Assembly: GCF_004015795.1 (NCBI RefSeq)
Contig: NZ_ML137218.1
Span: 124,001 to 188,000 of the forward strand
Length of the DNA stretch: 64,000 nucleotides
Direction: 5' to 3'
From: Falsirhodobacter deserti
Lineage (GTDB): Bacteria; Pseudomonadota; Alphaproteobacteria; Rhodobacterales; Rhodobacteraceae
In this document: positions 1 through 64,000 of the stretch, in pieces
Layout: the number at the start of each line of letters is the position of its first letter
How positions within the stretch are numbered: the first letter of the stretch is position 1
Made by a program: the position numbers and the translations under genes
The notes under the pieces: generated by a model
What the model saw: the letters and a program-made list of their open reading frames with translations, nothing else
Database searches by the model: none
Told to the model about the DNA's origin: nothing

Positions 1-1
1 G

Positions 2-85
2 TTCGACCGCCTGGACGAGACACGCCGGCTGTTCGCCGATGAAAAGGTCCAGCGCGATCTGCGCGCGGATGATGATGAAGAATAG
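2..85 (+). CDS. rbfA: Ribosome-binding factor A, C-terminal end (partial)
   Basis: An open frame enters from the left edge and ends with TAG at 83-85, giving 27 residues that start FDRLDETRRLF and end in an acidic tail. This resembles my recollection of the C-terminus of alphaproteobacterial RbfA, a 30S maturation factor. The downstream truB fits, because rbfA and truB are commonly neighbours. The next gene starts inside its last codons. The call rests on a short tail and on context, so it is moderate only. Confidence 0.5.
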   Translation, partial: FDRLDETRRLFADEKVQRDLRADDDEE

Positions 86-800
86 GCTGCTTGCAACGCT
101 GGCGGCCCTGTTCCTGCCGGTGGCTGGCCATGCCTGCGAAACGATGGAGTTTCGCGGCAACGGCTATGCCATCTGCGAAGCGGGGGCCGCCGATGACGTG
201 CGCGTGTTCCAGACCGCGCCGGACGGGCGCCCCTTCGGCAGCTTCACGCGGGTGAACAACGCCCTGCGGGGTGAAGGCGAAAAGCTGGCCTTCGCGATGA
301 ATGCCGGGATGTATCATCCCGACCGCTCGCCCGTGGGGTTGATGATCGAGGACGGCGTGACGCGCAAGGATCTGGTCGTCGGCCCGTCCGCGGGCAATTT
401 CGGGCTGGAGCCGAACGGCGTCTTTTGCATCGGCGAGCGGTTCAGCGTGGTGGAAACCCATGCCTTCGCAGCTGATCCGCCGGAATGCCGCTTTGCCACC
501 CAGTCCGGGCCGATGCTGGTGATCGACGGGGATCTGCATCCGCGTTTTCTGGCCAACAGCGACAGCCGCTATATCCGCAACGGCGTCGGGGTCAGTGCCG
601 ACGGGCAGACCGCCTGGTTCGTGATGTCCGCGGACGAGGTGACGTTTCACGAATTCGGAAGCCTGTTCCGCGACGCGCTGAAGGTGCCGAATGCGCTGTT
701 CTTCGACGGCTCCATCTCGCGCATGCATGCGCCTGAACTGGGGCGGGACGATATCGGCTTTCCGCTGGGGCCGATCGTGGGGATGGTCGTGCCCCGTTGA
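75..800 (+). CDS. Secreted phosphodiester glycosidase family (NAGPA/DUF2233) protein
   Basis: A protein of about 241 residues with an N-terminal signal peptide: a short basic start, a hydrophobic run LLATLAALFLPVAG, and a likely cut before ACETM. The body carries the NAGPA/DUF2233 pattern: NAGMYH near the N-terminus, then LEPNGVF, SGPMLVIDG, a repeated RNGVGVS block and a C-terminal FFDGSISRMH. The family includes enzymes that cleave phosphodiester-linked sugars, but the substrate here is unknown. The ATG at 75 (or 69/72) overlaps the preceding rbfA stop, suggesting translational coupling. An earlier ATG at 39 would put a polar stretch before the signal peptide and is less likely. Confidence 0.75.
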   Translation: MKNRLLATLAALFLPVAGHACETMEFRGNGYAICEAGAADDVRVFQTAPDGRPFGSFTRVNNALRGEGEKLAFAMNAGMYHPDRSPVGLMIEDGVTRKDLVVGPSAGNFGLEPNGVFCIGERFSVVETHAFAADPPECRFATQSGPMLVIDGDLHPRFLANSDSRYIRNGVGVSADGQTAWFVMSADEVTFHEFGSLFRDALKVPNALFFDGSISRMHAPELGRDDIGFPLGPIVGMVVPR

Positions 801-852
801 CCGGGGCGCCGCCGCTGGTGTAGCAGGCTGCCTTTCGCAACGGAGGTGATCC

Positions 853-1755
853 ATGGGACGCAAGCGCAAGGGCCGCGCGATTTCGGGCTGGCTGGTCGTG
901 GACAAGCCGGCAGGCATCACCTCGACTTCGGTCGTGAACAAGGTACGCTGGGCGCTGGGCGCGCAGAAGGCCGGCCATGCGGGCACGCTGGACCCTGCGG
1001 CAACGGGCGTTCTGGCCGTGGCGCTGGGCGAAGCGACCAAGACCGTTCCCTACATCACAGATGCCCTGAAATGCTATCGTTTCATGGTGCGGCTGGGTCA
1101 GGCGACGACGACCGACGATGCCGAGGGCACTGTCATCGCCGAATCTGCCGACCGCCCCACCGATGAGGCGATCGCAGCCGCACTGGCTGCCTTCCGGGGT
1201 GACATCATGCAGGTGCCGCCGCAGTTTTCCGCCGTGAAGGTGGAGGGCGAGCGCGCCTATGACATCGCCCGTGCGGGCGAAGAGATGGATCTGGCCGCCC
1301 GCCCGCTTTGGGTGGAAAGCCTGATCGTTCTGTCGCGCCCCGATGTCGACCATGTGGAGCTGGAGATGGTGGGCGGGAAGGGCGGCTAGGTCCGTTCCAT
1401 CGCGCGGGAGCTGGGGGCGGCGCTCGGGTGTCATGGGCCTGTGCAATGGCTGCGCCGCACATGGTCGGGCCCCTTCACCGCCGAGGAAGGCATCTCGATC
1501 GAGGAGATCGAGCGCCTGGCCCAGCAGCCGGAACTTGATGCCCACCTGAAGCCGCTGGAAATGGGGCTGGCCGATCTGCCGCAGCTTCAGGCCACGCCCG
1601 AAGGTGCGGCACGGCTGAAGAACGGCAACCCCGGCATGGTCATGACCGGCGCTGAATACGGCGACGAGGCATGGGCCTCTTACCAAGGGCGGGCGGTGGC
1701 CGTCGGCATCTACAAGGGCGGGGAGTTGCACCCGTCGCGCGTGTTCGTCGAATGA
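853..1755 (+). pseudogene. truB: tRNA pseudouridine-55 synthase TruB, interrupted by an in-frame amber codon
   Basis: TruB makes pseudouridine 55 in the T-loop of tRNAs. Codons 1-178 read as a normal N-terminal half, with the catalytic aspartate at residue 47 in [12 protein letters not shown]. Codon 179 (1387-1389) is TAG, and the same frame then continues without a break to 1755 with the expected C-terminal half ([18 protein letters not shown], a PUA-like end KNGNPG). In the family this position is the tyrosine of the KGxYxR motif, so one base change from TAC or TAT explains the stop. The start has a strong Shine-Dalgarno, GGAGGTGATCC at 842-852. Read through, the product would be 300 residues, normal for the family. 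It is a recent pseudogene, a sequencing error, or a suppressed stop. Confidence 0.88.
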
Positions 1756-2270
1756 TCCAGCGCACGCATGTGAAGGGGGATGCCCCCTCCACCGCCGTTT
1801 ATTCCGATTGCGAGCGGTATCGTTTCCTGCTGACCCGCACATGGGACGAAGGCGGGAAAAAGGCGCTGTTCATCATGCTGAACCCCTCGACGGCGACCGA
1901 ATACCAGAACGATCCCACCGTCGAGAGGTGCGAGCGCCGTGCCCGGGCGTTGGGCTTCGGTGCGTTCCGCGTCTGCAACATCTTCGCGTGGCGCGATACC
2001 GATCCCAAGAAGATGCGCGCTGCGCCCGAACCCGTGGGAGCGGGCAATGACGAGGCGATCGTGGACAGCGCCCATTGGGCCGATACCGTCGTCTGCGCAT
2101 GGGGCACGCATGGCGCCTTCCTGAACCGCGGCCCGCAGGTGGAAGCGCTGCTGCGCGCCACGGGGCTGCCGCTGTATCATCTGGGGTTGTCGAACGCGGG
2201 GCATCCCAAGCATCCGCTTTACATCGGCTATGCCGTTCAGCCGGTGCTGTGGACGCCAGCAACCATGTGA
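1752..2270 (+). CDS. DUF1643 domain-containing protein
   Basis: 172 residues matching the DUF1643 pattern: [18 protein letters not shown], then [18 protein letters not shown], a CAWG motif and a C-terminal GHPKHPLYI. The function of the family is not established. The ATG overlaps the truB stop as ATGA, so translation was probably coupled to truB. The amber codon in truB would strand ribosomes about 365 bases upstream and could lower expression of this gene. Its 3' end overlaps the convergent hemolysin III gene by 34 bases. Confidence 0.8.
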
Positions 2271-2902
2271 GTGGTCACGGCCGCGAAGAACACCCCGCTC
2301 GCGGCCAGCACGAAAACATGCCAGATCGTCTTGTGAAACGGCATCCGGTGGCGAAGATAAAACAGCGTGCCGACGGTATAGATCACGCCTCCGGTGACGA
2401 TCAGCGACAGCACGGGCGGGCTCATCGTGGCGAAAAGCGGCCAGCCGGCCACGACGCCGGCCCAGCCCATCGCGATGTAAAGGCCGAAACCCAACCATTG
2501 AAAGCGGTTTGGGGCGATTACCTTCAGCGTCACGCCCGCTGCTGCCGCGCCCCATAACAGGATGACCAGTGGCATCTGGCTTGGGCCCGAAAGCAAGACG
2601 AACACCGTATAGGTTCCGGCGATCTTGAAATAGATGGCCGAATGATCCAGCCGCCGCAGCACGCCATGCCATCCGGCCAGCGGCACCATGTTGTAAAGCG
2701 CCGAGCAGACGAGCATCCCGATCAGCGTCGTGCCATAGATTGCCGTTCCGATCAGCGCCGGCGCCTCGGGGCGCAGGATCGCCGTCAGCGTGATCAGCAC
2801 CGGCACCGAGACAAGCGCCAGCACCGTTCCCAGCACATGCACCGTTGCATCGCTGAGCCATTCGGATCGGGAATAAATCTTGCGGCGTGTTGTGACGGTC
2901 AT
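2237..2902 (-). CDS. Hemolysin III family (PAQR-like) membrane protein
   Basis: 221 residues with about seven hydrophobic segments, starting SRSEWLSDATVHVLG and carrying the family marks SALYNM, LRRLDHSAIYFKIAGTYT and, near the C-terminus, MPFHKTIWHVFVL. These conserved His, Asp and Ser residues form the metal site of the PAQR/HlyIII fold. Bacterial members are called hemolysin III, but their true role is unclear. The start at 2902 (MTVTTRRKIY) was chosen because the residues before it do not look like family sequence. No clear ribosome site is visible. Confidence 0.82.
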   Translation of the reverse strand: MTVTTRRKIYSRSEWLSDATVHVLGTVLALVSVPVLITLTAILRPEAPALIGTAIYGTTLIGMLVCSALYNMVPLAGWHGVLRRLDHSAIYFKIAGTYTVFVLLSGPSQMPLVILLWGAAAAGVTLKVIAPNRFQWLGFGLYIAMGWAGVVAGWPLFATMSPPVLSLIVTGGVIYTVGTLFYLRHRMPFHKTIWHVFVLAASGVFFAAVTTHMVAGVHSTG

Positions 2903-3000
2903 GGGCGGGATGTAGGAAGCAGAACGGTTTTCGCAAACCATTGGCCCATTCTTGCACGCGCATTGCCGCAGCGCTGCGCGCGGCGCAACAAAATAACATC

Positions 3001-3029
3001 TTGAAGCTGTCATTCTTGCAATTTATGAC
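3001..3029 (+). promoter_or_regulatory. Candidate sigma-70 promoter of ilvD
   Basis: TTGAAG at 3001-3006 and TATGAC at 3024-3029 are separated by 17 bases. They lie just upstream of the ilvD start at 3060, which has a GGAGGA ribosome site at 3049-3054. Each hexamer matches consensus at four or more of six positions. This is read from sequence alone. Confidence 0.4.
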
Positions 3030-3059
3030 GCTCCTCAGCCAAAAGCCGGAGGATTCCCG

Positions 3060-4793
3060 ATGTCCGATGCCCGTTTCGACAAGTCGAAGCTTCCCAGCCG
3101 CCATGTGACCGAAGGTCCGGCGCGTGCCCCACACCGCAGCTATTTCTATGCGATGGGGATCTCCGAGGAAGAGATACATCAGCCCTGGGTTGGCGTCGCC
3201 ACCTGCTGGAACGAGGCCGCGCCCTGCAACATCGCGCTGAACCGTCAGGCGCAGTCGGTGAAGATGGGCGTGAAGAAGGGCGGCGGCACCCCGCGCGAAT
3301 TCACCACCATCACCGTGACCGATGGCATCGCGATGGGGCATGAGGGGATGCGCTCCTCGCTCGCCTCGCGGGATGCGATCGCCGACACGGTGGAGCTGAC
3401 GATGCGCGGCCACTGCTATGACGCGCTGGTGGGCCTTGCGGGCTGCGACAAGTCGCTGCCGGGGATGATGATGGCGATGGTTCGCCTGAACGTGCCTTCG
3501 GTTTTCGTGTACGGTGGATCGATCCTGCCGGGCAAGCTGAACGGCAAGGATGTCGTGGTTCAGGACGTGTTCGAGGCGGTGGGCAAGCATGCCGCCGGCA
3601 CCATGTCCGATGCCGAGCTTCAGATCCTTGAGCGGGTGGCCTGCCCCTCGGCCGGGGCCTGTGGCGGGCAGTACACCGCCAACACCATGGCCTGCGTATC
3701 GGAAGCCATCGGTCTTGCGCTGCTGAACTCCTCGGGGGCGCCGGCACCTTATGAATCGCGCGACCAGTATGGCGATTATTCGGGTCAGGCCGTGATGAAC
3801 CTGCTGGAAAAGAACATCCGCGCCCGCGATGTCGTGACGCGCAAGGCGCTGGAAAACGCGGCCCGCGTCGTGGCCTGCACCGGTGGTTCGACCAATGGCG
3901 GCCTGCACCTGCCGGCCATCGCCCATGAGGCGGGGATCGATTTCGACCTGATGGACGTGTGCGACATCTTCCGCGACACCCCTTATTTCGTGAACCTGCG
4001 GCCGGGCGGCGATTACGTCGCCAAGGACCTGTTCGAAGCGGGCGGCGTACCGGTCGTGATGAAGGAACTGGCGCGCGCGGGGCTGCTGCACCTTGATTGC
4101 CTGACCGCGTCTGGCGAGGAGCTGGGCGAGACGCTGGGCCGCATCACCCATGAACCCGACGGCAAAGTGATCCACTTCATCGACAAGCCCATCACCAAGA
4201 CCGGTGGCGTTGTTGGCCTTAAGGGCAATCTTGCCCCGGAAGGCGCCATCGTGAAGGTTGCCGGCATGTCCGAGGCCGAGCAGGTGTTCCGCGGCCCCGC
4301 CCGCGTGTTCGAATGCGAGGAAGAAGCTTTCGAGGCCGTGCAGAAGCGTGAATATGCCGAAGGCGACGTGATCGTCATCCGCAACGAAGGCCCCGCTGGC
4401 GGGCCGGGCATGCGCGAGATGCTGTCCACCACCGCCGCGCTTTCGGGGCAGGGGATGGGCAAGAAGGTGGCCCTGATCACCGACGGCCGCTTCTCGGGTG
4501 CGACGCGCGGCTTCTGCGTCGGCCATGTTGGCCCCGAGGCTGCGCATGGCGGGCCGATCGCGCTGCTGGAAACCGGCGACATGATCACGCTGAACGCCGT
4601 GACGGGCGAATTGTCGGTCGATCTGACGGATGAGGAACTGGAACGCCGACGTCTGGCATGGAAAGGTCCGCGTCCGACGGAATACGAATCCGGTGCGCTT
4701 TGGAAGTATGCGCGGCTGGTTGGCGGCGCGCGTTACGGGGCCACGACCCATCCGGGTGCAAAGGCCGAAAAGCACATCTACATGGATCAGTAA
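3060..4793 (+). CDS. ilvD: Dihydroxy-acid dehydratase
   Basis: 577 residues, full length. IlvD dehydrates 2,3-dihydroxy-isovalerate and 2,3-dihydroxy-3-methylvalerate to the 2-keto acids of valine and isoleucine synthesis. The three cysteines expected to hold the Fe-S cluster are Cys49 ([10 protein letters not shown]), Cys129 ([10 protein letters not shown]) and Cys201 ([16 protein letters not shown]). The C-terminal [16 protein letters not shown] block is also typical. GGAGGA precedes the ATG by a normal distance. The gene appears monocistronic, with its own candidate promoter and a hairpin after the stop. Confidence 0.97.
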
Positions 4794-4815
4794 GCACGGA
4801 ATGTAACGGTTCCTG

Positions 4816-4841
4816 CCGGTTCGCCTGAAAAGGCGGGCCGG
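4816..4841 (+). terminator. Hairpin after ilvD, possible terminator
   Basis: Arms 4816-4826 and 4831-4841 pair over 11 positions, with two G-U pairs and a GAAA tetraloop. The stem lies 22 bases after the ilvD stop. There is no strong T-tract after it, only AAATCATTATTAA, so efficiency is uncertain. Confidence 0.4.
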
Positions 4842-4915
4842 GCAAATCATTATTAACGCGCGTAAATCTTTGATTGCGCGATCGGGGAATCCGGTCCAAA
4901 ACGTTCTTGGTCATC

Positions 4916-5680
4916 ATGAACGGGGGCTTCCGCGTGGCAGGCGATCAAGGCAGTTGGCTGGAGCGGGCGCTTTACGGGCGCAGTCTTGCCCATTGGGCGG
5001 ATGAAGCCGAACACGCAGACCGGACGGACCTTCTGCGCCTGAAAGTCCTGCGCAAACGGGCTTGGGCCCTGCGTACGCATCTGGACCGCCTGATCGCGAA
5101 AACCGAAAGCCGCCTGCGCCCCGAGCCTGCGATCGAGCGCCCCCTTGGCACCGACTGGTTCTGGCGCCCGTCCTTGTGGAACGAGATCCAGTCGCCTGGC
5201 ATCGTGACCAGCGATCGTTCCGTGCTATGCAAGGACGTGATGCTGTTTCACGATTGCACCCTGAACGAACTTGGCGTGCAGCAGATCCGCAACCGCGATG
5301 CCGCGTCGGGCACGGCGCATGCGATGCAGATCGACGTTTTCGAATTCCGCGGCGGGTTCCTGTCGCTGGCCATCGAACTGCCGGCCGAGGCTGTTCAGGG
5401 CATCCGCCGGAAACATCTGATCGGCCTGACGCTGACCATGGATGCCGAACGCCCGCAGCGGGTTTTCGCACGGTTGAACCTGCGCCACGGCCCCAATACC
5501 GAACAGTTGCTGGCCGAGATCGGAGATGACCGCACGGTCGAATTCGACCTTGCCTATACAAAGTTGAACGAGGCGCGGGCCGAGAAGATCTGGCTCGACC
5601 TCATATTCGAGGATCCTCGGATGAATCGGATCGTTCTGCGGGACCTGACCATGATCCGCAGACCTCGGGCGGAGATCTGA
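4916..5680 (+). CDS. DUF6478-type conserved protein
   Basis: About 254 residues, no signal peptide or membrane segment. The N-terminal third is helical and charged (WLERALYGRSLAHWADEA, LRLKVLRKRAWALRTHLDRL). The rest is likely beta-rich, including GTDWFWRPSLWNEIQSPG and FHDCTLNELGVQQIRN. I recognise this as the Rhodobacterales DUF6478 family, whose function is unknown. Starts at ATG 4916 or GTG 4934 are both possible; an upstream TTG at 4874 is less likely. The next gene begins two bases after the stop, so the two are probably co-transcribed. Confidence 0.7.
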   Translation: MNGGFRVAGDQGSWLERALYGRSLAHWADEAEHADRTDLLRLKVLRKRAWALRTHLDRLIAKTESRLRPEPAIERPLGTDWFWRPSLWNEIQSPGIVTSDRSVLCKDVMLFHDCTLNELGVQQIRNRDAASGTAHAMQIDVFEFRGGFLSLAIELPAEAVQGIRRKHLIGLTLTMDAERPQRVFARLNLRHGPNTEQLLAEIGDDRTVEFDLAYTKLNEARAEKIWLDLIFEDPRMNRIVLRDLTMIRRPRAEI

Positions 5681-5682
5681 CA

Positions 5683-6039
5683 ATGGTGCAGCTGATACGC
5701 GAAGGCCTGCGGGCCGGAACCTGGCATGGGCTGGTGGTGAACACCGAGTCGCCAAACATCGAGGTGCTGCTGCATGGCGAACCCGTCAGCGGCGTGACCA
5801 TCACGACCGAGGATACGCAGCGCCACCGCATCGCCGTTCCCGTCGCCCCCGAAGTGCTGGTCGACGGCATCCAGACCTTCGTGATCCGCGAAACCTCGGG
5901 CGGGGTGCTGGGCCATTTCACCATCGGCGCGGGCAACGGGATGGAGGATGACCTGCGGGCCGAAATCGATCTGCTGCGGGCGGAGCTGGAGCTGCTGAAA
6001 CGCGCTTTTCGCCGCCACTGCGCCGAAACCTCCGCGTGA
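5683..6039 (+). CDS. Conserved hypothetical protein
   Basis: 118 residues, not assigned to a named family. The first 85 residues look like a beta-sandwich segment (WHGLVVNTESPNIEVLLHGEPV, then GIQTFVIRETSGGVLGHFTIG). The last 30 form a charged helix (DDLRAEIDLLRAELELLKRAF) likely to make a coiled coil. It begins two bases after the DUF6478 gene and shares that gene's theme of a beta domain plus coil, so the pair may act together. rnr follows after 31 bases. Confidence 0.65.
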   Translation: MVQLIREGLRAGTWHGLVVNTESPNIEVLLHGEPVSGVTITTEDTQRHRIAVPVAPEVLVDGIQTFVIRETSGGVLGHFTIGAGNGMEDDLRAEIDLLRAELELLKRAFRRHCAETSA

Positions 6040-6070
6040 CGCGGCCCCTGCGGCGTGCTAGCTGCAGGTA

Positions 6071-8296
6071 ATGGATAGATTGCCCTCGAAAGAGCAGATC
6101 CTTCAATGGATCACCGATAACCCGACGCAGACGGCCAAGCGCGACATCGCCAAGGCCTTCGGCATCAAAGGGGGTGCGCTTCGGATCGAACTGAAGCGCC
6201 TGCTGAAAGAGATGGAGGCCGATGGCGCGCTGCAGCGCAAGCGGCGCAGCTATCGTGACGCCGCCACCCTGCCGCCCGTTTCGATCCTGCGGATCGAGGG
6301 GCCGGACGCTTCGGGCGATCTTTTCGCGCTGCCTCTGGAATGGGAAGGCGAAGGCGATGCCCCGCGCATCCTGATGCGCACTGCCCCGTCCGATGCGCTT
6401 GGCGCGGGGGACAAGGTGCTGGCGCGCCTGACGGCCGTGGAGGACGAGGATCACACTTACGAGGGTCGGCTGATCCGCAAGATCGGGTCCAACCCGCTGC
6501 GCGTGCTGGGCATCTTCCGCAAGGGGGCGGACTTCGGCCGCATCGTGCCCATCGACAAGGGGCAGGACAAGGAATGGCTTGTCGCGCGCGAGGATACGAA
6601 CGATGCCCGCGACGGCGAATTGGTGGAGGCCGAGCAGGCCGGATCCAAGCGCATGGGCCTGCCGCGTGCGCGGATCGTGGCGCGGCTGGGCGATCCGTCG
6701 GCCCCGCGTGCCATCTCGCTGATCGCGATCCACCAGCACGGCATTCCTGATCATTTCCCCGATTCCGTGGTGGCCGAGGCGGAGGCTGCTAAACCCGCGC
6801 CCATGGACGGGCGCGAGGATCTGCGCGATCTGCCGCTGGTCACCATCGACCCTGCGGATGCACGCGACCATGACGATGCTGTCTATGCCGAGGCTGCGCC
6901 GGACGGGGGCCATATCGTCTGGGTCGCCATTGCGGATGTGGCCCATTATGTCACGCCCGGTTCGCAACTAGACCGCGAGGCGCGGCGGCGCGGCAACTCC
7001 ACCTATTTCCCCGATCGCGTGGTGCCGATGCTGCCCGACGTGCTTTCGGGTGATCTGTGTTCGCTGCATGAAGGCGTGGACCGTCCCTGCCTTGCCGTGC
7101 GGATGCATCTGGATGCCGATGGCAACAAGATCGGCCATCGCTTCGTGCGCGGGATGATGCGCTCTGCCGCCAGCTTGACCTATGGCGAAGTGCAGGCCGC
7201 GCAGGATGGCCAGCTTTCGGACCGCACGGCCCCGCTGATGGATGACATCATCGCGCCGCTATATGGTGCATATCAAGCGGCGAAGGCAGCGCGGGACCGT
7301 CGCCAGCCGCTGGATCTGGACCTGCCGGAACGGCGGATCGAACTGACCGAGGATGGCAAGGTCGCCTCTGTCGCGTTCCGCGAACGGCTGGACGCGCACC
7401 GCCTGATCGAAGAGTTCATGATCCTTGCCAATGTTTCGGCGGCCGAGGAACTGATCCGCCTGCGCCGCCCCCTGCTGTTCCGTGTTCACGAAGAACCCAG
7501 CCCCGAAAAGCTGGACGTGCTGCGCGAGATTGCCGAAGCTTCGGGCTTCACGCTGGCGCGGGGGCAGGTGTTGCAGACCAGCCACCTGAACCGTCTTCTG
7601 GATCAGGCGGGCGGCACCGATTTTGACGAGCTGATCAACGTCACGACCCTGCGGTCCATGACGCAGGCCTATTACTACCCCGAGAATTTCGGCCATTTCG
7701 GGCTGGCGCTGCGGAACTATGCGCATTTCACCTCGCCGATCCGCCGGTATTCGGACCTGATCGTGCACCGCGCGCTGATTTCGGGGCATGGCTGGGGCAA
7801 GGACGGGCTGTCGCCGTTCGATATCGAGAATCTGGCCGACACGGCAAAGCAAATCTCGGATACGGAGCGCCGGTCGATGATGGCCGAACGCGACACGAAC
7901 GACCGCTATCTGGCGGCGTGGCTGTCCGACCGGGTGGGGGCGGAGTTTACGGGACGCATCGCTGGCGTGCAGCGCTTCGGCCTGTTCGTGAAGCTGGACG
8001 AAACCGGTGCGGACGGGCTGATCCCGATCCGCAGCCTTGGGCACGAGTTCTTCCACTTCGATGCCGACAGCCAAGTGCTGACGGGCAGCAATTCCGGCCT
8101 TGTTCTGGGCATCGGGCAGCGCGTTCTTGTGCGGCTGGTGGAAGCCGTGCCGGTGACCGGCGGACTGATGCTGGAACTGCTGGAACTGGAGGGCGACGCC
8201 CTGCCGCGCCGCCCGCAGCAAAAGCGCGGCCGTGGCGGCCCGCGGAAACCCGCCAAGGTTGAGCGGAAACGCCGCGTCATCCGGTCACGCCATTAA
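6071..8296 (+). CDS. rnr: Ribonuclease R
   Basis: 741 residues. RNase R is a processive 3'-to-5' exoribonuclease able to degrade structured RNA. The order is an N-terminal winged-helix segment (about residues 1-70), cold-shock-like domains, the RNB catalytic domain starting near VTIDPADARDHDDAVY with its metal-binding aspartates, the HFTSPIRRYSDLIVHR signature, an S1 domain (FTGRIAGVQRFGLFVKL), and a basic Arg/Lys-rich tail. All expected parts are intact. A hairpin follows the stop. Confidence 0.95.
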   Translation: MDRLPSKEQILQWITDNPTQTAKRDIAKAFGIKGGALRIELKRLLKEMEADGALQRKRRSYRDAATLPPVSILRIEGPDASGDLFALPLEWEGEGDAPRILMRTAPSDALGAGDKVLARLTAVEDEDHTYEGRLIRKIGSNPLRVLGIFRKGADFGRIVPIDKGQDKEWLVAREDTNDARDGELVEAEQAGSKRMGLPRARIVARLGDPSAPRAISLIAIHQHGIPDHFPDSVVAEAEAAKPAPMDGREDLRDLPLVTIDPADARDHDDAVYAEAAPDGGHIVWVAIADVAHYVTPGSQLDREARRRGNSTYFPDRVVPMLPDVLSGDLCSLHEGVDRPCLAVRMHLDADGNKIGHRFVRGMMRSAASLTYGEVQAAQDGQLSDRTAPLMDDIIAPLYGAYQAAKAARDRRQPLDLDLPERRIELTEDGKVASVAFRERLDAHRLIEEFMILANVSAAEELIRLRRPLLFRVHEEPSPEKLDVLREIAEASGFTLARGQVLQTSHLNRLLDQAGGTDFDELINVTTLRSMTQAYYYPENFGHFGLALRNYAHFTSPIRRYSDLIVHRALISGHGWGKDGLSPFDIENLADTAKQISDTERRSMMAERDTNDRYLAAWLSDRVGAEFTGRIAGVQRFGLFVKLDETGADGLIPIRSLGHEFFHFDADSQVLTGSNSGLVLGIGQRVLVRLVEAVPVTGGLMLELLELEGDALPRRPQQKRGRGGPRKPAKVERKRRVIRSRH

Positions 8297-8317
8297 GCAA
8301 TCCTTTGCCACCGCGCG

Positions 8318-8343
8318 TGTTGGGGCTACACTCGGCCCCAACA
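8318..8343 (+). terminator. Hairpin between rnr and the lytic transglycosylase gene
   Basis: TGTTGGGGC (8318-8326) pairs perfectly with GCCCCAACA (8335-8343) around an 8-base loop. It sits between rnr and the next start at 8367. No T-tract follows, so it may be a weak terminator or an mRNA-end stabiliser. Confidence 0.4.
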
Positions 8344-8366
8344 ATAAGATCGAGCGGTGAAGACCA

Positions 8367-9599
8367 ATGCGGAACATCCTTCTGACGGCCAGCGTGCTGA
8401 CCCTTCTTGGCGCCTGCGCCAGCCCCGGAAACGTGACAACCTCGCCCCGGCCGGTTACGGCCTCCCCTGTCGATGCAGGCTCGGAGGCTGGCATGCGTGC
8501 CTGGATCGCCGGCTTCCGCCCGCGGGCGGAACGCGCGGGCATCAGCCCCGCCACGTTGAACCGGGCTTTTGCCGATGTCCGTTACAACGCCGAGGTGGTG
8601 CGCCTTGACGGGCGGCAGTCGGAATTCACCAAGACCGTCTGGCAGTATCTGGAAAGCGCCGTTTCCCCCAGCCGGATCGAGAACGGGCGGGCGATGCTGG
8701 CCCGCTATGCCTCCACCCTCGATGCGATCGAGGCGCAATATGGCGTGGACAAGGAAATCGTCGTCGCCGTCTGGGGCATGGAATCAAACTATGGCGCCAA
8801 TCGCGGAAACTTCCACCTGATCGAAAGCCTGACGACACTGGCCTATCACGGGCGGCGCGCGTCCTTCTTTGAAGCGCAGCTGATCGACGCGCTGAAGATT
8901 GTGCAGGCGGGCGATGTGACACCCGCCAACATGACCGGAAGCTGGGCCGGCGCGATGGGGCACACGCAGTTCATGCCGTCCTCGTTCCTTGGTTATGCCG
9001 TCGATTTCAACGGCGACGGGCGGCGCGATATCTGGTCGGATGATCCGACGGATGCGCTGGCTTCCACCGCGGCCTATCTTGCGCGGTCCGGCTGGCAGCC
9101 CGGCGGAATCTGGGGAATGGAGGTCGTGCTGCCGCAGGGCTTCGATTACAGCCGGATCGGCAAAAGCACCCGCATGGCTGCAGCCTCGTGGGCGGCGCAA
9201 GGCGTGCGGTCTGCGGACGGGCGTGCCCTGCCGCAGGGGGATGCGTCGATCCTGCTTCCGGGCGGGGCGAAAGGCGCGGCTTTTATGATCTTCCAGAACT
9301 TCCGCGCGATCGAACGGTATAATGCCGCCGACAGCTATGTCATCGGCGTGGGGCATCTGGCGGACCGGCTGAAGGGCCTTGGGCCCATCCGCAACATTCC
9401 GTCCGATGCCGAAGCACCGCTGAGCCGCAGCCAGACGCAAGAGCTGCAGGAAAGGCTGACGCGCCGCGGCTTTGACACGCAGGGCACCGACGGGCGCGTG
9501 GGGCCGAACACCGTGGCGGCGATCACCGCCTATCAGCGTTCGGCCGGGTTGATCCCCGACGGGTATGCCAGCGCCTCTTTGCTGGCGCGCCTGCGTTAA
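8367..9599 (+). CDS. Membrane-bound lytic murein transglycosylase, MltB type
   Basis: 410 residues. A lipoprotein signal ends in LGAC with Cys17, so it is probably anchored to the outer membrane. The SLT-2 catalytic domain covers about residues 40-330. The likely catalytic Glu139 lies in AVWGMESNYGANRG, followed by GAMGHTQFMPSSFL and DFNGDGRRDIW. A peptidoglycan-binding domain closes the protein (about 350-410: LSRSQTQELQERLTRRGFD, VAAITAYQRSAGLIPDG). It cleaves glycan strands with formation of 1,6-anhydro ends. Its stop overlaps that of the convergent I78 gene. Confidence 0.93.
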   Translation: MRNILLTASVLTLLGACASPGNVTTSPRPVTASPVDAGSEAGMRAWIAGFRPRAERAGISPATLNRAFADVRYNAEVVRLDGRQSEFTKTVWQYLESAVSPSRIENGRAMLARYASTLDAIEAQYGVDKEIVVAVWGMESNYGANRGNFHLIESLTTLAYHGRRASFFEAQLIDALKIVQAGDVTPANMTGSWAGAMGHTQFMPSSFLGYAVDFNGDGRRDIWSDDPTDALASTAAYLARSGWQPGGIWGMEVVLPQGFDYSRIGKSTRMAAASWAAQGVRSADGRALPQGDASILLPGGAKGAAFMIFQNFRAIERYNAADSYVIGVGHLADRLKGLGPIRNIPSDAEAPLSRSQTQELQERLTRRGFDTQGTDGRVGPNTVAAITAYQRSAGLIPDGYASASLLARLR

Positions 9600-9865
9600 C
9601 CGCAGCGCACGGCGGTGATGACACCCTTCGCGTCCGTTTCCACGTTCAGGCGCGAGGGGTTGAAGTCCAGCGTCACCGGCTGGTTCGGCCGGATGATGCG
9701 CAGCGTGTAGGGCGTTTGCATCCCGCTCAGGCTGGCCGAATCCTTGCCGATCCAGGTTTGGTAAGGTCCTGCCTCGCAGGTGGCCGGGGCGACGACGGTG
9801 GTGCGGGTCGTGGTCTCGCAAGCGGCGAGCGTCAGACCTGCGACGATGAATGCGATGTATTTCAT
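9596..9865 (-). CDS. Lipoprotein with an I78 peptidase-inhibitor domain
   Basis: 89 residues. The signal peptide ends in the lipobox LAAC. The mature part fits inhibitor family I78: CEAGPYQTWIGKD, then TLRIIRPNQPVTLDFNPSRLNV and a final GVITAVRCG, with the usual pair of cysteines. Family members inhibit serine peptidases. A periplasm-facing lipid-anchored form suggests protection of envelope proteins (inference). The start at 9865 is preferred because the longer ATG at 9877 adds only a polar MEDI before the basic start. Confidence 0.8.
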   Translation of the reverse strand: MKYIAFIVAGLTLAACETTTRTTVVAPATCEAGPYQTWIGKDSASLSGMQTPYTLRIIRPNQPVTLDFNPSRLNVETDAKGVITAVRCG

Positions 9866-9947
9866 GATGTCCTCCATGATTGTATGAGGTAGTACGGGAA
9901 CTGGCGCGCGCCACAGGCTCTGCTACAACCGACGAAAAGGAGCCTTC

Positions 9948-10667
9948 ATGCCCGATGACCGCACACCCCGCCTTTGCGTCCTGATCGACGCGGACAACGT
10001 GCCTGCACATTACGCCGAAAGCATTTTCGAGGAGATCGCCTCGCTAGGCGAGGCTTCGGTCCGGCGCATCTATGGCGACTGGTCGGCGCTGCGGCTGAAG
10101 AACTGGGCCGAAAAGGTGGCAAGCCTTGGCCTTGTGGCCGACCAGCAGTTTTCCAACACGCGCGGAAAGAACGCCTCGGATATCGGGCTGGTCATTTCAG
10201 CCATGGATTTCCTGCATTCCGGGCTGTTCGATGGCTTCGTGCTTGTCAGCTCTGACAGCGATTTCACGCGGCTGGCGGCGCGGATCCGCGAACAGGGGCT
10301 GGATGTTTACGGGATCGGGGAAAAGAAAACGCCCGAAGCGTTCCGCATGGCCTGCAAACGTTTCATCTATGTCGAGAACCTGACCGCGCGCGAAACGCCA
10401 GAGCCGGAGCAGCCCGCGACCCCCCGCCCCGCGAAAGAGCCGCCCGCCAGCGCTATTCCCCTGATCGCCGCCGCCATGCGCGCCATCGATCCGGAGGGGG
10501 AGTGGTATTCGCTGGGCCAGATCGGCCAATACATTACACAGGCCAATCCCGACTTCGACACGCGCACCTATGGCGCGGCCAAGCTGTCGGACCTCGTGCG
10601 CAAGGTCAGCCGGTTCGAGGTGGTGATGGGCGAGGGCGGTCAGCTTCTGGCGCGCGACCTCGCCTGA
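9948..10667 (+). CDS. NYN-domain protein with a C-terminal LOTUS/OST-HTH domain
   Basis: 239 residues in two domains. Residues 1-145 are a LabA-like NYN (PIN-fold) nuclease domain: CVLIDADNVPAHY at the start, a SDIGLVISAMDFLHSG block and LVSSDSDFTRLAARIREQG, which supply the acidic residues of the active site. After a Pro/Glu-rich linker, residues 165-239 look like a LOTUS/OST-HTH module (IAAAMRAIDPEGEWYSLGQIGQYI, then GAAKLSDLVRKVSRFEVV). Such proteins are thought to bind and cut RNA. The ribosome site is AAAAGGAG. Confidence 0.85.
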   Translation: MPDDRTPRLCVLIDADNVPAHYAESIFEEIASLGEASVRRIYGDWSALRLKNWAEKVASLGLVADQQFSNTRGKNASDIGLVISAMDFLHSGLFDGFVLVSSDSDFTRLAARIREQGLDVYGIGEKKTPEAFRMACKRFIYVENLTARETPEPEQPATPRPAKEPPASAIPLIAAAMRAIDPEGEWYSLGQIGQYITQANPDFDTRTYGAAKLSDLVRKVSRFEVVMGEGGQLLARDLA

Positions 10668-10671
10668 AGGG

Positions 10672-11811
10672 TCAGGCGAAATAATCGCGCAGGATGCGGG
10701 TGTAGATTGACTTAAGCGTGTGGATGTCTTGCACCCGCACGCGTTCATCCACCGCATGCATCCGGTGGCCGACCAGCCCGAATTCGACCACGGGGCAGTG
10801 ATCCTTCACGAAACGCGCATCTGATGTTCCACCCGAGGTGGACGGTTCGGGGTGGCGTCCCGTTTCCGCCATCACCGCGCTGGCAACAAGTTCGGTCAGC
10901 GCGCCGGGCGGGGTGACGAAGCTGTCGCCGCTGATCTTTGCGGACAGGGTGATGACCACGCCGGTCTCGGCCTCGACCTTCGCGGCTTCGGCACCAAGGC
11001 GTTCGATCAGGCCTTGGCCGGAATGTTCGTCGTTGAAGCGGATGTTCACGGTGGCCCGCGCCTCCGCCGGGATGACGTTGGTGGCAGGGTTGCCGGTGTC
11101 AAAGGTGACCGTGGCAAGGGTCGAGGCGTCGAAATGGGCATTGCCTTCGTCCAGCGGGGTTTCCTCCAGCCGTGCGATCAGGCGGGCCAGCGCGGCAACG
11201 GGATTTTTTGCGCGGTGAGGATAGGCGGAATGGCCCTGCAAGCCCTTGGCGGTGAACTTCACGGTGACCGAGCCGCGCCGGCCGATCTTCATCATGTCGC
11301 CTATCACCTCGGGGCAGGTGGGTTCGCCCACAAGGCAGACATCCATCTTTTCGCCCTGCGCGGCCATCCAGTCCAGCAGCGCCACCGTGCCATGTTCGGC
11401 ATCGGCTTCCTCATCCCCAGTCAGGGCAAGGATGAGGGCGCCGTCGGGGGGCGTGTCCTTCACGAAATCCACCGCAGCCGCCGCAAAGGCCGCCACGCCG
11501 GATTTCATGTCGGTCGCGCCGCGCCCGTACAGCCAGCCATCCTCGATCACCGCCTCGAAGGGGTCATGCGTCCAGTCGGCGACATTGCCCTCCGGCACCA
11601 CATCCACATGGCCGTTGAAGCCGAAGGTGCGGTTCGCGCCCTGCCGTCCCCAGCGGGCGAAAAGGTTGCAGATGCCGCCGCGATCCACCCGCGTGCAAGC
11701 AAAGCCGGCCTCGGTCAGCAAACGCTCCATCAGTACCAGCGCGCCGCCCTCGTTCGGGGTGACGGACGGGCAGCGGACAAGTTCGGCGGTCAGCGCGACG
11801 GGGTCGGTCAT
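10672..11811 (-). CDS. dapE: Succinyl-diaminopimelate desuccinylase
   Basis: 379 residues, M20 metallopeptidase fold. It releases succinate from N-succinyl-LL-diaminopimelate in the lysine and peptidoglycan pathway. The metal site is visible as GHVDVVPEG and [10 protein letters not shown], followed by [13 protein letters not shown]. The C-terminal [11 protein letters not shown] and [14 protein letters not shown] are typical of DapE. I prefer the ATG at 11811 ([14 protein letters not shown]). A GTG at 11820 overlapping the upstream stop is possible. It lies in a minus-strand run with dapD. Confidence 0.95.
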
Positions 11812-11816
11812 GGGGA

Positions 11817-12137
11817 TCACTCGTAGAAAGGGGTCATCTGGGCCACGACGACCGAATTTTCGGCCAGCGCGCGTTCCATCAGCTCGCGCTCCTCGTCGTC
11901 GATCTCGTCGCCGTTCTTCAGCCGTTCATCCAGCGTGCCATAGCCGGACACGTCCAGCGGGGCGAGGTCGGCCTGCTTCAGGATGGCGACGGTTTCGCGC
12001 ACGGCCTCTGCCTCGTCCACGCCCGAGGCATAGCAGATCAGCGCCGCGCCCGTCGCCTTGTCGGGCAGGCCGTCGCCCGGCTTGCGGCCAACCTCGATCA
12101 CCAGCGTAAAGACCTGTTGGGGGCGCTTTTCGGTCAT
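11817..12137 (-). CDS. Conserved hypothetical protein upstream of dapE
   Basis: 106 residues, acidic, no signal peptide or membrane segment. Visible blocks are [41 protein letters not shown], and a C-terminal acidic helix ([23 protein letters not shown]). I do not recognise a named family. The stop is five bases before the preferred dapE start, or overlaps its alternative GTG, so the two are likely one transcript. The ATG at 12137 has GGATAGGA upstream. Confidence 0.7.
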
Positions 12138-12185
12138 GGTCCTATCCTTTTGCCTTGGTTTGGCAGGTTCGCGGGCGGGGCGCAA

Positions 12186-12219
12186 CAAACGAAAACACCC
12201 CGCGCGGTTGCGCGGGGTG
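12186..12219 (-). terminator. Rho-independent terminator after the GlsB-like gene
   Basis: CACCCCGCGC (12196-12205) and GCGCGGGGTG (12210-12219) form a perfect 10-bp stem with a four-base loop. Read on the minus strand, the stem is followed by TTTTCGTTTG. It separates the membrane-protein gene from the downstream hypothetical-dapE pair. Confidence 0.72.
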
Positions 12220-12242
12220 CGGTTCGGAATATGCCGCCCGGA

Positions 12243-12497
12243 TCAGGTCTTGCGGCGCAGCATGCGGCCCAGTGCGATCAGGATGCACGCACCGATGACA
12301 CCCACGACCAGCTGGCCGATCCAGCCGCCCAGCGTCGCGCCCAGAAGCGTGACGAGGATGAAGTTCATGATGAGAGCACCGAGGATACCCAGGATGATGT
12401 TCATCAAAAGCCCGTGGTCGGACTTCATCAGCTTCTCGGCGATCCAGCCTGCGATTGCGCCAACGATGATGGCGGCGATCCACCCAAGTCCTTGCAT
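12243..12497 (-). CDS. GlsB/YeaQ/YmgE family small membrane protein
   Basis: 84 residues with three hydrophobic segments rich in Gly, Ala and Ile. The N-terminal GWIAAIIVGAIAGWIAEKLM and later GILGALIMNFIL fit the transglycosylase-associated (YeaQ/YmgE) family, a stress-linked inner-membrane protein of unknown mechanism. A strong terminator follows the stop. A second related small protein lies at 23443-23712. Confidence 0.85.
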   Translation of the reverse strand: MQGLGWIAAIIVGAIAGWIAEKLMKSDHGLLMNIILGILGALIMNFILVTLLGATLGGWIGQLVVGVIGACILIALGRMLRRKT

Positions 12498-12564
12498 GTC
12501 CGTGTCCCTTCAGTAGGTTGCTGTTAAGCGGGCAACGCAACTGCGGGCGGCAAGGTTCCGCCGG

Positions 12565-13389
12565 TCAGTCCCGAAGAAGTTCGTTGATGGACGTTTTCGA
12601 ACGGGTCTTGGCATCCACCTTCTTCACGATGACGGCGCAGTAAAGATGCACGCCGTTCTTGGAGGGCAGCGAACCGGACACCACGACCGAACCTGCCGGC
12701 ACTTCGCCATACATCACTTCGCCGGTTTCGCGATCCACGATCTTGGTGGACTGGCCGATATAGACGCCCATGCCAAGGACCGAGCCTTCGCGGACGATCA
12801 CGCCCTCGACCACCTCGGAGCGGGCGCCGATGAAGCAGTTATCCTCGATGATGGTGGGGCCGGCCTGCATGGGTTCCAGCACGCCGCCGATTCCGACACC
12901 GCCCGACAGGTGGACGTTCTTGCCGATCTGGGCGCAGGATCCGACGGTGGCCCAGGTATCGACCATGGTGCCTTCATCCACGAATGCACCAAGGTTGACG
13001 AAGGACGGCATCAGCACAACGCCCTTGGCGATGAAGGCCGACCGGCGGACGACGCAGTTCGGAACGGCACGGAAGCCTGCGGCTTTCCATTCACTCTCGC
13101 CCCAGCCGGCGAACTTGCTGTCCACCTTGTCCCACCAGCCGCCGCCCTGCGGGCCGCCCGACTGCATCTCCATGTCCTTCAGGCGGAAGCCCAGAAGCAC
13201 CGCCTTCTTCGCCCACTGGTTGACGTGCCAGTCGTTGCCATGCTTTTCGGCCACGCGCAGGGTGCCGGCATCAAGCGCCGACAGCGTCGCTTCGATGGCA
13301 TCGCGCGTTTCGCCGGTGGTGGCGGGGGTGATGGTGTCGCGGGCTTCCCACGCGGCTTCGATGGCGGTTTTCAGCGCGGCGTTCGTCAC
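12565..13389 (-). CDS. dapD: Tetrahydrodipicolinate N-succinyltransferase
   Basis: 274 residues. DapD transfers succinyl from succinyl-CoA to tetrahydrodipicolinate, the step before aminotransfer and DapE. The N-terminal part ([18 protein letters not shown]) is followed by a left-handed beta-helix of hexapeptide repeats (about 100-230: [51 protein letters not shown]). The start is the GTG at 13389, preceded by AAGGA at a good distance. The longer TTG frame would include this ribosome site in the coding region. Confidence 0.95.
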
Positions 13390-13463
13390 GGGGCATCCTT
13401 TCAATTGGGTCTGGAATGGCTATAAACGCGGGGGGCATGCCCCGCAACTCGCGAAGGACGGAC

Positions 13464-14303
13464 ATGAACGAAGAGACCCGCAAGCACCCGCTGCGCCATT
13501 CGGCCCAAGACCGCCAAACCGCCGACAGGGTGCCCGAAACGCCGCAGAGCCGATCGCCCGCCTATCGTCTGGCCTTTGCGGATGAAGATTTCCTGACGCG
13601 AGAGGAGCTGCGCCCGATCCGGCTGCAGCTGGAACTACTGAAGGTGCAGATGTCGCTGGACGAAGAAGGTGTGGACAGCACCATCGTCCTGTTCGGCGGG
13701 GCGCGCATTCCCGAGCCCGCGAAGAAGGACACGGCCCGCACCCCTGCACTGGCCGAGCTTTCGCATTTCTATGATGAAGCGCGTCGCTTCGCCCACCTGA
13801 TGACGGAACGCTGCCTTGCCAATGGCGGGCGGACGGGCGTCATCTGCACCGGCGGCGGGCCGGGCGTGATGGAAGCCGGCAACCGCGGCGCGGCCGAAGC
13901 GGGCGGCCGTTCTGTCGGGCTGAACATCGTGCTGCCCTTCGAACAGGCGCCGAATGCCTTTGTGACGCCGGAGCTTTCGTTCAACTTCCACTATTTCGCA
14001 TTGCGGAAGATGCACTTCCTGATGCGGGCCGAGGCGCTTTGCGTTTTCCCCGGCGGCTTCGGCACGCTGGACGAGATGTTCGAAACGCTGACGCTGATCC
14101 AGACCCGCCGCATGAAGCGCATCCCCGTGCTGCTGTTCGGACGCGCCTTCTGGGATTCGATCATAAACTGGGAGGCGCTGGAAGCGTCCGGCACCATCGC
14201 GGCCACGGATCTGGAGCTGTTCCAGTATGTCGAAACGGCCGAAGAGGCCGTTGCCGCGCTGGACGCGTGGGAGCCGCCGCCGCTTGGCCCGCTGGTGCGC
14301 TAG
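13464..14303 (+). CDS. LOG family protein (TIGR00730-type Rossmann fold)
   Basis: 279 residues. The C-terminal two thirds carry the LOG signatures CTGGGPGVMEAGNRGA and VFPGGFGTLDEMFETLTLIQT (PGGxGTxxE). Members often act as nucleotide 5'-monophosphate phosphoribohydrolases, although old annotations say lysine decarboxylase. An N-terminal extension of about 60 residues is polar and probably flexible. The start at 13464 has GAAGGA at the right distance; the ATG at 13416 lacks one. It is divergent from dapD, and its stop overlaps that of the convergent DUF2945 gene. Confidence 0.85.
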   Translation: MNEETRKHPLRHSAQDRQTADRVPETPQSRSPAYRLAFADEDFLTREELRPIRLQLELLKVQMSLDEEGVDSTIVLFGGARIPEPAKKDTARTPALAELSHFYDEARRFAHLMTERCLANGGRTGVICTGGGPGVMEAGNRGAAEAGGRSVGLNIVLPFEQAPNAFVTPELSFNFHYFALRKMHFLMRAEALCVFPGGFGTLDEMFETLTLIQTRRMKRIPVLLFGRAFWDSIINWEALEASGTIAATDLELFQYVETAEEAVAALDAWEPPPLGPLVR

Positions 14304-14515
14304 ACCTTCGACAGCTCTGAATGGAGCTTGAGGATCTTGTCCCCGTCTTCCTGTTTCAGCAGGTAGGCGGGGCATTTCTTTGATCCGTTCCGGGTCACCT
14401 TCTTGCCCTTCAGGGTGCGTTGTACCTTGCGGGTAAAGATATCGGCAACCTCGGCCTTTGCCGTGCTGCCGCCCCAGTTCCATTGAACCGTGTCGCCCTT
14501 GTGGAATCGTGTCAT
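14300..14515 (-). CDS. DUF2945 small protein (Tudor-like, hypervirulence-associated family)
   Basis: 71 basic residues: FHKGDTVQWNWGGSTAKAEV at the N-terminus, then KVTRNGSKKCPAYLLKQEDG and KILKLHSELSKV. This is the DUF2945 pattern, a short SH3/Tudor-like barrel of unknown function. The start at 14515 was chosen because AAGGGAG lies six bases upstream. That ribosome site is inside the 3' arm of a perfect hairpin (14524-14550). The gene follows rlmN on the same strand. Confidence 0.8.
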   Translation of the reverse strand: MTRFHKGDTVQWNWGGSTAKAEVADIFTRKVQRTLKGKKVTRNGSKKCPAYLLKQEDGDKILKLHSELSKV

Positions 14516-14523
14516 CCGCATCT

Positions 14524-14550
14524 CCCTTTCGCGGGGCAACCGCGAAAGGG
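14524..14550 (-). promoter_or_regulatory. Perfect hairpin overlapping the ribosome site of the DUF2945 gene
   Basis: CCCTTTCGCGG (14524-14534) and CCGCGAAAGGG (14540-14550) form an uninterrupted 11-bp stem with a five-base loop. In the minus-strand transcript the 3' arm ends in AAAGGG, part of the AAGGGAG ribosome site for the start at 14515. No T-tract follows, so it looks more like a translation-blocking or 3'-end structure than a classical terminator. Confidence 0.55.
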
Positions 14551-14564
14551 GCAGGGCGTTCCCG

Positions 14565-15743
14565 TCAAAGGCCGGCTTCGGCCGCGATTTCCGCGCGCGA
14601 CTTGCGCTGGCGTTCGGTTGCCGATTTCAGCTGCCCGCAGGCGGCCATGATATCCTCGCCGCGCGGCTTGCGGATGGGGGAGGCATAGCCGGCATGATAG
14701 ATGATGTCGGCGAACTTCTCGATCCGGTCCCAGTCCGACCGCTGGTAGGCGCTGCCGGGCCATTCGTTGAACGGGATCAGGTTGATCTTGGCTGGAATGC
14801 CCTGGATCAGCTTCACCAGCCGCTTGGCATCGGCATCCGTATCGTTCACGCCCTTCAGCATCACGTATTCAAAGGTGATCCGTTCGGAATTCGACAGGCG
14901 CGGATAATCACGCAGCGCGTCCAGCAGCGTCTTGATGTTCCAGCGCTTGTTGATCGGGACCAGCTTGTCGCGCACCTCGTCGGTGGTGGCGTGGAAGCTG
15001 ACCGCCAGCAGGCAGCCGATTTCCTCGGCGGTCTTGGCGATTTCCGGCACCACGCCAGAAGTGGACAGCGTGATGCGGCGGCGCGACAGCGACAGCCCCT
15101 CGCCATCCATCACGACCTTCATCGCGTCGCGCACGTTGTCGAAGTTGTAAAGCGGCTCCCCCATGCCCATCAGGACGATGTTGGACACAAGGCGCTGTTC
15201 ATCCTTGGGCGCGCCCTGTTCCGGCCATTCGCCCAGATCATCGCGTGCCAGCATCAGCTGGCCGACGATTTCGCCGGCTGTCAGGTTGCGGACCAGCTTT
15301 TGCGTGCCGGTATGGCAGAAGGAACAGGTCAGCGTGCAGCCCACCTGCGATGATACGCAAAGGGTGCCGCGGCCTTCTTCGGGGATGTAGACGGTTTCGA
15401 CCTCGTGCCCGCCGGCGATGCGGACAAGGTACTTGCGCGTCCCGTCTTCCGAGATCTGGCGGCTGACAACCTCGGGGATGACGATGTCGAAATGATCGGC
15501 CAGCTTGGCGCGATAATCCTTGGCAAGGTTGGTCATTGCCGCAAAATCGCGCACGCCCCAGTGATAAAGCCACTGCCACACCTGCCCGACACGCATCTTC
15601 GCCTGACGATCGGGCGTGCCCATTTCCACCAGCGCGGCGTGAAGCTGCGGGCGGGTCAGGCCGATGATGTTCGTCTTCGCACCCTCGGGCAGCTTGCGCG
15701 GAAGGGTCAGCACGTCCTGCGTGATGGGGGCGGTGGCGTTCAT
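14565..15743 (-). CDS. rlmN: 23S rRNA (A2503-C2)/tRNA (A37) methyltransferase, radical SAM
   Basis: 392 residues. RlmN methylates carbon 2 of A2503 in 23S rRNA and A37 in some tRNAs. The radical-SAM cysteines are Cys136, Cys140 and Cys143 in [35 protein letters not shown] and, near the C-terminus, [11 protein letters not shown], whose cysteine carries the methyl, are all present. The start at 15743 (MNATAPITQ) has GAGGA upstream. The longer frame upstream contains a terminator hairpin and is not coding. Confidence 0.96.
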
Positions 15744-15804
15744 GGCGTCCTCGAGGATGTGGGGAAGGCAGGTATATAAGCGATTCCGGCTGCAAATTAA
15801 ATGC

Positions 15805-15831
15805 AAAAACGCCCCGGAACCTGCCGGGGCG
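15805..15831 (-). terminator. Rho-independent terminator after the IalB-like gene
   Basis: CGCCCCGG (15810-15817) pairs with CCGGGGCG (15824-15831). On the minus strand the stem is followed by TTTTT (15809-15805). It lies about 20 bases after the stop of the IalB-like gene and separates it from rlmN. Confidence 0.8.
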
Positions 15832-15851
15832 CCTTGCATCTGCCGCATGGC

Positions 15852-16376
15852 TTACTTGCAGCGGTTCTCGGCCTCGGTCATCGCGGCGGTGAACCCCATG
15901 AGCGAGAAGGTATCTTTGGTTTGCGTGCCGCGGGCCGACCGCGCCGTCAGCACCGCTTCGGACCCGGCCTTCATCGCGGCCAGCACGGCGGCATCGCCCG
16001 CGCTATCGGCCGGCCACGCCCAGTCGCCATCCGTCACCAGCGAGAAGGAGCGGCCGTTGATTTCCATATCCACGGTGGAGCCGCCGGCGAAGGGATAGCC
16101 GCCCGTGAAGGAAACCGCACCATTGGCGCCCGCACCGGGACGGAAGGTGACGTAAAGCAGGATGTCGCCGCGCGACACTTCGGCAGGCTGGCCGTTGCGC
16201 GTGTTGACGGTACTTTTCGGGCTGGAAACGCCCCAACATTCCTTCGGCCCGTCCTCGGTGAACACGCTCCAGTCGGTCTTGGTGGCCACCCGATTCGTCG
16301 ATTCCTGCGCAGCGGCGCCGGTCGCGGCAAGTGCCAGCATGGCCGCGCCGATCAGGCGCGCGTTCAGCGATGTCAT
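15852..16376 (-). CDS. Invasion-associated locus B (IalB) family protein
   Basis: 174 residues, periplasmic. The signal peptide MTSLNARLIGAAMLALAATG ends with an AAAQ cut. The mature part has DWSVFTEDGPKECWGVSS, GDILLYVTFRPG, GGYPFAGGSTVDMEING and the C-terminal TKDTFSLMGFTAAMTEAENRC, all typical of the IalB family. Despite the name, members in free-living Rhodobacterales have no known link to invasion. The start at 16376 has GGAGAGG upstream. A terminator follows. Confidence 0.85.
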   Translation of the reverse strand: MTSLNARLIGAAMLALAATGAAAQESTNRVATKTDWSVFTEDGPKECWGVSSPKSTVNTRNGQPAEVSRGDILLYVTFRPGAGANGAVSFTGGYPFAGGSTVDMEINGRSFSLVTDGDWAWPADSAGDAAVLAAMKAGSEAVLTARSARGTQTKDTFSLMGFTAAMTEAENRCK

Positions 16377-16569
16377 GTCCCAGCCTCTCCGTTCCGGCCC
16401 GGCCTGCGTCTTTGCGCGATTCAATGGCGCGGGCCCGTTCAACTCGATGACCGTTCATACCGTGAAAGTCCCGCGCTTTCAAAGGCCATCTGGCAGGCCA
16501 TCGCGTATCTGTGAGGCAATGGCCGCCCGCAAGCTTGAAACCGCCGTTCCGAGGGGCAACATCAACTGG

Positions 16570-16905
16570 ATGAGCACCACGATCCCCTTCACCCCCGCCG
16601 CTGCCGAACAGGTCCATTTCGACCGGAAGGAGCTTGGCCTGATCCTGTCGCTTTACGGCCGGATGGTGGCGCAGGGCGAATGGCGCGATTACGGCATTTC
16701 CGGCCTGCGCGAACTTGCGGTGTTTTCGGTCTTTCGGCGCACGGCCGAATTCCCGCTTTACCGGATCGAGAAGCGGTCGAAGCTGCGCCAGCGGCAGGGG
16801 ATGTATTCGGTCGGGGGGATGGATGGCCAGATCCTGCGGCGGGGGCACGATCTGGCACAGGTGCTGCGGGTGCTGGAGCGAAAGTCGATCCGCGCCGTGG
16901 ATTAG
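16570..16905 (+). CDS. DUF2794 domain-containing protein
   Basis: 111 residues: VHFDRKELGLILSLYGRMVA, then WRDYGISGLRELAVFSVFRR, AEFPLYRIEKRSKLRQRQGM and GQILRRGHDLAQVLRVLE. This is the DUF2794 family, widespread in alphaproteobacteria and without known function. The start at 16570 (MSTTIPF) matches the usual family beginning. An in-frame ATG at 16519 would add 17 residues. The stop overlaps that of the convergent NlpC/P60 gene. Confidence 0.82.
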   Translation: MSTTIPFTPAAAEQVHFDRKELGLILSLYGRMVAQGEWRDYGISGLRELAVFSVFRRTAEFPLYRIEKRSKLRQRQGMYSVGGMDGQILRRGHDLAQVLRVLERKSIRAVD

Positions 16906-17711
16906 GGGCGGCGCCGTGCGGCCAGCGGATGCCCCGCGGCCGCGATGCGGTCGATGGCCACCTCGATATCCTCGATCACGGTGGACATGAACGCGCCCGT
17001 GGCGTGGATCATGCGCCTTTCGTCCATTGCCATGGCGACATGGCCCTTCCAGAACAGCAGATCGCCCCGCTGCAGCGGCCCTTCAACTTCCGTTCCGATG
17101 GACTGCTGAAGATCGCTGTCGCCCGGGCAGCGCCGTCCGCAGGCCAGCTGCGAGATTTGCACAAGACCCGAACAGTCGATCCCGGCGCGGCTGTTCCCGC
17201 CCCAAAGATAGGGCGTGCCAAGAAACCGTTCGGCCACGGCCACGGGGTCGGCCATCCAGTTGCCCAGCGGGCGCAGATGCGCGCCCCAGATGAAGCCTTT
17301 GGTGGTTTCCAGCCAGGGCCCCTGTTCGCCGATGACCGTCAGGCGCGCGCCCATGGTCAGCACGTCGATCACCCGCGCCTGAACGCGCGGTTCGGGATAA
17401 AGATGGCTGGCCGGAAAGGCGAGCCAGTGCGTCTGCGGCAGCGCCGGTTCCAGCGCGGTGGTGGGAAGCCAGCCGCAATATCCGTCCTTGGTCGCAAAGC
17501 CGAAGGCGAAGTGGTGATCGTGATCCACCACGGTGAAGCTTTCGCCCATCACAAGCTGACGATCCCGCGCGCCTTGCGGGGCTGCCAGAAGGTCGACCAG
17601 CGGGACGGAGATCTGCCGCGCCTCTCCCTCCGTGAAGGCGGGGGCGTCGATCTTGCCGCGCAGGCTTTCATGCGCAATGCGGCGGGTTGCGGGGGTCATG
17701 CGCCGGTCCAT
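16902..17711 (-). CDS. NlpC/P60 (C40) family peptidase
   Basis: 269 residues without a signal peptide. Two SH3-like segments come first (about 30-150, with GYCGWLP and GFIWGAHLRPLG). The C40 catalytic domain follows, with Cys180 in GGNSRAGIDCSGLVQ and His224 in FWKGHVAMAM. Such enzymes cleave the D-Glu-DAP bond of peptidoglycan peptides. Lack of a signal suggests a cytoplasmic recycling role, similar to YkfC-type enzymes (inference). It starts four bases after the aminopeptidase stop, so the two are probably one operon and may degrade muropeptides together. Confidence 0.88.
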   Translation of the reverse strand: MDRRMTPATRRIAHESLRGKIDAPAFTEGEARQISVPLVDLLAAPQGARDRQLVMGESFTVVDHDHHFAFGFATKDGYCGWLPTTALEPALPQTHWLAFPASHLYPEPRVQARVIDVLTMGARLTVIGEQGPWLETTKGFIWGAHLRPLGNWMADPVAVAERFLGTPYLWGGNSRAGIDCSGLVQISQLACGRRCPGDSDLQQSIGTEVEGPLQRGDLLFWKGHVAMAMDERRMIHATGAFMSTVIEDIEVAIDRIAAAGHPLAARRRP

Positions 17712-17715
17712 GAGG

Positions 17716-19083
17716 TCACACCCGCAGCAGATCGGGAAGGGCGGCAAGAATGGCCCGCGCCCCTTGGCCGACGCCCCCTTTCGGGCGTGCGGGCGCATCT
17801 GAGGGCTGGTGGCCATAGATGTCGAAATGGACATAACGCCCCTTGGTGAAGCGCCGAAGGAACAATGCCGCCGTGATCGCGCCCGCCATGCCGCCGCCCG
17901 GCGCATTGTCCAGATCGGCGATGGCCGGTTCGATCATCGTTTCATAAGGGTCCCAGAAGGGAAGCCGCCAAAGCGGGTCGCGCACCTGCGTTCCCGCCTG
18001 TTGCAGGGCTGCTGCTGCCGCGTCGTCATCGGTGAAGAAGGGCGCAAGATCCGGCCCCATCGCCACGCGGGCCGCGCCCGTCAGCGTCGCCATGGAGATG
18101 GTGAGATCGGCCTCCTCCTCCGCAGCAAGCGCCAGCGCATCGGCCAGAACCAGACGCCCCTCGGCATCGGTGTTGTTCACCTCCACCGTCAGGCCCTTGC
18201 GCGAGGTCAGGATGTCGCCCGGCCGCATCGCCCGTTCGGATACCGCATTCTCCACCGCCGGGATCAGCACGCGCAGACGGATCGGCAGATCAAGCGCCAT
18301 GATCGTTTGTGCCAGCCCCAGCACCGCCGCTGCGCCGCCCATGTCCTTTTTCATCAGCAGCATGGAGGCGGCAGGCTTGATGTCCAGCCCGCCCGTATCG
18401 AAGCAAACCCCCTTGCCCACCAGCGTCAGTTGCGGCCCGCCCGTGCCCCAGCGCATGTCCAGAAGGCGCGGCGCGCGGTGCGATCCCTGACCGACGGCAT
18501 GGATCATCGGAAAGCCGGTTTCCAGCGCCTCCCCCTTTGTCACCTCAAGCTGCGCGCCGTGGCGGGAGGCGAGGGCTGCGACCACCCCCTCAAGCTCCTC
18601 CGGGCCCATATCGGCAGCGGGGGTGTTGATCAGATCGCGCGTCAGCCATTCGCCTTTGGCGATATGCACCAGACGTTCGCACCCGTCGGGCAGCTTCAGC
18701 CGGGCGCCCATGGTGGTTCCCTTGCGATATCGGCCAAAGCGGTAGCCGCCCAGCAGAAAGGCCAGCACGGCCTCGTCCCGGTCGGCGTCGCTCATCGCGC
18801 CCTCAAGATGCCAGTCACCTTCCGGCAGGCGGGCGGCGGGGGCAAGGCCGAACCGCACGCGGCGGCGGGTGGCAGCCGTTCCGTGGCCGATGACGGCTGC
18901 GGCAGGGGCCCCGTCAATGCCGGGCAAAAGCCGCAGATCCCCAAGTGCCGCCGCAAAGCCGCTGCCGCGCAGCCATGCCGAAACGGGCGCGGTCTGCTGT
19001 GCCAGCCACCCCTCCAGCGCTTCGGCGGAAACGATGTGCAGTGGACGCGAGGTGGCGTCGGGTGCGGAAATGGCAAGGGTCAT
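17716..19083 (-). CDS. M17 leucyl aminopeptidase family protein
   Basis: 455 residues. The C-terminal catalytic domain carries the M17 metal-site signatures GKGVCFDTGGLDIKPAASM, the MKKDMGG lysine block and NTDAEGRLVLADAL. The N-terminal domain is shorter and divergent, as in the alphaproteobacterial branch. It removes N-terminal residues from peptides in the cytoplasm. Its tight link with the downstream C40 peptidase suggests joint peptide or muropeptide turnover. The ATG at 19083 has CGGAG upstream. Confidence 0.93.
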   Translation of the reverse strand: MTLAISAPDATSRPLHIVSAEALEGWLAQQTAPVSAWLRGSGFAAALGDLRLLPGIDGAPAAAVIGHGTAATRRRVRFGLAPAARLPEGDWHLEGAMSDADRDEAVLAFLLGGYRFGRYRKGTTMGARLKLPDGCERLVHIAKGEWLTRDLINTPAADMGPEELEGVVAALASRHGAQLEVTKGEALETGFPMIHAVGQGSHRAPRLLDMRWGTGGPQLTLVGKGVCFDTGGLDIKPAASMLLMKKDMGGAAAVLGLAQTIMALDLPIRLRVLIPAVENAVSERAMRPGDILTSRKGLTVEVNNTDAEGRLVLADALALAAEEEADLTISMATLTGAARVAMGPDLAPFFTDDDAAAAALQQAGTQVRDPLWRLPFWDPYETMIEPAIADLDNAPGGGMAGAITAALFLRRFTKGRYVHFDIYGHQPSDAPARPKGGVGQGARAILAALPDLLRV

Positions 19084-19142
19084 GGCAGGCTCCGGTCTTG
19101 TAGCGGGCCGAGCCTAGTCCTTTGCCGGACCGCTGCAAGCGC

Positions 19143-19511
19143 CTATTGCTGCGCCTGAAGGAGGTCACTGGCGGGATTCAGCGCAGCCTCGGTCAGGCGC
19201 AGAACCCGGGCCCAAAGCGCCGGAAAGGCCACGCCGCCCAGATGGTGTTCGGCCGCGGCGGCGGCGTCCGCCAGCGATAAAAGGCCCAGATCCGCCGCCA
19301 TCCCGGCGATCTGCCGAAGCCGCGCGGGCAGGGCCTCCAGATCGCGCTGCTTTTCCAGATCGGCCGCCTTTGCCGTTTCCAAGGCAAGGGCAGCAAGGCG
19401 CTTGCGAACGATACGGGCCGCCTGTCCGCCATGATCGCGGTATATTCCCGCAACAGGACCCGGATCATGCCGGATGACGTCCTGCGGGGTAAGGGTATGG
19501 ATTATTGCCAT
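19143..19511 (-). CDS. Hpt-like helical protein lacking the phospho-histidine
   Basis: 122 mostly helical residues. Residues 65-90 (LRQIAGMAADLGLLSLADAA and on) align with the Hpt motif HxLKGSAxxLGxxxLxxxxxxLE, but the phospho-accepting His is Arg66 and the motif Lys is Ala69. I infer an Hpt-type four-helix fold that cannot carry phosphate. It could be a decoy or binding protein for a response regulator. It may also be an unrelated helical bundle. The start at 19511 was chosen over 19604, whose N-terminus looks non-coding. Confidence 0.6.
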   Translation of the reverse strand: MAIIHTLTPQDVIRHDPGPVAGIYRDHGGQAARIVRKRLAALALETAKAADLEKQRDLEALPARLRQIAGMAADLGLLSLADAAAAAEHHLGGVAFPALWARVLRLTEAALNPASDLLQAQQ

Positions 19512-19635
19512 CAATGCTCGCCCTTTCCGCTGCTGCAGGCCTTGATGCGACGGAACAGTATTTCGTCGCCGCCGGTTCCATGTAAAAAGACCGTCACCCG
19601 GCATTTGCCCCTCGGTCCAAACGACAGGAGTTCCG

Positions 19636-20283
19636 ATGAAGGACGCACGCCCTCTGCCCCATTACCTTATCCAGCGCTATCATGGATGGCGCGCCACGAC
19701 CTATGCGGCCAATCACGCATGGTATCGCCGCCTGGCCGGCGAGGGGCAGCATCCCCGCGCGATGGTCATCGCCTGCTGCGACAGCCGCGTGGACGTGGCC
19801 CAGATCTTCGGCGCCGATTCGGGAGAGCTGTTCATCCACCGCAACGTGGCCAACCTTGTGCCGCCCTATGATCCCGATGGGGATTATCACGGCACCTCGG
19901 CCGCCGTGGAATATGCGGTGACGGCGCTGAAAGTGGCGCATCTGGTGGTGCTTGGCCATTCCAGCTGCGGCGGCGTGAAGGGGTGCCACGACATGTGCGA
20001 AGGCCGTGCGCCGGACCTCGAGGCATCAACCTCGTTCGTGGGCCGCTGGATGGACATCCTGCGTCCCGGCTATCAGCGTGTGAAGGAAGCGGCCCCGGCC
20101 GATCCCCTGCGCGCGCTGGAAAACGAGGCGGTGATGACCAGCCTTGAAAATCTGATGACCTTCCCCTTCGTGCGTGATGCGGTGGCCGGCGGCCTGCTGA
20201 CCCTGCACGGGTGCTGGAACGACATCGGCGAAGGCGGGCTGGAACATTACGATTGGCGCGAGCGCGCCTTCGTCCCCGTCTGA
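19636..20283 (+). CDS. Beta-class carbonic anhydrase
   Basis: 215 residues. It interconverts CO2 and bicarbonate. The zinc ligands are Cys47 in ACCDSRVD, His108 and Cys111 in VVLGHSSCGGV, with the Asp49-Arg51 dyad. FIHRNVANLVPPY is also typical. AGGAG precedes the ATG. It is divergent from the Hpt-like gene, and its stop abuts that of the convergent TM2 gene. Confidence 0.95.
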   Translation: MKDARPLPHYLIQRYHGWRATTYAANHAWYRRLAGEGQHPRAMVIACCDSRVDVAQIFGADSGELFIHRNVANLVPPYDPDGDYHGTSAAVEYAVTALKVAHLVVLGHSSCGGVKGCHDMCEGRAPDLEASTSFVGRWMDILRPGYQRVKEAAPADPLRALENEAVMTSLENLMTFPFVRDAVAGGLLTLHGCWNDIGEGGLEHYDWRERAFVPV

Positions 20284-20586
20284 TCAGCGGGAAAGCTCTG
20301 CCGTCAGGCGGGCGCGCACACGGTCCTTGTCCCTTGCGATCATGCCGGGGACAAGGAACAGATCCACGACCCACCAGACCAGCACCACAAGCGATGTGAT
20401 GCCGAAGGTCAGCATTCCCAGCAGCATCAGGACCAGCATCGCAAGGCCCGTCTTCAGATGGCCAAGATAGATGCGATGCACACCGAAGGTGCCAAGAAAG
20501 AACCACAGAAGATAGGCCGCGGCGGTGGACTTCGCCTCGTTCGTGACGCGCTGTTCGACCAGAATCTGCTGTTGGGTATCAAGCAT
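20284..20586 (-). CDS. TM2 domain membrane protein
   Basis: 100 residues. Two membrane helices with the TM2 pattern: AYLLWFFLGTFGVHRIYLGH, a short DRF-like region replaced by LKTG, then a second helix and VWWVVDLFLVPGMI. A charged helix ends the protein. The function of the family is unknown in bacteria. The start at 20586 has GGAAGG upstream. Confidence 0.85.
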   Translation of the reverse strand: MLDTQQQILVEQRVTNEAKSTAAAYLLWFFLGTFGVHRIYLGHLKTGLAMLVLMLLGMLTFGITSLVVLVWWVVDLFLVPGMIARDKDRVRARLTAELSR

Positions 20587-20647
20587 GGAAACACCTTCCA
20601 AATTATCATGACGGCGTTTCTGGGCGCGTGGTGCGCCCGATGCAATG

Positions 20648-20670
20648 AAAAAGGCGCCCCGCAGGGCGCC
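20648..20670 (-). terminator. Rho-independent terminator after asd
   Basis: GGCGCCC (20653-20659) pairs with GGGCGCC (20664-20670). On the minus strand the stem is followed directly by TTTTT (20652-20648). It lies just after the asd stop at 20678. Confidence 0.8.
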
Positions 20671-20677
20671 CTTTCCG

Positions 20678-21700
20678 TCAGCCTTTCTTCAGGCAGCGCT
20701 TGCCCAGAACCTCGGCGATCTGCACCGCGTTCAGCGCCGCGCCCTTGCGCAGGTTGTCCGACACACACCAAAGGTTGATGCCATTGTCGATCGTGCTGTC
20801 CTGACGGATGCGCGAGATGTAGGTGGCGTATTCGCCCACGCTTTCGATCGGGGTGATGTAGCCGCCGGTCTCGCGCTTGTCGACGACAAGGATGCCGGGG
20901 GCTTCGCGCAGGATGTCGCGGGCCTCGGCCTCGTCCAGGAAGTCCTCGAACTCGATGTTGATGGATTCCGAATGGCCGACAAAGACGGGCACGCGCACGC
21001 AGGTCGCGGTCACGCGGATGTCCTTGTCGAGGATCTTCTTCGTTTCGGCGACCATCTTCCACTCTTCCTTGGTGGAACCGTCGTCAAGGAAGACGTCGAT
21101 ATGCGGGATCACGTTGAAGGCGATCTGCTTGGAGAATTTCGACGGTGCAACTTCCTGACCGGGAACGTAAAGGCCCTTGGTCTGGTCCCAAAGCTCGTCG
21201 ATGCCTTCCTTGCCGGCACCCGACACAGACTGGTAGGTGGACACCACGACGCGCTTGATCTTCGCGCGGTCATGCAGCGGCTTCAGCGCGACGACCATCT
21301 GCGCGGTGGAGCAGTTGGGGTTCGCAATGATGTTCTTCTTGGTGTAGCCATCCACGGCTTCGGCGTTCACTTCCGGAACGACCAGCGGCACCGCCGGATC
21401 GTAGCGGTAAAGCGAGGAGTTGTCGATCACGACGCAGCCCGCTGCCGCAGCCTTGGGCGCATAGGTTTTCGTCGCTTCCGAACCCACGGCGAAAAGCGCC
21501 ATGTCCCAGCCGGCAAAGTCGAAGGTGTCCAGATCCTTGGTCTTCAGTGTCTTGTCGCCAAAGCTGACCTCGGTGCCAATGGATTTGCGCGACGCCAGCG
21601 CCACGATTTCATCGATCGGAAACTCGCGCTCGGCGAGGATGTTCAGCATTTCGCGACCCACGTTACCCGTGGCGCCCGCGACGACGACCCTGTAGCCCAC
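20678..21700 (-). CDS. asd: Aspartate-semialdehyde dehydrogenase
   Basis: 340 residues. It reduces aspartyl phosphate to the semialdehyde, feeding lysine/DAP, threonine and methionine. The NADP-binding start is VVVAGATGNVG, and the catalytic cysteine is Cys130 in IANPNCSTAQM. SGAGKEGIDELW and RVPVFVGHSESINIEF are typical. The start is GTG at 21700, with GGAGG six bases upstream. Two operator-like dyads lie 24-57 bases upstream, and a strong terminator follows, so it is likely a single-gene unit. Confidence 0.96.
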   Translation of the reverse strand: MGYRVVVAGATGNVGREMLNILAEREFPIDEIVALASRKSIGTEVSFGDKTLKTKDLDTFDFAGWDMALFAVGSEATKTYAPKAAAAGCVVIDNSSLYRYDPAVPLVVPEVNAEAVDGYTKKNIIANPNCSTAQMVVALKPLHDRAKIKRVVVSTYQSVSGAGKEGIDELWDQTKGLYVPGQEVAPSKFSKQIAFNVIPHIDVFLDDGSTKEEWKMVAETKKILDKDIRVTATCVRVPVFVGHSESINIEFEDFLDEAEARDILREAPGILVVDKRETGGYITPIESVGEYATYISRIRQDSTIDNGINLWCVSDNLRKGAALNAVQIAEVLGKRCLKKG

Positions 21701-21723
21701 GATGGACCTCCTTTTCGTCTGAG

Positions 21724-21757
21724 AGGGACATCCCTTTATCGTCAAGGGACGCGTCCC
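21724..21757 (-). promoter_or_regulatory. Two spaced dyads upstream of asd, possible operator
   Basis: AGGGACATCCCT (21724-21735) and GGGACGCGTCCC (21746-21757) share the half-site GGGA-TCCC. Their centres are 22 bases apart, about two turns of DNA. They sit in the asd leader/promoter region. This could be a site for a dimeric regulator bound twice on one face, or two RNA hairpins. Confidence 0.4.
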
Positions 21758-21787
21758 CTTACTGCACACACCGAAAAGTTGAAAGGT

Positions 21788-22411
21788 TTATCCGTGAGGA
21801 TGCAGAAAAAAGCGCGATTCTTGCGCGATCAGGGCCTGCACCCATTCCGCCTCGGCTGAAAAGTCATGTGGAACCTGATCGGCCCCCCGACGACCGGAAA
21901 GTGACAGGGATGCAAAGAAATCGAAACCGTAAAGATCGACCTGTTTCGCATCCGAACGCGCCAGAAGGTCGATCATCATCGCGCCTGTGGTGGGGGGCGC
22001 GCCAAGCCGTTCCTTCAGCGCGGCATAATCGGCCAGCGGGTGCAGATAGAAGCCCTTCCGCTGCGCCACGCTCCATGGCAGCCGCTTGCGCTTGTGCGAC
22101 ATCCACAGCACCCGCTGCGGTGAAAGCTGCGCCAGCGCCTTTTCGTTAATGCTGGTCGCAAGCGCCAGGATGTCGGTTCGCGTGCCATGGGATCTGGCCG
22201 CGGGCATGGGCGCACGGTTGATGCGAATTACGATATGGGCCGCTTCGATGCTTGCGCCATGATCGGCCTGCGCCAGCGCCCGCGCATTGCCCACCAGCGC
22301 CACGCGGCGATCGGCCCACTCATCCAGCAGGGCGGGTTGCGGGGTGGAAAGGGCAGACAGGGCCGCCTCGTTCCGCAGGGTGCGCGCGATCAGGAAAGAC
22401 AGCTGGTTCAT
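21788..22411 (-). CDS. Glycosyltransferase family 29 (sialyltransferase-like) protein
   Basis: 207 residues with all main GT29 motifs. Residues 37-68 match motif L (VALVGNARALAQADHG, then HIVIRINRAP). GTRTDI follows at 76-81. Residues 140-165 match motif S (PTTGAMMIDLL, then VDLYGFDFF). His182 and Glu187 (HDFSAE) give the H-x4-E of motif VS. GT29 enzymes use CMP-sialic acid; bacterial members may use other CMP-sugars. The gene overlaps the preceding GT4 gene as ATGA, so both likely build one surface glycan. No CMP-sialate synthesis gene is in view. Confidence 0.8.
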   Translation of the reverse strand: MNQLSFLIARTLRNEAALSALSTPQPALLDEWADRRVALVGNARALAQADHGASIEAAHIVIRINRAPMPAARSHGTRTDILALATSINEKALAQLSPQRVLWMSHKRKRLPWSVAQRKGFYLHPLADYAALKERLGAPPTTGAMMIDLLARSDAKQVDLYGFDFFASLSLSGRRGADQVPHDFSAEAEWVQALIAQESRFFLHPHG

Positions 22412-23421
22412 GACAGCATCCGGCGGTAGACGGCGATCAGCGCCTCGGCCTCATCCTCGATCCGGAAACCGTTTTCAACGCGGCTGCGGGCGGCTTCGGC
22501 CATTCGCGGCAAGGAGGGATCGTCCAGCATCTGCGCGATCGCTGCCCGCAGGGCGGGCAGATCGTCGGGCGGAACAAGAAGGCCTGCCTCCGGCCCCACC
22601 AGTTCCTCGAACGCGCCTACGCGGGTGGCGACCACCGGAACGCCGCAGGCCATCGCCTCCAGCGGTGTCAGGCCGAAGCCTTCCCACCGCTGCGGGGCGA
22701 CATAAAGATCCAGTGCGGCATACCAGTCGGGCATCCGGTCCACGCTCACTTCGGGCTTGAACAGGATGCGCGCTTCAAGACCGGCGGCGGCGACGCGCGC
22801 CTTCAGATCGTCAAGAAAAGGGCGGTCCTTGTCCACAGCCCGCCCCATGACGATGGCCGTTCCCGCGCGTGCAGGCAGCAGGTCGATCATCGCGTCGACG
22901 AAATGATCCGTCCCCTTCGAGGCGCGGATGCGCCCGAAGCAGCCGATCAGCGGGCCTTGGGGCAGGCCCAGGCGCCCATGCAGGGCCGCCTTGTCGGCCG
23001 GACGGAAGGTGGCGGTGTCGATGCCGTGCAGGATCACGTCGGCCTCCCGCTCCAGATAGGCGGCACCCTTGGCCGAGGTGGCCACAACCCCGTCCATCTG
23101 CCTGATCAGCCACTTCGTCCAGCCGCTGTGGCTGCGCTGCGAGGCAGAGGTGAACAGCAGCCGGAACCTGCGCCGCAGCAGCCGCGCCAGGATCAGGCCC
23201 AGCAACATCTCTGTGTTTCGGCGGGCATGCCAGACGCGCCAGCGGTCGCGCGGAAGGGTTGCAGCCCGCCACAGCGGAACATGCGGCACACCGGCAGGCA
23301 AGCCCGGGCCAGTAGCCACGATGCCGATGCTGCGGGCCTGTACCGGCACCAGCCGTGCGATGGTGGCCGTGACGCCCGACAGGCGCCGCTTCAGGTTGGG
23401 GGCGATGACCAGAATCTCCAT
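22408..23421 (-). CDS. Glycosyltransferase family 4 protein
   Basis: 337 residues, GT-B fold. The N-terminal domain begins ILVIAPNLKRRLSGVTATI. The C-terminal donor domain has GCFGRIRASKGTDHFVDAMI and the family E-x7-E region in WEGFGLTPLEAMACGVPVVA. It transfers a sugar from an activated donor, but the specific donor cannot be read. It is translationally coupled (ATGA) to the GT29 gene downstream. Confidence 0.87.
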   Translation of the reverse strand: MEILVIAPNLKRRLSGVTATIARLVPVQARSIGIVATGPGLPAGVPHVPLWRAATLPRDRWRVWHARRNTEMLLGLILARLLRRRFRLLFTSASQRSHSGWTKWLIRQMDGVVATSAKGAAYLEREADVILHGIDTATFRPADKAALHGRLGLPQGPLIGCFGRIRASKGTDHFVDAMIDLLPARAGTAIVMGRAVDKDRPFLDDLKARVAAAGLEARILFKPEVSVDRMPDWYAALDLYVAPQRWEGFGLTPLEAMACGVPVVATRVGAFEELVGPEAGLLVPPDDLPALRAAIAQMLDDPSLPRMAEAARSRVENGFRIEDEAEALIAVYRRMLS

Positions 23422-23442
23422 GCGCCCTGCCTAGATTGTCGT

Positions 23443-23712
23443 TCAGTCGAACACCAGCTTGGCGATGACCAGCACGATCGCGGCCCCGATCAGTGCCACC
23501 AGTGCCACGGCAACCAGCCCGCCAGCCGCCAGCAGGCTGAGGCCAAGAAGGCCAAGCACCACCGGCACGGCCACAGCCGCGATGATGCCTGTCACGATGT
23601 AACGTGCGCGGTTGCCGCCTGCGACTTTCGACGCGATCCAGCCTGCCAGCGCGCCGATGATGACCGTCAGAACCAGTGCGGCCCAGCCGATGCCGTGAAG
23701 AACGTCTTCCAT
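23443..23712 (-). CDS. Small YeaQ-like membrane protein
   Basis: 89 residues, almost all hydrophobic. The first half (VLTVIIGALAGWIASKVAGG) resembles the YeaQ/YmgE transglycosylase-associated motif. The second half holds two more Ala/Val/Leu-rich helices. The function is unknown. It is 21 bases upstream of the GT4 gene on the same strand and may be in its transcript. Confidence 0.7.
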   Translation of the reverse strand: MEDVLHGIGWAALVLTVIIGALAGWIASKVAGGNRARYIVTGIIAAVAVPVVLGLLGLSLLAAGGLVAVALVALIGAAIVLVIAKLVFD

Positions 23713-23823
23713 TGGAGTCCTCGTTCATTTCGCTTCCGGGATGAACATAGGGTGAGGCGCGAAGAAATCCGCTTTCCTTGTTGCCGCAGGCGGTTAACTT
23801 CGGTGCAAAGAGTGAGGTGGAAG

Positions 23824-25434
23824 ATGCGGGATTGGTGGCGCGGATCGGTGACGTATCAGATCTATCCCCGTTCGTTCCAAGATTCGAACGGCGACGGGAT
23901 CGGGGATCTGCCGGGGATCACGCGGCGGCTGCCGCATGTTGCCTCGCTTGGGGTGGATGCGATCTGGCTGTCGCCGTTCTTCCCCTCGCCCATGCTGGAC
24001 ATGGGGTATGACGTTTCGGATTATCGCGGCGTGCATCCCGATTTCGGCACCCTTGCCGATTTCGACAAGATGCTGCGCGTGGCGCATGATCTGGGCCTGA
24101 AGGTCATCATCGATCAGGTTCTCAGCCATTGCGCGATCACGCATCCGCTTTTCGCGGAAAGCCGCCGCGACCGCACCAATGCCAAGGCCGACTGGTTCAT
24201 CTGGGCCGATCCGAGGCCCGATGGCACCCCGCCCAACAACTGGCTTTCAGTGTTCGGCGGCCCCGCATGGACATGGGATGCCGGCCGCCGCCAGTTCTAC
24301 ATGCACCACTTCCTGGCCGGACAGCCAACCTTCAACTTCCACAATCCCGCGGTGCAGGAATACTTCCTTGATGTGCTGCGCTTCTGGCTGGACCGGGGGG
24401 TGGACGGGTTCCGGCTGGATACCGTGAACTACTATTTCCACGATGTCAGGCTGCGGTCGAATCCCGCGCTGCCGATGGCGCGGCCCCCCATCAACCCTTA
24501 TGACATGCAGGACCAGATCCACACCAAGACGCAGCCCGAAAATATCGGCTGGCTGGAGAAGATGCGCGCGCTGACCGACAGCTATCCCGACCGCATGATG
24601 GTGGGCGAGGTTGGCGACGCCCTGCGTGGGATCGAGGTGATGGGCAAATACACCAAGGGCGAAAAGCGCCTGCACATGGCCTATTCGTTCGAGATGCTGG
24701 GCGATGCCCATTCCGCCCGCTTCTTCCGCAAGACCGTGGAAAGCTTCTTTGCCGGTGCGCCCGACGGCTGGCCCTGCTGGGCGTTTTCGAACCACGATGT
24801 GCCGCGCCATGCGGGCCGGTGGACGGGGCGCGGCAGGATCGAGGATGTGGCCAAGCAGTCGGCAGCGCTGCTGCTCAGTCTCGAAGGGTCGATCTGCCTT
24901 TATCAGGGGGAGGAACTGGGCCAGACCGATACGGAGCTGGAGTATCACGAGCTGACCGACCCCAAGGGCCTGCGTTTCTGGCCGGATGAAAAGGGCCGCG
25001 ACGGATGCCGGACGCCGATGGTCTGGGATGAAAGCCGTCACGGCGGTTTCACCACCGGCACGCCCTGGCTGCCGGTGAAGCCGCCGCAGGCTGCTCGCCA
25101 CGTTGCCGCACAGGAGGCGCGTCGCGATTCCGTGCTGCACGCCTATCGCGACATCCTTGCCTTCCGGCGGGCGCAAAAGGTGTTGCGGCGCGGGCAGACG
25201 CGGTTTCTTGACCTGCCAGAGCCGATCCTGGCTTTCATCCGCTGGCTGGGAAAGGAGGAGATGTTGTGCATCTTCAACCTCGGCCACGAAGCCGTCACCC
25301 TTCAAATCGAAGGCGTGGAGGGTAGCGTCGGGCCCGATCATCACGCCGAACTGGACGTGACGGAATTGCGGCTTGGCCCCAACGGCTATGCCTGGATGCA
25401 TGTGGGGGCGGATCTGGCGTTGCGCGTCCGCTGA
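23824..25434 (+). CDS. GH13 alpha-glucosidase
   Basis: 536 residues, no signal peptide, so cytoplasmic. The start is MRDWWRGSVTYQIYPRSF, the usual beginning for oligo-glucosidases. The catalytic residues are nucleophile Asp199 (GFRLDTVN), acid/base Glu262 (VGEVGD) and Asp325 (SNHDVPRH). The C-terminal beta domain follows residue 440. It releases glucose from alpha-linked oligosaccharides. The linkage and substrate cannot be fixed from sequence. The frame stays open far upstream, but only the ATG at 23824, with GAGGTGG before it, fits the family. Confidence 0.93.
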   Translation: MRDWWRGSVTYQIYPRSFQDSNGDGIGDLPGITRRLPHVASLGVDAIWLSPFFPSPMLDMGYDVSDYRGVHPDFGTLADFDKMLRVAHDLGLKVIIDQVLSHCAITHPLFAESRRDRTNAKADWFIWADPRPDGTPPNNWLSVFGGPAWTWDAGRRQFYMHHFLAGQPTFNFHNPAVQEYFLDVLRFWLDRGVDGFRLDTVNYYFHDVRLRSNPALPMARPPINPYDMQDQIHTKTQPENIGWLEKMRALTDSYPDRMMVGEVGDALRGIEVMGKYTKGEKRLHMAYSFEMLGDAHSARFFRKTVESFFAGAPDGWPCWAFSNHDVPRHAGRWTGRGRIEDVAKQSAALLLSLEGSICLYQGEELGQTDTELEYHELTDPKGLRFWPDEKGRDGCRTPMVWDESRHGGFTTGTPWLPVKPPQAARHVAAQEARRDSVLHAYRDILAFRRAQKVLRRGQTRFLDLPEPILAFIRWLGKEEMLCIFNLGHEAVTLQIEGVEGSVGPDHHAELDVTELRLGPNGYAWMHVGADLALRVR

Positions 25435-25435
25435 T

Positions 25436-26041
25436 CTACCACATGGTTCGTGCGGCGCGTGCGGACCAGTCCGCGTCATAGGTGGCGCCATCGAAGGCGC
25501 CGTTCGTTGCATCGCGCAGCATGTCGCCAACGGTGGGCAGCCCGTCCGCATCCGGCCCGCGCGACCACAGGCCGGACCGCATCAGCGCGCGGGCGCACTG
25601 GCTGTAGACCTCCTCGATCCGGAACAGGATCACGCAGCGGGGCCGCAGATCGCCCCGTGCGAACCTTGCCCGCAAATCGTCATCCACCGTCAGCCGCGCC
25701 CGTGCGTTCACCCGCATCGCGTTGTTGGACCCGTGGACAAGGAAGATCAGGCTGCATCGCCCGTCGCGCACGATGTTGCGGAGGGAATCGACGCGGTCGT
25801 TGCCCTTCCAGTCCGGCATGGCCAGCGTTTGCGGATCAAGGATGCGCACCACGGGCCCGTCATCTCCGCGCGGGCTGCCATCGGTGCCTTCCGGCCCCAC
25901 CGTCGTCAGAACGCAGAAGCGGCTTCGATCGATAAAGGCGGCATAGGACGGCGTCAGCCGGTCCGTCACCTTCTTCTGCGCGGCATCGCCGGGTTTGCCG
26001 TAAACCTTTTGCAGATCGTCCAGCGTTTCGATGAAGGTCAT
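25436..26041 (-). CDS. PPOX-type FMN-dependent flavoprotein (MSMEG_1061-like)
   Basis: 201 residues. The split-barrel PPOX core is visible: ATG-proximal helix, FIDRSRFCVLTTVGPEGTDG, SPRGD, then LRNIVRDGRCSLIFLVHGS and RVNARARLTVD. The C-terminal CARALMRSGLW is typical of a subgroup annotated MSMEG_1061. The substrate is unknown. GGAGG precedes the ATG at 26041, which overlaps the plsC-like stop as ATGA. It ends the ftsE-ftsX-plsC run. Confidence 0.85.
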   Translation of the reverse strand: MTFIETLDDLQKVYGKPGDAAQKKVTDRLTPSYAAFIDRSRFCVLTTVGPEGTDGSPRGDDGPVVRILDPQTLAMPDWKGNDRVDSLRNIVRDGRCSLIFLVHGSNNAMRVNARARLTVDDDLRARFARGDLRPRCVILFRIEEVYSQCARALMRSGLWSRGPDADGLPTVGDMLRDATNGAFDGATYDADWSARAARTMW

Positions 26042-26724
26042 GTTTCCTCCGCAAGGCGGGCCGAGGCGGTTTCGATCCGGTCCTCCAGCGTGGCAAGAAA
26101 AACATCCGGGGCAAGGCCGGGGGCGATGGGGGGCAGAAACTCCACGATCGCAAGGCCGGAATGGCGGCGCAGCCCAAGCGGCCAAAGGTATCCCGCATTG
26201 GTGGCAACGGGGATGCAGGGCTGGCCCAGATGGGCGTAAAGCGCCGCCGCACCGTATCGGTAGGGTGCATCCTGCCCCGGCGGTACGCGCGTTCCTTGCG
26301 GATAGATCGCGATCTGCCCTTCGCCGCTGCCGGCGGCCTGCAACAGGTTCGCCACCGCCTCGCCCTTTTTGCCCCGCTGCACGGGAATGCAGCCAAGGCG
26401 GGCAACGTACCAGCCGAAGACGGGCATTCGCATCAGCTCGGCCTTCATGACGAAGCGGGGGCGGGGAAGGGCGGCAAAGATCAGGATCACATCCAGAAAG
26501 GACTGATGCTTGGCCGCCACCAGAACCGCGCCTTCGGGCGGCGTTCCGCGGATTTCGGTGCGCAGGCCCAGCATCCAGCGCGCCGTCCACCGAACCCAGG
26601 CGCACCACAGCTTGCAGGCCCGTACCGCCCCGTCGCGGGATAGAAGCGCCGCGGGCGCGAAGGCCAGACCCAGCACGCCCATTGCCAGATACATCTGCGC
26701 GGCAAAGAGGGCTGAACGTATCAT
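26038..26724 (-). CDS. 1-acyl-glycerol-3-phosphate acyltransferase family protein
   Basis: 228 residues. An N-terminal hydrophobic segment (MYLAMGVLGLAFAPAALL) anchors it to the inner membrane. The acyltransferase motifs are KHQSFLDVI (a variant HxxxxD), VMKAELMRMPVFGW and YPQGTRVPPG. It probably acylates lysophosphatidate. The start overlaps the ftsX stop as ATGA. Linkage with ftsEX ties envelope growth to division. Confidence 0.87.
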   Translation of the reverse strand: MIRSALFAAQMYLAMGVLGLAFAPAALLSRDGAVRACKLWCAWVRWTARWMLGLRTEIRGTPPEGAVLVAAKHQSFLDVILIFAALPRPRFVMKAELMRMPVFGWYVARLGCIPVQRGKKGEAVANLLQAAGSGEGQIAIYPQGTRVPPGQDAPYRYGAAALYAHLGQPCIPVATNAGYLWPLGLRRHSGLAIVEFLPPIAPGLAPDVFLATLEDRIETASARLAEET

Positions 26725-27623
26725 GTCATCTCTGCCAGTTTGCGGAAGGCGGCGGCGCGCGTGGCGGCAAAGGCGACGGCGGCACAAAGCGGCGGCAGAA
26801 GCCATGGCAGCAGCCAGCTTGCACCGGAAAAGCCAAGGCCCGTCAGAAACCCGCCCGCCGCCTGCGCCGAGGGCATGATCCAGATCGCAAGGATCGCTGC
26901 CAGAACGCCCGCGGCCGATCCCGACATCGTGCGCAGGGTGAACCGGCGCACGAAGGCCCGTGCGATGTAACCGTCCTGCGCCCCGATCTGCCGCAGCACC
27001 CGCAGCACCTGCGCGTTGGCGGCCAGCGAGGCATTGGCCGCCAGCGTGATCACCGCCCCCGTCGTGCCAAGGATCAACAGAAGCGAGCCCCAGCCCAGAA
27101 GGCGCAAACGGCTTGCGGCCACGGCCAGCGGCTGGCGCCAGCGGGCATGATCGTCAAGCACCGCGCCCGGTGCCTCGGCCTCAAGGCGTTGGCGCAGGCC
27201 TTCGGCATCAAATCCCGCGCCTTCCTCGGCAATCTCCACCAGTTGCGGAATGGGGAGGGAGCCGAGCGGCAGATCCGCCCCGAACCACGGGGTCAGAAGG
27301 GCACGCTCCTCCTCCTCGCTCAGGGCGCGGGCACTGGCGATACCGGGGGTGGCGTTCAGGATCGCCATGACCGTGTCCAGCTGGCCCTGCGCCTGTTCCG
27401 CCGGGGCGGAAATGCGGATGGTGGAGGTGCGGGCCAGCGCATCCGACCAGCGATCCGCCAGGCGCCCCGCCGCCAGCGAAAGTGACAGCGCGAAGACGGC
27501 AAGAAACGCCATCACTGCGGAGGTGAAGATGGCCAGCCATGCGCCGGTACCGGTCGGGGGGACCAGACGTTCGGCCCCCGGATCGGGACGGGTCAGATCG
27601 CGAAGAATGCCGCGGATATCCAT
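26721..27623 (-). CDS. ftsX: Cell division protein FtsX
   Basis: 300 residues, permease-like. The first transmembrane helix is near residues 30-50, then a periplasmic domain (about 55-170), then three helices (about 172-195, 225-250, 270-290). FtsX forms a complex with the FtsE ATPase that activates peptidoglycan hydrolases at the septum. It overlaps ftsE by one base (TGATG), so the ATG at 27623 is the start rather than the TTG at 27626. Confidence 0.9.
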   Translation of the reverse strand: MDIRGILRDLTRPDPGAERLVPPTGTGAWLAIFTSAVMAFLAVFALSLSLAAGRLADRWSDALARTSTIRISAPAEQAQGQLDTVMAILNATPGIASARALSEEEERALLTPWFGADLPLGSLPIPQLVEIAEEGAGFDAEGLRQRLEAEAPGAVLDDHARWRQPLAVAASRLRLLGWGSLLLILGTTGAVITLAANASLAANAQVLRVLRQIGAQDGYIARAFVRRFTLRTMSGSAAGVLAAILAIWIMPSAQAAGGFLTGLGFSGASWLLPWLLPPLCAAVAFAATRAAAFRKLAEMT

Positions 27624-28294
27624 CAAAGTTCCGCCCCCGCCAGTTCGACACGCCCGCCCTTTATGCGCAGAACCCGCGCCGGCACCTGCGTCTTGGCGGC
27701 GCGGATCAGGTTCAGATCGTGGGTGGCGATCAGGATGGTTTTGCCCATGCGGTTCAGCTCCACCAGCAATGTCAGCAGGCGCAGCGACATTTCCCAGTCG
27801 AGATTGCCCGTCGGTTCATCCGCCAGCATCAGGTCGGGCGACATGATGACGGCGCGTGCAACGGCCGCACGCTGGCGTTCGCCGCCCGAAAGTTCCGGCG
27901 GAAAGGCACTGGCATGCCGTGTCAGGCCCACCCAGTGCAGAAGATCCGCCAGATCCTGCGGGTCGGCCTCGCGCCCCGTCACGCTGAGGGGGAGGGTCAC
28001 GTTGGTGGCCACGGGAAGATGGTCAAGGAACTGGCAATCCTGCTGCACAACGCCCACGCGCCGCCGCATCCGTGCCAGCCCGTCACGGTTCACGCTGCGG
28101 ATGTCACGGTCGAACAGGGTCACGGTGCCTTCGGTCGCAAACAGCTCGCCGTGGCACAACTTCAGGAAGGTGGATTTTCCAGCCCCCGACGGACCCGTCA
28201 GGAAGTGGAACGATCCGGGCTGCAGCGACAGGTTGATCGCTGAGAAAAGTTCCCCTCCGCCATAACTGTAGGCGACGTTGTCGAAGGCGATCAC
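27623..28294 (-). CDS. ftsE: Cell division ATP-binding protein FtsE
   Basis: 223 residues, a complete ABC ATPase. Walker A is GPSGAGKST, the signature is ELSGGERQRAAVARA, Walker B is LMLADEPTGNLD, and the switch His is in IATHDLN. It pairs with FtsX, encoded next. The start is GTG at 28294, with AGGGGG upstream. It opens the ftsE-ftsX-plsC-PPOX run and is divergent from the zinc-ribbon gene. Confidence 0.93.
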   Translation of the reverse strand: MIAFDNVAYSYGGGELFSAINLSLQPGSFHFLTGPSGAGKSTFLKLCHGELFATEGTVTLFDRDIRSVNRDGLARMRRRVGVVQQDCQFLDHLPVATNVTLPLSVTGREADPQDLADLLHWVGLTRHASAFPPELSGGERQRAAVARAVIMSPDLMLADEPTGNLDWEMSLRLLTLLVELNRMGKTILIATHDLNLIRAAKTQVPARVLRIKGGRVELAGAEL

Positions 28295-28413
28295 CCGGCT
28301 TTTCCCCCTGCATCATGACGCGACGTTGCCCAAGCTTCCCGGCGCTTGCAACACCATAGGCTTGGATAGCATTCCCGCCCTTGCTACAACACCCGAAAGC
28401 GAAGGGGAAAGTC

Positions 28414-28884
28414 ATGCGGATCAGCTGTGCGGAATGCGGTGCGCAATACGAGGTCGAAGCTACCGCCATCCCCGACGAGGGGCGCGAAGTGCAATGTTCG
28501 GCCTGCGGCCACAAGTGGCTTCAGCATGCCCATGTCGAAACCCTCGATTATGACAAACCCCTGCCGGTGAAGCGTCCGCCGGCCGATTTCCGCACCGTCC
28601 TGCGCGAGGAAGCGGAGCGCGAAGCGGCCGAACGCCGGCGCGAGGGGTTGCCCCCTTCGCCGCCGCCGGCCCCGCCGCCGCACACGTCGCGGCGGAGTGT
28701 CTTCATCCGCGGGTTCGTGCTGGCCCTGCTTCCGCTGGCGGTCCTTGCCGCCCTTTACCTTGGCGCCCCCTGGCTGGAACGCGAGGTTCCGTCCCTTGCC
28801 GACCCGCTGGACCGTTACGTGGCAGGGGTGGACGGGCTGCGCCTTTGGCTGGATGGCAAGCTGGCCCCCTTCCAGTCCCGCTGA
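28414..28884 (+). CDS. Zinc-ribbon membrane protein (MJ0042-type finger)
   Basis: 156 residues. The N-terminal finger has Cys5, Cys8, Cys28 and Cys31 (ISCAECGAQYEV, then VQCSACGHKW). A charged, Pro-rich linker (about 55-90) leads to one transmembrane helix (GFVLALLPLAVLAALYLG) and a short periplasmic end. The function is unknown. Its position divergent from ftsE is usual in Rhodobacterales and hints at an envelope role. The longer start at 28381 is less likely, as the finger should sit at the N-terminus. Confidence 0.85.
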   Translation: MRISCAECGAQYEVEATAIPDEGREVQCSACGHKWLQHAHVETLDYDKPLPVKRPPADFRTVLREEAEREAAERRREGLPPSPPPAPPPHTSRRSVFIRGFVLALLPLAVLAALYLGAPWLEREVPSLADPLDRYVAGVDGLRLWLDGKLAPFQSR

Positions 28885-31233
28885 TCAGAAGAAATCCAGC
28901 AGGCGGCGCAGGTAATCAAGCTCTCCTTCCGGCCGGTCCTGCTGGCCCGAGCGGCGGCGGATTTCATCCAGAAGCTGTTCGGCCCGCTGACGGGCCTGAT
29001 CCTGCCCCTGAAGCATGTTCTCGTCCGAGCCGATGCGGCCCGTATCCCCCGGCGTGCGGCCCAACGGATCACGGGACGCCTCATCGGAACCGTCCTCGGA
29101 CGAGGGGGGCGGATTCTGCGCCTCGCCGATGTTTCGCATGCCTTCGCGCAGGGCTTCCATCGCCTCGGCCTGGCGATCAAGCGCGCCGGACATGTCGCCA
29201 TTTCGCAGCGCGCGTTCGGCATCTTCCATTGCGCGGCCTGCCCGGTCCAGTTCCTGCCGGCCCGCTTCCCCTGCATCGGGCATGCCCTCCAGCCGTTCGC
29301 GCAGGTCGCGCTGGCGATCCGCAAGGCTGCCTTGGTCAGTTTGTCCGTCCTGCATGCCGCGGAAGCCTTCATCCGACAGGTCCTGCTGGTCGCGCAGCGC
29401 GTCCTGAAGATCGCGCATGGTTCCGCCGCTGCCCCGACCGCCTTCGCCTTCGCCTTCGGTCACCTGCAGGTTTTCCATCATCTGGCGCAACTGTTCCATC
29501 AGGGCCTGCGCCTCGGCCATGCGGCCCTGTTCCATCAGCGACTGGATCTGGTCCATCATCTGCTGCAGCTGGTCCTCGGACAGTTCCTGCGTTTCGCCCT
29601 GCGGCGGCTGCGGGGCGTTCTGCGACTGCTGGCCCAGTTCGTCGATGTAATCCTCCGTCTCCTCGCGCAAGTCCTGCATGAGGGTCTCGATCTCGGACGG
29701 GTCGGCCCCTTCGCGCATCGCCTGCGCCAGCCGGTCCTGCGCGCGCTGCATCCGCTCCTGCGCCGATCCGGCGTCGCCCTCTTCCAGCAGCAGTGCGATG
29801 TCCCAAAGGCCCGCCGCGATCTCGTCCCGTTTCTCCGCGCCCAGATCGGCGGCATGGGCAGACAGATCGCGCATCAGCACGCGCAGGCGCAAGAAGGCGC
29901 GTTCATCAGAAAACAGCCCCTCCGGACGATAGGTAACCGCCTTCAGAACCTGATCGACACGAACCGCATTGCTGCGGTTCCACAGCAGATCGCGGCGCAT
30001 CTCCACCAAGGCTGCGGCCAGCGGGTCGAAGAAGCGGCGGGCAGGCAGAACGGCATGAACCACATCTTCGCCGGTGCGGCCTGCGGCATCGGTGACGGTG
30101 AATCGGATCGAAACGGGCAGGTTGGCAAAGGGGTGCTGCGACAGATCCTGCGCAACCGTTTCGGAAAATTCGCGCCGGTCACCCGTGACGGGCAGCGGCA
30201 GGGAAAGCTCCACCGGCTCCCTCGGTTCGGGATCGGGCGTCAGGCCATAGCGGCGATCAACGGCGGCAAGGTCCAGCGCGATCTGCACGGTGCCGCCGGT
30301 GATGCCGTAATCATCCCCCGCCTCGAACGGCAGGCGGGTTTCGCCATCCGCTTCGCGCTGAAGATCTTCGACGCCTGAAACCGTCGGCGACGCGTCAGGG
30401 GTGACCTGAACCGTCCATTGCTTTCCGCCATTGCCGGAAATGGCCAGCGTGCCGGACTGGCGCAATTCGAACTCCTGCTCGGGGGCGGAGGCGGTCGCGG
30501 CCTCGGTCCGGGCCGAGACGGTTTCGGACACGGTCAGATCGCCCACATCGCCGTAAAGGCGGATCTGCACCCGGCTGCCTTCGGGCGCCATCACCGTTCC
30601 GTCCAGATCGGCAAGATACAACGAGGGTTTGCCGGTATAGGCCGGCGGCTGAATCCAGCCTTCCCACATCGGCCCCGTCGCCGCCTGAGAGCCGGAAGGA
30701 AGCCCGGCCACCGTCGCAACGCGCCAGACGGATCCGAACAAAAGCGCCATGACCAGCGCCGTCAGTGCGACGTAGCGCAGGGCGAAGGGGTCGCGGCGGG
30801 CCAGATCGGGATTGGGGGCAACCGCACGGGCCCCTGCGGTTCGTGCGGCCATTTGGCGGCGATGCGCTTCCCACACGGCGGCGGATGCCGGATCGCTGCT
30901 GCCGATCGCCTGCCTATCGGTCAGCGAGGAGATGGGCCGCCCGGGAAGCGAGGCGTCAAGGCGCGCCACGGCCTCGGCCCGGCGGGGGCGGCGGAAGCGG
31001 CGCATGCCGCGGATGGTGAAGCCGAAACCGCCCGCGACGGCCAGAACCATCGCGCCCCATGCCACCTCAAGCGGAAGGCTGTCCTGCACGCCAAAGGCAA
31101 GAACGGCGAATAACAGAAGCGCGATCGTCCAGACGGGCCAGAACGACCGTGCCAGCCGCTCTGCCCAAAGGCCCGCCCACGTCAGCCTGATCGGCCAGCG
31201 CAGGCGGTGAAGGGTCGCTTCAACGCCGGACAT
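28885..31233 (-). CDS. TIGR02302 family (DUF4175) membrane protein
   Basis: 782 residues. Two N-terminal membrane helices (about 30-70), a further helix near 155-175, then a long extracytoplasmic part with beta domains (about 190-400). The C-terminal 350 residues are rich in Gln, Met, Arg and Glu (such as LSEDQLQQMMDQIQSLM), predicted as long helices and coiled coil. This fits the alphaproteobacterial TIGR02302 family. No function is known. It lies 27 bases after lysA and may be last in that operon. Confidence 0.87.
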   Translation of the reverse strand: MSGVEATLHRLRWPIRLTWAGLWAERLARSFWPVWTIALLLFAVLAFGVQDSLPLEVAWGAMVLAVAGGFGFTIRGMRRFRRPRRAEAVARLDASLPGRPISSLTDRQAIGSSDPASAAVWEAHRRQMAARTAGARAVAPNPDLARRDPFALRYVALTALVMALLFGSVWRVATVAGLPSGSQAATGPMWEGWIQPPAYTGKPSLYLADLDGTVMAPEGSRVQIRLYGDVGDLTVSETVSARTEAATASAPEQEFELRQSGTLAISGNGGKQWTVQVTPDASPTVSGVEDLQREADGETRLPFEAGDDYGITGGTVQIALDLAAVDRRYGLTPDPEPREPVELSLPLPVTGDRREFSETVAQDLSQHPFANLPVSIRFTVTDAAGRTGEDVVHAVLPARRFFDPLAAALVEMRRDLLWNRSNAVRVDQVLKAVTYRPEGLFSDERAFLRLRVLMRDLSAHAADLGAEKRDEIAAGLWDIALLLEEGDAGSAQERMQRAQDRLAQAMREGADPSEIETLMQDLREETEDYIDELGQQSQNAPQPPQGETQELSEDQLQQMMDQIQSLMEQGRMAEAQALMEQLRQMMENLQVTEGEGEGGRGSGGTMRDLQDALRDQQDLSDEGFRGMQDGQTDQGSLADRQRDLRERLEGMPDAGEAGRQELDRAGRAMEDAERALRNGDMSGALDRQAEAMEALREGMRNIGEAQNPPPSSEDGSDEASRDPLGRTPGDTGRIGSDENMLQGQDQARQRAEQLLDEIRRRSGQQDRPEGELDYLRRLLDFF

Positions 31234-31260
31234 TCCACCTGCCTGTCATGGCCGCAGGGG

Positions 31261-32526
31261 TTACAACCACTCGGGCACCGTATCGCGGGCCAGAATTTCT
31301 TCAAATGTCGGCCGCGCGCGGATGACGGCATAGTGATCGCCCTTCACCAGCACCTCGGGGATCAGCGGGCGGGTGTTGTATTCCGACGCCATGACGGATC
31401 CATAAGCGCCGGCCGAACGAAAGGCCACCAGATCACCTTCGGCCAACGGGGGCAGGGGACGGGCCTTGGCGAAGGTGTCGCCGGTCTCGCAGACCGGCCC
31501 CACCACGTCATAGGGCTGCTGTTCGGTGCCGGCGGCGGGTTCTTCCACGGCGACGATGTCGTGATGCGCGCCATACATGGACGGGCGTACCAGATCGTTC
31601 ATCGCCGCGTCGAGGATCAGGAAATCCCGCCCTTCGCCGTTCTTGACATAGATCACGCGGCTGACCAGCACGCCGGAATTGCCCGAAATCAGGCGCCCGG
31701 GTTCGATCTCGATCTCGCAGCCCAGATCGCCGACCGTGCGCTTGATCAGCGCGCCGTAATCGGTGGGCAGCGGGGGCGCCTCGTTGTTGCGGGCATAAGG
31801 AATGCCGAGGCCGCCGCCCAGATCCAGACGGCGGATGTCATGCCCTTCGGCCCGCAGCCGGTGGGTCAGGTCGGCCACCTTCAGATAGGCCTGCTCGAAC
31901 GGTGAAAGCTCGGTCAGCTGGCTGCCGATGTGCACGTCGATGCCAACCACATCAAGGCCCGGAAGGCGGGCCGCTTCGGCATAAACCTCGGACGCGCGGG
32001 CGATGGGGATGCCGAACTTGTTTTCCGATTTGCCGGTCGCGATCTTTTCATGGGTGCGGGCATCGACATCGGGGTTCACGCGGATCGCGATGGGCGCGAT
32101 GACACCCATCGACGAGGCGACTTCGGACAGGGCCCGCATCTCGGGCTCGGATTCCACGTTGAACTGGCGGATGCCGCCTTCAAGGGCGATCCGCATCTCC
32201 TCGCGTGTTTTGCCGACGCCGGAAAAGACAATCTTGTCACCCGGAACGCCCGCGGCCTTGGCCCGCATGTATTCGCCCGCGGATACCACGTCCATGCCCG
32301 CGCCAAGGTTGCCCAGCGTTTTCAGCACGGCCACGTTGGACAGCGACTTGATGGCAAAGCAGACCAGGTGCGGCAGGGGCGAAAGCGCCTCGGTGAACAG
32401 CTGGTAATGGCGCGTCAGCGTCGCCGTGGAATAGCAGTAGAACGGCGTGCCGATCACCTGCGCAATGTCGGACAGTGCGACATCCTCGGCATGCAGCGTG
32501 CCGGAGCGGTAGAGAAAGTGGTCCAT
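31261..32526 (-). CDS. lysA: Diaminopimelate decarboxylase
   Basis: 421 residues, PLP enzyme of alanine-racemase fold. It converts meso-diaminopimelate to lysine. The PLP lysine is in CFAIKSLSNVAVL. GSQLTELSPF, DLGGGLGIPY, EPGRLI and GPVCETGDTFA (the cross-subunit Cys) are all present. The ATG abuts the stop of the small LptM-like lipoprotein gene upstream. It belongs to the argH-lipoprotein-lipoprotein-lysA run. Confidence 0.97.
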   Translation of the reverse strand: MDHFLYRSGTLHAEDVALSDIAQVIGTPFYCYSTATLTRHYQLFTEALSPLPHLVCFAIKSLSNVAVLKTLGNLGAGMDVVSAGEYMRAKAAGVPGDKIVFSGVGKTREEMRIALEGGIRQFNVESEPEMRALSEVASSMGVIAPIAIRVNPDVDARTHEKIATGKSENKFGIPIARASEVYAEAARLPGLDVVGIDVHIGSQLTELSPFEQAYLKVADLTHRLRAEGHDIRRLDLGGGLGIPYARNNEAPPLPTDYGALIKRTVGDLGCEIEIEPGRLISGNSGVLVSRVIYVKNGEGRDFLILDAAMNDLVRPSMYGAHHDIVAVEEPAAGTEQQPYDVVGPVCETGDTFAKARPLPPLAEGDLVAFRSAGAYGSVMASEYNTRPLIPEVLVKGDHYAVIRARPTFEEILARDTVPEWL

Positions 32527-32670
32527 CTAGCGGTTGATCTCGGGTTGGGTATCGGCAGGGAAAACGTCGGTTCCGTTCGGCGCGACAGGTTCACCGTCAA
32601 CGCCGCAGCCCGACAGGGCAAGAAAGGTCGCAAGGGCCAGCGTGCAGGCCAGAAGCAGGGTATGGCTCAT
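32527..32670 (-). CDS. Small LptM/LppL-like lipoprotein upstream of lysA
   Basis: 47 residues. The signal ends in the lipobox LSGC, followed by GVDGEPVAPNGTDVFP. Mature peptide and position match the LptM (YifL)/LppL family, small outer-membrane lipoproteins encoded beside lysA or dapF in gammaproteobacteria; LptM assists LptD oxidation in the LPS translocon. That role here is inferred from similarity of motif and place. TGAGGA serves as ribosome site. It lies seven bases after the 51-residue lipoprotein gene and abuts lysA. Confidence 0.7.
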   Translation of the reverse strand: MSHTLLLACTLALATFLALSGCGVDGEPVAPNGTDVFPADTQPEINR

Positions 32671-32677
32671 CAAGTCC

Positions 32678-32833
32678 TCAGGGGCTGACCGCCACGCCGA
32701 CACCGCCCACGCGGCCGCTGACGGAAGGGGCAACATACACGCCGCCCGGCCCGATGCCGATGCCCGCATTCAGATACGGGCCGGTCTGGCAGGCAGACAG
32801 CATCAGCACGGCAAGGACGGCGAGCGGCTTCAT
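32678..32833 (-). CDS. Small Gly/Val-rich lipoprotein
   Basis: 51 residues. The signal [12 protein letters not shown] ends in the lipobox LSAC. The mature peptide of about 37 residues has little charge and is rich in Gly, Val and Pro ([19 protein letters not shown], then [10 protein letters not shown]), with alternating patterns suited to beta strands. I know no function. Its ATG overlaps the argH stop as ATGA, so it is translationally coupled to argH and transcribed toward lysA. Confidence 0.7.
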
Positions 32834-34230
32834 CCAAGAATCTCTTTCCAGCGGGCGACCTGTGCGCGCACCTGGTCGGGGGCCGTGCCGCCATAGGACT
32901 GGCGCGAACGGACGGAGTTTTCCACGCCCAGCACCTCGAACACGTCCGCACGGATGCCCGCATGAACGCCCTGCATGTCGGCCAGCGTCAGGTCCGGCAG
33001 GTCGCAGTTCCTGGCTTCGGCCAGCGCGACCAGCGTGCCGGTCACGTGATGGGCGTCGCGGAAGGGCAGGCCCAGTTCGCGCACCAGCCAGTCGGCCAGA
33101 TCCGTCGCGGTGGAAAAACCCGAGGCTGCGGCGGTTTTCAGTTCGGCCACGTTTGCCTGCATGTCCTGAACCATGCCCGTCATCGCGGCCAGGCACAGCA
33201 TCAGCGTGTCGGCGGCGTCGAACACCTGTTCCTTATCTTCCTGCATGTCCTTGGAATAGGTCAGCGGCAGGCCCTTCATCACGGTGAACAGCGCCACCGT
33301 CGCGCCCATGATGCGGCCGATCTTGGCGCGCAGCAACTCGGCGGCATCGGGGTTCTTCTTCTGCGGCATGATGGACGATCCGGTCGTCCAGCGATCCGAA
33401 AGGCGCACGAAGCGGAACTGGGCGGAGGACCAGATCACCAGCTCTTCCGCAAAGCGCGACAGGTGCATCGCGCAGATCGACGAGGCCGACAGGAACTCCA
33501 GCGCGAAATCGCGGTCGGCGGTGGAATCAAGGCTGTTCGCCGTTGGCCGGTCAAATCCGAGCGCTTTTGCAGTGGCGTGCCGGTCGATGGGGAAGCTGGT
33601 TCCGGCCAGCGCGGCGGCACCCAGCGGGCATTCGTTCATCCGCGCGCGGGCATCGCGGAAGCGCGACAGGTCGCGGCCCAGCATCTCGGCATAGGCCAGC
33701 ATGTGGTGGCCCCATGTCACCGGCTGCGCGGTTTGCAGGTGGGTGAAGCCGGGCATGACCCAGTCCGCCCCCGCTTCGGCCTGCGCCACGAATGCGCGCA
33801 GAAGCGCCTCGATCCCCTGGATCGCGGCATCGCACTGGTCGCGCACCCACATGCGGAAATCCAGCGCAACCTGATCGTTGCGCGAACGGGCGGTGTGCAG
33901 GCGGCCTGCCGGCTCGCCGATGATCTCTTTCAGGCGGGCTTCCACGTTCATGTGGATGTCCTCAAGCTCCACCCGGAACGGGAAGGTGCCGGCCTCAATC
34001 TCTGACAACACCGTGAGAAGGCCTTGGCCGATGGCCTCGGCATCGTTATCCGTGATGATACCTTGTGCGGCAAGCATTGCCGCATGGGCCCGCGATCCGG
34101 CGATGTCCTGCGCCGCCATCCGCTGGTCGAACCCGATCGAGGCGTTGATTGCCGTCATGATCGCGTCCGGACCGGCGGCGAAGCGCCCGCCCCACATGGC
34201 GTTGGCAGAGGTCTTGTCGGATGCGGTCAT
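32830..34230 (-). CDS. argH: Argininosuccinate lyase
   Basis: 466 residues, fumarase/aspartase superfamily. It splits argininosuccinate into arginine and fumarate. The signature is [13 protein letters not shown], with [17 protein letters not shown] and [16 protein letters not shown]. The start at 34230 ([17 protein letters not shown]) fits the family; the longer frame at 34272 overlaps the divergent tlpA start. It heads a minus-strand operon with two small lipoproteins, lysA and perhaps TIGR02302. Confidence 0.97.
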
Positions 34231-34252
34231 GGAAAAGCCTTCGGAGGGTCTG

Positions 34253-34792
34253 ATGCTGCGTGTGGTTCTCATGGTCTATACCGCCTTGGCGCTTGGCGCA
34301 AACGTGGCGATGGCCGACGTTCCTGCTGCAAAGGCGGCGCAGGCCGGCGACATGCGCAAGCTGGCCTTCGACGAGGAGCGTCCGTTGCCGCAGGCGGATC
34401 TGCTGACGCTGGACGATGCGGTGGTGCCCACGGGCGATCTCGCGGGCAAGTGGACGGTTCTGAACTTCTGGGCCACCTGGTGCCCGCCCTGCCGGCACGA
34501 GATGCCCTCGCTGGACCGGCTTCAGGCCCAGCGGCCCGATCTTGCGGTGGTGACGGTGGCCACGGGGCGCAATGCCGTCCCCAAGATCCGGGAGTTCTTC
34601 GAGGAAGAGGGAATCACCAATCTGCAGGCGCTTCGCGATCCCGACATGGCGCTGTCGCGCAGCGTGGGGGTGATCGGCCTTCCCGTGACGCTGATCCTGA
34701 ATCCCGAGGGGCAGATCGTCGGGCGCCTGACGGGCGACGCCGAATGGGATTCACCCGATGCGCTTGCCCTGTTCGATGCGCTTTCCGGCTGA
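34253..34792 (+). CDS. TlpA family membrane-anchored thioredoxin-like protein
   Basis: 179 residues. An N-terminal hydrophobic stretch ([17 protein letters not shown]) is a signal or anchor. The thioredoxin fold carries the redox pair Cys77 and Cys80 in WATWCPPCR, and the cis-Pro in [10 protein letters not shown]. Such proteins reduce periplasmic cysteines, for example on apocytochrome c or copper-binding proteins. GGAGG precedes the start at 34253. It is divergent from argH, and its 3' end overlaps tag by 42 bases. Confidence 0.87.
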
Positions 34793-35344
34793 CAGGCAGC
34801 GGGCGCGGGCGGGGCAGGTCACAAGGTGGTCGTTCACCAGCCCCGTTGCCTGAAGGAAGGCATAGGTGATGGTCGGGCCGCAGAACCGGAAGCCCCGCTT
34901 GCGCAGATCCTTGGAAATGCGGGTCGACAGCGCTGTCGCGGCAGGAATGTCGGCGGGGATCGCGGGTGCGTTCACCAGCGGACGGCCATCCACGTAATCC
35001 CAAAGGAAGGCGCTGAAATCCTCGATCTCCAGCCATGCGCGGGCGTTCAGGATCGTCGCCTCGATCTTGCCGCGGTGGCGGATGATGCGGGTATCGGTCA
35101 GCAGGCGGGCAACCTCCGCTTCGCCCCAGGTCGCGATGGTGGCGGGCTCGAACCCTTCGAACGCTTCACGGAACCCGTCTCGGCGGCGCAGGATGGTGAT
35201 CCACGACAGCCCCGCCTGAAATCCGTCAAGGATCAGCTTTTCCCAAAGCGCCCGCGGATCGGTTTCGGGCATGCCCCATTCGGTGTCGTGATACGCGACA
35301 TAAAGCGGGTCGGTCCCGCACCAGTGGCAGCGCTGGCCGTCCAT
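34751..35344 (-). CDS. tag: DNA-3-methyladenine glycosylase I
   Basis: 197 residues. It removes 3-methyladenine from alkylated DNA. The zinc ligands expected from the E. coli enzyme are present: Cys6 and His19 (RCHWCGTDPLYVAYHDTEWG), and a C-terminal His and Cys in VNDHLVTCPA. GLSWITILRRRDGFREAF is the catalytic helix region. The gene overlaps the convergent tlpA by 42 bases at the 3' ends. No clear ribosome site is visible. Confidence 0.94.
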   Translation of the reverse strand: MDGQRCHWCGTDPLYVAYHDTEWGMPETDPRALWEKLILDGFQAGLSWITILRRRDGFREAFEGFEPATIATWGEAEVARLLTDTRIIRHRGKIEATILNARAWLEIEDFSAFLWDYVDGRPLVNAPAIPADIPAATALSTRISKDLRKRGFRFCGPTITYAFLQATGLVNDHLVTCPARARCLSAGKRIEQGKRIG

Positions 35345-35443
35345 CCGAAGTAATTACCTAAAAATAGAAATAACGTGCAATCTTCAGGGTTTGTTTACTC
35401 TCCGGTCCCCATTCTGTCCAGCATGCAAGCCGGAGGGAAAGCA

Positions 35444-36268
35444 ATGACGGAGAAGAAGCGCAAGGCGGCCATCGAAGGCACGCCGCTTGGCTTCGCCATC
35501 TCGGAAAATGACCGCCGCACGCTGGATATGGTTTCGCAGGCGCTGGACCAGAAGCGGGTGAAGCTGGCTTTCCAGCCGGTCGTGCTGGGGTCTGATCCTT
35601 CGCGGATCGCGTTTCATGAAGGGCTGATCCGGATCATGGACCCGTCCGGCCGCATCATTCCCGCCAAAGACTTCATGGCCTCGGTCGAGGAGCAGGAGAC
35701 GGGCCGCCGCATCGACGTGGCAGCGCTGGAAATCGGGCTTTGGACGCTTGCGCAGAATCCCGGGATTCGGCTGGCGGTGAACATGTCCGCACGCTCCATC
35801 GGCTATGCCCCATGGATGCGGGCGCTGCACCGCGGGCTGAAACGCGATCCGACGGTGGCCGAACGGTTGATCCTGGAAATCACCGAGAGTTCCGCCATGC
35901 TGGTGCCGGAACTTGTCACATCGTTCATGGATGATCTTCAGCGGCAGGGCATCGCCTTCGCTTTGGACGATTTCGGTGCGGGATATACGGCCTTCCGGTA
36001 TTTCAGGGACTTCTTCTTCGATATGGTCAAGATCGACGGGCAGTTCATCCGCGGCATCGACAGCAGCACCGACAACCAGGTCCTGACACAGGCGCTGCAA
36101 TCCATCGGGCGGCACTTCGAGATGGTCACGGTGGCGGAATCGGTCGAAACGGTGGCAGAGGCAGAGTTCCTGCGATCCATCGGCGTGGACTGCCTTCAGG
36201 GCTATCTGTTCGGAGCGCCGACAACACGGCCCGACTGGCCGCGCGACAGTATTTCCCTTTCCGCCTGA
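35444..36268 (+). CDS. Stand-alone EAL-domain cyclic-di-GMP phosphodiesterase
   Basis: 274 residues, EAL domain only, no membrane segment or GGDEF domain. The motif reads Glu59-Gly-Leu (HEGLIR) instead of EAL. The other catalytic residues are present: Asn113, Glu145/Glu148 (EITES), Asp175-Asp176 (DDFGAGYTAF), Lys196 (VKIDG) and Glu232 (AESVET). Activity is therefore likely. The start at 35444 has CCGGAGGGAAAG upstream. The preceding 100 bases (35345-35443) are unusually A/T-rich, a probable promoter region. A hairpin follows the stop. Confidence 0.88.
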   Translation: MTEKKRKAAIEGTPLGFAISENDRRTLDMVSQALDQKRVKLAFQPVVLGSDPSRIAFHEGLIRIMDPSGRIIPAKDFMASVEEQETGRRIDVAALEIGLWTLAQNPGIRLAVNMSARSIGYAPWMRALHRGLKRDPTVAERLILEITESSAMLVPELVTSFMDDLQRQGIAFALDDFGAGYTAFRYFRDFFFDMVKIDGQFIRGIDSSTDNQVLTQALQSIGRHFEMVTVAESVETVAEAEFLRSIGVDCLQGYLFGAPTTRPDWPRDSISLSA

Positions 36269-36286
36269 CATAAGGGCGTGATGACC

Positions 36287-36320
36287 GGCGGTGCCCCGTT
36301 CCGGCCAACGGGGCGCCGCC
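36287..36320. terminator. Hairpin between the EAL gene and ydcH-like gene, probable two-way terminator
   Basis: GGCGGTGCCCCGTT (36287-36300) pairs with AACGGGGCGCCGCC (36307-36320), 14 pairs with one G-U. It sits between convergent stops at 36268 and 36336. The plus-strand side is followed by AAATTCGTTT. The minus-strand side lacks a T-tract. Confidence 0.55.
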
Positions 36321-36335
36321 AAATTCGTTTGGATG

Positions 36336-36503
36336 TCAGATCCGCGCGAGGCGGGTGATCTCCTCTTTCAGGCGCATCTTCTGTTTTTTCAGTTCGGCAA
36401 TCCGGATGGTATCGGCAGCAGGTTGGCGCTGTTCCCAAATGACCGAGTTCGAGAGCGAAGCGTGCTTGCGGCGCAGTTCTTGCAGGTGCGAAGCGACAGA
36501 CAT
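36336..36503 (-). CDS. YdcH family (DUF465) small protein
   Basis: 55 residues forming two charged helices: SVASHLQELRRKHASLSNSV and IRIAELKKQKMRLKEEITRL. This is the DUF465/YdcH helical-hairpin family of unknown role. The start at 36503 has a clear AGGAG. The longer frame upstream reads through its own leader and is not coding. Confidence 0.85.
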   Translation of the reverse strand: MSVASHLQELRRKHASLSNSVIWEQRQPAADTIRIAELKKQKMRLKEEITRLARI

Positions 36504-36559
36504 GACGGTCTCCTGTGTGATTGCGTGTAAAAGAATTGCAACACGCAGCCTGAGTCGTG

Positions 36560-37339
36560 TCACGTTTCTTTTTGGATAATATTCTTGCGTGCGCGGGGGC
36601 TGGCCGATAACGGCTGCGGAAATCCGCCACCTTCGCGCAGGATGGAACGTGCAAGGGGACTGGCATCGTCACCATCGCCGTCATGAACAGCACCCGAATG
36701 AAGAATGGCCGGTGCAGCAAGCACGAAGGCCGCCCGTCCCCCCTTCTTTGTCTGAATAATCAACCTTTTGGCCGCCCGTCCTTCGCGTGCAGCAAGGGGC
36801 AGAACCACGGTGGAGCCCACCGAACCCGGCAGCCCCTGCAAGGCATCGGGCAGACGGTCCGCCCCGAGGATCAGCGTCATCGTGCCGCCCGGGCGCAGCC
36901 TGCGGGCCATCACATCCATCCAGCGGGCCAGCGGAAGATCTTCGCGCAATGCGATGTCGCGGCCTAAATCTTGGGCAGCTGTGCCTCCGAAATAGTACGG
37001 AGGATTAGCGATGACATGATCGAAGCTGCCTGTCAGGCGAAGCTGGTCCAGATCGCCCTCGATCACTGTCAGCGGCAGGCCATTGGCCTCGGCATTGCGG
37101 CGGGCAAGCGCGGCATAGGGGGGCTGAAGTTCCACCCCCGTCATGATGGCACCGGTGCGCAGCGCAAGGCAAAGGGAGGCGACGCCGACGCCGCAGCCAA
37201 GTTCCAGCACTGCCTGTCCGCGCTGGGCGGGAACGGCGGCGGCAAGGAAAACAGGGTCCGTCGCCGCGCGATATCCCCCCTTCGGTTGCAGGATGCGCAG
37301 CCGGCCATCCAGAAAGCCGTCTTCGGTCAGATCGCTCAT
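36560..37339 (-). CDS. TrmN6-like tRNA1(Val) A37 methyltransferase
   Basis: 259 residues, class I SAM methyltransferase. It begins GRLRILQPKGGYRAATDPVFLAAAV, typical of TrmN6/YfiC. The SAM loop is LELGCGVGVASLCLA, and the catalytic N6-adenine motif is ANPPYYFGG. It probably methylates A37 of tRNA-Val. The start overlaps the DUF2007 stop by one base (TGATG). Confidence 0.85.
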   Translation of the reverse strand: MSDLTEDGFLDGRLRILQPKGGYRAATDPVFLAAAVPAQRGQAVLELGCGVGVASLCLALRTGAIMTGVELQPPYAALARRNAEANGLPLTVIEGDLDQLRLTGSFDHVIANPPYYFGGTAAQDLGRDIALREDLPLARWMDVMARRLRPGGTMTLILGADRLPDALQGLPGSVGSTVVLPLAAREGRAAKRLIIQTKKGGRAAFVLAAPAILHSGAVHDGDGDDASPLARSILREGGGFPQPLSASPRARKNIIQKET

Positions 37340-37551
37340 CAGCTCAGCGACAGGCCGTTATCGGTCAGGATGCTGCTGGCCATGAAATGATCCTTCTCAT
37401 GCACCATCATGCGGCGCGGCAAGGCCCCGATTCCGCCGTCAAGGATGCTCATGTGGACGTCCATGACAAAGGCAGTTATACCCTCGCCCTGAAGCAGCGC
37501 CTGTGCAAAGGCGATCACGGTGGGATCGGTGGTGCGCAGAAGCTCTTTCAT
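37339..37551 (-). CDS. DUF2007 domain protein
   Basis: 70 residues: MKELLRTTDPTVIAFAQALL, then ITAFVMDVHMSILDGGIG and PRRMMVHEKDHFMASSIL. This is the DUF2007 'putative signal transducing' fold, a small ferredoxin-like domain of unknown role. It is coupled to the TrmN6-like gene and divergent from the polyprenyl synthase gene. Confidence 0.82.
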   Translation of the reverse strand: MKELLRTTDPTVIAFAQALLQGEGITAFVMDVHMSILDGGIGALPRRMMVHEKDHFMASSILTDNGLSLS

Positions 37552-37601
37552 GACAATCAGATATGCGGCAGACGCAGGTTTGTCGAGGATCGAGGATCGA
37601 C

Positions 37602-38597
37602 GTGGACGACGTTTCGCAAAAGCCGCATGACCAGCTTGGACAATGGCTCGCCCCGGATATGGAGCGTGTGAACGCCCTGATCCGCGAGCGGATGGCTTCG
37701 GAACACGCCCCCCGCATCCCCGAGGTGACGGCCCATCTGGTGGAAGCGGGCGGCAAGCGCCTGCGCCCGATGCTGGTGCTGGCCGCGGCGCGGATGTGCG
37801 GCTATGACGGTCCGTTCCACGTCCATCTGGCCGCCACGGTTGAATTCATCCACACCGCAACGCTGCTGCATGATGACGTAGTCGATGAAAGCGCCCAGCG
37901 GCGCGGGCGCCCCACGGCGAACCTGCTGTGGGATAACAAGTCGTCGGTTCTGGTAGGGGATTACCTGTTTGCGCGGTCGTTCCAGCTGATGGTGGAACCG
38001 GCACGGATGGATGTGCTGGACGTGCTGTGCAACGCTTCGGCCACCATCGCCGAGGGCGAGGTGCTGCAACTGACCGCCGCGCAGGATCTTTCGACGACCG
38101 AAGGCATCTATCTGCAGGTGGTGCGCGGCAAGACGGCGGCCCTGTTCGCCGCCGCGGCCGAGGTGGGCGGCATGATCGCCGATGCTTCGCCCGATCAGGT
38201 TGCAGGCTTGCGCGATTATGGCGATGCCCTGGGCATCGCCTTCCAGATCGTGGATGACCTGCTGGATTACGGCGGCGTCGCCGACACCATTGGCAAGAAC
38301 GTCGGGGACGATTTCCGCGAACGCAAGCTGACGCTGCCGGTGATCAAGGCCGTCGCAAAGGCCGACGCAGAGGAGCGTGCGTTCTGGGATCGCACCATCG
38401 CGCAGGGCGATCAGCAGGATGGCGATCTGGAACGGGCGCAGGGCATCATGGCGCGGCACGGCGCGATGGAGGCTGCCCGTGCCGATGCGCTGGCATGGGC
38501 TGATCGCGCCAAGACCGCGCTGGACCCGCTGCCCCCGCATGATCTGCGTGACATGCTGACCGCATTGGCCGATTTCGTGGTGGCGCGTATCCGCTAA
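37602..38597 (+). CDS. Long-chain polyprenyl diphosphate synthase
   Basis: 331 residues. It extends isoprenyl diphosphate to the side chain of ubiquinone, probably decaprenyl in this group. The first Asp-rich motif is [10 protein letters not shown], the second is QIVDDLLDY, and [11 protein letters not shown] binds diphosphate. The start is GTG at 37602 with GAGGAT upstream. An ATG at 37563 would add 13 residues without a ribosome site. Its 3' end overlaps the convergent ispE by four bases. Confidence 0.92.
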
Positions 38598-39409
38598 GGC
38601 TCCATTAGGGCGGCGGCGGCCCACCATTCCGGGGGCAGGGCGGCGGCACCGGCTTTCGCTTCCGCTTCAGTGGCGAAAATGCCGAAGCAGGTTGCGCCCG
38701 AACCTGACATCCGCGCCAGCAGGCAGCCTGGCAGCGCGGCCAGCGCATCCCGCACCCCGGCGATCACGGGTGCAACGGCGATGGCCGGTTTTTCCAGATC
38801 GTTGCGGGTGGTGCGCAGCCAGCGGACCAGTTCCAGCACCGTGGCGAGTTCAGGCATCGGCGGCAGCGCCTTGCCAAAGCCGCCCAAGGCGCGGAACACC
38901 TGACCCGTCGGCACGGGAACGCGCGGGTTTGCCAGAACAAGCCAGGCCTTGGGCAGGCGAACGGGGGACAGCTTTTCCCCGATCCCGCTCATTCTTGTGG
39001 GGGTACCGGCAAGGCAGACGGGCACATCCGCGCCAAGGGCCAGCACCTGTTCGGGTGCGGGCAGTGGTTTGCCGGTCAGGCCCGACATGATCTTCAGCGT
39101 GGCCGCCGCATCCGCCGAACCGCCCCCGATGCCGGAAGCAACGGGAAGCACCTTTTCCAGCCGCAGGTCCGCCGTTCCCATCAGCCGCGCCGCGCGCAGC
39201 ACCAGATTGTCGGGTTCGTCCTGCAGATACCTTGCCTCCGGCCCCGTCACCTCCAGCGTCAGGGTTTCGGCGGTTCGTCCTTCAAGCCGGTCGCCTACCC
39301 CTGCAAAGACCACGAGGCTGTCAAGCAGGTGATATCCATCCTCGCGCCGTCCGGTGACGTGCAGCGCAAGGTTCACCTTGGCGCGCGCCAGTGCATCAAC
39401 GCGCGTCAT
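38594..39409 (-). CDS. ispE: 4-diphosphocytidyl-2-C-methylerythritol kinase
   Basis: 271 residues, GHMP kinase. It phosphorylates CDP-methylerythritol in the MEP pathway of isoprenoid synthesis. It begins [20 protein letters not shown], and the ATP loop is [17 protein letters not shown]. The start at 39409 overlaps the TPR gene stop by 14 bases, so the two are likely co-transcribed. It is convergent with the polyprenyl synthase that uses the pathway's product. Confidence 0.95.
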
Positions 39410-41102
39410 CGGCCTGCCCAGCGATCTTTTCGGCCAGATCGTCATGTCCTTCCTCGATCAGGACGGAATCAAGGCCCTGTTCAAGCTTGCGTTCGATCCG
39501 CTCCACCTCGTCGGGTTCGGGGTTGAAGATCAGGGCGCGACGCCACTGGAAACGGGCTTCTTCGCGGCGGCCCACAGCCCAGTAGATGTCGGCCAGGTGG
39601 TCGGTCAGGATCGGATCGGCGGGTTCCAGAAGGACAGCAGTTTCCATCGGCTCGACAGCCTCTTCGAAGCGGCCAAGCCGGAACAGCGCCCAGGCAAGGC
39701 TGTCTTGGATCGCGCCGGAATCGGGGTGCGCGGCAACGGCGCGTTCGATCATGTCCAGCGCTTCGTCCAGCTTGCGGCCCTGTTCCACCAGCGAGTAGCC
39801 AAGGTAGTTCAGAACTTCCGGCTGGTCGGGCGCCAGATCCAGCGCTGCGCGCATGTCGGCCTCGGCCTCCTCGTTCTGACCCAGCCGCTCGTGGCTCATC
39901 CCGCGGCTGAACAGCACCGGCCAGTATTGCGCCGAGGGCGAGCCGATCATCCCCAGCGCCTCGTCATAGATCGCGATCGAGCCGGTGTAATCCCCGGTCC
40001 GGCGAAGGGCATCGGCCAGCGCGACCTTGACGCCAAGCGCATCGGGCCGCGCCTCGGCCAGTGCCCTCAGGGTGGCCACCGCCTCGTCCCCGCGATCATC
40101 GGCGAAAAGCGCATCGGCGCGGGAAATCTGTGCCGCTTCGTGCAGGGGGTCAGTGTCTGGAACCGCGTCATAGGCCGCAAGGGCATCGGCTGTCTGCCCT
40201 TGCCCTGCCAGCAAGTCGCCCACCAGAATTTGCGCTTCGGCATGATCGGGGCGCAGGTCCGTCGCGACACGCGCATAGATCAGCGTGAAGGTGTCCCCCG
40301 CCTCGGCCGCAAGGGCGGAGCCGAGGGTATAAAGCACCTCGGCTATGCCGTCCTGCGCGTTGCGGGCGATGTCCCAGTCCAGCGTTTCGCCATTTTCAAG
40401 CGCGGCGACCAGCATCCTGCGCGCAGGATCGCTTTCGGCGAAGCTGTCCTCCAGCACGACGCGGGCTTCGTCTGCGCGGTCCAGTTGCGACAGGACCTGA
40501 ACGCGGGCCAGGATGCCGCGCCGCGTGTTGGCCACGGCATGGTCGGGATCGGCAAGAATCGCATCCGCCCCTTCCAGATCCCCCGCCAGCGCCAGCGCCA
40601 GAGCCTTGTGATAAAGCCCGAAAGCCTGCAGCCCCTGCGCCTGCGCTACGCGGTCGAACCCTGCCATGGCGGCATCGGCATTGCCGCGCCCCAGCTCGGC
40701 CCATGCATCCACCAGCTGCTTCATGACGCTGCCCACGGCATCAAGGTCGGGCTGAAGCGCGATAACGCCTGCCCAGTCGCCGGCTTTCACCAGCTGATCG
40801 ACCAGCGCGATATACATGGTCGGGCTGTTCAGCCCCAGCGAGCCCATCGTTTGTGCCACCGCGCCTGCGCGATCCAGCTTTCCCGATGCGATATGTGCGA
40901 TGACGGTGCTTTCCAGCAGCCGCGCATCGCCCGCATCCGCCTTCAGCGCGCGGTCGAACCATGCCGCGGCGGTGGAATGGTCGCCCTCCTCGGCCGCGAT
41001 CTTGGCTGCCAGATAGGCGCCGGGATCCTGCGCCATGGCACCTGCGGGCAAGATCAGTGCAAGTGCCAGTGCGGCATGGCGGAAAAGGGACTGGTCGGGC
41101 AT
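39396..41102 (-). CDS. Periplasmic TPR-repeat protein
   Basis: 568 residues. The signal peptide ([17 protein letters not shown]) is followed by tandem TPR-type repeats over most of the length, best seen at the C-terminus: [40 protein letters not shown] and [18 protein letters not shown]. TPRs mediate protein contacts, and no enzymatic domain is visible. The start at 41102 has GGAGG. It overlaps ispE and lies 88 bases after the ETF-QO gene. Confidence 0.9.
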
Positions 41103-41190
41103 GTGGCCTCCGGCTGCGACCTGTGGACGATAGGGCGCATCGCGGCGGATCGCAAACCCCGCTGCGGGCCGATGCCGTGAATGTAATCCG

Positions 41191-42843
41191 TCACATGTTG
41201 GGATAGTTCGGACCGTCACCGCCCTGCGGCGTGGTCCAGACGATGTTCTGCGCCGGATCCTTGATGTCGCAGGTCTTGCAATGCACGCAGTTCTGGAAGT
41301 TGATCACGAAGCGCGGGCCATCGGCATCCTCCACCACCTCGTACACGCCGGCGGGGCAATAGCGTTGGGCCGGTTCGGCAAAGGTGGGCAGCGTGAAGGA
41401 AACCGGAACCGAGGGATCCTTCAGCTTCAGGTGGCAAGGCTGGCTTTCCTCGTGGTTGGTGAAGCTGAAGGCGACGTTCGTCAGCCGGTCGAAGGACAGC
41501 ACGCCATCGGGCTTGGGATAATCGATGGGGGTGAAATCAGCGGCCTTGCGCGTGGCGGCGGCATCCGTCTTGCCGTGGCCAAGCGTGCCGAAAAACGACA
41601 TCCCCAGAACCTCGTTTGTCCACATGTCGAAGCCGCCAAGCATCAGGGAGCCCTTCAGCCCGAAGCGCGACCAAAGCGGCTTGACGTTGCGCACGGCTTT
41701 CAGGTCACGCCCGATCGCCCCCTCACGGACGGCGGTTTCATAGGCGGCAAGTTCGTCCCCCGCACGTCCGGCGGCGATGGCTTCGGCGGCGGCCTCGGCA
41801 GCGGCGATGCCGGACAGCATGGCGTTGTGGTTGCCCTTGATGCGCGGCAGGTTCACCATCCCGGCCGAGCAGCCAAGAAGCGCCACGCCCGGTGCGACCA
41901 TCTTGGGCAGCGATTGCCAGCCCCCTTCGGTGATCGCGCGCGCACCATAGGACACGCGTTTGCCGCCCTTCAGCAGGTCCGCCACCATCGGGTGATGCTT
42001 GAAGCGCTGGAATTCGGCATAGGGGTAAAGATAGGGGTTCTCATATCCCAGATGGACAACGAAGCCGATCAGGACCTGGTTGTTTTCAGCGTGATAGATG
42101 AAGGACCCGCCGCCACCGTTTTCGTCCAGCGGCCAGCCCATCGTGTGGGTGACGGTGCCGATCCGGTGCTTGGCGGGGTCGATTTCCCAGATCTCTTTCA
42201 TGCCGATGCCGAACTTCTGCGGTTCGTGCCCTGCCGAAAGCCCATAGGTGGCAATCACCTCTTTCGACAGCGAACCGCGCACGCCTTCGGCCAGCATCAC
42301 GTATTTGCCGTGCAGCTCCATCCCCGGTTCATAGGCGGGGCCGGGGGTGCCGTCGGCGTTCAGGCCGAATTCGCCCGCGATCACGCCCTTCACGCCGCCA
42401 TCCTCGCCATGCACAAGGGCCGAGCAGGACATGCCGGGGAAAACCTCCACCCCAAGCGCTTCGGCCTGTTCGGCCAGCCAGCGGCAGACATTGCCCATGC
42501 TTACGATATAGTTGCCGTGATTGTTCATCAGCCGGGGCATTGGCCAGTTCGGCACGCGCTTCTGGCCTGTTTCCGTCAGGAAGAAGAAGTTGTCCTCTTT
42601 CACGCCAACGGTCACCGGCGCACCCTTTTCCCGCCAGTCGGGGATCAGCGCATCAAGGCCGACCGGATCCAGAACCGCGCCCGACAGGATGTGCGCCCCG
42701 ATTTCGGAGCCTTTTTCCAGCAAAACCACCGAAAGGTCGGGGTTCACCTGCTTCAGCCGGATCGCGGCAGACAGGCCCGCCGGGCCGCCGCCAACGATGA
42801 CGACGTCGTATTCCATTGATTCGCGGGTGATCGGGTCGGTCAT
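41191..42843 (-). CDS. Electron transfer flavoprotein-ubiquinone oxidoreductase
   Basis: 550 residues. ETF-QO passes electrons from the electron transfer flavoprotein to ubiquinone, linking fatty and amino acid oxidation to respiration. The N-terminal FAD loop is DVVIVGGGPAGLSAAIRL. The C-terminal [4Fe-4S] site is CVHCKTCDIKDPAQNI, with the earlier ligand in YCPAGVYEV. GGAGG precedes the ATG. The family is membrane-associated by a surface helix. etfA/etfB are not in view. Confidence 0.96.
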   Translation of the reverse strand: MTDPITRESMEYDVVIVGGGPAGLSAAIRLKQVNPDLSVVLLEKGSEIGAHILSGAVLDPVGLDALIPDWREKGAPVTVGVKEDNFFFLTETGQKRVPNWPMPRLMNNHGNYIVSMGNVCRWLAEQAEALGVEVFPGMSCSALVHGEDGGVKGVIAGEFGLNADGTPGPAYEPGMELHGKYVMLAEGVRGSLSKEVIATYGLSAGHEPQKFGIGMKEIWEIDPAKHRIGTVTHTMGWPLDENGGGGSFIYHAENNQVLIGFVVHLGYENPYLYPYAEFQRFKHHPMVADLLKGGKRVSYGARAITEGGWQSLPKMVAPGVALLGCSAGMVNLPRIKGNHNAMLSGIAAAEAAAEAIAAGRAGDELAAYETAVREGAIGRDLKAVRNVKPLWSRFGLKGSLMLGGFDMWTNEVLGMSFFGTLGHGKTDAAATRKAADFTPIDYPKPDGVLSFDRLTNVAFSFTNHEESQPCHLKLKDPSVPVSFTLPTFAEPAQRYCPAGVYEVVEDADGPRFVINFQNCVHCKTCDIKDPAQNIVWTTPQGGDGPNYPNM

Positions 42844-42887
42844 GGAAGGTCCTCCGGCTTGGGGCGCGCCCGGGCTGAGGATCGTTT

Positions 42888-42913
42888 TTGACGCAGCCCC
42901 CCGCCCGCGTCAA
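42888..42913. promoter_or_regulatory. Inverted repeat between ETF-QO and greA
   Basis: TTGACGC (42888-42894) and GCGTCAA (42907-42913) form a perfect 7-base inverted repeat around 12 C-rich bases. It lies in the 222-base divergent region (42844-43065). Each arm contains a TTGAC, like a -35 element facing outward, but no good -10 is seen at 17 bases. Confidence 0.3.
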
Positions 42914-43017
42914 CGTGACAAAGCAGGATTGGATGCGTGATGTTCCGCGCAACGCGCCGGTCGGCGCTTGCAATTCGCATCCGCCTCTGTGCAGTCTGAT
43001 CGCCGATGAACGCCAAG

Positions 43018-43052
43018 GTCACGGCCCGTCCCAAGGCCGTGGCTTTGCTTTT
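43018..43052 (+). terminator. Terminator-like hairpin in the greA leader
   Basis: GTCACGGCC (43018-43026) pairs with GGCCGTGGC (43035-43043), nine pairs with one G-U, followed by TTTGCTTTT (43044-43052). It ends only 13 bases before the greA ATG. No coding gene precedes it on this strand, so it would act on the greA transcript itself as an attenuator. Confidence 0.55.
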
Positions 43053-43065
43053 ACGGTAAAGGCCC

Positions 43066-43536
43066 ATGGACAAGATCCCGATGACCCGCGCGGGGTTTAC
43101 CGCGCTCGACAACGAACTGAAGACGCTGAAATCCGTCGAACGCCCGTCCGTGATCCGCGCCATCGCAGAGGCGCGTGAACTTGGCGATCTTTCCGAAAAC
43201 GCCGAGTACCACTCTGCGCGCGAGAAGCAGAGCTTCATCGAAGGCCGCATCAAGGAGCTTGAGGGCACGCTGTCGCTGGCCGAGGTGATTGACCCGACCA
43301 AGCTGTCCGGCCCCATCAAGTTCGGCGCCACCGTCACGCTGGTGGACGAGGATACCGACGAGGAACGGACCTACCAGATCGTGGGCGAGGCGGAGGCCGA
43401 TATCGAGAATGGCCTTCTGAACATGCGCTCGCCGCTTGCACGGGCGCTGATCGGCAAGGAAGCGGGCGACAGCATCGAGGTGAAAACTCCGGGCGGCGAT
43501 AGGGGCTACGAGATCCTCGCCGTGCGTTATATCTGA
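43066..43536 (+). CDS. greA: Transcription elongation factor GreA
   Basis: 156 residues, full length. GreA rescues backtracked RNA polymerase by stimulating transcript cleavage. The N-terminal coiled coil has [17 protein letters not shown] and [20 protein letters not shown], including the acidic tip residues. The C-terminal domain has [16 protein letters not shown] and [22 protein letters not shown] precedes the ATG. A terminator-like hairpin lies in the leader. Confidence 0.96.
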
Positions 43537-43543
43537 GGGCTGC

Positions 43544-44392
43544 ATGGCAGGACTGGACAGACGCGACGCTGCAGGTGAAGGCCCGAAGGCAGAGGTTGCC
43601 GGCGCGGTCGGTGCCGTGCTCTGGGTTGCCGCGATCCTTGGCTGGTGGCTGAGCCAGCCCGAAGGTCAGGGCCCGGGGCTTCTGGTGGCGGTGCTGCTGA
43701 TCGTGGTGCCGCTGGCGCTGATCGCGGGGCTGGTAAGCACCTTGCGCACACTGCGCGAGGTGCGTGCCGAAACGGCGCGGCTGCACGATGCGCTGGATGC
43801 CGCGCGTGCCGCCTCGACGGCCGTGCCTGTGCGTCCTGCACCCCCGTCCGAACCTATGCATCCGGCCCCTGCCGAACACCAGTCCAGCCTGGAGCTGGAG
43901 GACGCTTCGGACGACGGTGCGGAACTGACGATTGAAGACTTCCTGCGCGCACTGAACTTTCCGGATTCGGCTGATGACGTCGAGGGGATCGAGGCGCTTC
44001 AACGTGTGCTGAACGATCACGAGGCGGCGCGTCTGCTGCGTGCGGCCCAGGATGTACTGACCCTTCTGGCGCAGGACGGGATCATCATGGACGATCTGGT
44101 GCCCGAGCCGCCGCGTCCGGACCAGTGGCGCCGTTTCGCCGCCGGCGAACGCGGGGCGGCCACCGCCGGTGTGGGTGCGATCCGCGACCGTGCGGCGCTG
44201 ACGGCCACCGCCACGCGGATGCGTGAAGATGCGGTGTTCCGCGATGCGGCGCATCACTTCATGCGGACCTTCGACCGCAGCCTGCCCGCTTTCGGTGAAT
44301 TCGCAACCGATACCGAGCTTGAGATCCTTGCCGAAACACGCAGCGCCCGGGCCTTCATGCTGCTGGCACGTGCAGGCGGGGCCTTCGACTAA
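43544..44392 (+). CDS. Conserved membrane-anchored hypothetical protein
   Basis: 282 residues. Two membrane helices near the N-terminus (about 19-36 and 44-65) precede a helix (LRTLREVRAETARLHDALDA), a Pro-rich linker, and a mostly helical cytoplasmic domain (about 125-282: LTIEDFLRALNFPD, EAARLLRAAQDVLTLLAQDG). I recognise no named family. It starts seven bases after greA, so the pair is probably co-transcribed. Confidence 0.7.
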   Translation: MAGLDRRDAAGEGPKAEVAGAVGAVLWVAAILGWWLSQPEGQGPGLLVAVLLIVVPLALIAGLVSTLRTLREVRAETARLHDALDAARAASTAVPVRPAPPSEPMHPAPAEHQSSLELEDASDDGAELTIEDFLRALNFPDSADDVEGIEALQRVLNDHEAARLLRAAQDVLTLLAQDGIIMDDLVPEPPRPDQWRRFAAGERGAATAGVGAIRDRAALTATATRMREDAVFRDAAHHFMRTFDRSLPAFGEFATDTELEILAETRSARAFMLLARAGGAFD

Positions 44393-44982
44393 ACCTCCCG
44401 CACCATGGTGACGGTGGCCCGGAACCCGAACAAGGGTGCCGCCGTCCGCAGCGGGTGAAGCTTCACCGCGCGAAAGCCCAACCGTTCATACAAGCGCCGC
44501 GCCGCCAGGTTCGTGTCCACCACGTCCAGCCGCACCGCGGCATAGCCGCGATTGCGTGCGTGATCGCAGATCGCCTCAACCAGGGCCGAGCCGATGCCCC
44601 GGTCCCGCGCCCCTTCATCCACGCATAGCCCGTCGATCAGGAAACGTTCGTTGTCGGTGTCCTGAACCAGAAGCCCAAGGGCATAGCGGCGCCAGGCCGC
44701 CCCTACCGCGCCATAGCTGTCGCGCATCTGCCCCGGCTCGGCGGCGACGAAGGCCCCCCGCGCCGTCTTGAACCCGCAGATGCCCAGAAGCCGCCCGCCT
44801 TGCATGGCCACGATCGCATGGTCGCTGCGGATCGCGCCGGCGATGAATTCCAGCGCCCGGCGGTCCGGTCCCAGAACGCGCCCCAGTTTGCCGCCGAAAG
44901 CCTGCCAGTAAAGGCGCGCCGCCGCCTTCCGCTGGGTTGCTGGCAGGCCGTATGCGATGGTCACTTCCGCCTGTTCGTCCAT
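44389..44982 (-). CDS. GNAT family N-acetyltransferase
   Basis: 197 residues. The acetyl-CoA motif A is FLIDGLCVDEGARDRGIGSAL, followed by YAAVRLDVVDTNLAARRLYE and LGFRAV. The substrate is unknown. It overlaps the convergent membrane-protein gene by four bases and is divergent from azlC. Confidence 0.85.
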   Translation of the reverse strand: MDEQAEVTIAYGLPATQRKAAARLYWQAFGGKLGRVLGPDRRALEFIAGAIRSDHAIVAMQGGRLLGICGFKTARGAFVAAEPGQMRDSYGAVGAAWRRYALGLLVQDTDNERFLIDGLCVDEGARDRGIGSALVEAICDHARNRGYAAVRLDVVDTNLAARRLYERLGFRAVKLHPLRTAAPLFGFRATVTMVREV

Positions 44983-45060
44983 GCCTGCGCCTGCGGTTGC
45001 AATGCCCTGTTCAAGCGCCTATGCCAGCCAAAGCCTGCGGTAAAGCACGAAGGTTCCCTT

Positions 45061-45759
45061 ATGACGATTCAAAGCCAGTTCCTGCTTGGCCTGAAGGCCG
45101 CCGCGCCCTTCATCCTCGTGCTGACGCCCTTTGGCCTGTTGTTCGGCGTCGTCGCGACCGAGGCGGGGCTGACCCTTGCCCAGACGATGGGCTTTTCGAT
45201 CCTGATGGTTGCGGGTGCGGCACAATTCGTGGCGCTGCAACTTTCGGCCGAGAATGCGCCAACGCTGATCGTTCTGGCAACGGCATTGGCGGTGAACCTG
45301 CGGCTGGTGATGTATTCTGCTGCGCTGGCCCCGCTGGTGGGCAAGGCAAGCCTGTGGCAGCGCCTTTTGATCGCTTATTCGCTGACCGATCAAAGCTTCG
45401 CGCTGACGGTTGATGCGGCGGAACGCCAGCCGCGCCCGTTGCCGCACCTCGTGGCCTTTTATGCCGGAACGTCCGTTCCGACGGTGGGGCTTTGGTATGT
45501 GTTCACGCTGGTCGGCGCAGTGGCGGGCAGTTCGATCCCGCCCGCCTTTGCGCTGGATTTCGCGCTGCCGATCACCTTCCTTGCCATGCTGGCGCCGATG
45601 TTACGGACGATGGCGCATGTTGCGGCCTGCCTGACTTCAGTGGTGGGGGCGCTGGCGCTGGCCTTCATGCCCTATGGCACGGGGCTGCTGGTGGCGGCGC
45701 TGCTGGCGATGATCGTCGGCGCACGGGTAGAGATGTGGCAAGCGGGAAGGGCGGCGTGA
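45061..45759 (+). CDS. azlC: AzlC family branched-chain amino acid exporter subunit
   Basis: 232 residues with several membrane helices. It starts FLLGLKAAAPFILVLTPFGL and carries the AzlC marks LAQTMGFSILMVAGAAQFVA and AVNLRLVMYSAAL. With AzlD it forms an exporter of branched-chain amino acids and analogues. GAAGG precedes the ATG. The long upstream frame is a shadow of the divergent GNAT gene. Confidence 0.9.
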   Translation: MTIQSQFLLGLKAAAPFILVLTPFGLLFGVVATEAGLTLAQTMGFSILMVAGAAQFVALQLSAENAPTLIVLATALAVNLRLVMYSAALAPLVGKASLWQRLLIAYSLTDQSFALTVDAAERQPRPLPHLVAFYAGTSVPTVGLWYVFTLVGAVAGSSIPPAFALDFALPITFLAMLAPMLRTMAHVAACLTSVVGALALAFMPYGTGLLVAALLAMIVGARVEMWQAGRAA

Positions 45760-46073
45760 TGGACGGGATCTGGGCGATCATCCTCATCCTTGGGGCGGGG
45801 ACGTTCCTGCTGCGTTTTTCATTTCTGGGTTTCGGCGGCGCACGGCAGTTCCCGGACTGGGCGCTGCGGCTGCTGCGTTACACGCCCGTGGCGGTGCTGC
45901 CGGGGCTGGTCGCCCCGATGGTGATCTGGCCCGCCGCGACCGGAGGGGAAACCGACCCCGCCCGCCTTGCCGCCGCCCTTGTGACGGTGGCCGTGGGCTT
46001 TTGGACGCGCAACGTTCTGTGGGGCATCCTTGGCGGGGCGGGCGTGCTTTATACCCTTCTCTGGCTGCTGTAG
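45759..46073 (+). CDS. azlD: AzlD family branched-chain amino acid exporter subunit
   Basis: 104 residues with four hydrophobic segments: WAIILILGAGTFLLRFSFLG, LLRYTPVAVLPGLVAPMVI, LAAALVTVAVGFWTRNVLW and GILGGAGVLYTLLWLL. This is the small partner of AzlC. Its ATG overlaps the azlC stop (TGATG). Its 3' end overlaps the convergent lipoprotein gene by 25 bases. Confidence 0.88.
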   Translation: MDGIWAIILILGAGTFLLRFSFLGFGGARQFPDWALRLLRYTPVAVLPGLVAPMVIWPAATGGETDPARLAAALVTVAVGFWTRNVLWGILGGAGVLYTLLWLL

Positions 46074-46690
46074 TAGGCGGGGAACGGGGCCCGCGGATCG
46101 CCGGGCGGCACCAGCATGACGCCATAATCCTTGGCCGCCGTTTCATCGGTGATCCGTTGTTCCTGCACGCCGGGCAACTGGCGGAACTTGCGCATCAGGT
46201 TGGCCGGGTACCACGTCCGTCCGATGCTTTCAAAGCCCGGAACGCCCGCCAGAACCCCGGTGATGCCACGGGCGCAATGGGCTTTGGAAACCGCACCCCA
46301 TTCCTGCGCGCGGCGGGCGACCATGTCTGCCACCTCGGCGGAAACGGGTACGGTCTGTTCCACCACGTCCCATTCAGCCCGCGCGTGATAGTCGATGTAG
46401 AAATCCACCATCTTGTCGCTCATGCCATAGATGACGTCGTTCCGTTCGGGCAGTTGCGGGTGCTGGAACGATCCGGCGGGATCGAACAGGATGCGCTGCG
46501 TGCCGTTGATCAGCAGCCCGGAATGGCCGCCATTGCCGTTCGATTTGCGGATGACGGTGAACAGCGTGATCGAGGGCGGTTCGTCGCTGCGATAGGCGGC
46601 ACGCTGGACGGCATCGTCGGGGGCCCATCTCGGCTCGGCGCAGGCGGCAAGGCCAAGGCAGGCAAGAAGGCAAAGGAAAAGATTACGCAT
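46049..46690 (-). CDS. Lipoprotein with possible permuted papain-like fold
   Basis: 213 residues. The signal ends in LAAC (Cys17), so it is lipid-anchored. The mature part has ITLFTVIRKSNGNGGHSGLL with His56, then RILFDPAGSF, and later WGAVSKAHCARGI with Cys139. His before Cys, with the His opening a beta strand, resembles circularly permuted NlpC/P60-type hydrolases. This is inference from order and local sequence; I do not recognise a named family. The start at 46690 gives a clean signal peptide. Confidence 0.65.
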   Translation of the reverse strand: MRNLFLCLLACLGLAACAEPRWAPDDAVQRAAYRSDEPPSITLFTVIRKSNGNGGHSGLLINGTQRILFDPAGSFQHPQLPERNDVIYGMSDKMVDFYIDYHARAEWDVVEQTVPVSAEVADMVARRAQEWGAVSKAHCARGITGVLAGVPGFESIGRTWYPANLMRKFRQLPGVQEQRITDETAAKDYGVMLVPPGDPRAPFPAYYSSQRRV

Positions 46691-46803
46691 GAAGGCTCCG
46701 GCATCTCGGGATGCCAAGGGTGTAGCGCGCGGGGAGGGGGCTGTCATCCTTCTGTCCCCGCAAGTATGAAGGACAGCGACGATTGTGTTGCGAAGGCCAT
46801 AGG

Positions 46804-47739
46804 ATGGACACCCGACTGTTTTACGCCGATGAGGCCGGCATTGCCGGTGCCGCCGCCATTCTGCGCGCGGGCGGGCTTGTCGCGTTCCCCTCGGAAACGG
46901 TCTATGGCCTTGGCGGCGATGCGCGCGACGACCGTGCCGTTGCCCGCATCTACGAGGCGAAGGGAAGGCCCAGCTTCAACCCGCTGATCGTGCATCTGCC
47001 CGACGCCGAGGAGGTGGCGCGCTTTGCCGTTCTGCCCGAGGGGTTCGCCAGGGTGGCACCTTTCTGGCCCGGACCGCTGACGCTGGTGCTGCCGCTGCGG
47101 CCGGATGCAGGCCTGTCGCCGCTGGTGACGGCGGGGCTGGACAGCGTGGCCGTGCGGGTGCCCGCCCATCCGGTGACACGGGCGCTGCTGCGGGCGTTCG
47201 GCGGGCCGATGGCCGGCCCCTCGGCCAACCCTTCGGGGCGGATCAGCCCAACCCGCGCCGCGCATGTGCTGGACGGGCTGTCAGGGCGGATCGAGGCGGT
47301 TCTGGATGGCGGCCCCTGCGCCGTAGGGGTGGAATCGACCATCCTTGGCCTGACAGACGGCCCGCGTCTTCTTCGCCCGGGCGGGCTTCCTGCGGAAGCG
47401 CTGGAGGCGGTTCTGGGCCGGCTGGAAAGCGGCGGCGATGCGGCCAAACCCACAGCGCCCGGTCAGCTTTCATCCCATTATGCGCCGCGCGGGCGGGTGC
47501 GGCTGAACAGCCGCGCGGCTGCAGGGGAGGTCGGTATTGGCTTCGGGGCAGGGGACGAAGCGCTGAACCTTTCGCCTGCGGGGGATATGGTGGAGGCAGC
47601 AGCGAACCTGTTCCACATGCTGCGGCAAGCCGATGAGATGGCGGGGGAGGCCGGCACCATCGCCGTGGCCCCGGTGCCGGAAGAAGGCCTTGGCCGCGCG
47701 ATCAACGACCGGCTGCGGCGCGCGGCGGCCCCGCGGTGA
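46804..47739 (+). CDS. Threonylcarbamoyl-AMP synthase (TsaC/Sua5)
   Basis: 311 residues, long Sua5 form. It makes threonylcarbamoyl-AMP for the t6A37 modification of tRNA. The YrdC domain (1-205) has AAILRAGGLVAFPSETVYGLG, KGRPSFNPLIVHL and FWPGPLTLVLPL. The C-terminal Sua5 domain (about 220-311) starts at the linker PTAPGQLSSHYAPR. The start at 46804 has GAAGG upstream. A short hairpin follows the stop. Confidence 0.93.
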   Translation: MDTRLFYADEAGIAGAAAILRAGGLVAFPSETVYGLGGDARDDRAVARIYEAKGRPSFNPLIVHLPDAEEVARFAVLPEGFARVAPFWPGPLTLVLPLRPDAGLSPLVTAGLDSVAVRVPAHPVTRALLRAFGGPMAGPSANPSGRISPTRAAHVLDGLSGRIEAVLDGGPCAVGVESTILGLTDGPRLLRPGGLPAEALEAVLGRLESGGDAAKPTAPGQLSSHYAPRGRVRLNSRAAAGEVGIGFGAGDEALNLSPAGDMVEAAANLFHMLRQADEMAGEAGTIAVAPVPEEGLGRAINDRLRRAAAPR

Positions 47740-47752
47740 CCGGCTTGCTCCA

Positions 47753-47770
47753 CCGCCCCGGGCGGGGCGG
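47753..47770. terminator. Short G+C hairpin between tsaC/sua5 and pheA stops
   Basis: CCGCCCC (47753-47759) pairs with GGGGCGG (47764-47770) around four bases, between two convergent genes. No T-tract is present on either side, so it is a weak candidate. Confidence 0.3.
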
Positions 47771-47799
47771 CCTCGCGCACCGGGCCGCAGGCGCGGCGG

Positions 47800-48624
47800 T
47801 CAGTTCCTGCGGCGGGGATAGGTGCCCAGCACGGTGATGTGCGTGGTGAAATGGGCCAGTTCCTCCATCGCGCGCTTGACCGCGGGATCTTCGGGATGCC
47901 CCTCGATATCGGCATAGAACTCGGTCGCAACGAAGCTGCCGCCGACCATGTAGCTTTCCAGCTTCGTCATGTTGATGCCATTGGTCGCGAACCCGCCCAG
48001 CGCCTTGTAAAGCGCGGCCGGAATGTTGCGGACGCGGAAGGTGAAGGTGGTCACCATCCGATCGGCCCGCCGCGTCAGGTCAGCTTCGCGCGCGCAAAGC
48101 AGGAAGCGGGTCGTGTTGTTGGACTGATCCTCGATCCCGTCGGCCAGCACATCAAGGCCATAGATCTCGCCCGCGAAGGATGAGGCAAGCGCGGCCAGTG
48201 CCGGATCGCCCTTTTCGGCAATGATCTTGGCCGAACCCGCGGTGTCCGCGCCGGTGACTGATGCGATGCCGTGGTCGCGCAGGAAGCCGCGAACCTGGCC
48301 CAGCAGGACCGTATGGCTCATCGCATGGGTGACGCGGTCAAGCGTGGTGCCCTTCACGCCCAGAAGCGCGATGCCGATGCGCAGAAACGCCTCGTCGATG
48401 ATCTTCAGACCGGAATTGGGCAGCAGCGCATGCACGTCAGCCACGCGGCCGTATGTGGTGTTCTCCACCGGCAGGACGGCCAGATCGGCCTCGCCCGATA
48501 CGCAAGCCTCGATCGCGTCCTCGAAGGTGCGGCAGGGCTGCGCCTCCATCTCGGGCCGCATCTGGCGGCACACCGCGTGGGAATAGGCGCCCAGTTCGCC
48601 CTGGAACGAGATGCGTCCGGTCAT
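47800..48624 (-). CDS. pheA: Prephenate dehydratase
   Basis: 274 residues, no chorismate mutase domain. It converts prephenate to phenylpyruvate for phenylalanine synthesis. The catalytic part has ISFQGELGAYSHAVCRQM, VLPVENTTYGRVADVHALL and QSNNTTRFLLC. The C-terminal ACT domain (about 190-274) has IPAALYKALGGFATNGINMT and KLESYMVGGSF, the phenylalanine-binding region for feedback control. It is divergent from a cytochrome c gene. Confidence 0.96.
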   Translation of the reverse strand: MTGRISFQGELGAYSHAVCRQMRPEMEAQPCRTFEDAIEACVSGEADLAVLPVENTTYGRVADVHALLPNSGLKIIDEAFLRIGIALLGVKGTTLDRVTHAMSHTVLLGQVRGFLRDHGIASVTGADTAGSAKIIAEKGDPALAALASSFAGEIYGLDVLADGIEDQSNNTTRFLLCAREADLTRRADRMVTTFTFRVRNIPAALYKALGGFATNGINMTKLESYMVGGSFVATEFYADIEGHPEDPAVKRAMEELAHFTTHITVLGTYPRRRN

Positions 48625-48711
48625 GTCCCCTCCATCATAGCGTGTTCCTGCCTATACCTTGCGGCAGGATGAGGGAAGCGGCTAGATGGGGGTTCAGGTA
48701 CAGGGGGTTGC

Positions 48712-49215
48712 ATGGGCGGGCTGACACGGCTGATCGCAGCGGGCGCAGGGGTGCTGCTGGTGCTGGCCTGCCTGAACTGGGCCGCGACGGAAATCTATGC
48801 CCCCCGCAGCGTGCCGCTGGCCTATGCCATCGTCGAGGTGGAGGAGCCGGAGGAACCCGCGCCCGCACCTCCGCCTGAAGCCGCGCCGGCCGATGCACCT
48901 GCGCCTGTCGTGGTGGATGCAGAGGCGGGGCGCACCGTTTTTGCCCGGTGCAGCGCTTGCCACCGGCTGGATGGCAGCAACGGGGTGGGCCCGCATCTGG
49001 ACGGGGTGGTGGGCCGGCAAAAGGCCTCACTGCCCGATTTCAACTATTCCAGCGCCTTGCGTGCCATGGCGGATGAGGCGTGGACGCCGGAAAAGCTGGA
49101 TGCCTTTCTGGCAAACCCCCGTGGCTATGCCCCCGGAACGCGAATGGCCTTTGCCGGTCTGCCGAATGCGCAGGACCGTGCTGACGTGATCGCATTTCTG
49201 GCACAGCCGCATTGA
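48712..49215 (+). CDS. Membrane-anchored c-type cytochrome (cy/CycM-like)
   Basis: 167 residues. An uncleaved N-terminal anchor (GLTRLIAAGAGVLLVLACLN) and a Pro/Ala/Glu-rich linker (about 42-68) lead to one haem domain. Haem is bound by Cys80-Cys83-His84 (CSACH), and the axial Met is in GTRMAFAGLP. Such tethered cytochromes shuttle electrons from the bc1 complex to oxidases. A GGGGG stretch precedes the ATG. It is divergent from pheA. Confidence 0.92.
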   Translation: MGGLTRLIAAGAGVLLVLACLNWAATEIYAPRSVPLAYAIVEVEEPEEPAPAPPPEAAPADAPAPVVVDAEAGRTVFARCSACHRLDGSNGVGPHLDGVVGRQKASLPDFNYSSALRAMADEAWTPEKLDAFLANPRGYAPGTRMAFAGLPNAQDRADVIAFLAQPH

Positions 49216-49297
49216 TCCCGCCCTCTCACGCATTCGCAACTTGAGGGGGTGCGCGCCCGCAGATACGATCCCCGGAAGCGCAAAGAAGGAGACGGGG

Positions 49298-51163
49298 ATG
49301 AGATCAGCCGGAGACATGTCGCGGCGGGCACTGCTTGGAGGCTTCGGCATCTCGGCCTTCGCCATGGCCTATCCGAACCTGATCCCTGCACCGGCAGGTG
49401 CGCAGGAACCCGCAGGCGATCCGAACACGATCCTGCGCAGCCACGGCATCTCCACCTTCGGCGATCTGAAATACCCGCCCGATTTCCCACATCTGGATTA
49501 CGTCAATCCCGATGCGCCCAAGGGGGGCGAAATCTCGGTCTGGGCGCAGGGCACGTTCGACAGTTTCAACCCCTATGCACGCGTGGGGCGTGCGCCCGCC
49601 TATTCTGTGCTGCCTTATGAAAGCCTTCTGGCCGATGTGGATGACGAGGTCAGCGCCTCCTACGGCCTTGTGGCGCGGGAACTGGAGTATCCCGAGACGC
49701 AGGACTGGGTGATCTTCCACATGCGCCCCGAAGCGCGGTTTTCCGATGGCACGCCCGTCACGGCGCATGATGTGGCCTTCAGCCACAACCTGCTTCTGGA
49801 ACAGGGGCTGCCGTCTTACGCCCAGTCGGTGAAGGTCAGCATTCCGGTGGTGGAGGTGATCGACGATCACACGGTTCGCTTCGTGTTCGGCGAAGGGGTG
49901 CCCAAGAAGAACCTGATCAGCCAAGCGGGCGGCACGCCGATCTGGTCAAAGGCCTGGTATGAAAAGACCGGCGCGCGGCTGGATGAAAGCCGGTTCGAAA
50001 CCTCCCCCGGTTCGGGCCCCTACATGATCGACAGCTGGGACGTGAACCGGCGGATCACGCTGAAGCGCAATCCCGATTACTGGGGGCGCGATCTGCCCAT
50101 CATGAAGGGCCGTGCTAATTTCGATTCCATCCGTGTCGAATTCTTCGCCGACGGTTCCGCCGCGTTTGAGGCGTTCAAGGCCGGCCAATACACCTTCCGG
50201 CAGGAAAACAGTTCCGTCATCTGGGCGACGGGATATGATTTTCCGGCCGTGAACCGCGGCGACGTGGTGCGCGAGGAACTGCCCAACGCCTCGCTGCCCG
50301 CTGCGACGGGTTTCGTTTTCAACCTGCGCCGTCCGCAATTGCAGGACCGCCGCGTGCGTCAGGCGCTGGCGCTGATGTACAACTTCACCTGGACGAACGA
50401 CACGCTGCAATACGGTCTGTTCCAGCAGCGCGAAAGCTTCTGGCAGAACAGCGACCTTCAGGCCAAGGGCATCCCCGAGGGGAGGGAGCTGGAACTGCTG
50501 CAGGAGGTGGCCGACCAGATCCCAGCCGCGATCCTGACGGAGGAGGTGACGGTTCCCCATACTTCGGGCGACCGGCAGCTGGACCGCCGCAACCTGCGCA
50601 CCGCGCTGGCGCTGATGCAGGATGCCGGCTGGATGCCGAACGAAACCGGACAGCTGATGAAGGACGGCCAGACCCTGAAGGTGGAGTTCCTGACGCAGGA
50701 CCCGCAGATGGACCGTTTCGTGATCCCCTATATCGACAACCTCAAGGCGCTGGGCGTGGATGCCGGTTACCGCCGCGTGGATCCTGCGCAATACACCAGC
50801 CGCCAGCGCAGCTTCGACTGGGACATGATCTATGACGGGTATACCAATGGCCCCGAGGAGGGCACGGGTATGGGCCAGCGCTTCGGGTCCGAAGACAAGG
50901 ACCGCGAGTTCAATCCGGCTGGCTATGGCTCTGCCGCGCTTGACCACCTGATCACCCGCGTGATCGAGGCGCAGACGCATGAGGACATGGCCGCCGCCGT
51001 GCGTGCCGCCGACCGCCTGCTGCGATACGAGATGATCATGGTGCCCACGTGGTATCTGGGCAAGTTCTGGGTCGCCTATTGGGCGCAGTTCGGCCGTCCC
51101 GATCCGCTGCCGCCCTATGCGCTGGGCCAGCTGGATTTCTGGTGGTCCACGAAGGCGGAGTGA
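49298..51163 (+). CDS. yejA: Peptide ABC transporter substrate-binding protein (YejA-like)
   Basis: 621 residues, family 5 solute-binding protein. The N-terminal [20 protein letters not shown] is a twin-arginine type signal with a cut near AGAQE, so export may be via Tat. The body has [20 protein letters not shown], typical of the YejA/microcin C group, and [16 protein letters not shown]. It binds peptides in the periplasm. AAGGAG precedes the ATG at 49298. The permease gene starts on its stop (TGATG). Confidence 0.92.
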
Positions 51164-52257
51164 TGGGAGCCTATATTCTTCGCCGCCTGTTGCTGATCGT
51201 GCCGGTTCTGTTCGGGATCATGGTCATCAACTTTTCCCTTGTGCAGTTCGTGCCCGGCGGCCCGATCGAGCAGATCATCGCCAACATGGAAGGGCAGGGC
51301 GACGTGATGCGGGGCATCACCGGCGGGCAGGGCGATGCGGCCCTGCCGTCCGACGTCACCTCGGGGGTAACGGGGACGACCTATGTCGGATCGCGCGGTC
51401 TGCCGCCCGAATTCATCGCCCAGCTGGAACGGGAGTTCGGTTTCGACAAGCCGCCGCTGGAGCGGTTCCTGATGATGATGGGCAATTACCTGCGCCTCGA
51501 TTTCGGGACGAGCTATTTCCGCTCCATCTCGGTTGTGGATCTGGTGCTGGAAAAGATGCCCGTGTCCATTTCGCTGGGCCTTTGGTCCACGCTGATCGCC
51601 TATCTGGTGTCGATCCCGCTGGGCATCCGCAAGGCGATGCGGGACGGGACGCGCTTTGATACCTGGACCTCGGCGCTGATCATCGTGGCCTATGCCATTC
51701 CGGGCTTTTTGTTCGCGATCCTGCTGCTGGTGGTGTTCGCGGGGGGCAGCTATTTCCAGTGGTTCCCCATCCGCGGGCTGACCTCGGACAACTGGGAAAG
51801 CCTTGGGTTCTTCGCCAAGATCGCCGATTACTTCTGGCATATCGCGCTGCCGGTCCTCGCCTCCACCATCGCCAGTTTCGCCACGCTGACGCTGCTGACC
51901 AAGAACAGCTTCCTTGATGAAATCAAGAAGCAATACGTGATGACCGCCCGCGCCAAGGGGCTGACCGAAAGCCGCGTGCTTTACGGCCACGTGTTCCGCA
52001 ATGCCATGCTGATCGTGGTGGCGGGCTTTCCGGCGGTGTTCGTGTCGGTCTTCTTTGGCGGCAGCCTGATCATCGAGACGATCTTCTCTCTCGATGGGCT
52101 TGGGCGGCTGGCCTACGAGGCGGCGGTGGGGCGCGATTATCCGGTCGTGTTCGGCACGTTGTTCGTGTTCAGCCTGATCGGGCTGGTCGTGGGGCTGGTG
52201 TCCGACCTGATGTATGTCTGGATCGACCCGCGCATCGATTTCGGGAGCCGTGGATGA
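51163..52257 (+). CDS. yejB: Peptide ABC transporter permease (YejB-like)
   Basis: 364 residues with six membrane helices. It begins [20 protein letters not shown], and a large periplasmic loop follows the first helix (about 30-125), as in YejB. The ABC-contact loop is [20 protein letters not shown]. It partners YejE and YejF to import peptides. The ATG overlaps the yejA stop, and the stop overlaps yejE as ATGA. Confidence 0.93.
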
Positions 52258-53353
52258 GCCCGCTGAACAAACGCCGCTGGCGCAACTTTCGCAGCAACGG
52301 GCGGGCCTTCTGGTCCTTGTGGATTTTCTTGCTGCTGTTCGGGTTTTCCCTGATCGCGGAATTCGTGGCCAATGACCGGCCGCTTCTTGTCAGCTATCGC
52401 GGCGAGTGGATGATGCCGGTCACCACCTTCTATCCCGAAACCGCCTTCAACGGCGACTTCCGGACCGAGGCCGATTACAAGGCCCCCGAGGTGCAGTGCC
52501 TGATCGTGACCGGAGGATCGGACCTGTGCTTCGATGATCCCGAAGCCTACATCGCCGAGGCGCAGGACAGCGGCACCGTGGAAGGGGAGGCGATCCAGAA
52601 GGGCTGGATGCTTTGGCCGCCCATCCCCTACAGCTATGATACGGTGAACGATCTGGGGCGCGCCGCGCCTTCGCCGCCCGACGCGCAGCACTGGCTGGGC
52701 ACGGATGACACGGCGCGGGACGTGCTGGCGCGCGTCATCTATGGTTTCCGGCTTTCGGTGGCCTTTGCGCTGATCGTCACCTTCGCCACGTCCGTCATCG
52801 GCATCGCGGCAGGGGCGGTCCAGGGCTATTTCGGCGGCTGGGTGGACCTGATCTTCCAGCGGCTGATCGAGTTGTGGTCATCCACCCCGATGCTTTACGT
52901 CATCATCATCGTGGGCGCGATCTGGCAGATGGGATTCTGGCTGCTGGTCATCCTGTCGGTGCTGTTCGGCTGGACGGCGCTGGTGGGCGTGGTGCGGGCG
53001 GAATTCCTGCGGGCGCGCAACTTCGAATACGTGCGTGCGGCGCGGGCACTGGGGGTTTCGGACGGGCGCATCATGTTCCGCCACGTCCTGCCCAACGCGA
53101 TGGTTGCCACCGTTACCATGCTGCCCTTCATCATCGCGGGGGCGATCGGCAGCCTTGCGGCGCTTGATTTCCTTGGTTTCGGGCTGCCGTCCTCGGCGCC
53201 GTCGCTGGGAGAGCTGACGCTTCAGGCCAAGCAGAACCTTCAGGCCCCGTGGCTGGGCTTCACCGCCTTCTTCACCTTTGCCATCATGCTGTCGCTGCTT
53301 GTCTTCATCTTTGAAGGTGTTCGCGACGCCTTCGACCCCAGAAAGACCTTCAA

Positions 53354-53357
<4 letters not shown>
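52254..53357 (+). CDS. yejE: Peptide ABC transporter permease (YejE-like)
   Basis: 367 residues. An N-terminal helix (about 20-40), a long periplasmic segment with [20 protein letters not shown] and TFYPE, then five helices. [20 protein letters not shown] and the EAA-like loop [20 protein letters not shown] are typical. It completes the membrane channel with YejB. Overlaps of ATGA on both sides show tight coupling within yejABEF. Confidence 0.93.
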
Positions 53358-54924
<1,567 letters not shown>

Positions 54925-54928
<4 letters not shown>

Positions 54929-56133
54929 AGATCCTGCTGGTTCACCAGAACTTTCCCGGCCAGTTTCTGCACCTTGCGCCTGCATTGGCGGCGCGGGGGC
55001 ACGAGGTGCAGGCCCTGACCGATGCGAAAAACCCGCGCACCGCGCCGGTACCGGTCACGCGGTATGCCTTCAACCCGGCAACTGTCGATCCCGCGGCGGG
55101 GCGGCTGGGCCGCAATTACACGATGCACAGCGACCGCGGGGTCATCGTCGGTCGGACGGCACGCAAGATGCGGGCGCAGGGTTACGTTCCCGATGTCATC
55201 TTCGGTCACTCCGGCTGGGGGGAAACCCTGTTCCTGAAAGAGGTCTGGCCCGAGGCGCGTCTGATCGTCTATGCCGAGTTCTATTATCGCGGCATCGGGC
55301 AGGATGTGGGCTTCGATCCTGAATTCGGGCCGCTGACCTTTGACAAGGTGATGATCGCGCAGGGGCGGTCCACGCATCTGGGGCAGGCGCTGCTTCACGC
55401 TGATGCAGGCGTATCGCCCACGCACTGGCAGGCCGATACGCACCCGCCCGCCCTGCGCCGCATGATCGAGGTGATCCATGACGGCGTCGATACCGCTGCG
55501 TTGGCGCCGGACCCGCAGGCCGCGGTAACCTTGCCCGACGGCCGCGTTCTGCGCGCGGGGGACGAGGTGCTGACGCTGGTGAACCGCAACCTGGAACCCT
55601 ATCGCGGGTATCATACCTTCATGCGCGCCCTGCCCGATATCATGGCCGCGCGCCCCGATGCGCAGGTGGTGATCGTGGGCGGTGACGGCGTCAGCTATGG
55701 GCAGGCGCCCACTAGCGGCAAATGGAAAGATGTTTTCCTGGACGAGGTTCGGGACCGGCTGGATCTGTCGCGCCTGCATTTCCTCGGAAATGTTGATTAC
55801 GGCACGTTCCGCAGCCTGATGCAGGTCACGCGGGTGCATGCCTACCTGACCTATCCCTTCGTGCTGTCATGGTCGATGCTGGAGGCGATGTCGGCAGGGG
55901 CGCTCGTTGTGGGATCGAACACCGCGCCGGTGCGCGAGGTGATCCGGCATGGCGAAAACGGCTTGCTGGTCGATTTCTTCGATATTCCCGGCTGGGCAAG
56001 GGTGCTGACCGAGGCATTGGCCCAGCCGGATCGCTTCAAGCCCCTTCGGGCCGCTGCGCGGGCGACGGTGGTTGACCGGTACGATCTTCACACCGTCTGC
56101 CTTCCGCGCATGATCTCCCTCGTGGAGGGGTGA
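54925..56133 (+). CDS. Glycosyltransferase family 4 protein coupled to yejF
   Basis: 402 residues, GT-B fold. The start is ILLVHQNFPGQFLHLAPALA, then FGHSGWGETLFLKEVWPEA and the donor domain with NRNLEPYRGYHTFMRALPDI and SMLEAMSAGALVVGSNTAPV. The sugar donor and acceptor are unknown. It starts with GTG overlapping the yejF stop (GTGA), so its translation is tied to the peptide importer. The gene after it is convergent, so it closes the operon. Confidence 0.85.
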
Positions 56134-56141
56134 CCGGGTCG

Positions 56142-57545
56142 TTACGGCCCGATCTCGAAGCATTCCTGCGCACGGGCACGCAACCGGCGGCAGGCAAGGC
56201 TGGCCTGATCTTCGGAAAGGCCCATGATGTTGGCGTCATAGCCGTTTGACCGTTGCACGATCTTGCGCAACCCTTCGTTCAGCGTCGCGCTTTCCGACAG
56301 GGCGATCTGCGTCATTGCACGATCCGCCGCATAACTGGAGTTGAAGCGTCCGACATTCACGCCCCAATGCCGCCCCCCCGAGGTGGACATGGTGGTGACC
56401 ACCTCTTGCGGTTGAGGTTGGGCGATGCGTTCCTGCACCACCTCGAACGGGAGGGCTTCGGCCACAGCGTTGTGGATCGCGCCGGAATCGGCAGGACGCG
56501 CTTCGGGGACAGGGGCCGCAGCGACGGTTGTGGCCGTGGCTGCCTGAACCGCGCCGGCGATGCTGTCCTCCATCCCGGCCACGGCGCTGGCAAGGGCGGT
56601 TGCGCTGACACCCGGCCGCACGCGGGGGCGGCCGGAACTGGACACCACGGTGGGGGCTGCGGTTCCCGCGCTGGCAATCAAGGCGGTGCCGGAATAATCC
56701 AGCGGGGCGGGCGGCACGATCGGCGCGTTTCCTGGGGCCTTTTCGAACCCCATATCCAGCAGCTTCGCCATCTTGGCGTTGCGGTCGGCGGTGGAACTTC
56801 CGCCCATGACCGTCGCAATGATCCGCGTGTTGCCGCGCAGGGCCGAGGCCGTCAGGTTGAAGCCTGCAGCCGAGGTATAGCCCGTCTTGATCCCGTCCGC
56901 CCCTTCATAGGCATCAAGGAAGCGACGGTTGGTGTTGGCCACCGTTGCCATGCCCGCATCCGTCGTCCGGCGCGAGAAAAGGTTGTAATACTGCGGAAAG
57001 TCGAAGAACAACCGGCGACCAAGGGTTGTCATGTCATGCGCGGTGGAAAGGTGCCCCGAGCGGGTGAGACCGTTGGCATTCACGAACGAGGAGTTCTGCA
57101 TGCCGATCGCCTTTGCCGTCCGGTTCATCATGACCGCGAACTGTTCCTCGTTCCCGCCAAGCGCGTCGCCGATGGCCGAAGCCGCATCATTGGCCGATTT
57201 CACCGCAGCGGCGCGGATCAGGTAGCGCAGCGCGATCTTCTGCCCCGCCCGCAGGCCAAGGCGTGACGGCGGTTGCGATGCGGCATTCTTGGAAACGGTC
57301 ACCATCGTGTCCAGCGTGATCTTGCCCTGCTGGATCGACTGGAACGCGATGTAAAGCGTCAGCATCTTTGTCAGGGACGCGGGATGAAGCCGCGTCTCGG
57401 CATTTTGCGAATAAAGCGTCTCGCCCGTCCGCATGTCCATCACGAAGGCGGCGTAAGGGGCCGCACGTGCGGTCCCGGCCAGTGCGACGGCCATCAAGAC
57501 GGCAAGAAACGAGAATCGGACATACTGTCCCAGAAGCGATCGCAT
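56142..57545 (-). CDS. D-alanyl-D-alanine carboxypeptidase with C-terminal SPOR domain
   Basis: 467 residues. A signal peptide (cut near ARA at residue 28) leads to a PBP5/6-type domain with Ser57-x-x-Lys60 (SLTK), Ser117-x-Asn119 (SAND) and Lys220-Thr-Gly. It trims the terminal D-Ala from peptidoglycan stem peptides. After a long Ala/Val/Pro-rich linker, the last 75 residues form a SPOR-like domain (WGVNVGRFNSSYAADRAM, then ACRRLRARAQECF), which would direct it to denuded septal glycan. The start at 57545 fits the signal peptide. Confidence 0.92.
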   Translation of the reverse strand: MRSLLGQYVRFSFLAVLMAVALAGTARAAPYAAFVMDMRTGETLYSQNAETRLHPASLTKMLTLYIAFQSIQQGKITLDTMVTVSKNAASQPPSRLGLRAGQKIALRYLIRAAAVKSANDAASAIGDALGGNEEQFAVMMNRTAKAIGMQNSSFVNANGLTRSGHLSTAHDMTTLGRRLFFDFPQYYNLFSRRTTDAGMATVANTNRRFLDAYEGADGIKTGYTSAAGFNLTASALRGNTRIIATVMGGSSTADRNAKMAKLLDMGFEKAPGNAPIVPPAPLDYSGTALIASAGTAAPTVVSSSGRPRVRPGVSATALASAVAGMEDSIAGAVQAATATTVAAAPVPEARPADSGAIHNAVAEALPFEVVQERIAQPQPQEVVTTMSTSGGRHWGVNVGRFNSSYAADRAMTQIALSESATLNEGLRKIVQRSNGYDANIMGLSEDQASLACRRLRARAQECFEIGP

Positions 57546-57576
57546 CGCCTGTCCCCTTATGTTCCTGCCTCGGAAG

Positions 57577-57604
57577 GCCCCTTTCATTCGGCGAAGGGGC
57601 TTTT
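57577..57604 (+). terminator. Hairpin with T-tract upstream of the carboxypeptidase gene
   Basis: GCCCCTTT (57577-57584) pairs with GAAGGGGC (57593-57600), eight pairs with one G-U, followed by TTTT on the plus strand. It would terminate plus-strand transcripts, yet no plus-strand gene ends here. On the minus strand it lies in the carboxypeptidase leader, so its role is unclear. The remaining 57605-57828 holds no gene that I can see; TATATT at 57783-57788 could be a -10 element for clpS. Confidence 0.35.
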
Positions 57605-57828
57605 GCAGAAGAAGGGTAGCACAGCACCACCCATGCCGGAACCCTTAAGTCATTGGCATCTGCAGGCCCCCCCACATCAACATGCTGTGGCGGGCGGGGG
57701 CAGCGACGCTAATCGTGGCGCAGGTGCCCGGCCATCTGTCCGGCAGATAGATTCGCCCCCTTTTCCCGACCGCCGAATGGGTTATATTGCGACTGATCCC
57801 CTTTCGTGACCCGTCAAAGGCCCGTTTC

Positions 57829-58173
57829 ATGGCAATCACTCCGCATTTCATGGCAGGATCGCCCGACCAGCCGGGCGACGACACATCCATCCTGACTAAG
57901 ACGCACACCCGTACGCAACGCCCGCCGTTGTACAAGGTTCTTATCCTGAACGACGATTACACCCCGATGGAATTCGTGGTGCATGTGCTGGAACGGTTCT
58001 TCGGGCTGGATCATGCGCAGGCGTTCCAGATCATGCTGACCGTGCACAAGAAGGGTCTGGCGGTGGTGGGGGTGTTCAGCCACGAGGTTGCCGAAACCAA
58101 GGTCGCGCAGGTCATGGATTTCGCGCGCCGGCATCAGCACCCGCTGCAATGCACGATGGAAAAGGAAGAATAA
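57829..58173 (+). CDS. clpS: ATP-dependent Clp protease adaptor ClpS
   Basis: 114 residues. ClpS delivers N-end-rule substrates to ClpAP. The core has [38 protein letters not shown] and [20 protein letters not shown], with the Asn-Asp and Met residues of the N-degron pocket. The N-terminal tail is flexible. ATG 57829 is preferred for AAAGG upstream; 57850 is possible. The next gene starts on its stop (TAATG). Confidence 0.95.
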
Positions 58174-59144
58174 TGCGCGCCGCAAGGCTGGGACTGGCCC
58201 TTGACGCCCTGACGCTGCCCGAAGGGCCGATTGCCATCCTGCGCCCCCGCATGGGCGATGATCTGTCCGACCTGCCGCGGGACCGCACGACAGTGGTCAC
58301 CGGCTTCCGCCCCGATCACGATCACTTCGAGGCGCAGGGCTGGCGCGTTGCCGTGGACTGCCCCGCCGATGCGGCAACGGTGATCGTGTGCCTGCCGCGT
58401 GCCAAGGCCCATGCCCATGCGCTGCTGGAATGCGCGTCCCACGCGGAACTGGCCATCGTGGACGGGCAGAAAACCGACGGGATCGAATCGATCCTGCGCG
58501 ATCTTCGCAAGCGCGGCGAGGTTTCGGAGCCCATCACGAAGGCCCATGGCAAGCTGGCCACCTTCCGCGCGAAGCTGGACGACTGGGCGGTCCGCCCCAC
58601 CACCTTTGACGGGTTCGAAACGCTTCCCGGCATCTTCTCGGCCGATGGGGCGGATCGCGGGTCTGTTATGTTGGCGCAGGCGCTGCCGCAGCTGAAGGGT
58701 CGGGTGATCGATCTTGGTGCCGGCTGGGGCTATCTGGCCAATGCCGCGCTGGAAAAGGGCGCAAAACAGGTCGATCTGGTGGAGGCGGAGGCCGATGCCC
58801 TCACCTGCGCCCGCGTGAACCTGACCGATCCGCGCGCGCGCTTCCATTGGGCCGATGCCACGCGCTTCCGGCCCGACCAGCTTGCCCATCACGTCATCTG
58901 CAACCCGCCTTTCCATACCACGCGCGAGGCGGATCCCCGCCTCGGCATGGCCTTTGTGGCGGCAGCGGCGGGGATGCTTGTGCCGGACGGAACGCTTTGG
59001 CTGGTGGCCAACCGCCACCTGCCTTACCGCGAGGTGCTGGAGGCGAGCTTCCGCCGCCACGAGGATGTCGCAGGCGACGGGGCGTTCCGCGTCATCCGCG
59101 CCGACGGGCCGATCCGTCAGCGCGTTTCAGGAAAGCTGGCCTGA
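58173..59144 (+). CDS. RsmC-like rRNA guanine-N2 methyltransferase
   Basis: 323 residues. Two halves: an N-terminal degenerate methyltransferase-like domain (with KAHAHALLECAS and AHGKLATF) and a C-terminal catalytic domain with GRVIDLGAGWGYLANAAL and the N2-guanine motif ICNPPFHTTRE. This matches RsmC, which makes m2G1207 in 16S rRNA, although related enzymes modify other guanines. It overlaps clpS (TAATG). Its 3' end overlaps the convergent lipoprotein gene by 28 bases. Confidence 0.85.
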   Translation: MRAARLGLALDALTLPEGPIAILRPRMGDDLSDLPRDRTTVVTGFRPDHDHFEAQGWRVAVDCPADAATVIVCLPRAKAHAHALLECASHAELAIVDGQKTDGIESILRDLRKRGEVSEPITKAHGKLATFRAKLDDWAVRPTTFDGFETLPGIFSADGADRGSVMLAQALPQLKGRVIDLGAGWGYLANAALEKGAKQVDLVEAEADALTCARVNLTDPRARFHWADATRFRPDQLAHHVICNPPFHTTREADPRLGMAFVAAAAGMLVPDGTLWLVANRHLPYREVLEASFRRHEDVAGDGAFRVIRADGPIRQRVSGKLA

Positions 59145-59527
59145 CACTGCGCCACGGCGGCGTTGGAGCGGCGGATCAGCTCGTTCCGCTTTTCACGCAG
59201 GCTTTTGAGGGTCCGCGCCTCTTCGTCAAGGTTGACGGCGACGGCGCGTTCCCGCGTCTCGATCTCGTCCTCCCAGCACATGCGGGGGGCGCCGCGCACG
59301 ATCCGGCCGTCGCTGGTGCGCACCGGATACCAGCCGCATTGCCGCCAGGTGGGGCGGGTTACCTGATATTGTTCGATGCCATAGCCGCGGGATAATGTCC
59401 GTTCCCCCTGTGCGATCAAACGATCCACGACGCGCAGATCCCGCGTGGCGGAATCGATGCAGCGTTCCTGCGGGGTGGCGCAGGCGGCCAGCGCGGCCAT
59501 AAGGGGCAGGGCAAACAGGGCTTTCAT
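59117..59527 (-). CDS. Hypothetical lipoprotein
   Basis: 136 residues. The signal MKALFALPLMA ends in the lipobox LAAC. The mature part has four further cysteines (ERCIDSATRDL, RQCGWYPVRT, PRMCWEDEIE, VAQCQASF), which could form two disulfides, and a charged C-terminal helix (LKSLREKRNELIRRSNAAV). I recognise no named family. The start at 59527 has GGAGG six bases upstream. The longer open frame to 60424 is a shadow of hemF. Confidence 0.75.
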   Translation of the reverse strand: MKALFALPLMAALAACATPQERCIDSATRDLRVVDRLIAQGERTLSRGYGIEQYQVTRPTWRQCGWYPVRTSDGRIVRGAPRMCWEDEIETRERAVAVNLDEEARTLKSLREKRNELIRRSNAAVAQCQASFPETR

Positions 59528-59620
59528 GATCATCCTCCACTCCGGCGGATATAGCGTGACACCGTGCTGCTTCCAATGGCCTGCACCGCGCGCTAGATGC
59601 CAAGTGAAGGAGTGCACGCC

Positions 59621-60475
59621 ATGGAAGAACAGAAGACCCGCGCCTCGGACTGGTTCAACCAGCTTCGCGACACCATCACCGCCGCATTCGAAGCGGCCGA
59701 GGATACCTCGGCAGGGGATGCGCCCGCCGGACGGTTCGAAGTGACGCCGACGATCCGCGCCGAAGGCGGCGGCGGCGGCAGGATGAGCGTGATGCGCGGC
59801 GGACGCCTGTTCGAAAAGGTGGGCGTCAACGTGTCCACCGTTCATGGCACGCTTTCGGCAGGGGCGGCGAAGTCCATGGCCTCGCGCGGCGTGCCGGGGA
59901 TCGAGGATGATCCGCGCTTCTGGGCCTCTGGTGTCAGCCTTGTTGCGCATATGCAGAACCCGCATTGCCCCGCCGTGCACATGAACACGCGCATGTTCTG
60001 GACGCCGAACGCATGGTGGTTCGGCGGCGGCGCGGACCTGAACCCCTGCATCGAATACGCTCAGGACACGGCACAGTTCCACGACACGCTTCAGGGCGCC
60101 TGCGACCGGTATGACAAAAGCTATTACCCGCGTTTCAAGGCTTGGGCGGACGAGTATTTCTTCATTCCCCACCGCAAGCGCGCGCGGGGGGTGGGCGGCA
60201 TCTTTTATGACGATCTGAACACCGGAAACTGGGAAGCCGATTTCGCCTTCACCCAAGAGGTGGGTCGCGAATTCCTGCTGGCCTTCCTGCCGTTGTGTGA
60301 CCGGCGGCGCGACACCCCTTTCACGGAAGCGGACCGCGAAACCCAGCTTATCCACCGCGGGCTTTATGCCGAATATAACCTCGTCTATGACCGCGGCACC
60401 AAGTTCGGGCTGGAATCGGGTCATGATCCGAATGCCGTCCTGATGAGCCTGCCGCCACTGGCGCGCTGGCCATAG
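59621..60475 (+). CDS. hemF: Oxygen-dependent coproporphyrinogen III oxidase
   Basis: 284 residues. It decarboxylates coproporphyrinogen III to protoporphyrinogen IX using O2, for haem and bacteriochlorophyll. HMNTRMFWTPNAWWFGGGAD and LNPCIEY, RARGVGGIFYDDLN and YAEYNLVYDRGTKFGL are typical. GAAGGAG precedes the start at 59621. I see no FNR-like box upstream. Confidence 0.96.
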   Translation: MEEQKTRASDWFNQLRDTITAAFEAAEDTSAGDAPAGRFEVTPTIRAEGGGGGRMSVMRGGRLFEKVGVNVSTVHGTLSAGAAKSMASRGVPGIEDDPRFWASGVSLVAHMQNPHCPAVHMNTRMFWTPNAWWFGGGADLNPCIEYAQDTAQFHDTLQGACDRYDKSYYPRFKAWADEYFFIPHRKRARGVGGIFYDDLNTGNWEADFAFTQEVGREFLLAFLPLCDRRRDTPFTEADRETQLIHRGLYAEYNLVYDRGTKFGLESGHDPNAVLMSLPPLARWP

Positions 60476-60476
60476 G

Positions 60477-62867
60477 TCAGCCGGGCGAAAGGCCTGCTTC
60501 GGCCATCAGGCGCGCTGCCTCCTCCTCCATCAGCCTTTCGCGGGCGGCACCGGCAACAGGGACGCGGCCGCGCTCCAGCATCAGGGGGGCGGCCAGCGGG
60601 GTGACGCGGGGACGGCGCACAAGGTCGATCCGGCCATGCACGCGGGCCAGCATCTCCTCGATCCGGCCGAAATCGACCAGTCCGCGTTCGGCTTCTTCCC
60701 GCGTGACCTGAAGCATCAGGTGATCCGGATCATACCGGCGCAGCGTGTCATACAGGATGTCCGAGGAAAACGTCGCCTGCCGCCCCGTCTTGCGCCGGCC
60801 CTGATGGCTGCGTTCGATCAGCCCCGCGATCACGGCAGAGTTGCGGAAGGTGCGTTTCATCACCGCATTCTCGGCCAGCCAGCCTTCCAGCCCTTCGCGC
60901 AGGTCGGCGGGATCGAACAGGGGGGCAGGATCGGTCACCTCTTCCAGCCCCCAGATCAGGACGGCATAATCGGTCGCGACAAAGCCCAGCGGGGCAAGGC
61001 CCGAAACCTCCATCCGCCGCGTCAGCAGCAGCCCCAGCGTTTGCATCGCGTGGCGGCCCGCAAAGCCGTAAACGCACATGTATTCGCGGCCCGCATCGGG
61101 AAACGTCTCGATCAGCAGGCGGTGTTCGGTGGGCAGGCGCGATACCTCCTGCTGCAGCGTCAGCCATTCCACCGTGTGGCGGGGCAGGGCGCGGAAGTCG
61201 CCGCTTTCGAACATCTGCAGGATGCGATGCGTCAGCAGGACCGATGTGGGAGCCTTCACCCCGCCATACATGGCGATGCGCGGCTCTTTCGCGGGGGAGC
61301 GGGAGACTTCGACCGTCAGCTCGTTCAGCCCTTCATAGCGGACGATCTGGCCCGCCAGCAGGAAGGTGTCGTTCTTCGTCAGGCTGGCGGCGAAGCCTTC
61401 CTCCACCTCTCCCAGCGGGGCGCCGCCGCGGCCCTTGAAGCGGACCTTCAGCTTTTCCGTGTCGATGATGGTGCCAAGATTCTGGCGGATCACCAGCGCC
61501 GAGCGGGGATCGCGCAGCTGCCACAGCCCGTCCCGCTGCGTCAGCCGCCGCCAGCGGTCATAGGCGGCCAGCGCATACCCCCCGGTGGCGCAGAATTCGA
61601 GGCAATCGTCAAAATCGCGGCGCGTCAGGCCGGCATAGGGTCCTGCGGTGCGCACCTCGGCGAACAGGGCATCGGCATCGAACGGTCCCGCGCAGGCGGT
61701 GGCAAGGATGTGCTGGCACAACACGTCGCGGGGGCCAAGGCCGCGAGGTTCGCCATCCAGATCGCGGGCTTTCACGGCTTGCAGGGCGGCGACGCATTCC
61801 ACCACCTCGAACCGGTTGGCGGGGATAAGCAGCGCCTTTGACGGCGCGTTGTAGCGGTGGTTCGCCCGCCCGATGCGCTGCACCAGCCGCTTGACGTTCT
61901 TCGGCGCGCCCACCTGGATCACCAGATCAACGTCTCCCCAGTCGATCCCCAGATCAAGGCTGCCGGTGCAGACGATGGCCCGCAATTCCCCCGCCGCCAT
62001 TGCGCCTTCGACCCGCTGGCGCTGTTCGCGCGACAGCGATCCGTGATGGATGCCGATGGGCAGCGCATCTTCGTTTGCCAGCCACAGGTCGTGGAAGAAC
62101 AGCTCCGCCTGCGCGCGGGTGTTGTGGAAGATGAGGGTGGTGTTATGGCGCTTCACCTCGCGCAGCACATCGGGGATGGCATAGCGTCCGCCTTCGCCCG
62201 CCCAAGGGGGGCTGCGATCCGTGTGCATCATGGCGATATCGGGATCGGGGCCGGGATCGGCGTTGATGATCCGGCAGCCCTCCGGCGCAAGGAAGCGGGC
62301 AAGCGCGGGCGGATCTTCCACCGTGGCCGAAAGGCCGACACGCCGCATGGCGGGGGCCAGCGTCTGAAGGCGCGACAGGCCAAGCATCAACTGGTCCCCC
62401 CGCTTGGATTCGGCCAAAGCGTGGATCTCGTCGACGATCACGCGCTGCAGGCCCGCGAAGATGCGCGGCGCATCTTCATAGCTGAGCAGCAGGGCAAGGC
62501 TTTCAGGGGTGGTCAACAGGATCTGCGGCGGATCGGCCCGTTGGCGGCGGCGGGCGTGCTGGCTGGTGTCGCCGGTCCTGTCCTCCACCCGGATATCCAG
62601 ACGTGCCCCTTCGATGGGCGCGGTCAGGTTGCGCCGGATATCCGCCGCCAGCGCCTTCAGCGGAGAAATGTAAAGCGTGTGCAGACCCTTGTGGCCCGCA
62701 GCCTCGGCCAGGGTCGGCAAAAAGCCGGCCAGCGTCTTGCCGCCGCCTGTGGGCGCGATCAGCAGGCTGGCCGGCGCTTCGGCCGCCGCCAGCATTGCGC
62801 GCTGGTGGGGGTGCAGCGACCAGCCGCGCAACAGGAACCAGTCAAACAGCGAAGCGGGAAGATCCAT
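60477..62867 (-). CDS. Ligase-associated Lhr-type DEXH helicase
   Basis: 796 residues, superfamily 2 helicase. Walker A is APTGGGKTLAGFLP, motif II is VDEIHAL, motif III is GLSATV, and motif VI is QRIGRANHR. The winged-helix and Lhr-core parts follow (about 400-796). It matches the 'ligase-associated DNA damage response' group, often beside ligD/ligase-exonuclease and the PdeM nuclease. Here neither neighbour is present: the convergent gene is hemF and the divergent one a YmdB-like phosphoesterase. The start at 62867 (MDLPASLFDWFLLRGW) fits the family. Confidence 0.9.
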   Translation of the reverse strand: MDLPASLFDWFLLRGWSLHPHQRAMLAAAEAPASLLIAPTGGGKTLAGFLPTLAEAAGHKGLHTLYISPLKALAADIRRNLTAPIEGARLDIRVEDRTGDTSQHARRRQRADPPQILLTTPESLALLLSYEDAPRIFAGLQRVIVDEIHALAESKRGDQLMLGLSRLQTLAPAMRRVGLSATVEDPPALARFLAPEGCRIINADPGPDPDIAMMHTDRSPPWAGEGGRYAIPDVLREVKRHNTTLIFHNTRAQAELFFHDLWLANEDALPIGIHHGSLSREQRQRVEGAMAAGELRAIVCTGSLDLGIDWGDVDLVIQVGAPKNVKRLVQRIGRANHRYNAPSKALLIPANRFEVVECVAALQAVKARDLDGEPRGLGPRDVLCQHILATACAGPFDADALFAEVRTAGPYAGLTRRDFDDCLEFCATGGYALAAYDRWRRLTQRDGLWQLRDPRSALVIRQNLGTIIDTEKLKVRFKGRGGAPLGEVEEGFAASLTKNDTFLLAGQIVRYEGLNELTVEVSRSPAKEPRIAMYGGVKAPTSVLLTHRILQMFESGDFRALPRHTVEWLTLQQEVSRLPTEHRLLIETFPDAGREYMCVYGFAGRHAMQTLGLLLTRRMEVSGLAPLGFVATDYAVLIWGLEEVTDPAPLFDPADLREGLEGWLAENAVMKRTFRNSAVIAGLIERSHQGRRKTGRQATFSSDILYDTLRRYDPDHLMLQVTREEAERGLVDFGRIEEMLARVHGRIDLVRRPRVTPLAAPLMLERGRVPVAGAARERLMEEEAARLMAEAGLSPG

Positions 62868-62955
62868 GCTGCATAGATAGGCAGGCAGCGGCGGCAGTGA
62901 AGGCATTATGAATATTCTCTTGCCTGCCTGCGGCGCGCTCCCTAACGCTTGCGGC

Positions 62956-63768
62956 ATGAAAATGATGTTTCTTGGCGATGTAATGGGGCGGGCGGGACGA
63001 TCGGCGATTGCCGAGCGGCTGCCGAAACTTCGGGCCGATCTCGGGCTCGATTTTGTTGTGGTCAATGGCGAGAATGCCAGCGGCGGCATGGGGCTGACAG
63101 GGGGGCATGCAAAGCTGCTACTCGATGCCGGCACCGATTGCGTGACGCTGGGCGATCATGCCTTCGATCAGAAGGACATGCTGCAATTCATCGAGAACGA
63201 GCCGCGCGTCATCCGTCCGCTGAACTTTTCGAAGGTTGCGCCGGGCAAGGGGGCGCGGGTCTTCAACGCCACCAACGGGCGCAAGGTGCTGGTGGCGCAG
63301 GTGCTGGGGCAGGTTTTCATGAAGCGCCCCTTCGATGATCCCTTTTCGGCCATCGACACGGCGCTGAAAACGCATGGCGGCGCGGTGCAGGCCAGCATCG
63401 TCGATGTGCACTGCGAAGCGACAAGCGAGAAGATGGCCCTTGGTCATTGGTGCGACGGGCGTGCCAGCCTTGTCGTGGGCACGCATACCCATGTTCCCAC
63501 CGGCGATGCACAGATCCTGCCGGGCGGCACCGCCTATCTGACCGATGCGGGCATGTGCGGTGATTATGACAGCGTGATCGGCATGCAGAAGCTGGAGCCG
63601 CTTCGCCGCTTCATCACCGGCATGCCCAAGGAGCGGTTCGAACCGGCTGGCGGACCGGCCACCCTTTCAGGCGTTTACGTTGAAACCGATGACCGCACCG
63701 GCCGCGCGACCCGCGTGGTGATGATCCGCACCGGCGGTCGTCTTCAGGAGTCCCTTCCGGATGTTTGA
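62956..63768 (+). CDS. YmdB-like metallophosphoesterase (TIGR00282)
   Basis: 270 residues. The metal site is visible as FLGDVMGRAGR, VVVNGENASGG, LGDHAFDQKD and VGTHTHVPTGDAQIL. TDAGMCGDYDSVIGM is typical of TIGR00282. Members hydrolyse 2',3'-cyclic nucleotides or other phosphodiesters in vitro. The start at 62956 is chosen by family length, with a weak ribosome site. The following SLC13 gene starts eight bases before its stop ends. Confidence 0.9.
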   Translation: MKMMFLGDVMGRAGRSAIAERLPKLRADLGLDFVVVNGENASGGMGLTGGHAKLLLDAGTDCVTLGDHAFDQKDMLQFIENEPRVIRPLNFSKVAPGKGARVFNATNGRKVLVAQVLGQVFMKRPFDDPFSAIDTALKTHGGAVQASIVDVHCEATSEKMALGHWCDGRASLVVGTHTHVPTGDAQILPGGTAYLTDAGMCGDYDSVIGMQKLEPLRRFITGMPKERFEPAGGPATLSGVYVETDDRTGRATRVVMIRTGGRLQESLPDV

Positions 63769-64000
63769 ACTTTCCGCGGCCATCATGCCATGGGCTGCGC
63801 TGGCGATCCTGTTCGTGATGCTGGTGCTGTTCGTGACAGAAGTCTTTCCGGTGGAGGTTACGGCCATCGGGGGCGCCGCGCTGATGGTGGTGCTGGGCAT
63901 CCTGCCCATCAGCGATACCAAGGCGATCCTGTCGAACAACGCGCCGTGGACCATCGCGCTTATGTTCATCGTGGTGGGGGCGCTGGTTCGCACGGGAACG
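63761..64000 (+). CDS. SLC13 family permease, N-terminal part (cut by window end)
   Basis: The first 80 residues of a membrane transporter. Helices LAILFVMLVLFVTEVFPVEV and GGAALMVVLGILP and the block AILSNNAPWTIALMFIVVGA match the start of SLC13/DASS sodium-dependent anion transporters. The substrate cannot be told from this part. It overlaps the end of the phosphoesterase gene by eight bases, suggesting coupling. Confidence 0.8.
   Translation, partial: MFELSAAIMPWAALAILFVMLVLFVTEVFPVEVTAIGGAALMVVLGILPISDTKAILSNNAPWTIALMFIVVGALVRTGT

Follow-up and report, generated by a model that had tools for sequence, protein, structure and literature searches.

The window, the whole 64,000-nucleotide stretch of Falsirhodobacter deserti DNA analyzed here, carries near its beginning a truB reading frame that is interrupted by a stop codon and overlaps the gene downstream of it. 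The features of this locus are as follows.

842 to 852, plus strand: ribosome-binding site GGAGGTGATCC, directly 5' of the truB start, recognized from the sequence
853 to 1755, plus strand: truB frame of 301 codons including the terminal stop, broken at codon 179, recognized from the frame, domain matches, and alignment
1365 to 1445, plus strand: G-rich segment, 49% G and 73% G+C
1372 to 1439, plus strand: patch with four private changes within 68 bases, first affected bases 1372, 1389, 1410, and 1439
1387 to 1389, plus strand: in-frame TAG at a tyrosine position that is invariant in 108 relatives
1390 to 1755, plus strand: downstream part of truB with the TruB_C_2 domain, frame unchanged
1752 to 2270, plus strand: DUF1643 gene, in ATGA overlap with the truB stop

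A sequence-only reading of the window had reported an internal stop in truB at a conserved tyrosine, a strong ribosome-binding site, and an ATGA junction with the DUF1643 gene, and all of these are present. The TAG has 178 codons upstream and 121 downstream, and the terminal TGA lies at 1753 to 1755. Immediately 5' of the start codon is GGAGGTGATCC, which we take to be a match to the 3' end of 16S rRNA. The DUF1643 gene overlaps a tRNA modification gene. The part of truB before the TAG matches the Pfam family TruB_N (E 3e-46) and passes the cutoff of the NCBIfam TruB model (TIGR00431) by itself, and the part after the TAG matches TruB_C_2 (E 5.8e-12). Models are therefore matched over both the N- and the C-terminal parts of the protein; the frame is not continuous through the conserved tyrosine at 179, as that codon is TAG in the sequence. 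The 2.98-Mb genome holds a single TruB_N match, which is this gene, and so a second truB copy was rejected.

In an alignment with chain 1r3f_A, presumably the E. coli TruB enzyme, residue 177 of the chain pairs with residue 177 of the window protein and residue 180 with the first residue after the stop. Therefore, the TAG corresponds to position 179 of E. coli TruB. We take Tyr179 to be an active-site residue of that enzyme. The available part of PMC7912444 holds no passage on the role of this residue.

Next, we compared the gene with its relatives. Of 111 truB frames, 110 were aligned (L010 was dropped by a length filter), and 2 of these were the window's own gene, which left 108 others. None of the 108 has an internal stop, and the tyrosine is invariant among them. 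Similarly, in a survey of 61 genomes including this one, 60 matched the first 178 residues of truB, and in no case did the matching stretch contain a stop. The window departs from columns that are identical in all 108 at exactly four places: Cys174 to Gly, Tyr179 to stop, Asp186 to Glu, and His196 to Pro. All four fall within 23 codons (174 to 196), and none lies elsewhere in truB. The earlier description of both halves as undamaged is therefore wrong. Its proposal of one base change holds for the TAG itself, which fits T>G or C>G at 1389, but it does not cover the three neighboring missense changes, and so the lesion cannot be described as a single base change.

Because the 108 others include repeated genomes, we kept one copy of the window's gene and collapsed identical sequences, which gave 105 distinct sequences of 109. 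Among these, 92 have no departure from the near-invariant columns, and the window has four. In the more divergent L031 truB (62% identical), six such departures are scattered over residues 71 to 267. When four departures were placed at random on the 103 near-invariant columns, a span this short arose in 0.4% of placements. Outside the patch, there are only milder oddities: a residue at the variable column 225 that is rare or absent in other truB, and Leu264Met, which is private to the window among its congeners. The rest of the gene differs from that of congener G006 by 24 nonsynonymous and 80 synonymous codons and looks constrained, with divergence that appears ordinary and mostly synonymous. 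Since decay would scatter its changes, yet the remaining truB diverges ordinarily, the four changes look like the product of one event, be it a misreading or a mutation.

The substitutions are also alike in type. Codons 174, 186, and 196 are each uniform in all six congeners, whereas codon 179 reads TAT in five of them and TAC in the sixth. Relative to these, the changes are T>G at 1372, T>G (or C>G) at 1389, T>G at 1410, and A>C at 1439. Two further bases, 1377 and 1428, carry a G that is absent from the six congeners, and both are synonymous. Within codons 172 to 197, five of eight private bases are G, versus 2 of 30 in the remaining truB; the six congeners have no private G among 14 at these codons (Fisher p 0.002 for the G comparison). 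Of the twelve classes of private change in this genome, T>G is the least frequent (10 of 709), and T>G and A>C together account for 27 of 709.

To place this cluster in context, we examined three syntenic regions and their counterparts in the six congeners, some of whose contigs are short. An initial set of 49 genes and 12,816 columns was extended to 152 frames, which together provided 37,676 codon columns covered by four or more relatives. Where a column was uniform in the other genomes, we counted the residue changes that T>G or A>C could explain; there were 37 in this genome and 295 in the six congeners together. Four of them fell within 25 codons only once, in truB, and no other run in the seven genomes was longer than two. 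When 37 changes were drawn at random on 16,832 susceptible columns, a run of four arose in 1 of 20,000 draws (5e-5) and a run of three in 0.9%, with the caveat that these cluster tests were framed post hoc, after the cluster had been seen. When type was disregarded, clustered private changes were common in most of the seven genomes; what stands out here is therefore a single class of change at deeply invariant sites. Elsewhere in the regions of this genome that the survey covered, we found no second error cluster; the assembly is thus not generally bad, which counts against the error reading.

Two other observations concern an acyltransferase gene. The gene at 22903 to 25434 of the window and the acyltransferase gene at 26041 to 26805 are 0.6 kb apart here (a gap of about 25434 to 26041). 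In four of the six congeners, the same pair is separated by roughly 57 to 198 kb, and in the other two, it lies on different contigs. This spacing could have arisen through a deletion specific to this lineage, through insertions in the congeners, or by rearrangement. Separately, the acyltransferase match of one congener (G004:C1:1251066-1251791) contains one in-frame TAG, which may be real or an error.

The truB patch lies in an unusual base composition. The G level of the 81-base segment at 1365 to 1445, counted as G or C, is reached by 0.18% of the 81-mers in the window, and the same segment is 37 to 41% G in the congeners, although part of the excess is produced by the four changes themselves. 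We asked whether a hairpin was the cause and rejected it, as the segment folds as single-stranded DNA no better than its shuffles (z +0.95 to +1.41).

The sequence-only reading had left the stop as recent, erroneous, or suppressed. Error is the best supported of these three, because the TAG is one of several tightly clustered substitutions of the same type, all at residues that are otherwise invariant. A recent loss is possible and, if it took place, was most likely a one-event cluster; suppression leaves the three other changes unexplained. Judging from these comparisons, we think it probable that the TAG and its three missense neighbors stem from base-call or consensus errors clustered at this spot and that truB is intact in the cell. 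Wrong base calls at a G-rich, hard-to-sequence spot would have been carried into the assembly consensus, and the organism would most likely have an ordinary truB and normal pseudouridine 55. On a two-dye instrument, a lost green channel would cause T to be read as G and A as C, and one cause could then account for all four changes. The literature on sequencing errors is partly consistent with this. According to the available part of PMC3334598, A/C and G/T swaps dominate the errors of Illumina HiSeq, the miscall is often G, and GGG or CGG lies upstream. In PMC8002175, as excerpted, an early study is cited for a strong T-to-G preference, and G is given as the unlabeled base in two-dye chemistry.

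We infer a sequencing or consensus step as the origin of the cluster with several caveats. The changes are private, of an error-typical class, tightly clustered, and at otherwise invariant sites, but base-level runs of three weaken the error reading. When columns containing N were excluded, runs of three private T>G or A>C changes within 70 bases were also seen in congeners G003 (75 such positions), G004 (58), and G006 (41); under the strict rule that all six congeners be alike, three of the four truB changes qualify. It is also weakened by the unexceptional folding of the segment. Likewise, the patch lies well away from either end of the 2.29-Mb contig, and consensus errors are rare in well-covered isolate assemblies. 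Finally, the later survey of Illumina instruments in the available part of PMC8002175 has no clear dye signature, and in the one MiSeq data set of PMC4381044, as excerpted, the main error of A is A to C and the main error of T is T to C, which also counts against this account. Should the error reading be correct, clustered same-type substitutions at invariant residues would flag a false pseudogene without recourse to reads.

The main rival to an error is a genuine mutation, which we regard as somewhat unlikely. Here, one very recent multibase event, such as an error-prone polymerase or a repair patch, made all four changes and inactivated truB. The ordinary, mostly synonymous divergence of the remaining gene gives the cluster the look of one event, and the short runs of three such changes in congeners are consistent with this. 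Moreover, the available part of PMC10969862 describes E. coli truB as nonessential under most conditions, although it also reports that truB loss costs fitness in E. coli coculture. The pattern itself is harder to reconcile with this rival, since a single polymerase pass with one kind of mispair should not yield three T>G changes plus an A>C when all are read on the same strand. We found no template copy for the segment. Gene conversion was rejected, as a 91-base segment matches well only itself, the next matches being 29 bases at 86% and 52 positions at 75%. A genome-wide A:T-to-C:G mutator, which is of the mutT type, was rejected as well because of the low share of that class among the private changes noted above. 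In full, this rival asks that a single-event shower of T>G and A>C substitutions in one gene deprived a natural, free-living alphaproteobacterium of both TruB and pseudouridine 55, possibly lowering expression of the coupled DUF1643 gene as well, and we hold it to be doubtful to the same degree. If real, the locus would provide a natural TruB-less strain and the record of a one-event mutation cluster.

It is very unlikely that truB is a young pseudogene that recently acquired a simple nonsense mutation and then decayed neutrally. A stop together with missense changes at conserved residues would fit such a history, but decay should scatter, and the departures are packed more tightly than nearly all random placements. 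Relaxed substitution along the whole gene was not seen, as departures from invariant columns are confined to codons 174 to 196 and the differences outside are mostly synonymous.

Still less probable is translation of the TAG, by an amber-suppressor tRNA or by readthrough, to make full-length TruB. The frame does run on intact past the TAG, and the available part of PMC7918605 proposes that bacteria read through some in-frame stops. However, suppression does not account for the three missense changes, and the stop occurs in none of the 108 other truB. Among the 44 tRNAs found in the genome, none has a CTA anticodon. tRNA-Tyr is not among the 44 either, and it was not recovered by family, pattern, DNA query, or fetched loci. 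The same patterns and query found none in the congeners tested, and so this miss reflects the queries more than the genome. tRNA-Ile (GAT) and tRNA-Ala (TGC) are likewise missing from the 44. A search for small-subunit rRNA found none in any of the seven genomes, and this search was positive in only 9 of 14 controls, too few for its outcome to point to a short-read assembly. Missing stretches of rRNA operons may explain the absence of tRNA-Ile (GAT) and tRNA-Ala (TGC), but not that of tRNA-Tyr. Reassignment of TAG was rejected because TAG ends 13 of 68 homology-supported frames near truB, a set that may hold spurious antisense frames. In a comparison of read-through tails, downstream and antisense frames matched too.

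Least credible of all is that truB now encodes two products, the downstream one starting at GTG 1441; an open reading frame from that GTG is present and the available part of PMC10969862 separates a chaperone role of TruB from catalysis, but residues 179 to 196 would be in neither product and no relative has an internal stop.

An error cluster of the kind we favor has precedents. In the survey of interrupted genes of Mycobacterium smegmatis, a significant proportion were judged to be sequencing errors (PMC1852416, as excerpted). The truB case is alike in that a gene looks broken in a deposited genome and is possibly intact in the organism, and unlike in that it is a cluster of substitutions recognized from comparison with congeners alone. 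It resembles the local Illumina miscalls of PMC3334598, as far as the available part describes them, in its regional packing, in A/C and G/T swaps being the commonest, and in G-rich sequence upstream. In that study, reads were measured, whereas the truB patch is known from the consensus. Finally, like the stops for which readthrough has been proposed in the available part of PMC7918605, the truB stop lies inside an otherwise constrained gene; those proposals rest on conservation, whereas the truB stop is found in one genome only and is accompanied by clustered missense changes.
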